From the NCBI RefSeq assembly GCF_019798055.1, contig NZ_JAHOPH010000028.1, positions 1 to 49,081 on the forward strand: a stretch of 49,081 nt of DNA, written 5' to 3'. The translations under genes and the position numbers were made by a program. The notes below the pieces were generated by a model that worked only from the letters and a program-made list of their open reading frames with translations, did no database searches and was not told the origin of the DNA. Shown one piece after another: positions 1-49,081 of this stretch (positions within the stretch are counted from its first letter, which is position 1; each line of letters starts with the position of its first letter). Source of the DNA: Salsipaludibacter albus. GTDB lineage: Bacteria; Actinomycetota; Nitriliruptoria; Nitriliruptorales; Nitriliruptoraceae.

Positions 1-118
1 ATCGGCCGCCGGGTCGGCCTGTGGCGGCGAGCAGCAATCCCGCGGCGAGCAGGGCAGCCATGCGGGCGCGGGGGCGGGTCACGGAGCGGGTCGCCGGGGC
101 GGGGGGTGTCGTGCGCAT
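1..118 (-). CDS. N-terminus of a secreted protein, cut by the left window edge
   Basis: Reading leftward from an ATG at 118 there are 39 codons without a stop before the window ends. The peptide begins MRTTPPAPATRS, then has an arginine-rich stretch followed by a hydrophobic run (MAALLAAGLLLAATG), the layout of an export signal. A GAGGAT sequence lies about 9 bases upstream of the ATG. It is divergent from the ligase-like gene at 363, so 119-362 should hold both promoters. The mature protein is outside the window and its function cannot be guessed. The call rests on the signal-like composition and the plausible ribosome binding site only. Confidence 0.5.
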   Translation of the reverse strand, partial: MRTTPPAPATRSVTRPRARMAALLAAGLLLAATGRPGGR

Positions 119-362
119 CGTCGAGATCCTCTGGTCGGGGTCCTCACCATCGACTACGCACGCCCAGGCCAAGACGTTCATGCCCGATCCGGACCGGTGC
201 CCAGCGTCCGGGGGTGCTCCCACGACGCGGGGCACCCGTCGGCGGGGTCCGCGGCCGGGGCCAAACACTTCGGATCCGCGTGGTGGCCCGCCTACCATCG
301 GCCGGGCCGGCGCTCCGCCGGTGCCTGCGGGCCGGTGCCCGCGCCCAGCGAGTGGAGTCCCC

Positions 363-1841
363 ATGGGCCAGGAGATCGAACGGACCTCCTTCACCAACGA
401 GGACCGCCAGCGCTATCGCAACAAGGTCAAGGCGAACCTCGCCGCCCTGCACCGGATGCTCGAACAGGACCGGTTCGAGCGCGAGCGCAAGCTGGCCGGG
501 CTCGAGATGGAGTTCTACGTCGTCGACCACGAGGGCAACCCGGCCAACGCCAACCACGAGCTGCTCAGCCTGCTGGCCCACGAGGACTTCCAGACCGAAC
601 TCGCCCAGTTCAACATCGAGTTCAACCTCGCCCCGCACAAGCTGTCCGGGACGGTGTTCCGCGAGATGGAGGAGGAGCTGCTCACCTCGTTCACGTTCGC
701 GCAGCGTCGCGCGGGCGAGATCGACGCCAACGTGGTGATGATCGGCATCCTCCCGTCGCTCAACGACCTGTCCATCGACGAGCAGACCCTGTCGGACGCC
801 CCGCGCTACCGCGCCCTCAACGAACAGGTCCTGGCCGCCCGTGGCGAGCACGTGCTGATCGACATCGAGGGGCGTGAGCACCTGCGGGTCGAGGCCTCCT
901 CGATCATCTGGGAGGCCGCCGCCACCTCGACGCAGCTGCACCTGCAGGTCTCGCCGGAGGGCTTCGCGCCCGTCTGGAACGCCGCGCAGGCGATTGCCGG
1001 CGCCCAGGTCGCGGTCGGCGCGAACTCGCCGTTCTTCCTGGGTCACCAGCTGTGGCACGAGACCCGCATCGCGGTCTTCGAGCAGGTCGTGGACACGCGG
1101 ACCGAGGAGCTGCAGGCGCAGGGCGTGCGTCCCCGGGTCTGGTTCGGCGAGGACTGGATCAACGACGTCACCGACCTGTTCGACGAGAACGTCCGGTTCT
1201 TCCCGGCCCTGCTGCCGCTGCTGGACGACGAGAACCCACTGGAGGAGCTCGACCGCGGCGGGGTCCCCCACCTCGGCGAGCTCAACCTCCACAACGGCAC
1301 GATCTGGCGTTGGAACCGGCCGATCTACGCGGTCGCCCGGGGCAAGCCCCACCTGCGGGTCGAGAACCGGGTCCTGCCGGCCGGGCCGACCATGGTCGAC
1401 GCGATGGCCAACGCCGCGTTCTACTACGGGCTGATCCGTGGCCTGGTCGAGGCGGACAAGCCGATCAGCTCGCAGCTGTCGTTCTCGGCCGCGCAGTCCA
1501 ACTTCCGCGCCGGCGCCCAGTTCGGGCTGGAATCGAACCTGTACTGGCCGGGCGTGGGCGAGGTGCCCGCTCCCGAGCTGATCCTGCGGACGCTCCTCCC
1601 GATCGCGCACGCCGGGCTGGATGCCTGGAACGTCGACCGGCGTGACCGGGACCACTACCTCGGGATCATCGAGCACCGTTGCCTGCGTCGGATGAACGGC
1701 GCGATCTGGCAGATCGACACGTTCGCCGACCTCGCCGACGAGGTGCCGGACCCCGGGAAGCGGTTGGTCGCGCTGACCAATCGCTACATCGACCACATGA
1801 CCTCCAACGAGCCGGTCCACACCTGGCCGCGGCGCCGCTGA
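363..1841 (+). CDS. Glutamate-cysteine ligase family 2-like protein
   Basis: A 492-residue cytosolic protein of the carboxylate-amine ligase (GCS2) family common in actinobacteria. The family joins glutamate to an amine or to cysteine with ATP. Visible family features are the early GLEMEFYVVD segment with its metal-binding acidic residues, FNIEFN, the long conserved core with LHLQVSP and VGANSPFFLGHQLW, and PHLRVENRVLPAGPT. The start chosen is ATG 363 (MGQEIERTSFTNED), preceded by GGAG. The open frame continues upstream, but that extension is arginine/proline-rich and not protein-like. The true substrate is unclear: this group is usually named glutamate-cysteine ligase, yet mycothiol producers do not need glutathione. 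A GNAT-like gene follows after 39 bases and is probably co-transcribed. Confidence 0.85.
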   Translation: MGQEIERTSFTNEDRQRYRNKVKANLAALHRMLEQDRFERERKLAGLEMEFYVVDHEGNPANANHELLSLLAHEDFQTELAQFNIEFNLAPHKLSGTVFREMEEELLTSFTFAQRRAGEIDANVVMIGILPSLNDLSIDEQTLSDAPRYRALNEQVLAARGEHVLIDIEGREHLRVEASSIIWEAAATSTQLHLQVSPEGFAPVWNAAQAIAGAQVAVGANSPFFLGHQLWHETRIAVFEQVVDTRTEELQAQGVRPRVWFGEDWINDVTDLFDENVRFFPALLPLLDDENPLEELDRGGVPHLGELNLHNGTIWRWNRPIYAVARGKPHLRVENRVLPAGPTMVDAMANAAFYYGLIRGLVEADKPISSQLSFSAAQSNFRAGAQFGLESNLYWPGVGEVPAPELILRTLLPIAHAGLDAWNVDRRDRDHYLGIIEHRCLRRMNGAIWQIDTFADLADEVPDPGKRLVALTNRYIDHMTSNEPVHTWPRRR

Positions 1842-1880
1842 CGGCGCGTTCCGGACGGCCCGCGACCGCTGGAGGTCCTG

Positions 1881-2384
1881 ATGCCCGACGCCCCGGCCCT
1901 GTCCGGCGACGAGCCGTTCGTCCCGGACGACTTCGATCCGGCGACGGACCTGGACCATCCGTCGTTCCGCCTGCGGCCACTGGCCCGCGAGCACAACGCT
2001 CGTGACCACGACGCGTGGATGGGGTCCATCGACCACATCCACGCCACGCCCGGCTTCGAGGAGTCCTCGTGGCCCCACCCGATGTCCGCCGAGGAGAACC
2101 TCCGCGACATCGAGCAGCACCGGGACGACTTCCGCGCACGCACGGGGTTCACGTGGACGGTGCTGGAGCCGGGTGGTCCGGCCGAGGGGGCCGACGTCAT
2201 CGGGTGCGTCTACGTCTACCCGGACGACCAGCCCGGGTCCGACGTCCGGGTCCGGACCTGGGTCCGCGAGGACCACGCCGACCTCGACGTCCTGCTGGCG
2301 ACAACGGTGCGGAGGTGGTTGGAGGACGACTGGCCCTGGCCGCCCGACCGCATCCGCGACCACCCGCGCGACCTCGCGGACTGA
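1881..2384 (+). CDS. GNAT-like N-acetyltransferase family protein
   Basis: A 167-residue soluble protein. The order of motifs, LRPL near residue 30, then HDAWMGSIDHI, a WPHPMSAEENL segment, a TGFTWTVLEP strand and VIGCVYVYP, matches small actinobacterial proteins grouped with the GNAT acetyltransferases. VIGCVYVYP would be the core beta strand before the acyl-CoA site. The classical Q/RxxGxG/A loop is not evident, so catalysis is uncertain. GGAGGT ends five bases before ATG 1881, a strong ribosome binding site that fixes the start. It lies 39 bases after the ligase-like gene and is probably in the same transcript. Confidence is moderate for the family and low for any substrate. Confidence 0.6.
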   Translation: MPDAPALSGDEPFVPDDFDPATDLDHPSFRLRPLAREHNARDHDAWMGSIDHIHATPGFEESSWPHPMSAEENLRDIEQHRDDFRARTGFTWTVLEPGGPAEGADVIGCVYVYPDDQPGSDVRVRTWVREDHADLDVLLATTVRRWLEDDWPWPPDRIRDHPRDLAD

Positions 2385-2725
2385 ACGAAGCCCGCCCCAC
2401 GTGGCCGCCACCAATTCGGTGACCCGGCCGGACCCCGCGTTCTGCCTCACACGACGTCCACAGCCGCCAGGCCGAACCCGGACTTCCGCGGGATGCCAGA
2501 TCTTGGCGGACCAGCTCGAAACCCTCTGATGGCGAGGGGAATACCCGTGGGTTCGATTGCCTCACGCCGGCCCGGCATCTCGTTGCAGATCGATCCTTGC
2601 CGGGGGTTGGCCGAAACATTAGGGTTCCCTGCAGCAGCGACATCGTCGAAGGCGGCTGTTCGGTTGGCCACGGCGTCTCACCTTGGCTGGCGTGGCCTGT
2701 CGTCGACCCGAGGTGGGAGCACTCC
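2385..2725. other. Intergenic region before the AMIN/sortase pair
   Basis: There are 341 bases without a convincing gene. Base composition is more mixed than in the flanking genes. It holds short inverted repeats (for example GCCA/TGGC arms around 2495-2507) and a GGTTCGATT string near 2550 that resembles a tRNA T-loop without a matching stem. It presumably contains the promoter and a fairly long leader of the following gene. No recognised riboswitch or clear -35/-10 pair was found. Confidence 0.4.
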
Positions 2726-3403
2726 ATGAGCGGACGGGGACAACGATCGATTCGCACGACGGTGGCGTCCGTCGTGGCCTTGGCGATGCTGGTCGCGTCG
2801 GCCACGTCTTCGGCGGCCCAGGACGTGGCCCTGCTGTCAGGCGACGGGACGACCGAGCCCAGCCAGGCGGAATCAGTTGGCGACGACCTCAAGACCGTGG
2901 TGGACGTCGAGGCCGAACGCTTCGACGGGTTTGACCGGGTGACGTTCACCTACGCCGGTGATGGCCAGCCCGGCTGGTTCGTCCTCTACGAGGATGAACC
3001 GATGTCTGACGGCAGCGGACTGCCGATCGACGTCGACGGGGACGTCGGGCTGCGGGTCGTGCTGACCGGCATCGCCTTGCCACCAGACGCCACGGCCGTG
3101 ACGTTCGAGGACGACGTGGCCGGCCCAGACGGCGGGATCGTCAACGAGGTGGTCAACGACGGCATCTTCGAGGGCCACCACACCTTCGTGATCGGCCTGG
3201 ACGACGAGGTGCCCTACCGCATCGGGGTGGTCGACGATCCGTCCCGGGTCGTGGTCGAACTGGTCCATGACGTCCCGGCCGGTGGGGTCGCGACGGGGCA
3301 GGGCGGAGGCCTGACCCAGAACGGCTGGGTGTTCGCGCTGTCGGCGGTCGGCCTGGTGTTGCTTGGTGCCGCTGCCTTGACGTGGCGCCGCCGCATCGGC
3401 TGA
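2726..3403 (+). CDS. Secreted AMIN-like domain protein with C-terminal membrane anchor
   Basis: A 225-residue exported protein. It has an N-terminal signal peptide (basic start, hydrophobic VASVVALAMLVASATSSAAQ), then an all-beta AMIN-like domain around residues 45-180. Recognisable parts are AERFDGFDRVTFTY, a GLRVVLTGI strand, and a YRIGVVDDPSRVVVEL strand near its end. The last 25 residues form a single membrane helix followed by RRR. The start is ATG 2726, after AGGTGGGAG; earlier in-frame codons lack export character. AMIN domains usually place proteins at the cell wall. The class F sortase gene starts six bases downstream, so this protein may be its substrate or partner. The segment before the helix reads LTQNG, which could be a degenerate sorting signal; that is speculative. 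Confidence 0.75.
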   Translation: MSGRGQRSIRTTVASVVALAMLVASATSSAAQDVALLSGDGTTEPSQAESVGDDLKTVVDVEAERFDGFDRVTFTYAGDGQPGWFVLYEDEPMSDGSGLPIDVDGDVGLRVVLTGIALPPDATAVTFEDDVAGPDGGIVNEVVNDGIFEGHHTFVIGLDDEVPYRIGVVDDPSRVVVELVHDVPAGGVATGQGGGLTQNGWVFALSAVGLVLLGAAALTWRRRIG

Positions 3404-3408
3404 ACCGG

Positions 3409-4236
3409 GTGCCCCCTCGCCCGCCCGCCACCCATCAGCGGCTGACGAGCGCCCAGCCGCTGGTCGCTGCCGCACTGTTCGTGGCCGGCATCGCCACACT
3501 GGCCGCCGCCATGGTGGTGTCAGCCGCTCCGGCCACACCGCCGGGCGACGTGCCGCACGCGACGACCCCAGCGCCACCATCGCCGATTCCCGACACGGAG
3601 CGGTCTCGGTCTGGGCGCGACCCGACCGCCGGACCCGCCGTTGACGGCAGCCCCACCGCCGGCCGGTCACCGGCGACGTCTCCGTCTGCCGCGCGGTCGA
3701 CGTTGGCGGACGGGAGTGAAGCAGCAGCGCCAGTCGTACCGGTGGCACGACCTGTCACCGTGGAGATTCCGACAATCGGAGTCGAGACCTCGCTGGTCGA
3801 CCTCGACCTGGACCAAGGTGGCCGGCTCGAGGTGCCCGACGATCCTGCCCGAGCGGGCTGGTTTGTCCGAGGCCCCAAGCCGGGTGAGGACGGCCCGGCC
3901 GTCATCGCTGGCCATGTCGACTCGCGGGTCGGCCCAGCGGTGTTCTGGCGACTGGGTGAACTGGGACCGGGCGATCGGATCACCGTCCACGACGCCGATC
4001 GCAGACAGCGTGTCTTCGTCGTGGACCGGGTCGAGCGTTGGCCCAAGGACGACTTTCCCACCGACGCCGTGTACCGCCAATCCCGCGGATCCGAACTCCG
4101 CCTGGTCACCTGCGGCGGCACCTTCGACCGGGACACCGGCCACTACAACGACAACGTCATCGTGTTCGCAACGGCGGCTCACCAACCCGAGAGCAGCCCA
4201 GTCGCGCCATCCGACGAAGGAGGCAATGACCACTGA
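3409..4236 (+). CDS. Class F sortase
   Basis: A membrane-anchored cysteine transpeptidase of about 275 residues. One N-terminal helix (LVAAALFVAGIATLAAAMVV) is followed by a proline/serine-rich linker to about residue 115, then the sortase beta-barrel. Catalytic residues are visible: His169 in AGHVDS, Cys235 in VTCGG, and an arginine (about 241) in FDRDTGHY. The TCGG signature and short barrel indicate class F, which actinobacteria use for housekeeping or specialised surface attachment. The start is ambiguous: GTG 3409 (used here) or GTG 3382, overlapping the previous gene. Neither has a strong ribosome binding site, so translational coupling to the AMIN-like gene is likely. Confidence 0.85.
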   Translation: MPPRPPATHQRLTSAQPLVAAALFVAGIATLAAAMVVSAAPATPPGDVPHATTPAPPSPIPDTERSRSGRDPTAGPAVDGSPTAGRSPATSPSAARSTLADGSEAAAPVVPVARPVTVEIPTIGVETSLVDLDLDQGGRLEVPDDPARAGWFVRGPKPGEDGPAVIAGHVDSRVGPAVFWRLGELGPGDRITVHDADRRQRVFVVDRVERWPKDDFPTDAVYRQSRGSELRLVTCGGTFDRDTGHYNDNVIVFATAAHQPESSPVAPSDEGGNDH

Positions 4237-4295
4237 TATCTGGGGCTATCCGAGGTTTGCCGGTGACCACCAAAGTGACGGGAACGGGTGCGCAT

Positions 4296-4548
4296 TCAAC
4301 GGGTCGCTGCAACAGCCTCGGTGAACTTCTCTGATGGTGTCATGAACTCCAGCGTCTTGCGCGGTCGGCCGTTGAGCTCGGCCGCAACCGCGTCGAGGTC
4401 GTCCTGGGTGTAGGGCTTGAGGTCGGTACGGCGGGGGAAGTATTGGCGCAGCAGCCCGTTGGTGTTCTCATTGGTGCCGCGCTGCCACGGACTCTTCGGA
4501 TCACAGAAGTAGATCTGGATGCCGGTGTCGATGGTGAAGCGGCCTGCC
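4296..4548 (-). pseudogene. IS30 family transposase, C-terminal remnant
   Basis: Only the last 75-80 codons of an IS30-type DDE transposase are recognisable. They include [30 protein letters not shown] (which carries the catalytic glutamate region), and [14 protein letters not shown], ending at a natural stop. Upstream on the same strand the frame stays open to 4868, but the protein no longer resembles a transposase, so the N-terminal DNA-binding part and first catalytic residues are lost. The sequence TTCAACGGGTCGCTGCAACA at 4295-4314 resembles the terminal repeat of actinobacterial IS30 elements and would be one end of the insertion. No matching other end was found nearby. It is inactive. 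Confidence 0.85.
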
Positions 4549-4845
4549 GAGGCCGACGACCGGGCCGTCCTCCACCACGTCGGCGGACGTGATCCCCTCG
4601 AGGCGATCGAGGGGGGGCTGCCACCCGGCGATCCGTTCCTGCAGATCGCTTCGATGCTGCGGCGTCGAACCCTCGGGGGCAGGAACCGAGCGTCCCACGG
4701 TCGAGATGCCACTGAGTCCTCTGCCTGCTGAGCGCGCTGGATGATGCCGCGCCGATGACGGGCCGTGGCCAGTCCATCGTTGAGCTTCGGGCTCTCGACT
4801 GCCCCGTCGAGAACGCCGCCAAGGGGCCCACTACGGAAATAGCTA

Positions 4846-4875
4846 TTGACGATGTCTCCTTTGCGCACCTAGGGT
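4846..4875 (+). promoter_or_regulatory. Promoter of the LGFP-repeat gene
   Basis: TTGACG (4846-4851) and TAGGGT (4870-4875) are separated by 18 bases, a good match to the actinobacterial vegetative sigma consensus. Transcription would begin near 4883, about 20 bases before the GTG at 4904 and about 108 before the alternative GTG at 4991. Confidence 0.55.
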
Positions 4876-4903
4876 TCAACGATGAGACGTCCGTCGCCGT
4901 CAC

Positions 4904-5683
4904 GTGGGGATTGGACTCGTCCACCGGCGCTGGTCCAAGGGCGTCAATGCCGCAAGGGCACTTCGACCAATCCTTCGAAAGGTCATCGACGTGGGCTTCA
5001 AGGTGTACGGCGCGATCGGCGCGAAGTGGGCGAGCCTCGGCGGCGCCAACGGGTTCCTCGGAGAGCCTCTTACCGACGAAACGGGAACGCCCGATGGCAT
5101 CGGACGCTACAACCACTTCAGGGGTGGCTCCATCTACTGGACAAGCGGGACCGGCGCCGCAGAAGTTCACGGCGCAATCCGTGACAAGTGGGCATCGCTG
5201 GGTTGGGAGCGCTCCAGCCTGCGGTACCCGATCGAAGACGAGACCGGCATGGGCGATGGCAGGGGCCGCTACAGCAACTTCATGGGCGGCACCATCGTGT
5301 GGACGCGAGAAACCGGTGCAATGATGATGTACGGGGAGGTATCGCCGAAGTGGATGCGGGAGCGTTCGTGGATCGGCTACCCGATCGAGGACGAGAAGGT
5401 CGCTCCGGATGGCCGCGGCCATTTCATCCACTGCCAGCACGGCTCGATCTACTGGTCCCCTGAGACGGGTGCTCATGAGGTGCATGGCGCGATTCGCGAC
5501 AAGTGGGGGCAACTCAGATGGGAACGTGGCGCCCTCGGGTACCCGACCAGCGACGAGTTCCAGGACGGAGACCGCCGGCGCAGCAACTTCGCGGGGGGAT
5601 TCATCACCTGGTCCAGCGCCACAGGCGCCGTCGCGTCCGTCTCGCTTGAAGGAGACGTGGTCCTCAACCCGGTCAGCGACTGA
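4904..5683 (+). CDS. LGFP-repeat protein, no signal peptide visible
   Basis: A protein of up to 259 residues built of four LGFP-type repeats of about 50 residues. Each has the pattern Y/HGAI-x-KWASLG, a GYP or GEP turn, a DGIGRYNHF-like segment and a GGSIYW strand followed by TGA. LGFP repeats are known from corynebacterial and mycobacterial cell-wall proteins, where they are thought to bind the envelope. No signal peptide or membrane helix is present; the first 30 residues are basic and unremarkable. It lies just downstream of an IS30 remnant and may be the 3' part of a formerly longer exported protein. GTG 4904 follows a good promoter; GTG 4991 is an alternative start just before the first repeat. 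Confidence 0.75.
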   Translation: MGIGLVHRRWSKGVNAARALRPILRKVIDVGFKVYGAIGAKWASLGGANGFLGEPLTDETGTPDGIGRYNHFRGGSIYWTSGTGAAEVHGAIRDKWASLGWERSSLRYPIEDETGMGDGRGRYSNFMGGTIVWTRETGAMMMYGEVSPKWMRERSWIGYPIEDEKVAPDGRGHFIHCQHGSIYWSPETGAHEVHGAIRDKWGQLRWERGALGYPTSDEFQDGDRRRSNFAGGFITWSSATGAVASVSLEGDVVLNPVSD

Positions 5684-5842
5684 CCGCGAGGCAGCACCCA
5701 TACTCGCGGATATCCCACAGTTCGCCAGGGGGATCGAGAACGGCGTCCGAAGTGTCGAGATCCACCGCTCTGTCCACTTTGCCGGCACGCGCGGAATCCC
5801 CTCGCACCTAGCATGGCCAACGACCGGGCCATTGGGACTGAC

Positions 5843-6183
5843 GTGAGCTGGGACGTCTTCGTGCAGGACATCCCCCACAACGCGAACCGTCCGAAAGACA
5901 TCCCGGGCGACTTTCAACCGACGCCACTTCAACTTGACCGAGCCTCGGTCGTCCGTATCGCCCACGCCCTCGACATCGGCACGATCAACGACAGCGACCC
6001 CGAGTTGGTTCGTTGGGAAGGGCCTGGCTTCGACATCGAACTCAACATGCCGAGCGATCCGGTTGCCCACTTCGCGATGCACTGTCGAGGAGACATCGCC
6101 GCGTGCCGGCAGGCGCGACCTCGTTGGTGAAAGCGTTGGACGTGCGCGCCTTCGCGGTGGAGGACGGCGTGATCATCGGGTGA
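5843..6183 (+). pseudogene. Conserved small protein disrupted by a one-base frameshift
   Basis: From GTG 5843 the peptide reads MSWDVFVQDIPHN, then an IPGDFQPTPL segment, GPGFDIELNM and FAMHCRGD. This is the layout of a conserved bacterial protein of about 115 residues, named only as hypothetical. In this frame it runs into unrelated residues and stops at 6130. After GDIAA, near 6100, the adjacent frame continues naturally with VPAGATSLVKALDVRAF and ends at TGA 6181-6183. Adding a single G would restore the full-length family protein. Either the gene is a recent pseudogene or the assembly lost a base in a GC-rich run. A TAGCAT box at 5809-5814 overlaps the earlier ATG 5813, which favours the GTG start. 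Confidence 0.6.
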
Positions 6184-6524
6184 CCGTGCCAGCCGGGGCT
6201 CGCCGACCAAGCCTCGGTCATCCGGGCCACCTCGATGCCCCGGACCCATCCCTCTCGTAGCCAGCGCTCAGTCCACTCTCGAGCACGCCGTTCGAGCCGC
6301 GGGGCACAACTGAGTTCGGCCGTGCGTGAGAGCCTCGGGGGTGCTGCGGCTCTCATGTGTCGATCGATCGTCCACTCCGTGACCCCGAACGGGATGACGC
6401 CGACCCCGGCTACGAAGCGGTCACGACCGGGAGGATCCCGCCAGCCCAAGTCAGCTGGCTGCGGCCAATGCCAGCTGGCCCACCTCGGGCCGTTGACCCA
6501 TCAATGGACAGGGACCGTGCTCCA
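6184..6524. other. Non-coding or decayed region
   Basis: There are 341 bases between the frameshifted gene and the leftward small-membrane-protein gene. A leftward open frame (6042-6449) contains a non-shadow-like stretch (GVIPFGVTEWTIDRHM, then a tryptophan-rich part). It runs antisense through the frameshifted gene, has no visible ribosome binding site and matches no family I recognise. It may be a decayed gene fragment. Nothing else is seen. Confidence 0.35.
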
Positions 6525-6827
6525 TCACGCAATGAGCAGGTAGACGGCACAGGCAACGATCGCAACTCCGACGACGAGGATGACCTTCTCGACCGTCGCA
6601 TCGTGCTGCAAGCTGCGGAAGTTGAGGACGAGGCCGGCGAGACCGACGCTCGTCACGATGAGCGTGGCGGGCACCGCGTAGGTCCATCCGCCGAAGACGG
6701 CGACCGCCAGCGCTGCGTACGCGACCCCGAACAGCGCTGGCGGCCGGTTCCCCGTGATCCCGAAGCGTCCGACGACGACGCCGTGCAGCAGCGCGTTGAC
6801 CACGAGCAGGAGACCCAAGATCGTCAT
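6525..6827 (-). CDS. Small four-helix membrane protein
   Basis: A 100-residue, almost entirely hydrophobic protein with about four predicted membrane helices: LGLLLVVNALLHGVVVG, ALFGVAYAALAVAVFGGW, VPATLIVTSVGLAGLVLN and VILVVGVAIVACAVYLLIA. A charged loop (RSLQHDATVEK) lies before the last helix. GAGAGGAT upstream of the ATG at 6827 supports the start. It is the last gene of a leftward group headed by the LAL regulator and two SnoaL-like genes. It may act with the secreted protein just upstream, but no function can be assigned. Confidence 0.75.
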   Translation of the reverse strand: MTILGLLLVVNALLHGVVVGRFGITGNRPPALFGVAYAALAVAVFGGWTYAVPATLIVTSVGLAGLVLNFRSLQHDATVEKVILVVGVAIVACAVYLLIA

Positions 6828-6896
6828 GGCTCATCCTCTCATGGCGCGTCGTGCCGCACGACGTCGACCCGTCATCCACCCCGAGGGCGGACGGCG

Positions 6897-7250
6897 TCAG
6901 TCGACGCCGAAGAACGCGAGGAAGCTCTCGCAGTCGGTCCACGGGACGCCGGGGAACGGCGCCGTCGGCGCCACGACGTGGCCGGCCTCGGTGAGCAGCG
7001 CCTGCCCCGCCGGCCCGAAGTGGACGTTGGTGTGGTGTGCACGCAGCGACAGCGGCAGGTTCCCTGCCAGGTCGACGCACTTGCGCGCGTCGAGCAGGAC
7101 CGGTTCCTCACCACTGAAGTCCACCTGCGCGTCGAGGACCAGCACGTGGGGATGCTCCGGAAGTGCGTCGTGTTCGTCGGCCGTGGCCGCAACCGCCTGG
7201 CTGATCAGCACCAGCGCGATGGCGCCAAGAAGGGCCAGTCGTCGTTTCAT
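6897..7250 (-). CDS. Small secreted protein with two cysteines
   Basis: A 117-residue exported protein of unknown function. The signal peptide MKRRLALLGAIALVLISQAVAATA is clear, with likely cleavage after ATA. The mature part has a beta-like start (PHVLVLDAQVDF), and one cysteine in each of ARKCVDL and TDCESFLAFF, which may pair outside the cell. Two histidines in HHTNVHFG are conspicuous. The start is ATG 7250, preceded by AGGGAGAG; an in-frame start at 7286 would place twelve extra residues before the signal and is less likely. It sits 77 bases after a SnoaL-like gene in the same direction. Confidence 0.75.
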   Translation of the reverse strand: MKRRLALLGAIALVLISQAVAATADEHDALPEHPHVLVLDAQVDFSGEEPVLLDARKCVDLAGNLPLSLRAHHTNVHFGPAGQALLTEAGHVVAPTAPFPGVPWTDCESFLAFFGVD

Positions 7251-7327
7251 CTTCTCTCCCTTTCCGTGCGGGACCATGTGTCCCACGAGGTCTGTCGCGA
7301 GGTGGCGGTCCTCGTGCGGTCCGGCGC

Positions 7328-7735
7328 TTAGGCGGCGGCCGGCATCGCCCCGAGTTGCTGCATGAGGCCGACCATGTCGGCCTCCCCGCGGTGTTCGACG
7401 AGCTTGTCGCCGACGAAGCGATCGAAGTTCATGAAGGTGATCGAGACCTGCTTGCCGGTCGGCGGCATGCCCATGAACTCGCCCGTGTGCGTGCCGGCGA
7501 AGCGGCCGCGCAGCACCACGCGGTCATCGACCTCGATGATCTCGTCGATGGTGTGCGTCGCATCGGGGAAGGCGGCGAACATCATCTGGCCCATCCCCTC
7601 CCACTCGTCGGCGGTCATCGGTGGGCCGCCCGAGATGACGGCGGTGAACCCCGGGGCGAGCAGGTCGCGGATCGGCGCCAGGTCGTGGGCGTCCATCAGG
7701 GCGAAGACCCGTCGAAGCGTGTCAGCATTGGACAT
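7328..7735 (-). CDS. SnoaL-like ester cyclase family protein
   Basis: A 135-residue protein of the SnoaL/NTF2-like fold. The typical pattern is present: an N-terminal helix pair (NADTLRRVFALMDAHDL), LLAPGFTAVISGGP, a helix with AAFPDATHTIDEII, then VDDRVVLRGRFAGTHTGEFMGMPPTGKQV, the usual ester-cyclase signature. Family members include polyketide ester cyclases, but most actinobacterial copies are of unknown activity. AAGGAG seven bases before the ATG fixes the start. Only 12 bases separate it from the second SnoaL-like gene, so the two are co-transcribed and may be old duplicates or partners. Confidence 0.85.
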   Translation of the reverse strand: MSNADTLRRVFALMDAHDLAPIRDLLAPGFTAVISGGPPMTADEWEGMGQMMFAAFPDATHTIDEIIEVDDRVVLRGRFAGTHTGEFMGMPPTGKQVSITFMNFDRFVGDKLVEHRGEADMVGLMQQLGAMPAAA

Positions 7736-7747
7736 GGTCGTGCTCCT

Positions 7748-8149
7748 TCAGGCAGATGCCGGCGCGACGAGCGCACCGATCTGTTCTGCGAGGTCGGGTG
7801 TCGAGAACGGGTCGTCCTCGACGATCTTCCCGTCGGCCAGGCGGTAGTAGGTGAGGCCGCGAAGGGAGATCTGCGTGCCAGCCCCGTCGCTCATCTCGCC
7901 CGCGAAGCGCGCGACGACCGCGTCGCCCTCGGCGACCAACTCCTCGATGTCGTAGCGACGATCCGGCAGCGCGGCCACCAGCGCGGCGATCATCCCCTTG
8001 AAGGTGGTCAGGTCGGTGTCGAACGCCCGGTTCACGTAGTCGGGTGCGAGCAGGTCGTCCATGCGATCGAGCTCACCGGCATCCAGCACCTCCTTGATGA
8101 ACCGCCGGACGACGTCCTTGTTCCCCTCGACTGTTCCTGGTCCTGTCAC
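7748..8149 (-). CDS. Second SnoaL-like ester cyclase family protein
   Basis: A 133-residue SnoaL-fold protein with VVRRFIKEVLDAGELDRMDDLLAPDY split across the first helices, LVAALPDRRYDIEELVAEGDAVVARF, and a C-terminal ITYYR-like strand (LTYYRLADGKIVED). The start is taken as GTG 8149, which has GGAGAG six bases upstream; the frame stays open to a GTG at 8164. It is most similar in layout to generic nuclear-transport-factor-2-like proteins, and its substrate is unknown. It lies between the LAL regulator (63 bases away) and the other SnoaL-like gene in the same direction, so the regulator may control the pair. Confidence 0.8.
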   Translation of the reverse strand: MTGPGTVEGNKDVVRRFIKEVLDAGELDRMDDLLAPDYVNRAFDTDLTTFKGMIAALVAALPDRRYDIEELVAEGDAVVARFAGEMSDGAGTQISLRGLTYYRLADGKIVEDDPFSTPDLAEQIGALVAPASA

Positions 8150-8212
8150 TGCCTCTCCGTCCACGAGCGGATGTGTGAGGCACGAGCGTGCTCCCGGTGG
8201 ACGGCGGAGACA

Positions 8213-11059
8213 TCACTCGTTCGCGCGATGTACCTCGGCGGCGAGCGCCACCCGGTTGGTGACATCCAGCTTCGCGAAGACGTGCCGGAGGTGCGTGTTC
8301 ACCGTGTGCGGCGAGACGTACAGCCGCTTGGCGACAGCACCGTTGGTGAGCCCCTCGGCGACGAGCTTCGACACGGTCTTCTCGGTCGGGGTGAGGCTGT
8401 CCCAGCCGCGGGTCGGGCGCTGCCGCGGGCCGCGCACCGCTGGCCGGGCGCCGAGGTCCCGCAGCCGTGCCCGGACGCGTCGCGCCCAGGCGTCGGCGCC
8501 GGCCTGCTCGTGGCGCTCCAGGGCCTCCGACAGCAGGTCCGCGGCCTCGGCCCGCCGACCGTCCCGGGCCAGCACCGTGGCCGCGTCCTCGCATGCACCG
8601 GTGTGCTCGAGGAGGAGCGGCGTACCGCGGGCCAGCGCGACCGCCTCGAGCAGCGGCTCGACCTCGTCGTCGACCAGGCCTCGGCACCGCAGCGCGAGGC
8701 TGCGCACGGTCGGCACCTCGGGTGCCAGGGCGACGCCAGCCTCGACGGTGTCGGCCACCTCGGCGGCGACGTCACGGTGGCCGAGCGCACGCGCGAGGCG
8801 GACCAGGTCGGGGGCCAGGCAGCGGTGGTAGTAGCGGTTGTCCCGCCCGGCGTCGAACCGCCAGCACCGCAGCAACACCCCGTAGGCGACGTCCGGGTCA
8901 CCCTCGGCCGCGCGCAGCCCGGCCACGGCGAACGCCAGGATCCCCGCGTTGTAGGCGAGCTGGTCGGCCTGCAGCGCCGCGGTGAGCGGGGCAGCCAGTT
9001 CGTGGGCCGCACGGAGGTCGCCGGTCCCCGTCGCGATGATCGTCCGGTAGGCCAGCGACTGCGTGGTCAGGAGCGGGTTGCCCTTCTCCTCGGCGGCCTG
9101 GCCGCCCGCGATCAGCCCCGGCAGCGCGTCGTCCCACTCCCCGAGCACGAACGCGGCCTGGGCGTCGGCCATCAACGTGTCGGAGAGCCACCAGCCCGAC
9201 CCGAACTCGCCCTCGAGCGTCTGCCGGAACGCGGCCCGCGCCTCCGAGATCAGGTCGCAGTCCACCAGTGCCAGGCCGAGCATGAACGTCGGCTGCAGCG
9301 GCAGCGACGTCATGTCGTGCGCCGCCGCGGCCACCGCGGCGGCGCGCCGGGCGTGCGCCAGCGCCTCGTCGAAGCGGCCCTGCCTCCCCACCGCGACGAG
9401 CAGCGCCGTCGAGGCCCAGACCGTCATCGCGGCTTCGCCCGACTGCTCGGCGATGGCCAGCGCCCGGGCGGCGGCCGACTCACCTGCCCGGGGATCGTCC
9501 CCGTACGTCAGGGCCCAACTCCGCTGGGCCAGCATCCACGCCCGTTCGGAGGGCCGAAGCCGGGCACTGGCCAGGCTGGTCTCCACGAGGGCGATCAGTT
9601 CCGCGCCCCGGTTCTGGAGGGCCAGCGCGGCAAGGAGCCCGAGCCGCAACGGCGTGTCCACCTCGTCGGGGTGCGGCCTGGCGAGCACCGCCTCTGCGCG
9701 TGTGGACGCCTCGGCAACCTCGCCGGCACGCAGCAGGGCCTGCACCACCTCGGTGGCCACCCGGTCGGCGTCGCGATGACCCTCCGGCAGCAGCGACTCG
9801 ACTCGACGAACGAGCTCGAGGCCCACCGCCGGCGACCGCGGCGATGCCTCGCGGGCAGCCTCACGCAGCCAGGCCATGGCCTGCTCGTCACCCCGCTCCG
9901 ATCCGAGCATCAGGTGGTGGGCCACGTCGAGGTGATCGGCGCCCGCAGCCATGAGCGCCTCCGCCGCCTCCCGGTGCAGCAGCCGGCGCGAGGGTGGCGG
10001 CACGTGCTGGTACACGGCGTCGTGCACGAGCTGGTGCCGGAACACCACCCGGTCGCCGACCTCCTCGAGGAGCCGGGCCTCGAAGGCCTCGCGCAGCTGC
10101 CCGACCACCTCGGGCGGTGACCGCCGGCTGACGGCGGCGACGTCACGCAGCGAGACCGCATCGCCGAGGACCGCCGTGACCTCGAGCAACTCGAGTGTCG
10201 TCGTCGGCAGGTAGCGGAGCCGGCGGACGACGAGGTCAGCCAGGGAATCCGGCAGCTCGAAGGTGGTCGGCTCGACGCGTTCCCCGACGCGGTGCAGCAT
10301 CCCCCCGTCGGCGAGCGAGCGCAGGAGCGCCACGGCCCACAGCGGGTTGCCGCCGGTCGTGGCCAGCATCTCGGCCAGCCGTGGCCCGGGCGGCGCCCCC
10401 ACGAGGGTCCCGGCGAGCGCGGCCAGGTCCTCAGGCTCCAGCGGTTGGGGTTGCAGGGTTCGTGCGCCGTGGGCCACCAGGTCATCGACCAGCCTGGCGA
10501 CCTCGGCCGGCAGCGGCGAGGGGCGGGACGAGACCACGACGAGGATGGCCGCCAGCGTCAGCTGTCGGACGATGGACAGGATCGTCCACAGGCTGGCACG
10601 GTCCGCCCACTGCAGGTCCTCCGCGACCAGCAGCACGGGACGGTCGGCGGACGACGCCTCCACCAGGTCGACGATCTCCTCGACGATCCGGTACTGGACG
10701 TCCTCGATCAGCCCTGCCGATTCGCCCGTCAGGAGCGCGCCGACTGCCGCCCTGCGGGCGTCTCCTGACCGACGGTCGAGGCCCAGCGCCGAGGCGATCA
10801 CGCCGAACGGGCGGGTGCGCTCGAAGGGGTGGGCCCCGCCCCGGAAGACGGTCACGCCATGCGACCGCGCCTCGTCGACGATGCATTGCACGAGACGGGT
10901 CTTGCCGATGCCGGCTTCGCCGTCGAGCACGAGCACCGATGCCTGCCCGCCCACGAGCTCGCCCACCGCTCGCGCGATCACGGCGAGCTCCGCCGTCCGT
11001 CCGACGAGCCCGTTGCGCGAGGGTTCGAAGGCATCCGCCACACGTGAGGGTTCCGACAT
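8213..11059 (-). CDS. LuxR-family regulator of the LAL (large ATP-binding) type
   Basis: A 948-residue transcriptional regulator. A P-loop NTPase domain is at the N-terminus, with Walker A GEAGIGKT at residues 47-54 and a Walker B-like VLLVAEDLQWAD. A long helical, TPR-like region spans about residues 350-870. A LuxR helix-turn-helix forms the last 65 residues (LTPTEKTVSKLVAEGL, then GAVAKRLYVSPHTVNTHL). LAL proteins act as ATP-dependent switches, often on carbohydrate or secondary-metabolism genes. ATG 11059 is chosen because GGTGGAGG lies about 9 bases upstream; ATG 11077 is an alternative. The two SnoaL-like genes follow in the same direction and are plausible targets. Confidence 0.9.
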   Translation of the reverse strand: MSEPSRVADAFEPSRNGLVGRTAELAVIARAVGELVGGQASVLVLDGEAGIGKTRLVQCIVDEARSHGVTVFRGGAHPFERTRPFGVIASALGLDRRSGDARRAAVGALLTGESAGLIEDVQYRIVEEIVDLVEASSADRPVLLVAEDLQWADRASLWTILSIVRQLTLAAILVVVSSRPSPLPAEVARLVDDLVAHGARTLQPQPLEPEDLAALAGTLVGAPPGPRLAEMLATTGGNPLWAVALLRSLADGGMLHRVGERVEPTTFELPDSLADLVVRRLRYLPTTTLELLEVTAVLGDAVSLRDVAAVSRRSPPEVVGQLREAFEARLLEEVGDRVVFRHQLVHDAVYQHVPPPSRRLLHREAAEALMAAGADHLDVAHHLMLGSERGDEQAMAWLREAAREASPRSPAVGLELVRRVESLLPEGHRDADRVATEVVQALLRAGEVAEASTRAEAVLARPHPDEVDTPLRLGLLAALALQNRGAELIALVETSLASARLRPSERAWMLAQRSWALTYGDDPRAGESAAARALAIAEQSGEAAMTVWASTALLVAVGRQGRFDEALAHARRAAAVAAAAHDMTSLPLQPTFMLGLALVDCDLISEARAAFRQTLEGEFGSGWWLSDTLMADAQAAFVLGEWDDALPGLIAGGQAAEEKGNPLLTTQSLAYRTIIATGTGDLRAAHELAAPLTAALQADQLAYNAGILAFAVAGLRAAEGDPDVAYGVLLRCWRFDAGRDNRYYHRCLAPDLVRLARALGHRDVAAEVADTVEAGVALAPEVPTVRSLALRCRGLVDDEVEPLLEAVALARGTPLLLEHTGACEDAATVLARDGRRAEAADLLSEALERHEQAGADAWARRVRARLRDLGARPAVRGPRQRPTRGWDSLTPTEKTVSKLVAEGLTNGAVAKRLYVSPHTVNTHLRHVFAKLDVTNRVALAAEVHRANE

Positions 11060-11273
11060 CCCGCAAGCCTCCACCATCACGGCACCGAAGTCCAGCGCGG
11101 TGACGAGGAGAGGGTGGCCGCTCTCGACCACTGTCGAGCCTCGTGGCACCGGCTGGCGCCATCCGGCGCTGCGCGGGTGTCATCCTCTTCCCCGAACCTG
11201 CGCCTGGGTCCAGGCGTGACGACGGTGACCGGGGTCAGCCCCTGGAGGGGCCAGCCCTGTATGACAATGGCTA

Positions 11274-11303
11274 TTGACAGACGTGGGGCCCCTGTGCGAG
11301 AGT
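11274..11303 (+). promoter_or_regulatory. Possible promoter of the DUF1036 gene pair
   Basis: A perfect TTGACA (11274-11279) is followed after 18 bases by GAGAGT (11298-11303), a weak -10. It lies in the 338-base gap between the divergent LAL regulator and the rightward pair at 11398. The rest of this gap shows only the hairpin at 11349-11369. Confidence 0.4.
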
Positions 11304-11348
11304 CGTGGTCCGGCGGGTCGCAGATCCACGGGGGACCAGCGGCCCGCC

Positions 11349-11369
11349 GGGCTCCCCACGCGGGAGCCC
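11349..11369 (+). other. Hairpin in the leader of the DUF1036 pair
   Basis: GGGCTCCC and GGGAGCCC form perfect 8-base arms around a 5-base loop. The hairpin sits about 28 bases before the ATG at 11398, within the predicted leader. There is no T-run, so attenuation or RNA stabilisation is as likely as termination. Confidence 0.4.
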
Positions 11370-11397
11370 CAGGTTCACTGCGGACAAGGACGGTCAG

Positions 11398-11625
11398 ATG
11401 CCCGACCAGGACGACCTGTACCGGACCCTCGATGCCGACGAGGTCGAGGCACTCGGGCCCATGCCGGCCGACGAGGGCGTGAGCCCGACGACCGACCGCG
11501 ACGGCCGGACGGCCAGCCTCACCGCGGAGGTCCACTCCCCGGGGGTCGTGCACCAGTCGTCGGGCGAACACCACGATGACGACGACCCGTTCCCGCCACC
11601 CCGCAGCCTGACCGAGGAGGACTGA
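11398..11625 (+). CDS. Small acidic protein upstream of DUF1036
   Basis: A 75-residue, strongly acidic, probably disordered protein (MPDQDDLYRTLDADEVEALG to a HHDDDDPF tail). No family is recognised. AAGGACGG lies just upstream of ATG 11398, and the stop at 11623-11625 is followed after one base by the DUF1036 start, so the two are translationally linked. Its composition resembles small actinobacterial accessory peptides that accompany a structured partner, but that role is inference. Codon use is consistent with a real gene. Confidence 0.6.
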   Translation: MPDQDDLYRTLDADEVEALGPMPADEGVSPTTDRDGRTASLTAEVHSPGVVHQSSGEHHDDDDPFPPPRSLTEED

Positions 11626-11626
11626 C

Positions 11627-11968
11627 ATGGCGGTCTACGTGCGAAACGACGGCAACGCGCGGATCTGGTTCGCCTTCGCGTACCACTTCCCGAACTGTGA
11701 CGGCGAGAACTGGGCGAAGCAGGGGTGGTGGGAGATCCCGCCGGGTGGCACCGTGACCGTCCGGGGCGGCGCGTCCAACGGCGCCAAGTACTTCTGGTAC
11801 GGCGAGACCAACACCGGGCTCCAGTGGGCCGGCGACCTGTTCACCTGGCTGCCCACCAACGTGTTCGACTGGTGCTGGACGACGTCGAGCACCAACGCCT
11901 CACTGCGCGGGATGCGGCGGCTGGACGTGCCGTGGTCGAGCGTGAACCACACCCTCGTCCTCCGCTGA
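11627..11968 (+). CDS. DUF1036 domain protein
   Basis: A 113-residue protein that is essentially one DUF1036 domain: YVRNDGNARIWFAFAY, NCDGENWAKQGWWEI, a GAKYFWYGE segment and a tryptophan-rich VFDWCW end. Both cysteines (NCDG and DWCW) are typical of the family. DUF1036 proteins are small beta-rich proteins of unknown function, often exported in other bacteria, but this copy has no signal peptide. GAGGAGGAC directly upstream acts as ribosome binding site inside the end of the preceding acidic-protein gene. It faces the MFS gene on the opposite strand. Confidence 0.85.
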   Translation: MAVYVRNDGNARIWFAFAYHFPNCDGENWAKQGWWEIPPGGTVTVRGGASNGAKYFWYGETNTGLQWAGDLFTWLPTNVFDWCWTTSSTNASLRGMRRLDVPWSSVNHTLVLR

Positions 11969-12044
11969 CACCCGATGGCGTGTGACGGGACGAGCGAGGT
12001 GACCCGCGCACTCGGCGCCCCGTTCGCCGGGGGACCTGGCGTCG

Positions 12045-13235
12045 TCAGCCGGAGCCGGCCTCGTCGTGCCCATGGTGACCGTGCGATCCGAGGCGATCGA
12101 TGCTGGAGGGGGGCACCGCGGCGACCAGCAGGGCCGGGGCGGCCGCGGCCAGCAGGGCCGGGGACCGATCGACGCGGGTGACCACCAGGCCGAACAGGCT
12201 CGGTCCGACGATGAACCCGGCGGCGATGAACACGATCGCAAGCGTGAACCCGGCGGTGGGGCCCTCGCGGAAGACCCGGTCGCTCCACATGACCACCAGG
12301 GCGAACCCCGTGGTGAACCCCACGCCGAACAGGGCGGCCGACGCCAGGGCCGCGGCCAGGGACGTGGGCGCCACGAGAGGCACCAGGGTCGATCCGGCGA
12401 GGACCGCGAGCATCGCCGCGAGCGGCCAGCGCAGCCCGTACCGGTCGGCGATCCCGCCGCCGTGGGCCCCCGCCGCGGCCCCGGCGAGGCCCAGGACGGT
12501 CCACATCGCCGCCCCCGTCCATGCGGGCAGGCCAGCGTCCTGGGCCGTGTCGGGCGCGTAGGCGAAGTAGGCACCAGACGTGATCGATGCGCCGAGTGCC
12601 ACGACGAACAGTCGCGCCGACCGAGGGTTGAGGAACCACCGCGGGTCAGGCGGACCGTGGTCGAAGACCGGACCCTCGACACGTGGGGTCAACACGCGCC
12701 AGGCCACCACGGCGGCGAGCAGCCCCATCGCGGCGAACGCCCACCACACCGGACGCCACCGGTCTCCCGCCACCAGGACGAGGCCGCCGGCGACCACCAG
12801 GCCGACCGGTGAACCCGCGTTCACCAACGCAAGGGCACGCCGGCTCCCGGACTTCGGGACCTGGAGGTCGACCGCGTCCGAGAACGGCCCCCAGGCACCG
12901 CCGGCACTCGTGCCTGCGGCGACGATCCCCACCACGAGCAGCGTCGGGTCCGACGCAACGGCGGTCAGCATCGCGCCGCCTGCCAACAGCAGGCACCCGG
13001 CCACGACCGGAATGCGGGGCCCGAGACGGGACGTCACGACGCCGGTGACGACGGTGGCGACCAGGTATCCCGCCTGGGCGGCACTGGCGTAGAACCCCAG
13101 CACGTCGAGGGACAGGTCGAACTCGGCGCGGAAGATCGGTACGAACAGGCCGTACGCCTGTCGCCCGATCCCGTAGGTGGCCACGAGTGCCAGCAGACCG
13201 ACACCTCCGACGCGGGAGGATTCGCTGATCCGCAC
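12045..13235 (-). CDS. Major facilitator superfamily transporter
   Basis: A 396-residue membrane carrier with twelve predicted helices in two six-helix halves. The first helix contains GLLALVATYGIGRQAYG. The helix 2-3 loop SRLGPRIPV and the equivalent second-half loop ADRYGLRWPL are the usual MFS A-motif positions. It ends in a histidine-rich tail (GSHGHHGHDEAGSG), which might bind metal. The start is set at GTG 13235 because GGAAGG lies six bases upstream; GTG 13241 is too close to it. The substrate cannot be read from the sequence. It faces the DUF1036 gene and is divergent from the aspartoacylase-like gene. Confidence 0.85.
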   Translation of the reverse strand: MRISESSRVGGVGLLALVATYGIGRQAYGLFVPIFRAEFDLSLDVLGFYASAAQAGYLVATVVTGVVTSRLGPRIPVVAGCLLLAGGAMLTAVASDPTLLVVGIVAAGTSAGGAWGPFSDAVDLQVPKSGSRRALALVNAGSPVGLVVAGGLVLVAGDRWRPVWWAFAAMGLLAAVVAWRVLTPRVEGPVFDHGPPDPRWFLNPRSARLFVVALGASITSGAYFAYAPDTAQDAGLPAWTGAAMWTVLGLAGAAAGAHGGGIADRYGLRWPLAAMLAVLAGSTLVPLVAPTSLAAALASAALFGVGFTTGFALVVMWSDRVFREGPTAGFTLAIVFIAAGFIVGPSLFGLVVTRVDRSPALLAAAAPALLVAAVPPSSIDRLGSHGHHGHDEAGSG

Positions 13236-13412
13236 GGCCACCCTTCCACCGCGGTCGACGAGGACCCGCCGATTCTCGTGGTCGGTCGACGATCACCGGC
13301 ACGCCGTTCGCCACCTCATCAGCCCGCCGGAGGCAAGTCAACCACCTCCTCGTCGCAGACTCCCCCGGTTGACTCCGCGCGACGCGCGCAGGGTCCCGCG
13401 GGTCCTTCGCCC

Positions 13413-13418
13413 TAGACT
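13413..13418 (+). promoter_or_regulatory. -10 element directly before the aspartoacylase-like gene
   Basis: TAGACT ends only nine bases before ATG 13428. With normal spacing, transcription would begin within a few bases of the start codon, pointing to leaderless or near-leaderless translation. No good -35 is seen. Confidence 0.4.
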
Positions 13419-13427
13419 CTCGTCCCC

Positions 13428-14492
13428 ATGGACACCGGACTCAACACCACCGCGCTGGGCACGCCCACCCACCGCTTCCTGCCCGACGGGCTCGACGCGG
13501 ACCTGCTGTCGCTGTCCCCCCTGCAGTTCGCCCGCGCGCTGGAGGTCCCCACCCTGGTCCGCGTCCCCGGTGCGGGGATGCGCCCACCTCGGGCGTTCGC
13601 GTGCCTGCTGCACGGGGACGAGTCGACCGGTCTGGAGGCGGCACTGGCCGTGCTGCGTCGACCCGCGGTGCGGGCGTTCGACCTCTACCTGGTCATCGGC
13701 AACGTCCCGGCCGCGGTCGCCGACGGTGGGTTCGCCCACCGCTTCCTGGACGGCCAGGAGGACTTCAACCGGGTCTGGGGACTGGACATCGACTCGCCGC
13801 AGCGGGCGGCCGCCGCGGCGATCCACGACCACTTGCTCGAGGCCGACCTCGAGGCGATCGTCGACATCCACAACAACACCGGCAACAACCCGTTCTACGC
13901 GATCGTGACGACCGACGACGCCCGCGACGTCAACGTGGCCACGCTGTTCACCACGACGGTCCTGCGCTGGGACCTGGGGGTCAACACCCTCATGGAGTCC
14001 ATGCCCCCCGACGTCTCGGGCATCGCCGTCGAGTGCGGCCTGCCGGGCCTGCCGGAGTCCCGCGCCTTCGCCGTCGACGGCCTGCGTCGGTTCCTGGGCA
14101 CGCGTCGCTTCCGCGACGACCGGGTCCGTTTCGACGTCGACATGCTCGGCAACCTCGTCAAGGTCCGGGTCCGGCCCGAGATCGACTTCACCTTCGACGG
14201 CACGCTCGACACCCACGACTTCGTGGTGGCCGACGGTGCGGACACGGCCAACTTCGTCGACGTCGACGCGGGCCACGTGCTTGGCCGGGTCCGTCCCGGG
14301 GCGGACCTGCCCCTGGTCGCGCGGCACCCCCGGGGCGACGACGTCACCCACGACCACCTGGCGGTGACCGGGGACGGCCGGGTCGTGCTGACCCACCCGA
14401 CCACGCCGGTGATGATGACCCGGACGGTGCCGGCGGCACGCAAGGACGTGCTGCTGTACCTGTCCGACCACCTGCCCCCACCTCGGGGCTGA
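13428..14492 (+). CDS. Succinylglutamate desuccinylase/aspartoacylase family protein
   Basis: A 354-residue zinc-dependent deacylase-like protein of the M14-related AstE/AspA family. Zinc-binding elements are visible: HGDES (about residue 64), whose His and Glu would bind zinc, and DIHNNTG (about residue 146), supplying the third ligand. A glutamate in IAVECGLPG is the likely catalytic base region. The C-terminal third forms the beta domain typical of the family (VKVRVRPEIDFTFDGT). It would remove an acyl group from an acylated amino acid, but the substrate is unknown. Translation may be leaderless. A small membrane-protein gene follows on the same strand. Confidence 0.8.
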   Translation: MDTGLNTTALGTPTHRFLPDGLDADLLSLSPLQFARALEVPTLVRVPGAGMRPPRAFACLLHGDESTGLEAALAVLRRPAVRAFDLYLVIGNVPAAVADGGFAHRFLDGQEDFNRVWGLDIDSPQRAAAAAIHDHLLEADLEAIVDIHNNTGNNPFYAIVTTDDARDVNVATLFTTTVLRWDLGVNTLMESMPPDVSGIAVECGLPGLPESRAFAVDGLRRFLGTRRFRDDRVRFDVDMLGNLVKVRVRPEIDFTFDGTLDTHDFVVADGADTANFVDVDAGHVLGRVRPGADLPLVARHPRGDDVTHDHLAVTGDGRVVLTHPTTPVMMTRTVPAARKDVLLYLSDHLPPPRG

Positions 14493-14621
14493 CCGATCGG
14501 CGCCCCGACCGGCCCGTCCGGCGACCGACCTCGTCCTCGTCGCCCGGCCTGGCTGCACCGCGAGGCGTCGTGGGCCCGCGCCGCCCGGCACCGTCGACGC
14601 AACTGGACCACCGCCCGCGAG

Positions 14622-15026
14622 GTGGACCGCCTCACCCACGCCGAACCCCCGGACCCCATCCGGCTCCCACTGGTCGAGCTCGTCCGGTTCTGGGCCTGGC
14701 CGCTGGTGGCGGTCGTCGGGGCGACCGGGCTGGGCACGGTCCTGGTGGTGTCGGCCACCGGGCTCGCGCGTGAGCTGGGCGTGTCGATGCTCGCCGGCGT
14801 GGTCGCGGCACTGGTCGTCATCCCCACCCAGGTGGTCCTCGCCCGCCGGGCAGCCCAGGTCGAGTTCGAGCGCGACGGCCAGCTGGTGGGCCTGGCCGTC
14901 GAGCGGATCCTCGAGGAGGTCGAGGCGATGCTGGAGCGCCGCGACGGTGCGTCGCCCGACGACCACGACGTGCCGCACGAGGACTCGCCGGACCAGGACT
15001 CGCCGGACCAGGATCTGTCGGTCTAG
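14622..15026 (+). CDS. Two-helix membrane protein of unknown function
   Basis: A 134-residue protein from GTG 14622. Two adjacent membrane helices (FWAWPLVAVVGATGLGTVLVV and LAGVVAALVVIPTQVVLA) are followed by a charged helix (VEFERDGQLVGLAVERILEE) and an acidic tail with a tandem DSPDQ repeat. No family is recognised. The stop codon lies in a CTAG palindrome that is also the stop codon of the opposing mca gene. The start is uncertain since no strong ribosome binding site is evident. Confidence 0.6.
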   Translation: MDRLTHAEPPDPIRLPLVELVRFWAWPLVAVVGATGLGTVLVVSATGLARELGVSMLAGVVAALVVIPTQVVLARRAAQVEFERDGQLVGLAVERILEEVEAMLERRDGASPDDHDVPHEDSPDQDSPDQDLSV

Positions 15027-15874
15027 TCGGCGAGGTCGATCCCGGCGAACAGGTCGGTGGCGTCCTCGGGTGCAGGCTCACCGTCGAGGATCACGTAGGT
15101 CTCCCACGGGAAGCACTCCACCTCGACCTCGCGCGGGATGTTGAACCAGCGCCCGTCCGGGTCGACCTGGGAGGCATGGGCCCGCAGGGCGTCGTCCCGG
15201 ACGTCGAAGAACTCCCGCACGTCCACGACGATGTCCGGCTCGGTGTCGGCGTCGCGCTCGCCGCGCTCCTCCAGCCACCCGGCGAACGGCGACTCGATGC
15301 CGCGTGCGACCAGGGCCTCGTGGATCGCCTGGGTCCGCGCCCGGGGGAAGCCGGTCCCGAAGACGGTGCGGGGCACGGTCCAGCCGGGCTCGTCACCGTC
15401 CTCGGCCGCCAGTTCGAGCGCCCGCATCGTCACGGTGTACACGCGGATGTGGTCCGGGTGCGGGTAGCCACCGTCGGGCGGATAGGTCACGACCACGTGG
15501 GGCCGTTCCGCCCGCAGCACGTCGGCCAGCGACGCCGCGGTCTCCTCCACCGACAGGTCGGCGAAGCAGCCCGCGGGGACGTCGGCGGGATCCTCGGGCA
15601 GCCCCGAGTCGACGAAGCCCAGCTCGTGGACGGCGTCGAAGCCGATGATCTCGACGGCCGCGGCGAGCTCGCGCTCGCGCAGGGCCGGCATGTCGGCGGG
15701 GTCCACGGGCGGGTGGGACGGGTTCAGCACGTCCCCGGCCGAGCCGTCGGTGCAGCACACCAGGACCACCCGGTCACCACGTCGGGCATGGGCCGCCGCG
15801 GTCGGGGAGCCCTTGGAGGACTCGTCGTCGGGATGGGCATGGACGAACAGCAGGCGTGGCGTGACGTCGCTCAC
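15023..15874 (-). CDS. mca: Mycothiol S-conjugate amidase
   Basis: A 283-residue zinc enzyme of the LmbE/PIG-L family that cleaves mycothiol conjugates during detoxification. Zinc ligands and base are in AHPDDE (residues 13-18) and in the later PHPDH. The long C-terminal part with AGWLEERGERD and WFNIPREVEVECFPWETY is typical of Mca rather than of MshB, which is usually followed by different sequence. GGAGGAGGA lies directly before GTG 15874. The start overlaps the stop of the upstream CinA-like gene (TGTGA), so the two are translationally coupled. It supports a mycothiol-producing host. Confidence 0.85.
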   Translation of the reverse strand: MSDVTPRLLFVHAHPDDESSKGSPTAAAHARRGDRVVLVCCTDGSAGDVLNPSHPPVDPADMPALRERELAAAVEIIGFDAVHELGFVDSGLPEDPADVPAGCFADLSVEETAASLADVLRAERPHVVVTYPPDGGYPHPDHIRVYTVTMRALELAAEDGDEPGWTVPRTVFGTGFPRARTQAIHEALVARGIESPFAGWLEERGERDADTEPDIVVDVREFFDVRDDALRAHASQVDPDGRWFNIPREVEVECFPWETYVILDGEPAPEDATDLFAGIDLAD

Positions 15875-16764
15875 AGGTCCTCCTCCTCGGGATCGTCGTC
15901 GGTGCGGGCCGCCATCGCCTGGTCACTCGAGCGGGTCGCCACGTCCTCACGTCCGCCCCACTGGCGGGCGAGTCGACGCCCGCCGTCCGTCGCGAGCAGG
16001 TCCTCGAGGTGGGTGGCCACGCGATCGGCGGCCGCGCGGGCACGGTCGCCGGGCCCGGTCAGGCGCACCAGCATGGGACGACCGGGGTACGAGCCCAGCT
16101 TGACGTCGGGGAAGTCGCGGCCCACGACCGCGAAGACCGGGTTGAGCAACGACTCCGGCAGCCCGTGCGTGACCTCCACGACCTCGGGCACCGGGTTGCG
16201 GCCCGCGACAATCGGCACCAGCCCCTCGTCCACGATGTGGGCGAAGGCGCCCGGCACACCGGGCAGGATCGCGACGGTCACCCCGTCGGCGGCGACCCCG
16301 CCGTCGAGGTCCACGACCACCGCAGGCACCCATCCGGAGACGTCCGCCAACAGCCGTGCGCCGACCGGCAGGTCGGCCATGCGCATCATCGGCTCGACGA
16401 CGTCGGGGCCGATCGGGATGCCGAGGTCGCGCTGGCGGTCCAGCGAGGCCTCGAGTCGCGCGGCCACCACGTCGTTGCGCTCCACCGGCCGGTCCAGCGC
16501 GGCCGCGACCGCCGTGAAGGTGATGTCGTCCGGCGTCGACCCGATCCCGCCGGAGGTGACCAGCAGGCGCGGCCGGGAGCGCGCCAGTTCGGCGTGGACG
16601 GCCTCGGCGATGGCGTCCGGGTCGTCGCCCACCGTGTGGGTGCGTTGCAGGGCCACGCCATGACGTGCCAGCGCACGGGCCAGCACCCCGGTGTTGGCGT
16701 CGGCGACGTGGCCGTCGAGGATCTCGTCCCCGATGACGACCAGCGATGCCTGCACGGTGCCCAC
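15871..16764 (-). CDS. CinA-like molybdopterin-binding domain protein
   Basis: A 297-residue protein with the MoCF/CinA N-terminal fold: LVVIGDEILDGHVADANTG at the start, VGDDPDAIAEAV, and the LLVTSGGIGSTPDDITF signature. The C-terminal half covers the dimer-extension region (PGVPGAFAHIV, LLNPVFAVVGRDFPDVKLG). The separate nicotinamide-nucleotide amidase domain of full-length CinA is missing. Such short forms are common and may be nucleotide pyrophosphatases. GGAGG four bases before GTG 16764 sets the start, with GTG 16755 as an alternative. The stop overlaps the mca start. Confidence 0.8.
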   Translation of the reverse strand: MGTVQASLVVIGDEILDGHVADANTGVLARALARHGVALQRTHTVGDDPDAIAEAVHAELARSRPRLLVTSGGIGSTPDDITFTAVAAALDRPVERNDVVAARLEASLDRQRDLGIPIGPDVVEPMMRMADLPVGARLLADVSGWVPAVVVDLDGGVAADGVTVAILPGVPGAFAHIVDEGLVPIVAGRNPVPEVVEVTHGLPESLLNPVFAVVGRDFPDVKLGSYPGRPMLVRLTGPGDRARAAADRVATHLEDLLATDGGRRLARQWGGREDVATRSSDQAMAARTDDDPEEEDL

Positions 16765-16916
16765 GGCGCCTCCGGGTCGGATCGGGTCGGTCGGATCGGG
16801 TCGGGTCGCAAGGGGCGGATCGCCCGGCGAAACCCGGCTCGCGAGGGTAGCCAGACGGGCTGGCCGGCCCGGACCGACCGGGTCCTCCACGGCGTGGGGT
16901 GCCCACCCCGCGCTGG

Positions 16917-16922
16917 TAGCGT
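16917..16922 (+). promoter_or_regulatory. -10 element directly before the membrane-protein gene
   Basis: TAGCGT ends eight bases before ATG 16931, again suggesting near-leaderless transcription, as at 13413. No clear -35 is visible. Confidence 0.35.
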
Positions 16923-16930
16923 CGCCCGCC

Positions 16931-17803
16931 ATGTGGATCTCGCGCGAGGCAGCCTTCAGTGACGTCGTCCTGGCCCCGGCCGGGGTGGTCGTCGGTGCCG
17001 GCGTCGTCGGCCTGCTGCGCCTGGTGCCCGGATGGCCCGACGGCCTGGTCGGCACCATCGTCACGGTCGTCCTGGCGATCGTGGTGATGATCGGGTGGCC
17101 GACGTGGCTGGCCCGCCAGCGTGGCGAGACCAGTGCGACACCGGCGCCGCTGGACGCCGGCGACGTCGGCCGGTCGGCCCTGTTGGGCCTGCCGATCGTC
17201 GCCGCGGGCATCCTCAGTTCCCTGGCCGCCGGCCTGCCGCTGGACCGTGCCGCCTTCGGTCGACTGGCCGTGATCCCGGTCAGCCCCGAGGGCATCGCCC
17301 AGATGACCCTGCTGGTCGTCGCCGCGCTGGGAAGCTTCCTGCTGGTCGTGCTGGTCGCCCGCCGGGCAGCGCACGCCTTCCGCTCACCCGACATGTCGGT
17401 CACGGCCGGCCTGCGGACCTACGGGATGGGCTTCGCCGCCGCCGCCGCGGTGCTGCAACTGCTCTTCTCGCTGGCCTACGACCAACCGTTCAGTCGTGGC
17501 CTCGCCGTGGGCGTGGCCTTGGCCGTGACCGTGCTCCTGGCGGACCGGCTGGTCCCGCCCGGGCTGGCCGCCACCCGCGCCGCGATCCTGACCCCGGCGA
17601 TCGTCGCTGCGGCGCTGTGGATCGTGCAGGGCGGGTTCCTGCTGGGCGGACCGCTGCTCCCCCGTCTGGCGGGGGCGGCCACGGCCGGCACGCTGGCGTT
17701 GTGCATGGGCGCCGCCGTGCAGGCCGGCCGGACCTGGGCGACCGCCCTGGTGCCCCTGGCCGCCACGATCTGGCTCCAGACGATCATCCCCGTCTTCGGC
17801 TAG
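16931..17803 (+). CDS. Polytopic membrane protein of unknown function
   Basis: A 290-residue membrane protein with about eight predicted helices and very short loops. Examples are VVVGAGVVGLLRLV, IVTVVLAIVVMIGW, LLGLPIVAAGILSSLAAG, TLLVVAALGSFLLVVLVA, AAAAVLQLLFSLAY, VGVALAVTVLLA, AAALWIVQGGFLL and AGTLALCMGAAV. No transporter or enzyme signature is recognised. The few charged residues lie in loops such as ARRAAHAFRSPDMS. It is divergent from the CinA-like gene and faces ccr. Confidence 0.7.
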   Translation: MWISREAAFSDVVLAPAGVVVGAGVVGLLRLVPGWPDGLVGTIVTVVLAIVVMIGWPTWLARQRGETSATPAPLDAGDVGRSALLGLPIVAAGILSSLAAGLPLDRAAFGRLAVIPVSPEGIAQMTLLVVAALGSFLLVVLVARRAAHAFRSPDMSVTAGLRTYGMGFAAAAAVLQLLFSLAYDQPFSRGLAVGVALAVTVLLADRLVPPGLAATRAAILTPAIVAAALWIVQGGFLLGGPLLPRLAGAATAGTLALCMGAAVQAGRTWATALVPLAATIWLQTIIPVFG

Positions 17804-17840
17804 CGCGACGTGCACGCCCGCCCGGCGGGGTGCGCCCGAG

Positions 17841-19181
17841 TCAGGCCAGGGTCTTCCAGTGGTCGATGTCGTCGCGATGGGCGGCGCGCAGGTCGTGGTC
17901 GCGCACGCCCAGGCCCTCCTCGGCCGCCCCGACCAGGATGCCGACCTTGCCGGTGTGGAGGTTGTGGTGCACCTGGTGGGCCGCCTCGCCGACCTCGTGA
18001 AGCGGGTGGGTGGCCGAAAGGATCGGGTGGATCATTCCGCGGGCGACCAGCCGGTTGGCCTCCCATGCCTCGTTGTAGTTCGCGAAGTGCGAGCCGAGGA
18101 TGTTCTTGAGGTTCATCCACAGGTACCGGTTGTCGTAGCGGTGCTCGTAGCCGGTCGTGGAGGCGCAGGTGACGATCGTGCCCCCCTTGCGGGCCACGAA
18201 CACGCTGGCGCCGAACGTCGCCCGGCCCGGGTGCTCGAAGACGATGTCGGGGTCCGCCCCGACGAGTTCGCGGATCCGGCTGCCGAAGCGGCGGTACTCG
18301 TCGAAGTCGGGCTCGCCGTCGTCGGTCCAGAAGGCGTAGCCCTCGGCTCTGCGGTCGATGACGTGCTCCACACCCAGGTCGTGCAGCAGCGCCACCTTCT
18401 CGGGTGACGACACGACGCACACCGGGATGCCGCCACCGTTGAGGACGAACTGGGTGGCGAACCCACCCAGTCCGCCCGTGGCACCCCACACGAGCACGAT
18501 GTCGCCCTGCTTCATGCGGGCCTCGTTCTGGCCGACCAGCATCCGGTACGAGGTCGCCATCACCAGGCCGAGTGACCCCGCCTCCTCCCACGTGAGGTGG
18601 GTCGGCATGGGCATCAGCTGGTTGGCCTTGACCATCGACACCTCGGCGAGCGCCCCGAAGTTGGTCTCGAACCCCCAGATGCGCTGGGAGCTGTCCAGCA
18701 TCGAGTCGTCGTGGCCCTCCGGACCCTCCATGTCGACGTAGTTGCAGTGGACGGTGACCCGGTCCCCGGGCCGCCAGCGGGTCACGCCCGGCCCCGTACG
18801 CAGGACCACGCCCGCCGCGTCCGAGCCGACGATGTGGTAGGGAAGGTCGTGACGTGCACCGAGATCTCCCTCACGCGCGAAGCGCTCGAGGAAACCGAAG
18901 GTGGACACGGGCTCGAAGATCGACGTCCACACCGTGTTGAAGTTGATCGCCGACGCCATCGGCGCGATCAGCACCTCGTTGGGGCCGAGCGGTGGGATCG
19001 GGACCTCGTCGACGTGGAGCGACTCGCGCGGGTCCTTGTCACGGGTGTCGAGCCCGTCGAACATCCCGACCTCGGACTTGCGCACCACGGCGGCCCGCAT
19101 CGTGTCGGGCAGCTCCAGGCCCGCGAGGGTGTCGCCGTCGGCGTCGGCGGCGATGGCGTCGTGGATCTCCTGCATGCTCAC
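17841..19181 (-). CDS. ccr: Crotonyl-CoA carboxylase/reductase
   Basis: A 446-residue MDR-family enzyme that reductively carboxylates crotonyl-CoA to ethylmalonyl-CoA with NADPH and CO2, the key step of the ethylmalonyl-CoA pathway. The NADPH fold is shown by VLVWGATGGLGGFATQF. Residues known to bind CO2 in this family appear conserved: Asn in INFNTVW, Phe-Glu in WGFETNFG, and His in GSHFAN. The enzyme therefore looks carboxylating rather than a plain enoyl reductase. The start is GTG 19181 (MSMQEIHDAI), matching the usual N-terminus; a longer frame opens at 19229. Other pathway genes are not in the window. It is divergent from the RiPP-like locus. Confidence 0.9.
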   Translation of the reverse strand: MSMQEIHDAIAADADGDTLAGLELPDTMRAAVVRKSEVGMFDGLDTRDKDPRESLHVDEVPIPPLGPNEVLIAPMASAINFNTVWTSIFEPVSTFGFLERFAREGDLGARHDLPYHIVGSDAAGVVLRTGPGVTRWRPGDRVTVHCNYVDMEGPEGHDDSMLDSSQRIWGFETNFGALAEVSMVKANQLMPMPTHLTWEEAGSLGLVMATSYRMLVGQNEARMKQGDIVLVWGATGGLGGFATQFVLNGGGIPVCVVSSPEKVALLHDLGVEHVIDRRAEGYAFWTDDGEPDFDEYRRFGSRIRELVGADPDIVFEHPGRATFGASVFVARKGGTIVTCASTTGYEHRYDNRYLWMNLKNILGSHFANYNEAWEANRLVARGMIHPILSATHPLHEVGEAAHQVHHNLHTGKVGILVGAAEEGLGVRDHDLRAAHRDDIDHWKTLA

Positions 19182-19378
19182 GGCGGCGTCCTGGTCGGCG
19201 TCCGAAGCGACGCTAGCTGCAGCAAGCACCCCGGGAACTCGATGTCGACGTCAGGTTCGACCGTGCTCGGCCCCCCCGTGGGTATCAGCCCATGCGCGAT
19301 GGCCCTCCCGTGGTGGAGGGCCGCCAGGTCCTCCGGGCGCCTCGACGGTGCCCGCGAGCATCGACCAGGGGCACGACC

Positions 19379-19588
19379 ATGCCAGAACGCTTCGAACGCG
19401 CGACCAGCACGACGATCCACGTGAGCCTGCCGGCCAGGGTGGCCCACGACCTCGACACCTTCACCAAGGTCCAGGCCTCGATCCTGGACCGGCTCGGCTG
19501 TGGTGGCTGCACCAGTGGCTACGACATCAGGTGGGGACTCGAGGACCGCTTCCGGGTCACCAAGGACCTGGAAGTGCTGGCCCAGTGA
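19379..19588 (+). CDS. Candidate MNIO-modified RiPP precursor peptide
   Basis: A 69-residue peptide encoded directly before, and overlapping, a DUF692/MNIO enzyme gene (stop TGA shares bases with the enzyme's GTG). It has a 35-residue leader-like N-terminal half (TTIHVSLPARVAHDLDTF), then the only two cysteines in LGCGGCTSGYDIRW (Cys41, Cys44), and a charged C-terminal segment. MNIO enzymes are known to modify cysteine-containing precursor peptides, so position and cysteine pair make it the likely substrate. AGGGG seven bases before ATG 19379 supports the start. The modification, and whether the peptide is cleaved or exported, are unknown. There is no signal peptide, unlike bufferins. Confidence 0.7.
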   Translation: MPERFERATSTTIHVSLPARVAHDLDTFTKVQASILDRLGCGGCTSGYDIRWGLEDRFRVTKDLEVLAQ

Positions 19589-21027
19589 CCACGCTGCCTG
19601 CGCTCGGCGTGGGCGCGATCTTCGTCCCCGGTCTCGAGCCACTGCTCGCGGCCGGGAACGGGCTGCTCGACTACGTCGAGATCGAGCCACAGACGTTCTG
19701 GTTCGGCGACCGGAAGGGTGGCGGCGTCGGCGAGCGGGTCGAGGCCGTCGTCGCGGCCGCCGGGGTGGACCATCGCCCTGCCCTCGTCCACGGGGTGGGG
19801 TGCCCGGTCGGTGGAAGTGCCCCACCCCCCGTGGACGACCTGGCCAACCTCGCCGCGTTCGCGGACCGGGTCGACGCACCCTGGGTCAGCGAGCACCTCA
19901 GCTTCACCGCGGTCGACGACGCCGACGGGACCGACTGGACGGGGCTGCTGCTGCCACCGCCCCAGACCGCCGCGGGAGCCGAGCACGTCGCCGGGACGAT
20001 CCGGGACGTCCGGGCCCGACTCGATCGCCCCTTCGCCTTCGAGACCGGCGTGAACTACCTGCCAGAGACCCCGGGCGACCTGGCCGACGGCGTGTTCTGG
20101 CGGCGCGTCGCCGAGGCTGCGGACTGTGGCATCCTCCTCGACCTCCACAACGTCTGGTGCAACGCCCGCAACGGTCGCCAGCCACTCGACGACCTGTTCG
20201 ACGACCTGCCCCTGGACCGGGTCTGGGAACTGCACCTCGCGGCCGGCGAGCAGCGTGACGGGGTGTGGCTGGACGCCCACGACGGGCTGGTCGACCCCGA
20301 ACTGCTCGCCATCGCGGCGGACCTGGTGCCCCGCCTGCCCGGCCTGCGGGCGATCACGTTCGAGATCATGCCCGAGTACTTCCACGTCGGCGGGTTCACC
20401 ACCAGGGAGGTGCGGGGCCAGCTGGGTCGTCTCCACGACCTGTGGGACCTGCGTCGTCCCGGAGTCGGCCGCGGGGCCCGAGGCGGGGAGCAGGAACGAC
20501 GGACCCGTCGGATCGGGGCCGACCCGCCCGCCGGCGTCCACGAGCGCGAGCGCGAACGGGTCCTCGCGGCCCGGGTCACCGACCGACCCGATGCACCGGC
20601 CGGCGACGACGGCGACGACGACGAGCGTGACCGCATCGCCGTCATGCAGGACCTGGTACGGGCGGTGCGGCGCGGGCTGGCCGTCAGTGCGTTGCCCCTG
20701 ACCCTGCGACTGCTCCGCCTCGAGCTGGGCCGCGACGAGGTGGAGCGGCTGTTCCGGCTCCACTGGGCCGCCCGTCCGCCCCAGCAGTACGCGGACCGCG
20801 AAGGGGCCGAGTTCGCACGGACCGTGCAGGCCGAGGTGGGCGACCGGGTGGCGCACCTGGGCTCGGTGGTCGCGTGGGAGCTCGCCGTGATCGACCAGGC
20901 CCGCCACGGCGGGAGCCGGACGGTCGACCTCACCTGCGAGCCGCTGGCCCTGCTGGAACCGCTGGGTCGGGGCGACCACCCCGGCGCCCTCCCCGTCGCA
21001 CCCCACCGGGTGACCGTGACGCCCTGA
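19585..21027 (+). CDS. DUF692 (MNIO) oxidative enzyme fused to a C-terminal partner-like domain
   Basis: A 480-residue protein. Residues 1-300 are a DUF692 TIM-barrel, the multinuclear non-heme iron oxidase family that includes MbnB and TglH. Likely iron ligands are seen in order: DYVEIEPQ (29-36), VHGVG (68-72), SEHLSF (102-107), FETG (152-155), LLDLHNVWCNA (184-194), ELHLAAG (215-221), DAHDG (230-234) and TFEIMPE. A charged linker follows to about 350. A 130-residue alpha-helical C-terminal domain comes next, with LRLLRLELGRDEVERLF and HLGSVVAWELAVIDQA. It resembles the DUF2063/BufC-type partner that normally is a separate protein. GTG 19585 overlaps the precursor stop. No separate partner gene or exporter is adjacent. 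Confidence 0.8.
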   Translation: MTTLPALGVGAIFVPGLEPLLAAGNGLLDYVEIEPQTFWFGDRKGGGVGERVEAVVAAAGVDHRPALVHGVGCPVGGSAPPPVDDLANLAAFADRVDAPWVSEHLSFTAVDDADGTDWTGLLLPPPQTAAGAEHVAGTIRDVRARLDRPFAFETGVNYLPETPGDLADGVFWRRVAEAADCGILLDLHNVWCNARNGRQPLDDLFDDLPLDRVWELHLAAGEQRDGVWLDAHDGLVDPELLAIAADLVPRLPGLRAITFEIMPEYFHVGGFTTREVRGQLGRLHDLWDLRRPGVGRGARGGEQERRTRRIGADPPAGVHERERERVLAARVTDRPDAPAGDDGDDDERDRIAVMQDLVRAVRRGLAVSALPLTLRLLRLELGRDEVERLFRLHWAARPPQQYADREGAEFARTVQAEVGDRVAHLGSVVAWELAVIDQARHGGSRTVDLTCEPLALLEPLGRGDHPGALPVAPHRVTVTP

Positions 21028-21039
21028 CCGCCGAGTGGG

Positions 21040-21059
21040 GACGCCGCCCTGTCGGCGTC
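21040..21059. terminator. Hairpin between convergent MNIO and BTAD-regulator genes
   Basis: GACGCCG (21040-21046) and CGGCGTC (21053-21059) are perfect arms around a 6-base loop, placed just after the rightward stop and at the end of the leftward gene. It can serve both directions. There is no T-tract, as usual in such genomes. Confidence 0.5.
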
Positions 21060-24000
21060 AGGTCGACGGGCGACGGCGGGTCGCGACGACGCGCAACCTG
21101 GTGGCCAGCGCGGTGAGGTCGGGCTCGACCCCGTCAACGCCCGACCCCGCCCGCGTCGCCCACCGAGCGACGCCGGCGGCGAGCCGATCGCCACCGAACA
21201 CGAGCAGGCTGGGGTCGTGGCGGCTGGCGAGGGTCGCGGCGTCCGAGGCCCCGGCGTCGTCCTCCGCCGCTGCGAGCACCTCCACGCACACTGCCAGCAG
21301 GTGCCACTGGAGTGCCACGGGCACCTTCTCGGGCGGGGTCTGCAGCAGCAGCTCGGCTGCCTCGGCCGGGTCGTCGGCCCGCATCGCAGCCTCCGCCAGG
21401 CCGATCCGGACCCGCTGGACGGACTCGCGGTCGCCCACCCGACGGGCCTCCCGGATCGCCACCTGCCCGACCTCCCGCGCCCGGTCGAGCTCCCCACGGG
21501 CGACGTGGATCGTCAGCAGGGTCTCGAGTGCGACCCACCGGTCACGGGCGAACGGCAACCGGTCGAACGTCGCGAGGCTCGCCCTCGCCTCGGCCAGCGC
21601 GGTGTCGGTGTCGCCACGCATCAGGGCCAGGTGGGCGAGGTTGTTGCGCACGCTGGCTTCCTCCCAACGGGGGCCGTGGCGCGCCAGCACGGCCAGTGCG
21701 TCTCGGTTGGCCTGTTCGCTGGACGAGGGGTCACCCGCCGTCGCGGCGACGACCGCGCCCCGGACCCGCATCTCGGCGGCCAGGACGTCGCGGCCCAGCG
21801 CGTCGTAGGCACGGGCGGCGCGGTCGGCCGCCGACGCCGCCTCGTCGAGGGCGCCGTCGTCCAGGGCGACGATCCAGCGCGCCACGTCCAGTTCAGGAGG
21901 ATCGGCCGGCAGGTCGACCGACTCGGCCGCCCGCAGGGCGCCGCGCGCACCCAATGGGTCGCCCAGGGTCGCGCGCACGAGGGCGAGGTGGGACAGCACC
22001 CGGACTCGGTCCACGGAGTCCGGCCCGCCGGCGGCGACCTGGAGCCAACGGGCGGCCGTGCGGGTCGCCGCCACCCCCCACCACCAGCGCCACAGGTCGA
22101 GCACCAGCGTGCGCAGTGCCCGGTGGTCCTCCAGGTCGCGAAACGTCCGCAGGGAACGCTCGACGTCGGCCTCCAGCTCTGCCAGGCGTCGGGTCGCCGA
22201 CGCCTGGGACGAGGTCTCCAGCGCCGCGGAGGCGACCGCCACCTCGGCGGCGTGGTGGTCAGCATGGCGACGCCGGACCGGGTCGCCCCGGCCAGACGAC
22301 GCCAACTCGTCGGCAGCCCAGCGGCGCACGGTCTCGAGGAGTCCGAATGCCCCGACACCGTCAGGCGTCGGGACGCGACGCAGGAGGGCGTGGTCGACCA
22401 GCACGATCAGTCGGTCCAGCTGCGCGGGGGGGCTGATGGCCGTGATCGCCTCGAGCCGCGCGGGGGCGGCGAAGACGCCCAGTGCCAGCAGGAGGTCGCG
22501 GGTCGGCCGGTCCAGACGGGCCACGCTCCATGCAACGGTCGCCCGGAGGGTCTGCTGGCGCTCGGGCAGGTCGTGGAGCACCCCCAGCGCGTCCATGCGC
22601 GCGGTGAGGTCGGTCTCCAGCCGCGACGGGGTCGTGCCTCGCAGCCGGGCCGCGGCCAGCTCGAGCGCCAGCGGCAGCCCGTCCAGGCGAGTCGCGATCC
22701 GCCCCAGCGCAGCATCGTCGTCGAGGTCCGTGGCCCCCATCTCCCGGGCTCGACCACGCAGGAAGTCGACCGCGGACACCTCACCCTCGCTGGTGGTCGA
22801 CCCCAGGGGCTCGACGGCCTGGACCCGCTCGGTCCGCAGGTTCAGGACCGCCCTGCTGGTCACCAGCACCTGGACGCCGTCCCCCGCGGCCAGCAGCCGG
22901 GTGAAGACCGGCGTCGCCGCCAGGAGGTGCTCCACGTTGTCGACGACGACCAGGACGCGGCGGTCGGAGAGCCCCGCCGCCAGCACCTCCATCGGCGAAC
23001 CACGCTCCGGCAGGTCGGCTGCGCGCACCATCGCCGCCGGGAGGTCGGCAGGATCGTCGATCCGGGCGCCGTCCACCACGATGGCGGGCTCGGGGAACAG
23101 GGCGGCGACACGATCCACCACCTCCAGGGCCAGCCGGGTCTTGCCGACCCCACCGGGCCCCCACAGCGTCAGGAGCCGGACGCGGTCCTCCACCAGGGCC
23201 TCGACGGCCGCGGTCACGGCGGCACGACGTCCCAGGAACGGCGTGGGCACCGGGTGCAGGAGGGACGACCAGGCATCGGCCGCCGCGTGCTCCCCTCGCG
23301 CCGGAGTGGCAGCCGGGGGGTCCGATGACGGCGACCGGTCGGCCACCGGGAGGTCGTGGCGCACGACCCCGGTGACCAGGGCACGGAAGGCCGGACTGGG
23401 GTCGAGCCCGTCGGCGGCGAGCGCCTCGACCGTCCGGCGGTGCGCCGCGAGGGCGTCGACCGACCGCCCGTCGGCGTACAGGGCATGCACGAGCGAGGTC
23501 GCCACGGACTCGTCCTGCGGGTGCCCGTCGGCCAGGCCGGCCAGGACCCGGGCACCACGCGCGGGTCGTCCGGCCGCGACCAGGGCGTCGCCGAGGCGCT
23601 GGCGCCCGTCCCGGGCGAGGCGCTCGTAGTGCTCGCGCAGGACCTCGGCCGGCGTGCCCTCCAGCTCGGCCAGCGCGGACGGTGTCCACCACTGCAGCGC
23701 GTGCTCGAGCAGCTCGGCGGCCTCACTCGGGGGCCGGCGCGTGGCCAGGTCGAGTGCGTGTTCGAACCGGCTCGCATCGACCTGACGGGGGTCGACCTCG
23801 AGCTGGTAGCCGTTGGCGATCCTGCTGATGGTCGCCAGGTCGGCCAACTGGCGTCGCAGCGTGGAGACCCGCACCTGGAGCGACTTGCGTGCCGAGTCAC
23901 CGAGGTCGGGCCACAGGTCGTCGAGCAGCCGTGTGTCGGTCACGGGGTGTCCGACGTCGACCAGCAGGCGGGTCAGCAGGGCCCGCTCGCGGGCACCCGT

Positions 24001-24084
24001 GATCGCCACGACCCCACCGTCGGCGGCACGCACCTGCAGGGGTCGCAGGATCTGGAACTGCGGGGGCGCTTCCACCGGATCCAC
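21058..24084 (-). CDS. AfsR/SARP-type transcriptional regulator with BTAD and NTPase domains
   Basis: A protein of about 1008 residues. Order: an OmpR-like winged helix (LQVRAADGGVVAITG, then SLQVRVSTLRRQLAD) to about residue 100, a bacterial transcriptional activation domain to about 250, an NB-ARC/STAND NTPase with Walker A GPGGVGKT near 310 and Walker B VLVVVDNVEHLL, a winged-helix segment, then a TPR-like C-terminal half. Such proteins activate antibiotic and other specialised-metabolism genes. GTG 24084 is used; GTG 24075 is possible and neither has a good ribosome binding site. It is divergent from a methyltransferase gene and convergent with the MNIO locus, so either could be a target; this is inference. 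Confidence 0.85.
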   Translation of the reverse strand: MDPVEAPPQFQILRPLQVRAADGGVVAITGARERALLTRLLVDVGHPVTDTRLLDDLWPDLGDSARKSLQVRVSTLRRQLADLATISRIANGYQLEVDPRQVDASRFEHALDLATRRPPSEAAELLEHALQWWTPSALAELEGTPAEVLREHYERLARDGRQRLGDALVAAGRPARGARVLAGLADGHPQDESVATSLVHALYADGRSVDALAAHRRTVEALAADGLDPSPAFRALVTGVVRHDLPVADRSPSSDPPAATPARGEHAAADAWSSLLHPVPTPFLGRRAAVTAAVEALVEDRVRLLTLWGPGGVGKTRLALEVVDRVAALFPEPAIVVDGARIDDPADLPAAMVRAADLPERGSPMEVLAAGLSDRRVLVVVDNVEHLLAATPVFTRLLAAGDGVQVLVTSRAVLNLRTERVQAVEPLGSTTSEGEVSAVDFLRGRAREMGATDLDDDAALGRIATRLDGLPLALELAAARLRGTTPSRLETDLTARMDALGVLHDLPERQQTLRATVAWSVARLDRPTRDLLLALGVFAAPARLEAITAISPPAQLDRLIVLVDHALLRRVPTPDGVGAFGLLETVRRWAADELASSGRGDPVRRRHADHHAAEVAVASAALETSSQASATRRLAELEADVERSLRTFRDLEDHRALRTLVLDLWRWWWGVAATRTAARWLQVAAGGPDSVDRVRVLSHLALVRATLGDPLGARGALRAAESVDLPADPPELDVARWIVALDDGALDEAASAADRAARAYDALGRDVLAAEMRVRGAVVAATAGDPSSSEQANRDALAVLARHGPRWEEASVRNNLAHLALMRGDTDTALAEARASLATFDRLPFARDRWVALETLLTIHVARGELDRAREVGQVAIREARRVGDRESVQRVRIGLAEAAMRADDPAEAAELLLQTPPEKVPVALQWHLLAVCVEVLAAAEDDAGASDAATLASRHDPSLLVFGGDRLAAGVARWATRAGSGVDGVEPDLTALATRLRVVATRRRPST

Positions 24085-24205
24085 GCTACTCGGACGGCGG
24101 TCGTAGGCGAACGGTAGGCGCTCCGTGGGTGGGCCCCCACACCATGCGAGTCCACGCGGGGCCCGATGCCCCGACCCACGACTGCCCATCATCGGAGCCA
24201 TCCAC

Positions 24206-25279
24206 ATGACCGACGTCCTCACCCCAACCTCCACCAGCGACCACGTCGCCGAGCGCGTGCTCGCCAGCGCACTGGGCGCCATCGACACCCTGTCCATCGC
24301 CCTCGGGGACCGCCTGGGCTGGTACGACGCCCTGGCCGAGCGAGGCGCGTGCACGCCCAGCGAGCTCGCCGGTGCCACGGGGACCAGCGTCCGCTACGCA
24401 CGGGAGTGGCTCGAACAGCAGGCCACCACCGGGCTCCTCGAGGTCGAGGAGGGCGATCCCCGGCGCTTCCGGATGTCTCCCGCCGTGGCCGAGGTCATGA
24501 CCGACCGGACCAGCCTGGCGCACGTCGCCCCGCTGGCCCGCATGCTGGCCGCGGCCGGCGCCAGGTTCCACGACCTGGTCGATGCCTACCGCGCCGACAC
24601 GGGCGTGTCCTGGGAGGACTTCGGGGTCGACATGCGCGAGTCGCAGTCCGACATGAACCGGCCGTGGTTCGAACACGAACTGGCGGGCGCACTGGCCGGC
24701 ACCCCGATCGCCCCGCTGCTCGCACGCCCCGACGCCTCCATCGCGGACGTGGGTTGCGGCGGCGGCTGGTCGTCGATCGCCCTGGCCGTCGCCCACCCGG
24801 ATGCGACCGTGGTCGGCTACGACGTGGACGCGCCCTCGATCGAGCTGGCGCGACGCAACGCCGCCGATGCGGGGGTCGCCGACCGGGTCCGCTTCGAGGT
24901 GGCCGACGTCGGCCGCGAGCACCTGCCCGGGGGCCACGACGTCGTGTTCGCCTTCGAGTGCGTCCACGACATGCCCCGACCCGTCGAGGTGCTGGCCGCG
25001 ATGCGTCGCATGACGGCGCCCGACGGCGCGGTGGTCGTGATGGACGAGGCCGTGGCCGACGAGCTGCAGGCTCCCGGCGACGAGGTCGAGCGGCTGATGT
25101 ACGGGTTCTCGTTGCTGGTGTGCCTGCCCGACGGCAAGTCCGGCGAGGACAGCGCAGCCACCGGCACGGTCATCCGGCGGTCGATCCTGCGCGAGTACGC
25201 CCGCGCAGCGGGCTTCGACGACCTGCAGGAACTCGCCACCGGCGAGTTCGGCTTCTTCCGCTTCTACCACCTGGCCTGA
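24206..25279 (+). CDS. SAM-dependent methyltransferase with N-terminal winged helix
   Basis: A 357-residue class I methyltransferase. Residues 1-100 form a winged-helix dimerisation part (LGAIDTLSIALGDRLGWYDAL, TGTSVRYAREWLEQQATTGLL), as in plant-type O-methyltransferases and related bacterial proteins. The SAM fold follows, with motif I ADVGCGGGWSSIALA and motif II GYDVDAPSIELAR. A partly hydrophobic pocket region is at FAFECVHDMPRPVEVL. ATG 24206 follows GGAG. It diverges from the BTAD regulator with 121 bases between, which probably contain shared control sites. The methyl acceptor is not evident. Confidence 0.85.
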   Translation: MTDVLTPTSTSDHVAERVLASALGAIDTLSIALGDRLGWYDALAERGACTPSELAGATGTSVRYAREWLEQQATTGLLEVEEGDPRRFRMSPAVAEVMTDRTSLAHVAPLARMLAAAGARFHDLVDAYRADTGVSWEDFGVDMRESQSDMNRPWFEHELAGALAGTPIAPLLARPDASIADVGCGGGWSSIALAVAHPDATVVGYDVDAPSIELARRNAADAGVADRVRFEVADVGREHLPGGHDVVFAFECVHDMPRPVEVLAAMRRMTAPDGAVVVMDEAVADELQAPGDEVERLMYGFSLLVCLPDGKSGEDSAATGTVIRRSILREYARAAGFDDLQELATGEFGFFRFYHLA

Positions 25280-25331
25280 GACCCGACGCGCGCGGCAAGG
25301 GTGGCGCGGGTCCGGCTCGCGCACCTGTGTC

Positions 25332-25347
25332 GTCGGCCCGGGCCGAC
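25332..25347. terminator. Hairpin between methyltransferase and fxsA
   Basis: GTCGGCC and GGCCGAC lie back to back in the 72-base gap between two convergent genes. The stem has a very tight centre, so the real loop would open a few pairs. A two-way terminator is the likely role. Confidence 0.4.
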
Positions 25348-25351
25348 CGGT

Positions 25352-25963
25352 TCAGGCGTCCGGCGCGTCACGTTCGACGCTGATGACCTCCACGTCGGGG
25401 GCGTCCTCGTCCCGGTCGCGGCGACGGTCACGGGCCGCGCCAGCAGAGCGCGTGGCCCCTGGGTCGCTGGCGGGGCGGCGGCGCGTCGTCCCGGACGAGC
25501 CGACCGACGACCGTCCGCGCGGCTGCCCGTCCGACTGGCTGTCCGACGGGCCGGTGCGGACCGTGAAGATCGAGCCCGACGCCATTCGGCGGCTCGCCCA
25601 GGTCGTGGTCCAGCGACGCAGCAGCCGCGACATGGCAGCGCGGGTGGGAGGCAGGACCGACAGGAGCCCGAGGGCGTCGGTGACGAAGCCCGGGGTCAGC
25701 AGCAACGCGCCGCCGAAGATGATCAACCCACCCTGTGTGACCTGGTCCGCCGGCCACTGGCCGGACGTGAACGCGGTGCGCAGCGAGTCCCAGGCCCGGC
25801 GGCCCTCGCGCTTGACCAGCCATGCTCCCACCAGCGAGTCAACCACCAGCAGGGCGATGGTCGGCCACAGGCCGATCAGGTCGCTGACCTGCCCGATGAC
25901 GAACAACTCGACCAACGGGACGGCGATGAATGCCAGGAACAGCAGGATCGGCACGACGGTCAC
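25352..25963 (-). CDS. fxsA: FxsA family membrane protein
   Basis: A 203-residue protein with the FxsA layout. Two N-terminal hydrophobic helices (VVPILLFLAFIAVPLVELFVI and PTIALLVVDSLVGAWLV) are followed by GRRAWDSLRTAFTSG and the family segment LIIFGGALLLTPGFVTDALG. The C-terminal 90 residues are charged, low-complexity and poorly conserved. FxsA in E. coli affects exclusion of phage T7; its role in actinobacteria is unknown. GTG 25963 is preceded by GGGAGAGAAG. It faces away from the B12 riboswitch. Confidence 0.85.
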   Translation of the reverse strand: MTVVPILLFLAFIAVPLVELFVIGQVSDLIGLWPTIALLVVDSLVGAWLVKREGRRAWDSLRTAFTSGQWPADQVTQGGLIIFGGALLLTPGFVTDALGLLSVLPPTRAAMSRLLRRWTTTWASRRMASGSIFTVRTGPSDSQSDGQPRGRSSVGSSGTTRRRPASDPGATRSAGAARDRRRDRDEDAPDVEVISVERDAPDA

Positions 25964-26087
25964 CTTCTCTCCCGTTCGACTGTAGGTCCTGGTGGCCGTC
26001 GACCACGGTCCCTTCGATCCCCGCCGCGCAGGACTCCTGCGCCGTGGCGACGCAGGACGGCCCCGGCCACCCCGGCAGGGGCAGTGC

Positions 26088-26093
26088 TACCGT
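26088..26093 (+). promoter_or_regulatory. Possible -10 before the cobalamin riboswitch
   Basis: TACCGT lies just before the first riboswitch hairpin, so transcription would begin at about 26100, at the 5' edge of the aptamer. No convincing -35 is seen. Confidence 0.35.
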
Positions 26094-26099
26094 GACGTT

Positions 26100-26335
26100 C
26101 CCGGCACACGCCGGGACCACGAGGGCCAGCGAAGTCCGGTGCGAATCCGGCGCTGTCCCGCAACTGTGAATCCACCCCTGCGGTGGTGAGCCAGGTCGCC
26201 TGACCTCGTGGTGCGAAACGACAACCCGCGAGGAACGGGGGGCGTTCGTGTCGGACCAGTCCGCAGGTGCCGTGCATCGGTGGCCCGGGGTCCCTCCACG
26301 TCTGCTTCACGACCTCGCAGACCGAGGAACCATCC
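26100..26335 (+). promoter_or_regulatory. Cobalamin (B12) riboswitch
   Basis: Core signatures are plain: GAAGTCCGGTGCGAATCCGG, the CGCAACTGTGAATC element, and a B12-box-like AGCCAGGTCGCCTGAC at about 26189-26204. The closing stem is perfect: ACCACGAGG (26116-26124) pairs with CCTCGTGGT (26204-26212). An upstream hairpin CCCGGC/GCCGGG lies at 26100-26115. The sequence from 26213 to the GTG at 26337 would be the expression platform, which overlaps the GAGGAA ribosome binding site region. When adenosylcobalamin or a similar corrinoid binds, the downstream B12 uptake genes should be repressed. Confidence 0.93.
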
Positions 26336-26336
26336 C

Positions 26337-27359
26337 GTGACCACCACCCACACCCCTCGCCGCCCCGTCGGGCGCCTCCGCCTCGCCGCGGTCGGCGTCG
26401 CGCTGGCGGCCCTGCTGACCGGGTGCGCATCCGACGCCGCGGACGACGGCGCCACCGCGACCCCCACGGCTCCTGCTGCCTCGGCGACCACGGCCGCCAC
26501 CACCGGCGAGACCACGGCTGCCACCGATGCGCCGGCCGACGGCCCCGTGTCGATCACCGACTCGGTCGGCACCGAGGTTTCCCTGGACGCCCCCGCCGAC
26601 GCGATCGTGTCGCTGTCCCCGACCGCCACCGAGTCACTGTTCGCCATCGGTGCCGGTGACCAGGTCGTCGCCGTCGACGAGTTCTCCTACTACCCGGAGG
26701 AGGCGCCGGTCACCGACCTCAGCGGCTACGAGCCCAACGCCGAGGCCGTGGCGGACTACGAGCCGGACCTGGTCGTCCTGTCCGCCCCCGGCGACATCGT
26801 CGGCGAGCTCGACGCGCTGGGCATCCCCACCGTCGTCGAGACCGCGGCGACCAACTTCGACGACGTCTACACGCAGATCGAGAACCTCGGCGCCCTGACC
26901 GGCCACCACGACGCGGCGGTCGACCTGACCGAGCAGATGGAGGCCGACCTGGACGAGCTCGCCTCGTCGGCCCCCGTCCCCGCCGAGCCGCTGCACTACT
27001 ACCACGAGATCAGCAGCGACTTCTACACCGCCTCGTCCGCCAGCTTCGTGGGCCAGGTCTACGGCCTGTTCGGCCTGGTCAACATCGCCGACGACGCGGC
27101 CGAGCAGGCCGACACCGACTACCCACAGCTGTCACCCGAGGTCATCATCGAGGCCGACCCCGAGCTGATCTACCTCGCGACCGGGGGTGCCGGCGAGTCC
27201 ACCGAGTCCGTCGCCGACCGACCCGGATGGGCGGACCTGACCGCGGTGACCGAGGGCAACGTGGTCGTGCTTCCGGCCGACATCCCGAGTCGGTGGGGCC
27301 CACGCGTCGTCGACTTCGCCCAGGTCGTGGCCGACTCGCTGGAGCCCTTCGCCCAGTGA
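26337..27359 (+). CDS. btuF: Cobalamin/corrinoid ABC transporter binding lipoprotein
   Basis: A 340-residue lipoprotein. The signal peptide ends in a lipobox LLTGC, followed by a threonine/alanine-rich spacer to about residue 75, then a TroA/BtuF-type fold. Evidence for the fold is VSLSPTATESLFAIGAGDQVV, PDLVVLS and the C-terminal GWADLTAVTEGNVVVLP. It would capture cobalamin or cobinamide outside the membrane and deliver it to BtuCD. The start is GTG 26337 with GAGGAA eight bases upstream. The B12 riboswitch lies directly in front, and btuC overlaps its stop, which together support a corrinoid rather than siderophore substrate. Confidence 0.88.
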   Translation: MTTTHTPRRPVGRLRLAAVGVALAALLTGCASDAADDGATATPTAPAASATTAATTGETTAATDAPADGPVSITDSVGTEVSLDAPADAIVSLSPTATESLFAIGAGDQVVAVDEFSYYPEEAPVTDLSGYEPNAEAVADYEPDLVVLSAPGDIVGELDALGIPTVVETAATNFDDVYTQIENLGALTGHHDAAVDLTEQMEADLDELASSAPVPAEPLHYYHEISSDFYTASSASFVGQVYGLFGLVNIADDAAEQADTDYPQLSPEVIIEADPELIYLATGGAGESTESVADRPGWADLTAVTEGNVVVLPADIPSRWGPRVVDFAQVVADSLEPFAQ

Positions 27360-28480
27360 GCGTCCACCAGGTCCCCAACGAGGCGTCGGGGCCGACGCCT
27401 GCGTCCACCTCGAGGTCGGCCGGGCGTGGTCGCCCACGGCCGGTCGTGACGCCCAGCCGGCTGCCGACGGCCGGGCTGGTGGTGGGCGGGGTCCTGCTGG
27501 TGCTCATGGCGCTGGCCGGCGTGCTGCTCGGTGCGGCGGACCTGTCGCCCACCGCCGTGCTGGTGGAGCTGGCGGACCGGATCCCGGGCGTGCAGGTGGA
27601 CTCGGGTCTGGACGAGGTCGCCCGCAACATCCTGTGGGAACTGCGCCTGCCACGTGTCGTGCTCGGTGCGCTGGTCGGTGCCTGCCTCGCGACGTCCGGG
27701 GCCGCGTACCAGGGCGTGTTCCGCAACCCGTTGGCCGACCCGTGGCTGCTGGGGGCCGCCGCGGGGGCGGGACTGGCCGCGACGGCGGTCGTCGCCAGTG
27801 GCGGGTCTGGCGCGCTGGCCGGCATCGGCGTGCCCGCGGCGGCGTTCGTCGGCGCCCTGGGAGGAGTGGCCATGGCGTGGTTCGTGGGCCGCAGCACCGG
27901 CGGCCGTGGGACGGCCGCGTTGATCCTGGGCGGCGTGGCCGTGTCGGCCTTCCTCACCGCCGGCCAGACGTGGTTGCTGCAGCGCAACGCCGAGACGATC
28001 CGCGAGGTCTACGGGTGGATCCTGGGGCGGCTGAGCACCAGTGGGTGGAGCGACGTCGGCATGCTGGCCATCCCCACCGTGCTGTCCCTGTCGGTGATCC
28101 TGTTCCACCGTCGGATCCTCGACGTCCTGTCGGTGGGCGAGGCCGAGGCCGCCACCCTGGGCGTGGACGCGGTGCGGTCGCGGGTCGTCGTGGTGGTCGC
28201 CGCATCGCTGGCCACGGCCGGCGCGGTGGCCGCGAGTGGCCTGATCGGCTTCGTCGGCATCGTGGTCCCGCACACGGTGCGGTTGATGTTCGGCGGGTCC
28301 TACCGCGCGGTCCTGCCGCTGTCGATGCTGTTCGGCGCCGCGTTCATGGTTGGCACCGACCTGGTCGCCCGAACCGTCGTGGCACCCGCAGAACTGCCGA
28401 TCGGGGTCATCACCGCGTTCGTCGGTGCGCCGTTCTTCGCCTTCGTCCTGCGTCGTGGCCGGGGATCGGTGGGCGCATGA
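27356..28480 (+). CDS. btuC: Cobalamin ABC transporter permease (FecCD family)
   Basis: A 374-residue FecCD-family permease with about ten membrane helices. It starts at GTG 27356 within the btuF stop (GTGA). Family hallmarks are LRLPRVVLGALVGACLATSGAAYQ, RNPLADPWLLG, and the cytoplasmic GLIGFVGIVVPH segment that contacts the ATPase. The first 40 residues are a proline- and arginine-rich extension before helix 1. It forms the membrane channel of the corrinoid importer with btuD. Confidence 0.9.
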   Translation: MSVHQVPNEASGPTPASTSRSAGRGRPRPVVTPSRLPTAGLVVGGVLLVLMALAGVLLGAADLSPTAVLVELADRIPGVQVDSGLDEVARNILWELRLPRVVLGALVGACLATSGAAYQGVFRNPLADPWLLGAAAGAGLAATAVVASGGSGALAGIGVPAAAFVGALGGVAMAWFVGRSTGGRGTAALILGGVAVSAFLTAGQTWLLQRNAETIREVYGWILGRLSTSGWSDVGMLAIPTVLSLSVILFHRRILDVLSVGEAEAATLGVDAVRSRVVVVVAASLATAGAVAASGLIGFVGIVVPHTVRLMFGGSYRAVLPLSMLFGAAFMVGTDLVARTVVAPAELPIGVITAFVGAPFFAFVLRRGRGSVGA

Positions 28481-29379
28481 GCCACGGACTCGCGTCGCAC
28501 CGGACCTCCTCGTCGGTGGGCCCCACGACCACCACGACGTCGACCGCGCCCGCGGTGGTGTTCGAGCGCGTGACGGTCGACTACGGCGACGGACCGGTGC
28601 TCGTCGACTTCGACCTGGAGGTGGCGGCCGGCGAGTGGGTCGGCCTGCTCGGCCCCAACGGTGCCGGCAAGTCCACCGCACTGGGAGTCGTGAGCGGCCT
28701 GGTGACCCACGAGGGGTCCACCCGCATCGGTGACGCCGACCCCGGCAGGTGGCGACCACGCCAGTGGGCGTCCGCCGTCGCCCTGGTGCCGCAGCGACCG
28801 ATCATCCCACCGGGACTGACGGTGACCGACTACGTCCTGCTCGGGCGCACCGCCCACATCCCGACCTTCGGGATCGAGACGACCACGGACCTGGACGCCG
28901 TGGCCGCGGCGATGGAGCGACTCGACCTCCACGACTTCACGGATCGACCCGTCCTCGCACTCTCCGGGGGCGAACTGCAGCGGGTGGTGCTCGCCCGCGC
29001 GCTGGTCCAGGAAGCCTCGATCCTGCTCCTGGACGAGCCGACGTCGGCGCTGGACATCGGCCACGGCCAGCACGTGCTCGAGTTGATCGACGCACTGCGC
29101 ATCGAGCGTGGCCTGACGGTGTTGTCGGCGATGCACGACCTCACCCTGGCGAGCCAGTTCGCCGACCGGGTGGTCCTGCTGGACCAGGGCCGCACGGTCG
29201 CCACCGGTGCACCCCGAGACGTCCTGACCCAGCAGCGACTCGCACGGCACTACGACGCCGACGTGCAGATCCTCGACGACGGCGAGGGCGGGATCATCGT
29301 GGTCCCGGTGCGCCGCGACCGACCGACGCGCGCCGGGTCCTCCACCCGACCGACCACCACCGACCGGAGCACGAGATGA
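28477..29379 (+). CDS. btuD: Cobalamin ABC transporter ATPase
   Basis: A 300-residue ABC ATPase. It has Walker A GPNGAGKST, the Q-loop in VALVPQRP, the ABC signature LSGGELQRVVLA, Walker B ILLLDEPTSALD and the H-loop in AMHDLTLA. This pattern is that of the FepC/BtuD group. It overlaps btuC by four bases (ATGA) and cobO by four, so all four are coupled. A threonine-rich 25-residue N-terminal extension precedes the domain, and a positively charged tail follows it. It powers corrinoid uptake. Confidence 0.92.
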   Translation: MSHGLASHRTSSSVGPTTTTTSTAPAVVFERVTVDYGDGPVLVDFDLEVAAGEWVGLLGPNGAGKSTALGVVSGLVTHEGSTRIGDADPGRWRPRQWASAVALVPQRPIIPPGLTVTDYVLLGRTAHIPTFGIETTTDLDAVAAAMERLDLHDFTDRPVLALSGGELQRVVLARALVQEASILLLDEPTSALDIGHGQHVLELIDALRIERGLTVLSAMHDLTLASQFADRVVLLDQGRTVATGAPRDVLTQQRLARHYDADVQILDDGEGGIIVVPVRRDRPTRAGSSTRPTTTDRSTR

Positions 29380-29960
29380 CCGACCGCGACCCGACCGCAC
29401 CCCCCGTCGACAAGGACACGACCGACCGGCCCCGCCGCAAGCACGTCGAGTCGATCGTGCTGGTCAACACCGGCGACGGCAAGGGCAAGTCCACCGCGGC
29501 CTTCGGCACGGCCGTGCGCGCCCTGGCACGTGACTGGCCGGTCGGGGTCATCCAGTTCATCAAGTCGGGCAACTGGCGGGTCGGCGAGGAGGAGATGCTG
29601 ACCCGGCTGGGCGCCGACTGGTGGTCGCTGGGCGACGGCTTCAGTTGGGAGAGCCAGGACCTCGACGAGTCCGAGGCGCGTGCACGGGCCGCCTGGGAGG
29701 AGGCCAGGGAACGCCTGGCCTCGGGCGACTACCGCCTGCTGCTGCTGGACGAGATCACCTACCCCATGAACTGGGGATGGATCGACACCGACGAGGTGGT
29801 GGCGGCCATCGCCGACCGGCCAGAGACCACGACCGTGATCGCCACCGGGCGCGACGCCCCGCAGGCGCTGATCGACGTGGCCGACACGGTCACCCGGATG
29901 GACAACGTCAAGCACGCCTTCGAGCAGGGGATCATGGCCCGCCGCGGCATCGACTACTAG
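29376..29960 (+). CDS. cobO: Cob(I)yrinic acid a,c-diamide adenosyltransferase
   Basis: A 194-residue CobA/CobO/BtuR-type enzyme that attaches the adenosyl group to reduced corrinoids. The unusual P-loop GDGKGKSTAAFG is near residue 30. VIQFIKSGNW, a LLLLDEITYPMNWGW segment and the final KHAFEQGIMARRGIDY are all characteristic, and the length is typical. ATG 29376 overlaps the btuD stop. As part of the riboswitch-controlled operon it converts imported corrinoid into the coenzyme form or feeds nucleotide-loop assembly by CobU. Confidence 0.93.
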   Translation: MTDRDPTAPPVDKDTTDRPRRKHVESIVLVNTGDGKGKSTAAFGTAVRALARDWPVGVIQFIKSGNWRVGEEEMLTRLGADWWSLGDGFSWESQDLDESEARARAAWEEARERLASGDYRLLLLDEITYPMNWGWIDTDEVVAAIADRPETTTVIATGRDAPQALIDVADTVTRMDNVKHAFEQGIMARRGIDY

Positions 29961-29963
29961 ACG

Positions 29964-30015
29964 CCTGCCCTCGCTGCGCTCGGGCAGGTTTGAGAACTCG
30001 CTGCGCTCGTTCTCA
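29964..30015 (+). repeat. Tandem hairpins with identical loop between cobO and cobU
   Basis: Two adjacent stem-loops have different stems but the same 11-base loop TCGCTGCGCTC. The first has arms CCTGCCC (29964-29970) and GGGCAGG (29982-29988); the second has TGAGAAC (29991-29997) and GTTCTCA (30009-30015). Both stems are perfect over seven bases. They begin four bases after the cobO stop. They may terminate or stabilise the upstream transcript, or be copies of a dispersed palindromic repeat. Function is unknown. Confidence 0.7.
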
Positions 30016-30082
30016 CGCTTGGGGTTCGATCGCAGACGACAACCCCGACGGGGCGCATGCACGACGACGAGGAGAGCACCGG

Positions 30083-30598
30083 ATGCTGACGCTGATCACT
30101 GGGGGGGCGCGCAGTGGGAAGTCGTCGGCTGCACTGCGGCTGGCGGAGCAGGACGCGGGGGCCGGGGTCGTGTTCGTCGCCACGGCGACGCCCGACGACG
30201 TCGACATGGCGGCACGGATCGCTGCGCACCAGGCCGAGCGGCCGTGGGACTGGGCGACCGTCGAGGAGCCCGTCGACCTGGCCGCCGCCCTCCGCCGTGC
30301 CGGGCCCGACGCCACGGTGGTGGTCGACTGCCTCACGCTGTGGACCATGAACATGTTCGACCGGCCCGACGACGAGGTCCTCACCACCGCCACACGCCAC
30401 GCCGACCTGGCCGCGGGCAGGCCGGGCGCCACGATCGTGGTCACCAACGAGGTCGGTGACGGGATCGTCCCGGCCGATGCCGACACCCGGCGCTATCGCG
30501 ACCTCCTCGGCCGGGTCAATGCGACCTGGTCGCGGGCTGCCGACCGCGCGTGGCTGGTGGTCGCGGGACGACGCCTCGAACTGGGCCCGATCCCGTGA
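30083..30598 (+). CDS. cobU: Adenosylcobinamide kinase / adenosylcobinamide-phosphate guanylyltransferase
   Basis: A 171-residue bifunctional enzyme of the nucleotide-loop pathway. The P-loop TGGARSGKS is at the very N-terminus, as in CobU/CobP. Also seen are FVATATPDDVDMAARI with the HQAERP segment that carries the catalytic histidine region, VVDCLTLW, and TNEVGDGIVP near the end. GGAGAG lies before ATG 30083. It is separated from cobO by two hairpins and may be partly independent of the riboswitch. It allows salvage of imported cobinamide. Confidence 0.92.
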   Translation: MLTLITGGARSGKSSAALRLAEQDAGAGVVFVATATPDDVDMAARIAAHQAERPWDWATVEEPVDLAAALRRAGPDATVVVDCLTLWTMNMFDRPDDEVLTTATRHADLAAGRPGATIVVTNEVGDGIVPADADTRRYRDLLGRVNATWSRAADRAWLVVAGRRLELGPIP

Positions 30599-31338
30599 CG
30601 GCCGGGTGGCAGGCCGAGGTCGAGGCCGCCCGACGTGGTGACGACCTGGTCGTGCTCGAGGGCGTGCACGCGCTCAAGCACGCGATCCGGTTCGGCGCGA
30701 CGATCCGCCGGATCGGCTCCCCCGACCCTGCGGCGCTGGACGCCCTGCTCGGCACCCTGGCGCCAGACGTTCACCTTCCAGTCGACGTCGAGGGTGTCAC
30801 CGCGGCGACGTGGGAGTCGATGACCGGCGGTGGCCTCCCGTCGCCCGCCCTGGCGCTCGCCGATCGGCCCCAGGACGTCCTCGACGACGTCCTGGCCGCC
30901 GGGACGGGGATCGTCGTCCTGCTCGAGCACCCGACCCACCTCGGCAACGTCGGCGCGGTCGTTCGCGTGGCCGCAGCGGCCGACGCCGCGGGCGTGCTCG
31001 TCGTGGGATCGAGCGACCCCTGGCACGCCCGCGCCGTGCGGGGAGGGGCCGGGCTGCAGTTCGCCCTGCCCGTCGGGCGTCGCGACGAACTACCCGTGTC
31101 GGACCGGCCCGTCGTGGCCCTGGACCCGGCGGGAGCACCCATCGCCACCACTCCCCTGCCCCAGCGCGCGATCCTGGTCTTCGGCACCGAGCGGCACGGC
31201 CTGTCCGACGACCTGCTCGCCCGCGCCGACCACCGCGTCGCGCTGCCCATGCGCCCGGGCGTGTCCAGCCTCAACCTCGCCACGTCCGTCGCCGCCGTGC
31301 TCTACGGCGCGATGGTTGGCGCCCCCCCTGCGCGCTGA
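30595..31338 (+). CDS. TrmH/SpoU family RNA 2'-O-methyltransferase
   Basis: A 247-residue SPOUT methyltransferase. An N-terminal substrate-binding part (LVVLEGVHALKHAIRFG) precedes the knotted SAM domain with its three motifs: HPTHLGNVGAVVRVAAAA, AILVFGTERHGLSDDLL, and ALPMRPGVSSLNLATSVA. It would methylate a ribose in rRNA or tRNA; the target is not readable. GTG 30595 overlaps the cobU stop, so it is coupled to cobU although functionally unrelated. Confidence 0.85.
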   Translation: MTAGWQAEVEAARRGDDLVVLEGVHALKHAIRFGATIRRIGSPDPAALDALLGTLAPDVHLPVDVEGVTAATWESMTGGGLPSPALALADRPQDVLDDVLAAGTGIVVLLEHPTHLGNVGAVVRVAAAADAAGVLVVGSSDPWHARAVRGGAGLQFALPVGRRDELPVSDRPVVALDPAGAPIATTPLPQRAILVFGTERHGLSDDLLARADHRVALPMRPGVSSLNLATSVAAVLYGAMVGAPPAR

Positions 31339-31350
31339 CGTCGACGGAAA

Positions 31351-31382
31351 CGGCGGGTGGCGACTGATGCCGCCACCCGCCG
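31351..31382. terminator. Strong hairpin between convergent TrmH-type and repeat-protein genes
   Basis: CGGCGGGTGGCG (31351-31362) and CGCCACCCGCCG (31371-31382) are perfect 12-base arms around an 8-base loop. It lies 13 bases after the methyltransferase stop. It is the best terminator-like structure in the window. The remaining gap to 31560 shows no gene. Confidence 0.65.
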
Positions 31383-31559
31383 CCGGTCGGGGTCTTGGCC
31401 CGATGGGGCTGCGGAAGGATCCTCGCGACGACAGGCGTCGTCACGGGCCCTGGCCGCTCGAGCCGAGGATTCACCCCCGGGAACGGGAGCCATCCGCCCG
31501 ACCGCACGGTCCGGTCGGGTCGACCGCGCATGGCGCCGCCGACCCGACCGGTCCTCAGG

Positions 31560-34460
31560 TCACGGGGTGACCCCCCCGTGGACGACTCCCCCCACGGACC
31601 CGACGTCGACACCGAGGTCGATCTCCTCGTGGCCGAGCTCGTCGAAGCCGGCAAGGGCGCAGAGCGCGTCCTGCAGGCCTTCGAGGTCGGTGCCGACGAG
31701 GTCGTCGGCAACCGCCGAGACGATCGTCTCGCCGTCGAGGGTGACGTCGCTGGCGACCAGGTCGTCGGTGCCCATGTGGCAGGTCAGCACGATCGCCTTG
31801 TGCAGGCGCTCGTTGACGAACTCCGCCTCGTAGGACGCGTCGAGGTCACCCGCGGCCAGGTTCACCGCGATTGGGTCGGCCCCGACGTGGCCGGCTGGTG
31901 GGGCGTCCTCGACCACGAAGTAGGTGCCCGGGACCAGGTTGGTGAAGCTGCACTCCCCACTCGCGTCGGTCGTGCAGTCCTCGCCGGTGTCCGTGTCCAC
32001 CGCGTCGTCGAACACCCCGATGGTCGGGGTGTCGAGCCACAGGCTGAACGTGACGCCCTCCAGCGGGTTGCCGGCGTCGTCGACCTTCTTGACGTCGATC
32101 TGGCTCCGCTTGGTGTTGGTGAAGGTGCAGGTCACATTCTCACCGGCCTCGACGTTGAACGTCGCGGTTGCCGTCTCGACGTCACCGGACGAGTTGCCGT
32201 CGTCACAGACCAGGCTGGTCAGGTCCCAGCCCGCCAGCGCCCCCTCGGTCGAGGTGTACTGGCCCGGGTCGACGGACTGGCTGGCCGTCTCGCCGTCGGA
32301 CAGGATGCCCCCGACGTCACCGGTGAAGGTGAAGTCGGCGTCGTCGTTGTCCGGGATGGTCTCCTTGGCGATCGTGATCGAGCCGTCCTGTCGGTTGGTG
32401 AACGTGCAGTTCACGGTCTCGCCGGCCTGGAGGTTCACCGAGGCGGTCTCGGTCTCGAGGTCCACGCTGGACGCGCCCTCGGCATCGCCCGTGTCGCTGC
32501 AGGTCAGGGACGCCAGGTCCCAGCCCGTCGGCACCAGCTCGGTGACGTCGTACGTGCCCGGGTCGAGGTCACCCGAGTCGTCGGACGCACCGTCGGCCAG
32601 CGAGAAGCCGTCCCCGTCGTAGTCGGCGTCGAACGTGAAGCTCTGGACCGCACCGTCCGGCAGCGTCTGCTTGGTGATGACGATGTTGGCGTCCTTCTGG
32701 TTGGTGAAGGTGCACTCGACGTCCTCGCCAGGTGACACGTCGAAGGACGCCGTCCGCGTCCCGGTGTTCCCACCGGAGTCGTCGTCGGAGCAGGTGATGT
32801 CGGTCAGGTCCCAGCCCGGGGCGTCGGACTCCGAGACCGAGTGCGAGCCCGGTGCAACGCCCGTCGACAACGACCCGCCGTCCCCGATCGTGCCCACGAG
32901 GTCGCCGGTGAAGTCGAACGTCGCCGGGTCCCCGTCGGGATCGGTCTGCTTGGTCACCTTGATGGACCCGTCCTTGGTGTTGGTGAACGTGCACACCACG
33001 TCCTCGCCGGCCGCCACGACGAACGTCGCGGTGTTGCCGGTGCCGGAGGAGTTGCCGTCGCTGCAGCCGATGCCGGTGAGCGCCCATCCGTCCGGAACGG
33101 TCTCGCTCGCGCTGTACGTGCCGGGAAGCACCGAGACGGGTGTCGAGGTCTGGCCGTCTCCCAGCGTCGCAGTGATGTCGCCGGTGAAGTCGAACGTGGC
33201 CGAGTCACCGTCCGGGAGCGTCTGCTTCATGACCGCGATCGTCCCCTGGGCCGTGTTCGTGAAGGTGCAGGTGACGTTCTGCCCGATCGCCAGGTCAAAC
33301 ATGACCGTGTCCGAGGTGCTGTCGGGCACGATGGTCCCGTCGGCATCAGCACACGTCGAGTTGGTCAGGGTCCATCCGGCCGGGAGGTCCGACTCGGTGA
33401 TGGTGTAGTCCTCGCCGGCGATCACGTTGGTGATGGTCGTCGAGGCCGTTCCACCCGACGTGGTCAGGTCGAAGTCGGCAGGGTCCGGGTCCAGCGGCGG
33501 CTCGCCGTCACCCGGAGGCGGCACGGCCAGCGTGGAGGTGAACCCGAAGGTGTCGTCGCCACCCACGGTGTTCTTGACGACCGTGACCTGGCCACAGTTG
33601 CTGAGGTTGATCGGCTGTGGTGCGATGTAGTCCTTGAGCGCAGCCGTGAACGAGTCCGACGAGCGGCTCTTGAGGTAGGCCGACCCGAAGCTCTGGCACT
33701 CGCCCGAGTCGAAGATGACGCTCGCGTCGATCGAGGCCTCGCCGAACGTGAAGGCGTCGAGCTGGCCGAGGCCGTCGGCGTTGCCCGCCGTGATCTGGGT
33801 CGTGTTGACCGAGCCTTCCGCGCTGCCGGACGCCGTCAGGTTCACGCGCGCGCTCCAACACGGGTAGGAATTGGACGCCTCGCACGCCGCTGGCGTGTCC
33901 TCGGTGCCGTCCTGCCACCGGTAGAGGAACAGTTCTGGCACGGTCCCGCCCTTGGCGAGCTTGTACTCCACCAGCAGGTCACCGGACATGCGGGCCGGCG
34001 TGATGCCGTTGGGTCCCGCGACGTTGGACTGGTTGAACTCGAAGTCCATGTTCGTGGTGCCCTTCGGGTTCTGCACCCGACTCCAGAACAGGTGCAGGAT
34101 CGTGTCGGAACCCTGCCCCTCCTGGTAGAGCCCGAACGTCTTGAGGTCGGACTTGTTCGGTGGGATGGATCCGAAGTCGGGGACCGGAGGCTCCGTGTCC
34201 TCGCTCGTGCCCTGGGTGAACGAATCGTCGTTGGCGCCGGCCGGGACGTCGTCGCGGCGGATCTCCTCCACCGAGGCCCAGTCGATGTGGCCGGCGCTGT
34301 CCACCACCAGGTTGGCATCCGCGTCGATCTCGAAGTCCGAGCCCGGCACCGACAGGTGGTCGGCGCTGGCGGCGAACGGGACGAACAGGACGGCGATCAG
34401 TGCAAGGACGGCGGCGAACACGGTCGTTCGGCGCCTCGGTACGAGTCTTGGTGTCTTCAT
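31560..34460 (-). CDS. Large secreted prealbumin-like/SpaA-type repeat protein
   Basis: A 966-residue exported protein. A signal peptide (TTVFAAVLALIAVLFVPFAASA) is followed by a 280-residue N-terminal domain of unknown type. Six prealbumin-like repeats of about 75 residues come next. Five follow the pattern G-x-I-x-V-x-KQT-x-PDGD, TFDFTGD, PGTYS, P-x-GW-x-LT, and end in CTFTN; each has two cysteines, one after the GW motif and one in CTFTN. The sixth (IDVKKVDDAGNPLEGVTFSLW to PGTYFVVEDAPP) is a classic SpaA/Cna-B domain with isopeptide-type lysine and glutamate positions. A 90-residue tail lacks both LPXTG and a membrane helix. It is probably an adhesin or shell component. Confidence 0.85.
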   Translation of the reverse strand: MKTPRLVPRRRTTVFAAVLALIAVLFVPFAASADHLSVPGSDFEIDADANLVVDSAGHIDWASVEEIRRDDVPAGANDDSFTQGTSEDTEPPVPDFGSIPPNKSDLKTFGLYQEGQGSDTILHLFWSRVQNPKGTTNMDFEFNQSNVAGPNGITPARMSGDLLVEYKLAKGGTVPELFLYRWQDGTEDTPAACEASNSYPCWSARVNLTASGSAEGSVNTTQITAGNADGLGQLDAFTFGEASIDASVIFDSGECQSFGSAYLKSRSSDSFTAALKDYIAPQPINLSNCGQVTVVKNTVGGDDTFGFTSTLAVPPPGDGEPPLDPDPADFDLTTSGGTASTTITNVIAGEDYTITESDLPAGWTLTNSTCADADGTIVPDSTSDTVMFDLAIGQNVTCTFTNTAQGTIAVMKQTLPDGDSATFDFTGDITATLGDGQTSTPVSVLPGTYSASETVPDGWALTGIGCSDGNSSGTGNTATFVVAAGEDVVCTFTNTKDGSIKVTKQTDPDGDPATFDFTGDLVGTIGDGGSLSTGVAPGSHSVSESDAPGWDLTDITCSDDDSGGNTGTRTASFDVSPGEDVECTFTNQKDANIVITKQTLPDGAVQSFTFDADYDGDGFSLADGASDDSGDLDPGTYDVTELVPTGWDLASLTCSDTGDAEGASSVDLETETASVNLQAGETVNCTFTNRQDGSITIAKETIPDNDDADFTFTGDVGGILSDGETASQSVDPGQYTSTEGALAGWDLTSLVCDDGNSSGDVETATATFNVEAGENVTCTFTNTKRSQIDVKKVDDAGNPLEGVTFSLWLDTPTIGVFDDAVDTDTGEDCTTDASGECSFTNLVPGTYFVVEDAPPAGHVGADPIAVNLAAGDLDASYEAEFVNERLHKAIVLTCHMGTDDLVASDVTLDGETIVSAVADDLVGTDLEGLQDALCALAGFDELGHEEIDLGVDVGSVGGVVHGGVTP

Positions 34461-34725
34461 GTTGGATCCCCCATCGGTGCCGGCCGCAGGCGCGACCGGT
34501 TGTGTGCACAGGGGGATGCAGGCAGCCGTGACGGCTGCTCGATTCCTGCCGCTCCCCCCGGCTCGGCATGGCCGAGCCTGGCCGCGACGGCTCAGCCGTC
34601 CACGGCACGCAATGTGTGTCTTGCCCCCCCGGGGTCACTGACGTCGACCCTCGACGTGCCCCCCGGTACCCGCAGCGACGGGAGATCGTCCGGCACCCCA
34701 ATGCCGTGACCGTCGTCCCTGCGTT
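34461..34725 (-). other. Long structured 5' leader of the repeat-protein gene
   Basis: From the predicted transcription start near 34725, about 265 bases precede the ATG at 34460. Three near-perfect stem-loops lie close together: GACGGCT/AGCCGTC (34586-34600), GGCTCGGC/GCCGAGCC (34560-34578) and GCAGCCGT/ACGGCTGC (34522-34538). The segment between the last two contains unpaired-looking GGAGCGGCAGGAATCGA on the transcript strand. This density suggests a regulatory RNA. It does not match the cyclic-di-GMP, cyclic-di-AMP, cobalamin or SAM riboswitch signatures I know. Confidence 0.5.
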
Positions 34726-34731
34726 GCTGGG

Positions 34732-34760
34732 ACCCTAGTCCCAGGGGAGCGTCGTGTCCA
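34732..34760 (-). promoter_or_regulatory. Promoter of the repeat-protein gene
   Basis: On the leftward strand TGGACA (34760-34755) and TAGGGT (34737-34732) are separated by 17 bases, a close match to the vegetative consensus. It predicts a 265-base leader for the repeat-protein gene. Confidence 0.6.
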
Positions 34761-34850
34761 CGAGTCCGCGATCCGGATGCGCCCGTGGAGGAGCCGCCGC
34801 GCACGTGTCGCACGGCGCGTGCGAACTCCGGAACCCAACAGGAACACAGG

Positions 34851-34875
34851 CCCCACGAGCCACATCCCCGTGGGG
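34851..34875 (-). terminator. Hairpin after the leftward ABC permease gene
   Basis: CCCCACG (34851-34857) and CGTGGGG (34869-34875) are perfect arms just beyond the permease stop at 34883, before the repeat-protein promoter. It would insulate the two leftward genes. Confidence 0.5.
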
Positions 34876-34882
34876 GGGGAGG

Positions 34883-35830
34883 TCAGAAGTCCTCGGCGCG
34901 GACCCGTGGGTCGATCCAGCCGTGGAGGATGTCGGCGACGGTGTTGACGACCAGGACCCCCGCCAGCACGAACATCAGCATGGTGATGACCAGCAGCCGG
35001 TCCTGGCCCTGGATGGCCTCGAGGAGGGCCGACCCGAGCCCGGGCACCTGGAACACGTCCTCCACCACGATCAGCCCGGTCAGCAGCACGGCCGTGTTGG
35101 CCGCGACCAGCTGGACCACACGACCGGCGGTCGGTCGCATCGCCTCGACCTTCAGGATCCGGTCCCGCGGGATGCCCAGGCCTCGCGCCGTCGTGATGTA
35201 TGGCTGGCTGAGGGTGGCCAGCAGCTCGACCCGGCCGACCATCGCCAGGTGGGCCGCCGTTCCCACGCCCAGTGCCAGGATCGGCATGACATAGTTGCGC
35301 CAGCCCGCCAGTTCGCTGGGCGGGTAGATCCACTTGGGCGACGGCAGCAGGTCGGTCCAGTACACCATCACGGCCTGGAGGACGAACGCGGCGACCAGGG
35401 TGGGAACCGACACGAGGATGATGGTGGCGGTCGACGAGACCCGCTCGAGCGGGGTCCGGGGCCGGCGCACCGACAGCCACAGCAGCAGGGGACCGAGCAC
35501 CAGCTGGATGAGCGTGACGCCCAGCAGGATCCACAAGCTCGGGGCGATCCGCGACCGGATGATCGGCCCGATCGGCGCTCCCTGGAGCGTCAGGCCGAAG
35601 TCTCCGACCACGAAGTCCTGCAGGAACAGCCAGTACTGGACCAGGAACGGCCGGTCGTAGTGCAGCCGCTCGACGATCAGGCGGTACTGCTCGGTGTCCA
35701 CCGCGCCGAACCCGAACAGCGCCCGGACCTCGTCCCCCGGCAGGATCGTGATGGCCGCGAAGAGCACGAACGAGGCCACCAGGAGGGTGACGATCCCGAT
35801 GAGCACGCGGCGTAGGATGAACGGCAGCAC
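34883..35830 (-). CDS. ABC transporter permease, DppB/OppB type
   Basis: A 315-residue inner-membrane subunit with the layout of dipeptide/oligopeptide/nickel permease 1. The typical N-terminus is present (ILRRVLIGIVTLLVASFVLFAAITILPGD, LHYDRPFLVQYWLFL). The EAA-like coupling loop reads ARGLGIPRDRILKVEAM, and the end contains VEDVFQVPGLGSALLEAI. About six helices are predicted. The start is GTG 35830, with no good ribosome binding site. Unusually, its partner permease is divergent, and neither binding protein nor ATPase genes are adjacent. The substrate is therefore unknown. Confidence 0.85.
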   Translation of the reverse strand: MLPFILRRVLIGIVTLLVASFVLFAAITILPGDEVRALFGFGAVDTEQYRLIVERLHYDRPFLVQYWLFLQDFVVGDFGLTLQGAPIGPIIRSRIAPSLWILLGVTLIQLVLGPLLLWLSVRRPRTPLERVSSTATIILVSVPTLVAAFVLQAVMVYWTDLLPSPKWIYPPSELAGWRNYVMPILALGVGTAAHLAMVGRVELLATLSQPYITTARGLGIPRDRILKVEAMRPTAGRVVQLVAANTAVLLTGLIVVEDVFQVPGLGSALLEAIQGQDRLLVITMLMFVLAGVLVVNTVADILHGWIDPRVRAEDF

Positions 35831-35856
35831 GAGTGGACCAAGACGACGGAGACCGG

Positions 35857-36747
35857 GTGGACGGCCAGACGGCGACCCACCCTACCCGCGTCGCCAGTGA
35901 CCGTTGGATACGCGCTCGCACCACCCTGCGCAGCCTCGGCGGGCCGGGGATCATCGTCGCCGTGTTCGTCCTGGTCGCCATCTGGCCCGGGCTGCTGGCG
36001 CCCCACCCCGTCAACGCCTGCTTCCTCAGCGACTCGCTCCAGCCGCCGAGCCTGTCCCACCCGTTCGGCACCGACCTGATGGGCTGCGACTACCTCACCC
36101 GGACGCTCTACGGCGCCCGGACATCGATGGTCATCGGCGCGGGGGTCGTGCTGGGAGCCGGGCTGATCGCCAGCGTCCTGGGGACCGTTGCCGGGTGGTA
36201 CGGCGGCTGGGTCGACGCCCTGGTCTCGCGGTCGGCGGACGTGCTGTTCTCGATCCCGATCATCCTCACCGCGCTCGTCCTGTTCGGCATCACCGAGGAG
36301 CGCACGGTCCTCCAGATCGTGCTCGTCCTCACGTTGTTCGCCTGGCCACCGATGCTGCGACTGGTGCGCGGAGCCGTCCGGGAACAGCGCAACGAGGAGC
36401 ACGTCCTGGCGGCACGAGCCCTGGGGGCGAAGTCCGGCTACATCATGCGACGCCACGTCATCATGCACAGCATCCGCCCGATGGTGGTCTTCGCACTGCC
36501 CTACATGGCGACGATCATCTCGCTGGAGGCGATCCTGTCGTTCCTCGGCGTCGGCCTGCAGCTGCCCAACATCTCGTGGGGGTTGATGCTGGCCAACCTG
36601 GGATCGCGGCTGGTCAGCCTCCGGTTCGCCGGCGCCCCCCACCTCATCATCCCCGGGATCGTGCTGAGCCTGCTGGTCTGGAGCCTGGTGCAGATCGGTG
36701 CCCGCGTGCGCGACAGTGGACGTCGCCCCGGTCGCAACCCGGTCTAG
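35857..36747 (+). CDS. ABC transporter permease, DppC/OppC type
   Basis: A 296-residue permease of the dipeptide/oligopeptide/nickel type 2. Evidence includes GIIVAVFVLVAIWPGLLAPH, the FGTDLMGCDYLTRTLYGARTS signature split across the first periplasmic loop, ARALGAKSGYIMRRHVIMH as the coupling helix, and FLGVGLQLPNISWGLML. GTG 35857 has GGAG five bases upstream; GTG 35833 is an alternative only two bases from the divergent partner's start. In normal operons the two permeases are adjacent in the same direction, so this head-to-head order is odd. Confidence 0.85.
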   Translation: MDGQTATHPTRVASDRWIRARTTLRSLGGPGIIVAVFVLVAIWPGLLAPHPVNACFLSDSLQPPSLSHPFGTDLMGCDYLTRTLYGARTSMVIGAGVVLGAGLIASVLGTVAGWYGGWVDALVSRSADVLFSIPIILTALVLFGITEERTVLQIVLVLTLFAWPPMLRLVRGAVREQRNEEHVLAARALGAKSGYIMRRHVIMHSIRPMVVFALPYMATIISLEAILSFLGVGLQLPNISWGLMLANLGSRLVSLRFAGAPHLIIPGIVLSLLVWSLVQIGARVRDSGRRPGRNPV

Positions 36748-37067
36748 ACGAGGTTGCCGGGGCCGTCCCCGCGGCCTGCCACGACGTCGCTGCAGGCCTC
36801 GGGCCGGCGTCGTGCGCTAGGATGGGGGTGTTCGATCCGGACGTCGACCGCGCTCGCGGATGCACGTTCCGTCGCCTCCCACCGTTGCGAGGCCTCTCGC
36901 CGATCCCACCGACACCGTCCGTGTGATCGCCGGCCGTGGGCGCCGAGTCCGGACCGACAGCCGCTGGCAGACGCCACCGGCCGACAAGCGCGTGATCGCC
37001 GTCGTCCCACTCGCCCCGTCCGTGGGCACGTCCGACTGGTGGTCACATCATCCAGGACTGCCACCAC
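36748..37067. other. Leader region of the DEAD-box helicase gene
   Basis: There are 320 bases without a convincing gene. TAGGAT at 36818-36823 could be a -10, giving a leader of about 240 bases before GTG 37068. Long leaders are common for RNA helicase genes that control themselves. No defined structure could be recognised. Confidence 0.4.
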
Positions 37068-39308
37068 GTGACTGACACGACGACCACCGACACGACCGAC
37101 ACCGACACCATCGCAGACCCCGAGGCCACGCCCGACAAGCCCAAGCCCCTGTTCACCGACTTCGGCGTGGACCAGGACCTGGCCGACGCCCTGCGGGAAC
37201 GCGGCATCGTCCACCCCTTCGCCATCCAGGAGCTCAGCCTCCCGCTCGGGCTGAAGGGCCACGACATCATCGGGCAGGCGCGGACCGGGACCGGCAAGAC
37301 GCTGGGCTTCGGACTGCCCCTGCTCCAGCGCATCGACCCGGACAAGGCCAAGACGCAGGCCCTGGTCATCGTCCCGACCCGGGAGCTGTGCATCCAGGTC
37401 GCCGACGACCTGACCGTGGGCAGCACCCGCGGCATCACCTCGATCGCCGTCTACGGCGGGGTCGGCTACGAGGAACAGATCGAGGCCCTGACCACCGGCG
37501 TCCACGTCGTCGTCGGTACCCCCGGTCGCACGCTGGACCACCTCGGCCGGGGCAACCTCGACGTCTCGCAGATCCACACCGTCGTCCTCGACGAGGCCGA
37601 CGAGATGCTCGACATGGGGTTCCTGCCCGACGTCGAGAAGCTGCTGGCCGACGTCCCGGTCGACCGCCAGACCCTGCTGTTCTCGGCCACCATGCCGACC
37701 GCCATCGTCAAGCTGGCACGTCGGTTCATGGAGAAGCCGACCTTCATGCGGGCCGACGAGACCCTCCACGAGACCGCCCCGACCGTGGACCAGCACTTCT
37801 TCCTGGTCCACCGCATGGACAAGCCCCGCGTGCTCGCCCGGCTCCTGCAGATGCCCGGACGTGGCGGCGCCTTCGTGTTCTGCCGCACCAAGCGGATGTG
37901 TGACCGGCTGGTCCGTGAGCTCGAGCCCCTGGGCGTGCGCGCGATCGCGGTCCATGGCGACCTGCGCCAGTCCACGCGCGAGAAGAACCTGGACCAGTTC
38001 CGGGCCGGCAAGGCGGACGTGTTGGTGGCCACCGAGGTGGCCGCACGAGGGCTGGACGTCAGCAACGTCACCCACGTGATCAACTACGACTGCCCGGACG
38101 ACGAGAAGATGTACCTGCACCGGATCGGGCGCACCGCGCGGGCCGGCGAGTCCGGCGTCGCGGTGACCTTCGGCGAGTTCAACGAGGTCGACCGGGTCAA
38201 CGTGATCCGCAAGCGGGTCGGCGTGGAGGACGAGCTGACCGAGGTGTTCTCGACCTCGTCGCTGCTGACCGAACTGTTCGACCTCCCCGAGACCACGCCG
38301 TGGGACGACTTCGGCAAGTCCGACGACGGTGGGCGCGGCTCCCGTGGCAGCTCCGGTCGATCCGGCGGGAGCCGGAGCTCGTCGGGGGGCGGCACGGGCT
38401 CGTCGGGCGGCAAGGGCTCGTCGGGTGGCGGCAGGAGCTCGTCGCGTGGCGACGACCGGTCGTCGTCGCGCGGGAGCCGACGCTCGTCGGCCTCCTCGTC
38501 CGGGTCCAACCGGTCCAGTGGCCGCGGCAGTGATCGCCGCGGTGGCGAGGGTGACGAACACGAGCAGCGCCGCACCTCCGCCGACAGTGACTCGTCCCGG
38601 AGCCGGACCCGGACGCGCACCCGGTCCCGCGCGGGCAGCCGCACCGACCGCGACACGAACGGCTCGAGCCGTGAGTCGTCCAGCCGTGACTCGTCCAACC
38701 GTGACTCGTCGAGCCGTGACTCGTCGAGCCGTGACCGTCGCGACGCCGACAGCACGTCCAGCAGCCGCAACGGCGGGGGCTCGAACGGCCGTCGCACGGA
38801 CGACACCCGCGCACGCGGCGACCGCAAGGACTCGGGTCGCGGCGGTCGCGACCGCCGCACGGGCAACCGCAACGACGACGGCGGCAACGACGGTTCCACG
38901 GGCCGTTCGAAGGACGACGGCACAACCACGAGCCGTACGAACGAGTCCTCGGGCCGGACCACCGGCGGGGCACGCAAGCGCGCCCGTCGTGGCCGCCGCA
39001 GCCAGGACGAGCAGCGCGACGACGCGACGTCGTCGCGCGCGAGCTCGTCGACCGGCAGCGGCACGAGCCAACGTGACAGCGGGTCGACGTCGTCCGACGG
39101 CGGTGGAGCCTCCCGACGTGGCGGACGTGGTCGTGACGACCGGTCGCGCACCAGTCGTGGACGCAGCAGCGACGGCGATCGCTCGGGCCGCGGGTCGTCC
39201 AACGGACGCACCGACGAGAACGCCTCGACGACCCGACGTGGCAGCGATGCCCGCGGCTCCGGCACGCCTCGGCTGGACCGACGCGTCGACGTCGAGCACC
39301 TCCCCTAG
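37068..39308 (+). CDS. DEAD-box RNA helicase with long arginine/serine-rich tail
   Basis: A 746-residue ATP-dependent RNA helicase. The helicase core covers residues 28-400: Q-motif region IVHPFAIQE, motif I ARTGTGKT (71-78), Ia PTRELCIQ, DEAD (175-178), SAT, and motif VI HRIGRTARAG from residue 351. The remaining 330 residues are disordered and rich in Arg, Ser, Gly and Asp. They include a tandem run of S-S-R-D units around 540-565 and many RGG-like triplets. Such tails bind RNA and can drive condensates. GTG 37068 has AGGA about 10 bases upstream. It may remodel rRNA or mRNA under cold or stress, as CsdA/RhlE homologues do. Confidence 0.92.
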   Translation: MTDTTTTDTTDTDTIADPEATPDKPKPLFTDFGVDQDLADALRERGIVHPFAIQELSLPLGLKGHDIIGQARTGTGKTLGFGLPLLQRIDPDKAKTQALVIVPTRELCIQVADDLTVGSTRGITSIAVYGGVGYEEQIEALTTGVHVVVGTPGRTLDHLGRGNLDVSQIHTVVLDEADEMLDMGFLPDVEKLLADVPVDRQTLLFSATMPTAIVKLARRFMEKPTFMRADETLHETAPTVDQHFFLVHRMDKPRVLARLLQMPGRGGAFVFCRTKRMCDRLVRELEPLGVRAIAVHGDLRQSTREKNLDQFRAGKADVLVATEVAARGLDVSNVTHVINYDCPDDEKMYLHRIGRTARAGESGVAVTFGEFNEVDRVNVIRKRVGVEDELTEVFSTSSLLTELFDLPETTPWDDFGKSDDGGRGSRGSSGRSGGSRSSSGGGTGSSGGKGSSGGGRSSSRGDDRSSSRGSRRSSASSSGSNRSSGRGSDRRGGEGDEHEQRRTSADSDSSRSRTRTRTRSRAGSRTDRDTNGSSRESSSRDSSNRDSSSRDSSSRDRRDADSTSSSRNGGGSNGRRTDDTRARGDRKDSGRGGRDRRTGNRNDDGGNDGSTGRSKDDGTTTSRTNESSGRTTGGARKRARRGRRSQDEQRDDATSSRASSSTGSGTSQRDSGSTSSDGGGASRRGGRGRDDRSRTSRGRSSDGDRSGRGSSNGRTDENASTTRRGSDARGSGTPRLDRRVDVEHLP

Positions 39309-39314
39309 GAGGGC

Positions 39315-39650
39315 TCAGGTGCGGCCGAGGAGGGCGCGGATCGCCTGGCCGAAGCCCCAGTCCAGCCACGCCCGCTCCCCGCAGTGCGGGCAGCGGGTCC
39401 ACAACGACCCGCGCAGTGGGTTGTAGAGGAACGGTGGCCGCAACAGGGGCATGGCCGATGCCAGGTCCAGTGGGGTCCGCACCCGGCAGCGCCGGCAGGT
39501 GACCTCGAACGGCCGTGGGGGCGCCGACGTGGGGGCGGTCGAGAAGAGCGCCTCCTTGCCCGCGGCGTCCTGGCCGTGGCCCGATCGGCGGTTCCGGTCG
39601 ACCCGGTCGAAGGTGGACGAGGTCCGACCTCGCGTCGGCTCGGTGGCCAT
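39315..39650 (-). CDS. Zinc-ribbon protein following ParA
   Basis: A 111-residue soluble protein. The C-terminal half holds two CxxC pairs, TCRRC and RCPHC, which would bind one zinc. They are separated by a hydrophobic stretch (LASAMPLLRPPFLYNPL) and followed by ERAWLDWGFG. The N-terminal 45 residues are charged and probably flexible. It resembles small actinobacterial zinc-ribbon proteins of unknown function. ATG 39650 shares its A with the parA stop, so the genes are translationally coupled. It ends six bases from the convergent helicase stop. Confidence 0.7.
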   Translation of the reverse strand: MATEPTRGRTSSTFDRVDRNRRSGHGQDAAGKEALFSTAPTSAPPRPFEVTCRRCRVRTPLDLASAMPLLRPPFLYNPLRGSLWTRCPHCGERAWLDWGFGQAIRALLGRT

Positions 39651-40477
39651 CAGCCGTCCCCGAGCACGGCGACGCGGATCTCGTCGGTCCAGCGCGCCTG
39701 TTCCCACAACTCGTCCGACACCTCGGCGCCGATCAGTTCACGAGCGATGATCCGGTAGGCCGCCGTGCCCGGCACCCTGGTCCCCTTTGCCAGCAGGCTG
39801 GTCCCGACCGCCGGTGCCTCGGCGAACCGCACCGACTTGCGGACGGGCGCCCCGAGCAGCGGGAGCTCGTAGCGCGCCAACAGGTCGGCGAGCACCTCCT
39901 TGCTGTGGTTGGTGCGGCCGTCGAACATGGTCGCCACGATCCCGGCGACCCGCAGTGAGCGGTTGGTGAGCCGTCGCACGTCGTCGATCGTCTCGAGCAG
40001 TTGTGCGACGCCGCGGTGTGACAGGGTCTCGCACTGGACCGGGATGATCACGTCGTCGGCAGCAGTCAGGGCATTGATCGTGAGCACGCCCAGCGACGGC
40101 GAGCAGTCGATCAGGACGTCGTCGTAGGAATCCAGCAGGTCGGCCAGCTCCCCGCGCAGCAGGTATTCACGACCGGTGCGCGACAGCAGGGTCACCTCGG
40201 CGCCGGCCAGGTCGATGTTGGCGGGGACGAGGTCGACCTCGTCGTGCTGGAGGATCGTGTCCACCAGGCTCGCCCGCTTGGTGACGACGTCGTTGAGGGT
40301 GGGATCGAGCTCGTCGGGTTCGAAGCCCAGCGAGAAGGTGAGCGACCCCTGCGGGTCGGCGTCCAGCACCAGCACGGCACGACCCAGCTCGGTCAACGCC
40401 GCGGCCAGGGACTGCACCGTCGTGGTCTTGCCGACGCCACCCTTCTGGTTGGCGATGGCACGGACGATGGCGGTCAT
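39650..40477 (-). CDS. parA: ParA/Soj family ATPase
   Basis: A 275-residue ATPase of the ParA/MinD family. The deviant Walker A KGGVGKTT is at residues 12-19. VLVLDADPQGSLT, VLIDCSPSLG (Walker B) and PVQCETLSHRGVAQL are all typical of Soj-type proteins. It would bind DNA non-specifically in its ATP form and help position cargo. No parB or parS-like site is seen next to it, so it may be an orphan ParA rather than the main chromosome-segregation copy. The downstream zinc-ribbon gene overlaps it. AGGA lies before ATG 40477. Confidence 0.85.
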   Translation of the reverse strand: MTAIVRAIANQKGGVGKTTTVQSLAAALTELGRAVLVLDADPQGSLTFSLGFEPDELDPTLNDVVTKRASLVDTILQHDEVDLVPANIDLAGAEVTLLSRTGREYLLRGELADLLDSYDDVLIDCSPSLGVLTINALTAADDVIIPVQCETLSHRGVAQLLETIDDVRRLTNRSLRVAGIVATMFDGRTNHSKEVLADLLARYELPLLGAPVRKSVRFAEAPAVGTSLLAKGTRVPGTAAYRIIARELIGAEVSDELWEQARWTDEIRVAVLGDG

Positions 40478-40582
40478 GGTGGTCCTGGGGGGTCAGCGGG
40501 GCGGCCGGTGGCTGGCACGTTATGGGTTCGGACCGTGGCCAGCCACCTGACGACCACGTCATGTGACGGGGGCCGCACCGGC

Positions 40583-42184
40583 TCAGCGCCGCCGGTTCCC
40601 CAGGAAGCCACGCAGGACCTTGACCCCTCGGCGCACCAGCCCCTTGTGGCCGTGGGGCGTGACCGCGGCCGCGACGTCCTCGACGGTCTTCCAGCCGGAG
40701 GTCGACAGCAGGGGCTCGTCGCGCTCGGCCTCGGGGGCCTCGGGCGTGGGCGCGTCGTCGCGCGATTCGACAGGGGCCTCGGCGGCCGGGGCGTCATCGT
40801 CCTCCGTCGCGGGCACCACCGACTCGGCCATCCGCTCGGCCAGCACCTCACGAGCCGACTCACGGTCCAGTTCCTCGGCGTAGGTGTCGCCGAGGTCGCC
40901 CGAGGCGGCGATCTCGGCGGCCTGCTCGTCGGTGATCGGGTCCATCGTGGACCGCGGCGCGACCATCCGCGTCGCGACCGTGGCGGTCGGGGACCCGTCC
41001 GGGTCGAGCACCGTCACGAGTGCCTCGCCGGTCCCCAGTCCCTGGAGGGTTGCCCGTACGTCGTAGACATCGGTCTCGGGGAAGGTGTCAGCGGTGTCCC
41101 GCAACGCCTTCTTGTCGTTGGGCGTGAACGCTCGCAGGGCGTGTTGGACCCGGTTGCCGAGCTGGGCCAGCACCGACTCGGGCAGGTCGGTGGGGTTCTG
41201 GGTCACGAAGAACACCCCGATGCCCTTGGACCGGATCATCCGCACGGTCATCTCGACTGCGTCCAGCATCGCCGACGAGGCGTCCTTGAACAGCAGGTGG
41301 GCCTCGTCGAAGAAGAAGGCCAGCACCGGCTGGTCGGGGTCGCCCATCTCGGGCGACGTCTCGTACAGCTCGGCGAGCAGCCACATGGTGAAGGTCGAGA
41401 AGATCTTGGGACGGTCCTGCATGTCGGTCAGGTTCATCACCGAGACCACCCCACGCCCGTCACGCGTGCGGACCAGGTCGGCGACGTCGAACGCGGGCTC
41501 GCCGAAGAACTGCTCGGCGCCCTGGGTCTCGAGCTCCATCGCCTTGCGCAACAGGACGTTGAGGGTCGAGGTCGCCATCCCGCCGTAGGACGCCTGGACC
41601 GATCGACCGGCGTCGCTGGTGAGGTACTTGAGCACCTCGACCAGGTCCACGAGGTCCACCAGCGCCAGGCCCTGCTCGTCGGCGAACTTGAACAGCACCT
41701 GCAGGACCGACTCCTGCGTCTCGCTGCAGTCCATGACCTTGGCCAGCAGCAGGGGGCCGAACTCCGACACCGGAACGCGAAGCGGCGAGCCCACCTCGCC
41801 CGAGATCGACAGCACCTCCACCGGGAAGGACTCGGGGGCCCATGGCAGGGCCATCCCGTCCATGCGCTCGTCGATCCTGGGATGGCCGGGAGACGGGATG
41901 GCCAGGCCGGTCAGGTCACCCTTGAGGTCGGCCAGGAAGACCGGCACCCCGGCGGCCGACAGCCCCTCGGCCATGACCTGCAGGGACTTGGTCTTGCCCG
42001 TGCCCGTGGCGCCGGCGATCAGTCCGTGCTTGTTCAGCGACGCCAGGGGCACCTTCACCGCGACGTCGTCGACCGTGTCCTCCAGGTCGGCCGTCAGTGG
42101 TCGCCCGAACACCACCGACGGATCCTCGAACCCGTACGCCTTGCCCAGCACCCCTGCCACGTCGTTGGGTCGGTCGCCTGCCAC
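40583..42184 (-). CDS. HerA-like ATPase of the DUF853 (YjgR) family
   Basis: A 533-residue FtsK/HerA-type ATPase. Walker A AGATGTGKT is near residue 55, and Walker B AFFFDEAHLLF in the middle. The family segments FLADLKGDLTGLA, MQDRPKIFSTFTMWLLAELYE and FFVTQNPTDLPESVLAQLGNRVQHALRAF are split over the core. A 120-residue acidic, alanine-rich C-terminal region ends in a short basic helix. DUF853 proteins are poorly studied; in other systems HerA works with NurA on DNA ends. GAGAGG seven bases before GTG 42184 sets the start. It lies between FHA-LuxR and ParA genes in one direction. Confidence 0.88.
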   Translation of the reverse strand: MAGDRPNDVAGVLGKAYGFEDPSVVFGRPLTADLEDTVDDVAVKVPLASLNKHGLIAGATGTGKTKSLQVMAEGLSAAGVPVFLADLKGDLTGLAIPSPGHPRIDERMDGMALPWAPESFPVEVLSISGEVGSPLRVPVSEFGPLLLAKVMDCSETQESVLQVLFKFADEQGLALVDLVDLVEVLKYLTSDAGRSVQASYGGMATSTLNVLLRKAMELETQGAEQFFGEPAFDVADLVRTRDGRGVVSVMNLTDMQDRPKIFSTFTMWLLAELYETSPEMGDPDQPVLAFFFDEAHLLFKDASSAMLDAVEMTVRMIRSKGIGVFFVTQNPTDLPESVLAQLGNRVQHALRAFTPNDKKALRDTADTFPETDVYDVRATLQGLGTGEALVTVLDPDGSPTATVATRMVAPRSTMDPITDEQAAEIAASGDLGDTYAEELDRESAREVLAERMAESVVPATEDDDAPAAEAPVESRDDAPTPEAPEAERDEPLLSTSGWKTVEDVAAAVTPHGHKGLVRRGVKVLRGFLGNRRR

Positions 42185-42222
42185 CCGGTCGCCTCTCGTC
42201 GCCGTGATCGGGGTGGGCGGGC

Positions 42223-42810
42223 CTACAGGAGGCCGAGCTTCGCGGCCTCGGCGACGGCACCGGCACGGTTGCGGACGCCCAGCTTGTCGTACAGCTCCTG
42301 GGCGTAGGCCTTCACGGTCCGCTCGGTGACGCCGAGTTGGTCGCCGATCTCGGCGTTGGTCATGCCCTCGGCCATCAGCTCGAGCACCTGCTGCTGGCGT
42401 GGGGACAGGTGCGGACCGGTCTCGACCTTGGGCACCTCGAGCACCTCGGTCGTCTCCTCGCCCTTGGACGCAGCAGCCGGGTCCTCGAAGACGCCGACGA
42501 TCGGTCCGAACCCGACCTTGTCGCCGTGGTCGAGCACGGTGGGGCCGGAGATCTCCTCGTCGTTGACCGACGTGCCACCCGAGGATCCGAGGTCGGTGAT
42601 GATCACCGCACCCGCCTCCTTGCGCACGGTGGCGTGGACCCGGGAGATGCGCGGGTCGCTGATGACGTAGGCGTTGTCGGTCCGACGACCCAGCGTCGCC
42701 TCGTCCTGGTCCAGTCGGATCACCGTCCCCGCGAGCGGGCCGTCGCTGAAGTGGATCGTCGGTACGGGCACGATCTTGCTGGCCTTGCGCACCTCGGGCG
42801 TGTCGGACAC
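42223..42810 (-). CDS. FHA domain protein with LuxR-type helix-turn-helix
   Basis: A 195-residue protein. An FHA domain spans residues 20-105, with TLGRRTDNAYVISDPRISRVHATV carrying the conserved Arg and Ser/His positions split across two strands. A LuxR C-terminal DNA-binding domain follows at 130-195 (LSPRQQQVLELMAEGMTNAEI, then VTERTVKAY). FHA domains bind phosphothreonine, so DNA binding may be governed by a Ser/Thr kinase rather than by an aspartate receiver. GTG 42810 has GAGGAG six bases upstream. The HerA-like gene follows after 38 bases, so this protein may control the group downstream. Confidence 0.85.
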   Translation of the reverse strand: MSDTPEVRKASKIVPVPTIHFSDGPLAGTVIRLDQDEATLGRRTDNAYVISDPRISRVHATVRKEAGAVIITDLGSSGGTSVNDEEISGPTVLDHGDKVGFGPIVGVFEDPAAASKGEETTEVLEVPKVETGPHLSPRQQQVLELMAEGMTNAEIGDQLGVTERTVKAYAQELYDKLGVRNRAGAVAEAAKLGLL

Positions 42811-42992
42811 GGGCAACTCCTCGTTGCGAGTCGGGTCCACCGTGGACCCAGCACGTCGGCGACAACCCTACCGCTTGCCGGATCCCCGTCGGGACGGTTG
42901 GGCAGGGGGAGATCGGCCGGCATTTCGACCCGTCCTCGGGGAGCTGGACGCCCGGCATTCCTATGCTGGTGTGCGACGACGGAGGTGCGACC

Positions 42993-45182
42993 ATGATCGG
43001 CGGCGGCCCGGTCGACGTGGCCTCCTGGATCGCGCACGCGGGGGCGGCGGCCGCGCTGCGGGTCGTCACGCTCACCGGTGTCGCCATGCTCGTGGCCACG
43101 GGTGGGGCCCAGGCCCAGCCCGCCGACTCGTCGGAGTCCACGGCTGCCCCTTCCCCGTCCCCGTCCTCCTCCCCCGACGCGTCCGGGTCCCCCGGGCAGG
43201 AGCCACGGACGATCCGCATGGCCCGCGCGACGTGGGACACGGGGTGGTTCCAGGCCGAGGTCCACCGCCAGTTGTTGATGGAGCTGGGGTACCTGGTCGA
43301 GGGCCCGCGGACGATGTCCAACGAGGAGTTCTTCACCGCCGTCGCGTCCGGAGACGTCGACCTGTGGGCCAACGGGTGGTTCCCCCTGCACCAGCCCCTG
43401 CTCACCGACGGGGCGACGCCCGTCGGGGTCCAGGTCGAGTCCGGCGCCCTGCAGGGGTACTTCGTGGACCTCGCGACCGCCGTCGAGCACGACATCACCG
43501 AGCTGGCCGACCTGGCCGACCCCGAGGTCGCCGCGCTGTTCGACGACGACGGCAACGGACGTGCCGACCTGGTCGGCTGCAACCTCGCCTGGGCGTGCGG
43601 ACCGGTGGTCGACCACCACCTCGCCGTGTTCGGGCTGGCCGACACCGTCGAGCAGGTCCAGGCCGACTACTCGCCGCTGATGCTGGACGCCGTGGACCGG
43701 GTCGCCGCCGGCGAGCCGGTGCTGTACTACACCTTCACGCCCAACTGGACCGTGGGCGAGCTGGTGCCGGGGCGCGACGTGCGTTGGCTGCAGACCCCCG
43801 GCGCCAGCCTGCCGGACCAACCGGACCTGCCCGACGACGTCACGAGGGTGGCCGGCCTGGCGGGCTGCCCCGACGACCCGTGCCAGACCGGCTGGCCGCC
43901 CAACGACATCCGGGCCGTGGCCAACGAGGGGTTCCTCGACGACAACCCGCCGGTGCGCAGGCTGCTCGAACAGGTCACGATCCCGCTGGACGACATCCTC
44001 GACCAGAACGCCCGGATGATCGAGGGCGAGGGCAGCCCGGCCGACATCCGGGCGGCGGCCACGTCGTGGATCCGCGACAACCGGTCCACGGTCGACGACT
44101 GGGTGTCGGCTGCCGACCCGGACGCCGTGCCCGTCACGGAGGAGCAGGCTGCCGGCACGGAACGCGGCGAGCTCCTGCGCGTCTCGGTGCGCACCCTCGA
44201 GCCGTTCGTGCTCTACGAGAACCGGGTCTACACCGGCTACTCGGTCGAGCTCGCGGAGCAGCTCGCCAGCCGGATGGGGCGCGAGGTCGAGATCCTGGCG
44301 GTCAACTCGATCGCCAAGCAGCTGGACGACCTCGACCGTGAGGCCGCCGACATCGCCCTGGCGGGCCTGAGCATCACCGCCGAGCGCGAGCTCGACAACG
44401 ACTTCTCGCTGCCGGTGTTCCAGTCGGGACTGACGATCCTCGTCCCCACGGCCAGCCAGACGGGGTTCCTCGGTCGTGCAGGCACGATCGCGCGGTCGAT
44501 CCTGCGCCCGACCCTCCTGTGGTGGATCCTGGGCTTCGGACTGGTGCTGTTGATGGCGGCCCACCTGATCTGGTGGTTCGAGCGTCGGGACAACCCGGAC
44601 TTCCCCGAGACCTACCGCCGTGGCATCTGGGACTCGTTCTGGTGGTCGGCCGTGACCATCACGACGGTCGGCTACGGCGACAAGGCACCGACTGGCAACG
44701 CCGGTCGTTCCTTCGCCCTGCTGTGGATGATCGCCGGCTACTTCGTGTTCGCGTCGTTCACGGCCTCGATCACCTCGACGCTGGCGATCAGCGAGCTGCG
44801 TGGCACGATCGCCGGGCCGTCGGACCTGCCGGGACACACGGTGGCCACGGTCGCCGACACCGAGGCCGAGCGCTGGCTGATCCAGGAGGGCGTCGGGCCG
44901 GTCCCCCATCCGGACATCGACGCCGCGTACGCGGCGCTGGACAGCGGGGACGCCGACGCCGTGGTGTTCGACGCCCCCGTGCTGCAGTACCACGCGGCCC
45001 GCGAGGGAGCGGGCCGGGTGCGCACCGTCGGCCCGGTGTTCGACGAGGTGCGCTACGGCGTCGCGTTGCGCAACGGCGACAACGAGTTGCGCGAGCAGGT
45101 CAACCTCGCACTGCTCGACATGATCGAGAGCGGGGCCTACGAGCAGCTGCGGGAGCGGTGGTTCGGCGCGTTCGACGACTAG
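42993..45182 (+). CDS. Glycine-betaine-binding domain fused to a GluR0-like ligand-gated K+ channel
   Basis: A 729-residue exported/membrane protein. Order: signal or anchor helix (15-48); serine/proline linker; ProX/OpuAC-type binding domain (about 74-375) with RATWDTGW, DLWANGW and TPNWTVGELVPG; family-3 amino-acid-binding lobe 1 (392-490); TM1 (about 505-530); pore helix and selectivity filter TTVGYGD (557-563); TM2 (about 570-595); lobe 2 (602-727). The split lobes around a two-helix K+ pore define prokaryotic glutamate receptors such as GluR0. Ligand residues look intact: Arg465 in ITAERE and Asp660 in VVFDAP. GGAGG seven bases before ATG 42993 fixes the start; a TATGCT box lies at 42962. 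The extra domain closely resembles the neighbouring lipoprotein. Confidence 0.9.
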   Translation: MIGGGPVDVASWIAHAGAAAALRVVTLTGVAMLVATGGAQAQPADSSESTAAPSPSPSSSPDASGSPGQEPRTIRMARATWDTGWFQAEVHRQLLMELGYLVEGPRTMSNEEFFTAVASGDVDLWANGWFPLHQPLLTDGATPVGVQVESGALQGYFVDLATAVEHDITELADLADPEVAALFDDDGNGRADLVGCNLAWACGPVVDHHLAVFGLADTVEQVQADYSPLMLDAVDRVAAGEPVLYYTFTPNWTVGELVPGRDVRWLQTPGASLPDQPDLPDDVTRVAGLAGCPDDPCQTGWPPNDIRAVANEGFLDDNPPVRRLLEQVTIPLDDILDQNARMIEGEGSPADIRAAATSWIRDNRSTVDDWVSAADPDAVPVTEEQAAGTERGELLRVSVRTLEPFVLYENRVYTGYSVELAEQLASRMGREVEILAVNSIAKQLDDLDREAADIALAGLSITAERELDNDFSLPVFQSGLTILVPTASQTGFLGRAGTIARSILRPTLLWWILGFGLVLLMAAHLIWWFERRDNPDFPETYRRGIWDSFWWSAVTITTVGYGDKAPTGNAGRSFALLWMIAGYFVFASFTASITSTLAISELRGTIAGPSDLPGHTVATVADTEAERWLIQEGVGPVPHPDIDAAYAALDSGDADAVVFDAPVLQYHAAREGAGRVRTVGPVFDEVRYGVALRNGDNELREQVNLALLDMIESGAYEQLRERWFGAFDD

Positions 45183-46270
45183 CTCCGGGCGGCCTCGAGC
45201 CAGCTGTCCACGGCGTCACGGTTGTCGCTGATCCAGGTCTCGGCCGCCGCCTCGAGGTCCTCGGTCGTGTACTCGGCTGCCTGGTACATCTCGTCGTTCT
45301 GTGCTGCGATGTCGTCCAACGGGATCTGGACCTCCTCCAGCAGGGCACGCACGTCGGGGTGCTCGTCCAGGAAGTCGGTGTTGGCCGCGACCTGGATGTC
45401 GTTGATCTGCCAGCCGAGGTCGCACGGGTCGGCGTCGCCGGCACAGCCCTCCAGGCCCTCGACCTCGGTCTGGTCGACGTCGGGCAGGGACGGGGACTCC
45501 AGCCACACGACGTCCTCGCCCGGCACCAGCTCGGCGACCGTCCAGTTGGGCGTCCAGGTGTAGAACAGCGTGGGCTCGCCGGCCTCGACGTCGGCGATGG
45601 CCTGCTCGAACAGGTCGGGGTAGTCCCCCACGACCTGTTCCACGTTGGCGCCCCAGTCCAGCTGCTCGAGGTGTTCGCTGATGGTGAGGTTGCAGCCCCA
45701 GCCGTCGTTGCAGCCGAGCAGGTCGGCCAGGCCGTCGCCGTCGTCGTCGAAGGTCTCGGCCACGGACGCGTCGGCGAGGTCCGACATCGACGTCAGGCCC
45801 AGCTCGTCGGCCGTCGCGGCGTCGACCAGGTAGCCCTGGCGGGCGCCGTCGGCGACCTGCTGGCCGACGAAGGTGATCGCCGTGTCGTAGGTCGCTCCGG
45901 TGAACAACTCGCCCTCGAGGTAGGGCTCGTGCAACGGCGACCAGCCGTTGGCCCACAGGTCGAACTCGCCACGCGCCAGCGCCGGGTAGAAGCCGTTGGC
46001 GTCTCGCGTGGCGTCCGCGGGATCGGACACCTCGTAGCCCAGCTCGCCCAGCAGCTGGCGGTACACCTCGGCCTGGAACCAGCCGGTGTCCCACGTGGCC
46101 CGGGCCATGGTGACGGCCTCGCCGCCACCACCGTCGCCGCCGGCCGGACCCCCGTCACCGCCGGTCGCGGTGGGATCCGAGCAGGCCGCCAGCGCCAGGG
46201 CCAGCACGACCAGCACGATGGCCGGGACGCGGTTCACCGGCCGAGAGGCCGCGCGGTCGTTGCGGGTCAT
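45179..46270 (-). CDS. Glycine betaine/choline-type substrate-binding lipoprotein (ProX/OpuAC)
   Basis: A 363-residue lipoprotein. The signal peptide ends in LALAAC with Cys30 lipidated, followed by a glycine-rich spacer. The type-II binding fold carries tryptophans typical of quaternary-ammonium cages: WDTGWFQAEV, DLWANGWSPLH and TPNWTVAEL. Cysteines in GCNDGWGC and GCAGDADPC probably form disulfides. It starts within the stop of the BCCT carrier gene (ATGA), so it is co-translated with it. No ABC permease or ATPase is adjacent. Its stop codon lies in a CTAG shared with the convergent channel gene. It is the evident relative of the channel's N-terminal domain. Confidence 0.88.
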   Translation of the reverse strand: MTRNDRAASRPVNRVPAIVLVVLALALAACSDPTATGGDGGPAGGDGGGGEAVTMARATWDTGWFQAEVYRQLLGELGYEVSDPADATRDANGFYPALARGEFDLWANGWSPLHEPYLEGELFTGATYDTAITFVGQQVADGARQGYLVDAATADELGLTSMSDLADASVAETFDDDGDGLADLLGCNDGWGCNLTISEHLEQLDWGANVEQVVGDYPDLFEQAIADVEAGEPTLFYTWTPNWTVAELVPGEDVVWLESPSLPDVDQTEVEGLEGCAGDADPCDLGWQINDIQVAANTDFLDEHPDVRALLEEVQIPLDDIAAQNDEMYQAAEYTTEDLEAAAETWISDNRDAVDSWLEAARS

Positions 46271-48063
46271 GACGACCCCCCTTCCTGTGGTGCGACCGCC
46301 TCGCCACGGCGCCGCCGTCCCGCCCCGATGCGTTCGAGCAGGGTGCCGTGCTGGGCCCGGAACTCGGCTGCGTCGTAGTGGCCCTCCAGCAGGTCCAGCT
46401 CCTCGTGGAAGGCCGTGCGCAGACTCCAGATCATCACCAGCAGGACGATCGCGAAGGGCAGTCCGGTGGCCACGGCCGCCGTCTGCAGGGCCGACAGCCC
46501 ACCACCGATCAGCAGCACGGCGGCGATCGTGCCCTCCATGACCGCCCAGAAGATGCGTTGCGGCTTGGGCGAGTCGAGCTTGCCACCCGAGGTGAGGTGG
46601 TCGACCACCAGGGACCCGGAGTCCGACGAGGTCACGAAGAACCCGACGACCAGGATCACCGCGAAGATCGAGGTGATCGTCGACAGCGGGAGTGCCTGGA
46701 ACATGTCGAACATCGCGGTCGCGACGTCCTCGTTGACCGCGGTGGCGACGTCACGGGCCCCGGTCAGCTGGAGGTTGAGGGCGGTGCCACCGAAGATCGC
46801 CATCCAGAAGAACGACAGGAGCGAGGGCACGATCATCACGCCCAGGATGAGCTCGCGGACCGAGCGGCCTTTGGAGACGCGGGCGATGAACATCCCCACG
46901 AACGGGGACCACGAGATCCACCACCCCCAGTAGAAGACCGTCCACGACCCCTGCCAGTCCGTCCCGCTGAAGGCCTCGTTGTAGAACGACAACTCGGGCA
47001 GGACGAACACGTAGGTGCCCAACGACTCGACGAACACCGACAGCAGGAACAGGGTCGGGCCGACGATGATCATGAACAGCAGGAAGGCCCCGGCCAGCCC
47101 CATGTTGAGCTGGCTGAGCCGTTTCACGCCGCCGTCGAGTCCGGCGACGACCGACATCGTGGCCATCCCGGTGATGATCGCGATCAACAGGACCTGGAAC
47201 GGGGTGCCGGAGGGCCAGCCGAACAGGTAGTTCAGCCCGGCCGCCGCCTGCCCCACGCCGAAGCCCAGCGATGTCGCCAACCCGAACAGGGTCGCCAGCA
47301 CGGTCAGGACGTCGATCAGGTTGCCCCAGTTGCCGTAGATCTTCTTTCCCAGCAAGGGGTAGAACACCGACCGGAAGGTCAGCGGCAGGCCACGGTTGTA
47401 GGCGAAGAAGGCCAGCGCCAGGCTGACCAGGGCATAGATCCCCCACGGGTGGATGCCCCAGTGGAAGTAGGTCGTCGCCAGGGCGGCGCTGGCGGCCTGC
47501 CCGGTGTTGGGATCCACGTTGAACAGTGGCGGTGGAGCCGACAGGTGGAAGATCGGCTCGGCCACCGACCAGAACATCAGGCCGATTCCCATCCCGGCCG
47601 ACAGCAGCATGGCGTACCAGGCGACGTTGGTGAACTCCGGCTTGGCCTCCGGGCCACCGATGCGGATCTTGCCGTAGCGACTGAAGGCGAAGAACAGGCA
47701 GGCCAGCACGAAGATGTTGGCGGACAGGATGTAGAACCAGCCGAAGCTGTCGTTGACGAACGCCAGGATGGACTCGAACACCGCCGACGCCTGCTCCTGG
47801 AAGATCAGGGTGTAGGCGATGAAGACGACCAGGAAGCCAGCAGCCCAGAAGGTGACCTGCGGGTGCAGGTCGAACCCGTACTTCTCGATGTTGGTGTCGC
47901 CGGGCTCCCGGTCGGCGACCTCCGGGTAGAAGTCCACGTCGGGGTCGATCTGCAGGCCCTCGAACCGCCGCCGGTTGTACACGGCGTGGCGACGCTCCTC
48001 GTGCTCCTCGTGCTCGTACTCCTCGTAGGCCTGTTCCACCTCGGTCAGGTCGCGCTTGGCCAT
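46267..48063 (-). CDS. BCCT family betaine/choline carrier
   Basis: A 598-residue secondary transporter with twelve predicted helices. The sodium-site helix reads AGMGIGLMFWSVAEPIFH, and the substrate helix 8 YWGWWISWSPFVGMFIARVSKG with its aromatic box is almost that of BetP, each split here by short loops. The GMGIG pattern points to sodium coupling. A 65-residue acidic N-terminal tail (EVEQAYEEYEHEEHEE) and a basic C-terminal tail recall BetP, where the tails sense osmotic stress. GGGAGGG eight bases before ATG 48063 sets the start. The downstream ProX-like lipoprotein overlaps its stop, an unusual pairing for a carrier that needs no binding protein. Confidence 0.92.
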   Translation of the reverse strand: MAKRDLTEVEQAYEEYEHEEHEERRHAVYNRRRFEGLQIDPDVDFYPEVADREPGDTNIEKYGFDLHPQVTFWAAGFLVVFIAYTLIFQEQASAVFESILAFVNDSFGWFYILSANIFVLACLFFAFSRYGKIRIGGPEAKPEFTNVAWYAMLLSAGMGIGLMFWSVAEPIFHLSAPPPLFNVDPNTGQAASAALATTYFHWGIHPWGIYALVSLALAFFAYNRGLPLTFRSVFYPLLGKKIYGNWGNLIDVLTVLATLFGLATSLGFGVGQAAAGLNYLFGWPSGTPFQVLLIAIITGMATMSVVAGLDGGVKRLSQLNMGLAGAFLLFMIIVGPTLFLLSVFVESLGTYVFVLPELSFYNEAFSGTDWQGSWTVFYWGWWISWSPFVGMFIARVSKGRSVRELILGVMIVPSLLSFFWMAIFGGTALNLQLTGARDVATAVNEDVATAMFDMFQALPLSTITSIFAVILVVGFFVTSSDSGSLVVDHLTSGGKLDSPKPQRIFWAVMEGTIAAVLLIGGGLSALQTAAVATGLPFAIVLLVMIWSLRTAFHEELDLLEGHYDAAEFRAQHGTLLERIGAGRRRRGEAVAPQEGGSS

Positions 48064-48279
48064 TCCGGTGCCCTCCCGATGTCGGCTCCGATGCCGGCCG
48101 GGGAAAGGTCCCGTGGGCTCGCGGTCGCGGGAGGCTGTCTGGGTGGTCCCCCGAACGGGGGCGGCCTCGCAAAGGTGGGGGGGCGCGCCGCAGGTGCTCC
48201 GGAGCGTGGCCCGTCCGACCCTAGCAAGGCATCCCCTCGGAGATGCGGCGAGCGCGCAACCGTTGCACAGGCTGCAACT

Positions 48280-48338
48280 CTTCGGGGTGAGCGGGCCCCT
48301 GGCCGCAGCGCAGGCAGGCTGGCGCGCGCTCCCCGAAG
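48280..48338 (-). terminator. Hairpin after the PHP gene
   Basis: CTTCGGGG-x-GAGCG (from 48280) and CGCGCTCCCCGAAG (to 48338) can pair directly after the leftward stop at 48341. A smaller hairpin GTTGC/GCAAC lies at 48262-48278. The remaining gap to the carrier start at 48063 holds a TAGGGT box (leftward, about 48225-48219), a likely -10 for the carrier gene. Confidence 0.45.
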
Positions 48339-48340
48339 AC

Positions 48341-49081
48341 TCAGGGGCGGCGAGCGCGCAGGTCCTCGACCGTCTCGCGGGAACACGACGCGTCGCCGAG
48401 CTCCTGCTCCTTGCCGTCCCCGTGGTAGTCGGACCCGGCGGTCACGACCAGGCCCAGGCCCCTCGCCAGGTCCCGGTAGTGGGTCCGCTGCTCCGGCGTG
48501 TGGTCGGGATGGTCGGCCTCGATGCCACCCATGCCGGCCGCCGCCATCTCCTCGACCACCGCGTCGTCCATCGTCTCGCCGGTCCGGCTGCCGAACAGGC
48601 CCGGATGGGCCAGCACGGCCACCCCGCCGGCCCCGACCAGCAGGCGGACCGCCGTGACCGGGTCGACGGCGTGCTTGGGCACGTTGGCCGGTCCTCCGTC
48701 CGCCAGGAAGCGGTCGAACACCTCGGGGGTCGTGGCGGCCGCGCCGGTCTCGACCACGGCGGTCGCGATGTGGGGTCGCCCGATGGGCGCGGCGCCGGCC
48801 AGCTCGCGGACCCGCGCCATGGACACCGGGACGTCGAGGTCGTGGAAGCGGTCGACGATCGCGACCGCCCGTCGTTCACGCTCGTTGCGCAGGCGGTCCA
48901 TCTCCTCGGCCAGCGCCACGTCCCGTGGGTCGGGCCAGTAGCCCAGGACGTGGACGGAGACCCCGTCCAGTTCGGCGGAGAACTCCGTGCCCGGGATCAC
49001 CTCGAGGTCGTCACCGGCGGCCAGCACGGCCTCGTCGACCGCCGCCATCGTGTCGTGGTCGGTCACGGCGATCCCGGCCAG
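48341..49081 (-). CDS. PHP-domain phosphoesterase, 5' end beyond the window
   Basis: At least 246 residues of a PHP-domain metal-dependent phosphoesterase. Metal-binding motifs seen are TDHDT, PGTEFSAE, VHVLGYW, GRPHIA, LAHPG and GSDYHGD. Upstream of the first in-window start codon the frame continues to the edge with LAGIA, the usual residues before VTDHDT, so the gene begins outside the window. The expected first motif (an HxH near the N-terminus) is missing for that reason. Relatives act on 3',5'-nucleoside bisphosphates or on 5' RNA ends (YciV/RNase AM type). The inserted helical region with MARVRELAG fits that group. Confidence 0.88.
   Translation of the reverse strand: MAGIAVTDHDTMAAVDEAVLAAGDDLEVIPGTEFSAELDGVSVHVLGYWPDPRDVALAEEMDRLRNERERRAVAIVDRFHDLDVPVSMARVRELAGAAPIGRPHIATAVVETGAAATTPEVFDRFLADGGPANVPKHAVDPVTAVRLLVGAGGVAVLAHPGLFGSRTGETMDDAVVEEMAAAGMGGIEADHPDHTPEQRTHYRDLARGLGLVVTAGSDYHGDGKEQELGDASCSRETVEDLRARRP

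Follow-up and report, generated by a model that had tools for sequence, protein, structure and literature searches.

In the window, the whole stretch of 49,081 nucleotides of Salsipaludibacter albus DNA analyzed here, we identified a gene on the forward strand (42993..45182; open reading frame and profile searches) for a 729-residue protein that joins a ProX-type binding domain to a GluR0-type K+ channel. The order of its parts was confirmed as a probable signal peptide, a complete ProX-type domain and a GluR0-type channel (S1-TM1-pore-TM2-S2). We give roughly even chances to the reading that this protein is a K+-selective GluR0-type channel with outside sensors for a betaine-type ligand and for an amino acid, working together with a BCCT-family transporter and a free ProX protein; through this channel, cells can probably exchange their potassium for betaine. 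What was observed in the fusions comprises the architecture itself, conserved binding residues and a conserved gene neighbourhood.

Domain architecture and structure model

The reading frame starts with ATG at 42993 and stays open for 729 codons, and a Shine-Dalgarno-like GGAGGT lies ahead of it in the sequence (42981..42986); this motif and all parts of the gene given below are on the forward strand. Residues 1-42 (42993..43118), which end in GGAQAQ, were read from the sequence as a probable Sec signal peptide, whose helix (residues 9-26) is predicted with low confidence in the AlphaFold model. The ProX/OpuAC domain (residues 73-374; 43209..44114) was recognized by Pfam, NCBIfam, PDB sequence match and structure match. 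A short linker to S1 follows (residues 375-393; 44115..44171; alignment and model), in which residues 388-390 have pLDDT values under 50 in the AlphaFold model; across the aligned fusions, this linker measures 18-41 residues.

The channel part begins with the S1 half of a family-3 domain (residues 394-487, including Thr462 and Arg465; 44172..44453; Pfam and structure). It continues through TM1 (helix 506-530; 44508..44582; model), a pore helix with the K+ selectivity filter TTVGYGD (residues 541-563; 44613..44681; Pfam, alignment and model) and TM2 (helix 569-603; 44697..44801; alignment and model), which carries the gate-like conserved stretch SFTASITSTLA. The S2 half completes the family-3 domain (residues 604-725, including Asp660; 44802..45167; Pfam, alignment and structure). 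Within the pore segment, the filter itself corresponds to residues 557-563 and the pore helix of the model to residues 541-557. No transmembrane helix after S2 (M4) was present in the model, and the protein ends five residues past the last S2 helix.

Pfam searches matched OpuAC at residues 73-361 (E 3e-41; PF04069, 142.2 bits against a cut-off of 21.2), SBP_bac_3 at 399-725, interrupted by the pore (E 3e-28), Ion_trans_2 at 542-597 (E 1.5e-14) and Lig_chan at 511-616 (E 3.4e-12), each of these matches scoring well above its curated cut-off. Residues 66-375 were assigned by NCBIfam to the ProX equivalog (PRK11119; 318.7 bits against a cut-off of 215), and both NCBIfam and PDB place the N-terminal domain specifically with E. 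coli ProX. The PDB sequence matches are 1r9l (E. coli ProX with betaine) for the N-terminal part and 2pyy (the ligand core of a GluR0-like protein from Nostoc) for the C-terminal part. The AlphaFold model, for which 45 fusions were aligned (mean pLDDT 81.7), superposes on 1r9l over 300 residues at 1.8 A (Z 37.7, 36% identity), on 2pyy over 212 residues at 2.4 A (Z 28.4) and on 1ii5 over 216 residues at 2.3 A (Z 26.3); AMPA receptors were also matched by the ligand-binding and pore part (Foldseek). Because the placement of the domains relative to each other is uncertain in this model (pTM 0.58), we offer it as a proposal that the ProX domain is coupled to the gate. An earlier note, made from the DNA letters, had described a ProX/OpuAC domain followed by a split family-3 domain, TM1, TTVGYGD and TM2; the borders of about 73-375, the OpuAC fold of the N-terminal part and the glycine-tyrosine-glycine filter of the window protein all agree with that description.

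Conservation of the ligand sites and the filter

The betaine site of this binding-protein fold consists of a Trp prism plus a His (PMC2861598). In the window protein, W129, H133, W200 and F248 correspond to W65, H69, W140 and W188 of E. coli ProX, with Phe248 taking the position of the third cage Trp. At the W65 position, all 54 fusion letters are Trp, and the W140 position holds Trp in all 55 fusions. An aromatic residue (Trp, Phe or Tyr) occupies the W188 position in 55/55, Trp being found in 47, and the His69 position is His in 47/54 and replaced in 7/54. The disulphide pair of E. coli ProX, Cys136/Cys142, is kept as Cys196/Cys202 in 55 of 55 fusions.

In the family-3 domain, Thr462 and Arg465 are present in all 55 fusions and Asp660 in 52 of 54 (alignment), the positions by which family-3 proteins bind the alpha-carboxylate and the alpha-amino group. 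The mean column identity of the whole fusion alignment is 59%, so conservation at both ligand sites is far stricter than elsewhere. Judged by these residues, both the aromatic cage for betaine and the Arg and Asp of the family-3 site are preserved.

The GYG filter is kept in 52 of 55 fusions, with GSG in one frameshifted row and GAG in two Jiangellaceae. In the latter two fusions (L035, 5743-7941; L054, 6110-7999), PFGAGNN replaces VGYGD, and K+ selectivity may therefore be lost there.

Distribution and origin of the fusion

A scan of bacterial genomes detected the complete fusion in more than 50 other genomes of at least six phyla, and the homologues are 41-61% identical to the window protein. 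The hosts belong to Acidimicrobiia, Nitriliruptoria, Jiangellaceae, Cyanobacteria, Deltaproteobacteria, Chloroflexi, Bacteroidetes and Kiritimatiellae. Three of them are isolates, namely Haloactinopolyspora alba, Halomicronema sp. CCY15110 and Phytoactinopolyspora endophytica; the copy of P. endophytica is frameshifted. Many record names hint at saline or marine sources (such as an Olavius worm symbiont and halophile genera), and from such names we infer that the hosts are often salt-water bacteria. In the order of the window genome, the fusion was found in that genome only (1/36), and two further fusions occur within its class. GluR0-type channels were detected in 69 of 386 genomes of Cyanobacteria (E < 1e-25), where only two of the best approximately 30 channels from these 69 genomes have the ProX part, and in 26 of 296 genomes of Acidimicrobiia, where they are mostly fusions.

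Since the same fusion recurs in more than 50 other genomes, it is neither a chance event nor a misassembly, and the earlier reading of the window gene as a genuine fusion is upheld. That it might be a misassembled or decayed product has a negligible probability: frameshifted single copies do exist (L050, L054 and L058, the L054 frameshift lying in the ProX part), whereas the more than 50 other copies come from independent assemblies, three isolates among them, and retain the functional residues. The split at L058 was also considered as a natural two-gene version and rejected, the two frames sharing a short overlap of a few codons in an A-rich stretch; it would most simply be a frameshift.

A tree built from the channel part gathers the fusions into a single group that lies among ProX-less GluR0-type channels, with three changes of label (one of them the frameshifted L058) where shuffling would lead one to expect 23.9. 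One ProX-less cyanobacterial subgroup (L173-L177) falls inside the fusion group, and loss of the ProX domain is therefore suggested for it. Fused and free domains are nearly separate in the tree of the ProX part. There, a locus named as Nitriliruptoraceae (L083) and one from a genome of the window's family (L085) come together, which points to Nitriliruptoraceae as the probable family of the window genome. Both trees are quick ones in which long branches (such as L047) are unsurely placed, and the simplest reading of them would be one old fusion that has spread across phyla and been lost at least once. A recent duplication of the neighbouring proX gene as the source of the fused domain was rejected: fused and free ProX domains group apart in the tree. 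The free ProX next door, which shares 56% identity with the fused domain, is thus an older paralogue.

Gene neighbourhood and the BCCT partner

Two genes on the reverse strand adjoin the channel gene: one for a separate ProX-type binding protein with the lipobox LAAC (45179..46270) and one for a BCCT-family transporter (46267..48063), both identified by Pfam, NCBIfam and sequence. The channel gene and the separate ProX-type gene are convergent with overlapping stops (CTAG), and the BCCT stop overlaps the proX start (ATGA). The transporter scored over the cut-offs of PF02028 (634.8 bits) and TIGR00842 (511.5 bits). Betaine is its putative substrate, its score against the betaine-specific NF047988 (568) lying below the cut-off of 650; the betaine-type Trp box is retained (W202, W207, Y210, W379, W381, W382 and W385).

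A BCCT gene adjoins the fusion at 41 of 56 loci, and at 32 of the 39 loci where at least 3 kb is known on both sides. These loci usually also have a gene for a separate betaine-type binding protein, and the BCCT proteins retain the Trp-box residues. Seven gene orders of BCCT and fusion were distinguished. The divergent one was found at 24 loci and the convergent one of the window at three more; the others are BCCT-ProX-fusion (three), fusion-BCCT-SBP (two), fusion-SBP-BCCT (two), BCCT-fusion (two) and BCCT-SBP-fusion (two, plus the frameshifted L058). The third gene belongs to one of three OpuAC-family types, namely ProX and other types in Acidimicrobiales (c36) and Deltaproteobacteria (c38). 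In contrast to the fusions, none of the 20 ProX-less GluR0-type channels examined has a BCCT or OpuAC gene in the roughly 5 kb flanking it on either side; this control set is mostly cyanobacterial, with four actinobacterial members, and does not fully control for phylogeny. Adjacent BCCT genes are absent at 15 of 56 fusion loci (the cyanobacterial ones and several others), and a BCCT gene is encoded elsewhere in 11 of the 12 genomes searched, most of them genomes without adjacency. BCCT adjacency is thus the rule and not a local accident of the window. The osmotic context put forward in the earlier note has in fact turned out stronger than claimed there, with a BCCT gene and a free proX next door and this arrangement conserved across phyla.

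The same neighbourhood allows the channel to be read as a device of electrical compensation, its K+ efflux restoring the membrane potential used by cation-coupled BCCT betaine uptake. BCCT proteins are driven by proton or sodium motive force (PMC7876524), betaine sensing would match the two fluxes, and BCCT adjacency recurs in seven gene orders; some fusions nevertheless have no BCCT gene nearby, and we regard this reading as improbable.

Operons of a BCCT gene and a ProX-type gene were observed in the window (45179-48063) and at L073-L075, L079, L082, L083, L085 and L106-L108, and some of them stand where no fusion was found nearby. We know of no BCCT protein that uses a binding protein. The BCCT-ProX operon may therefore encode a binding-protein-assisted secondary betaine importer. 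In the window genome, contig C10 also carries a ProV gene and, together with it, one for an OpuAC protein (the ProV family search being unspecific below its cut-off), so the ProX beside the BCCT gene is an additional one; the idea that ProX in this genome lacks any ABC importer was rejected on the same grounds. A search of plasmids gave free ProX only. In Acidimicrobiia, tandem OpuAC domains were found in single frames of 750-950 codons (G1085:C63:2668-4560, G956:C89:21294-23186, G983:C31:34250-36136 and G1081:C1:72626-74512), which possibly encode double betaine-binding proteins.

Since free binding proteins are found in operon with BCCT genes even without a fusion, it is suggested that binding proteins can serve BCCT transporters. 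The fused ProX could by extension be a tethered binding protein feeding betaine to the BCCT protein, the channel part being no more than an anchor or a route for K+ uptake. Against this, the channel part (GYG, gate helix and Arg/Asp site) is conserved as well as the ProX part, and most actinobacterial fusion loci already have a free ProX; we consider such a role very improbable.

Other genes of the window include one at 42223-42840 on the reverse strand, divergent from the channel gene, whose product has an FHA domain and, after it, a DNA-binding domain of the LuxR type, and a DEAD-box helicase gene at 37068-39308 on the forward strand, whose product has a Ser-, Arg- and Gly-rich tail of approximately 300 residues. 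On the strand opposite the helicase gene, an 851-codon frame is open, probably as a result of base composition.

Comparison with known receptors and binding proteins

By its defining features, as far as these can be read from the sequence, the window protein is a GluR0-type channel whose N-terminal domain is ProX. GluR0 of Synechocystis and NpGluR of Nostoc, Group 1 of Ger et al. 2010 (PMC2950845), have a family-3 domain split in the same way, and they share with the fusion TM1, a K+ pore loop, TM2, the absence of a third transmembrane helix and the Arg and Asp of the amino-acid site. Known members of this type lack the N-terminal betaine domain that the fusion has, and the text of the survey of prokaryotic glutamate receptors, which covers 22 channels, names no such extra domain (PMC2950845). 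A combination of ProX with a GluR0-type channel was not found in the open literature that we searched, most subscription journals lying outside its scope, and within these bounds the earlier note's remark that no example had been described holds. The fused domain has the same fold, disulphide pair, His and aromatic cage as ProX of the E. coli ProU system (1r9l); E. coli ProX serves ProVW, whereas the window ProX domain is fused to a channel and has Phe in place of the third cage Trp.

Animal ionotropic glutamate receptors (AMPA, NMDA and delta) likewise have one more external domain that precedes the ligand-binding domain and the pore, and in the model the ligand-binding and pore parts have the same fold as theirs. 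Unlike the window protein, animal receptors have M4 and a non-K+ filter, and they carry an amino-terminal domain of the ANF_receptor/LIVBP class; without M4 and such a domain, the window protein is no receptor of the eukaryotic type. The suggested likeness between the two N-terminal domains stands as to position and fails as to fold: the window domain is ProX (1r9l), and a Pfam search of the window protein gave no ANF_receptor match to it, so homology with the animal amino-terminal domain was rejected. Nematode betaine-gated channels (e.g., DEG-3/DES-2; PMC9860315, PMC8747062) would be similar in being opened by betaine, should the proposed gating of the fusion hold, but they are animal Cys-loop pentamers and unrelated to it.

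Proposed function

The identities of the two ligands, a tetrameric assembly, gating by both ligands and the direction of the effect are what we infer for the window protein. GluR0 has both its N and C termini outside, conducts K+ and affects the cell volume of Synechocystis after KCl upshock (PMC13099474). Bacteria load K+ and glutamate first, and compatible solutes later replace both (PMC13099474; also PMC7876524); effluxed glutamate has been proposed by the GluR0 authors as the activator during this switch from K-glutamate to compatible solutes (PMC13099474). In the proposed mechanism, the protein would reside in the plasma membrane, with the ProX domain binding betaine-type quaternary amines and the family-3 domain around the pore binding a glutamate-like alpha-amino acid. 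Under salt stress, the cell would first load K+ and glutamate; once betaine is available outside, it would be taken up by the BCCT transporter, and the pore would open under the joint action of betaine bound to the ProX domain and glutamate on its way out of the cell. The exit of K+ would then balance the charge and the osmotic load brought by betaine. The fusion would supply a missing signal by reporting that a compatible solute is present outside, and K+ would leave as betaine replaces it.

The strictest form of this proposal is a coincidence detector whose K+ pore would stay shut unless an osmoprotectant and an amino acid from outside occupied their sites together, and which would act as a conserved unit with a BCCT importer that is itself served by a binding protein; we advance it tentatively, as a possibility well short of even chances. 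Several observations weigh against the proposed mechanism in general. Synechocystis GluR0 is a path of K+ influx under high KCl, and the direction of flux thus depends on conditions; 15 of 56 fusion loci have no adjacent BCCT gene, the window protein has Phe for the third cage Trp, His69 is replaced in 7 of 54 fusions, and two of 55 have GAG in the filter. The main rival reverses the sign, betaine closing the channel instead of opening it. The ProX domain would then be a modulator through which betaine stabilizes, closes or desensitizes an amino-acid-opened channel, K+ being retained until or while betaine is there. This accords with the N-terminal domains of animal receptors, which modulate but are not essential, the channel still responding when the domain is removed (PMC6385376). 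The sequence data fit either sign, and the linker of 18-41 residues leaves the direction unfixed; we judge the modulator reading unlikely, though it deserves to be kept in view.

If the coincidence detector is true, the fusion would be the first betaine-gated channel from a prokaryote, and a two-storey ligand-gated receptor would have been invented independently. A second binding-protein domain atop the ligand-binding domain, long thought to be confined to animals and plants, also occurs in bacteria with a different fold. Prokaryotic glutamate receptors have so far been known as single-sensor channels, whose role was unclear until the volume-control report of 2026 (PMC13099474). The fusion would offer a molecular answer to the question of how K+ release is coordinated with compatible-solute uptake, and a widespread betaine-sensor form that accompanies a betaine-type importer would give prokaryotic glutamate receptors a concrete job in osmotic adaptation.
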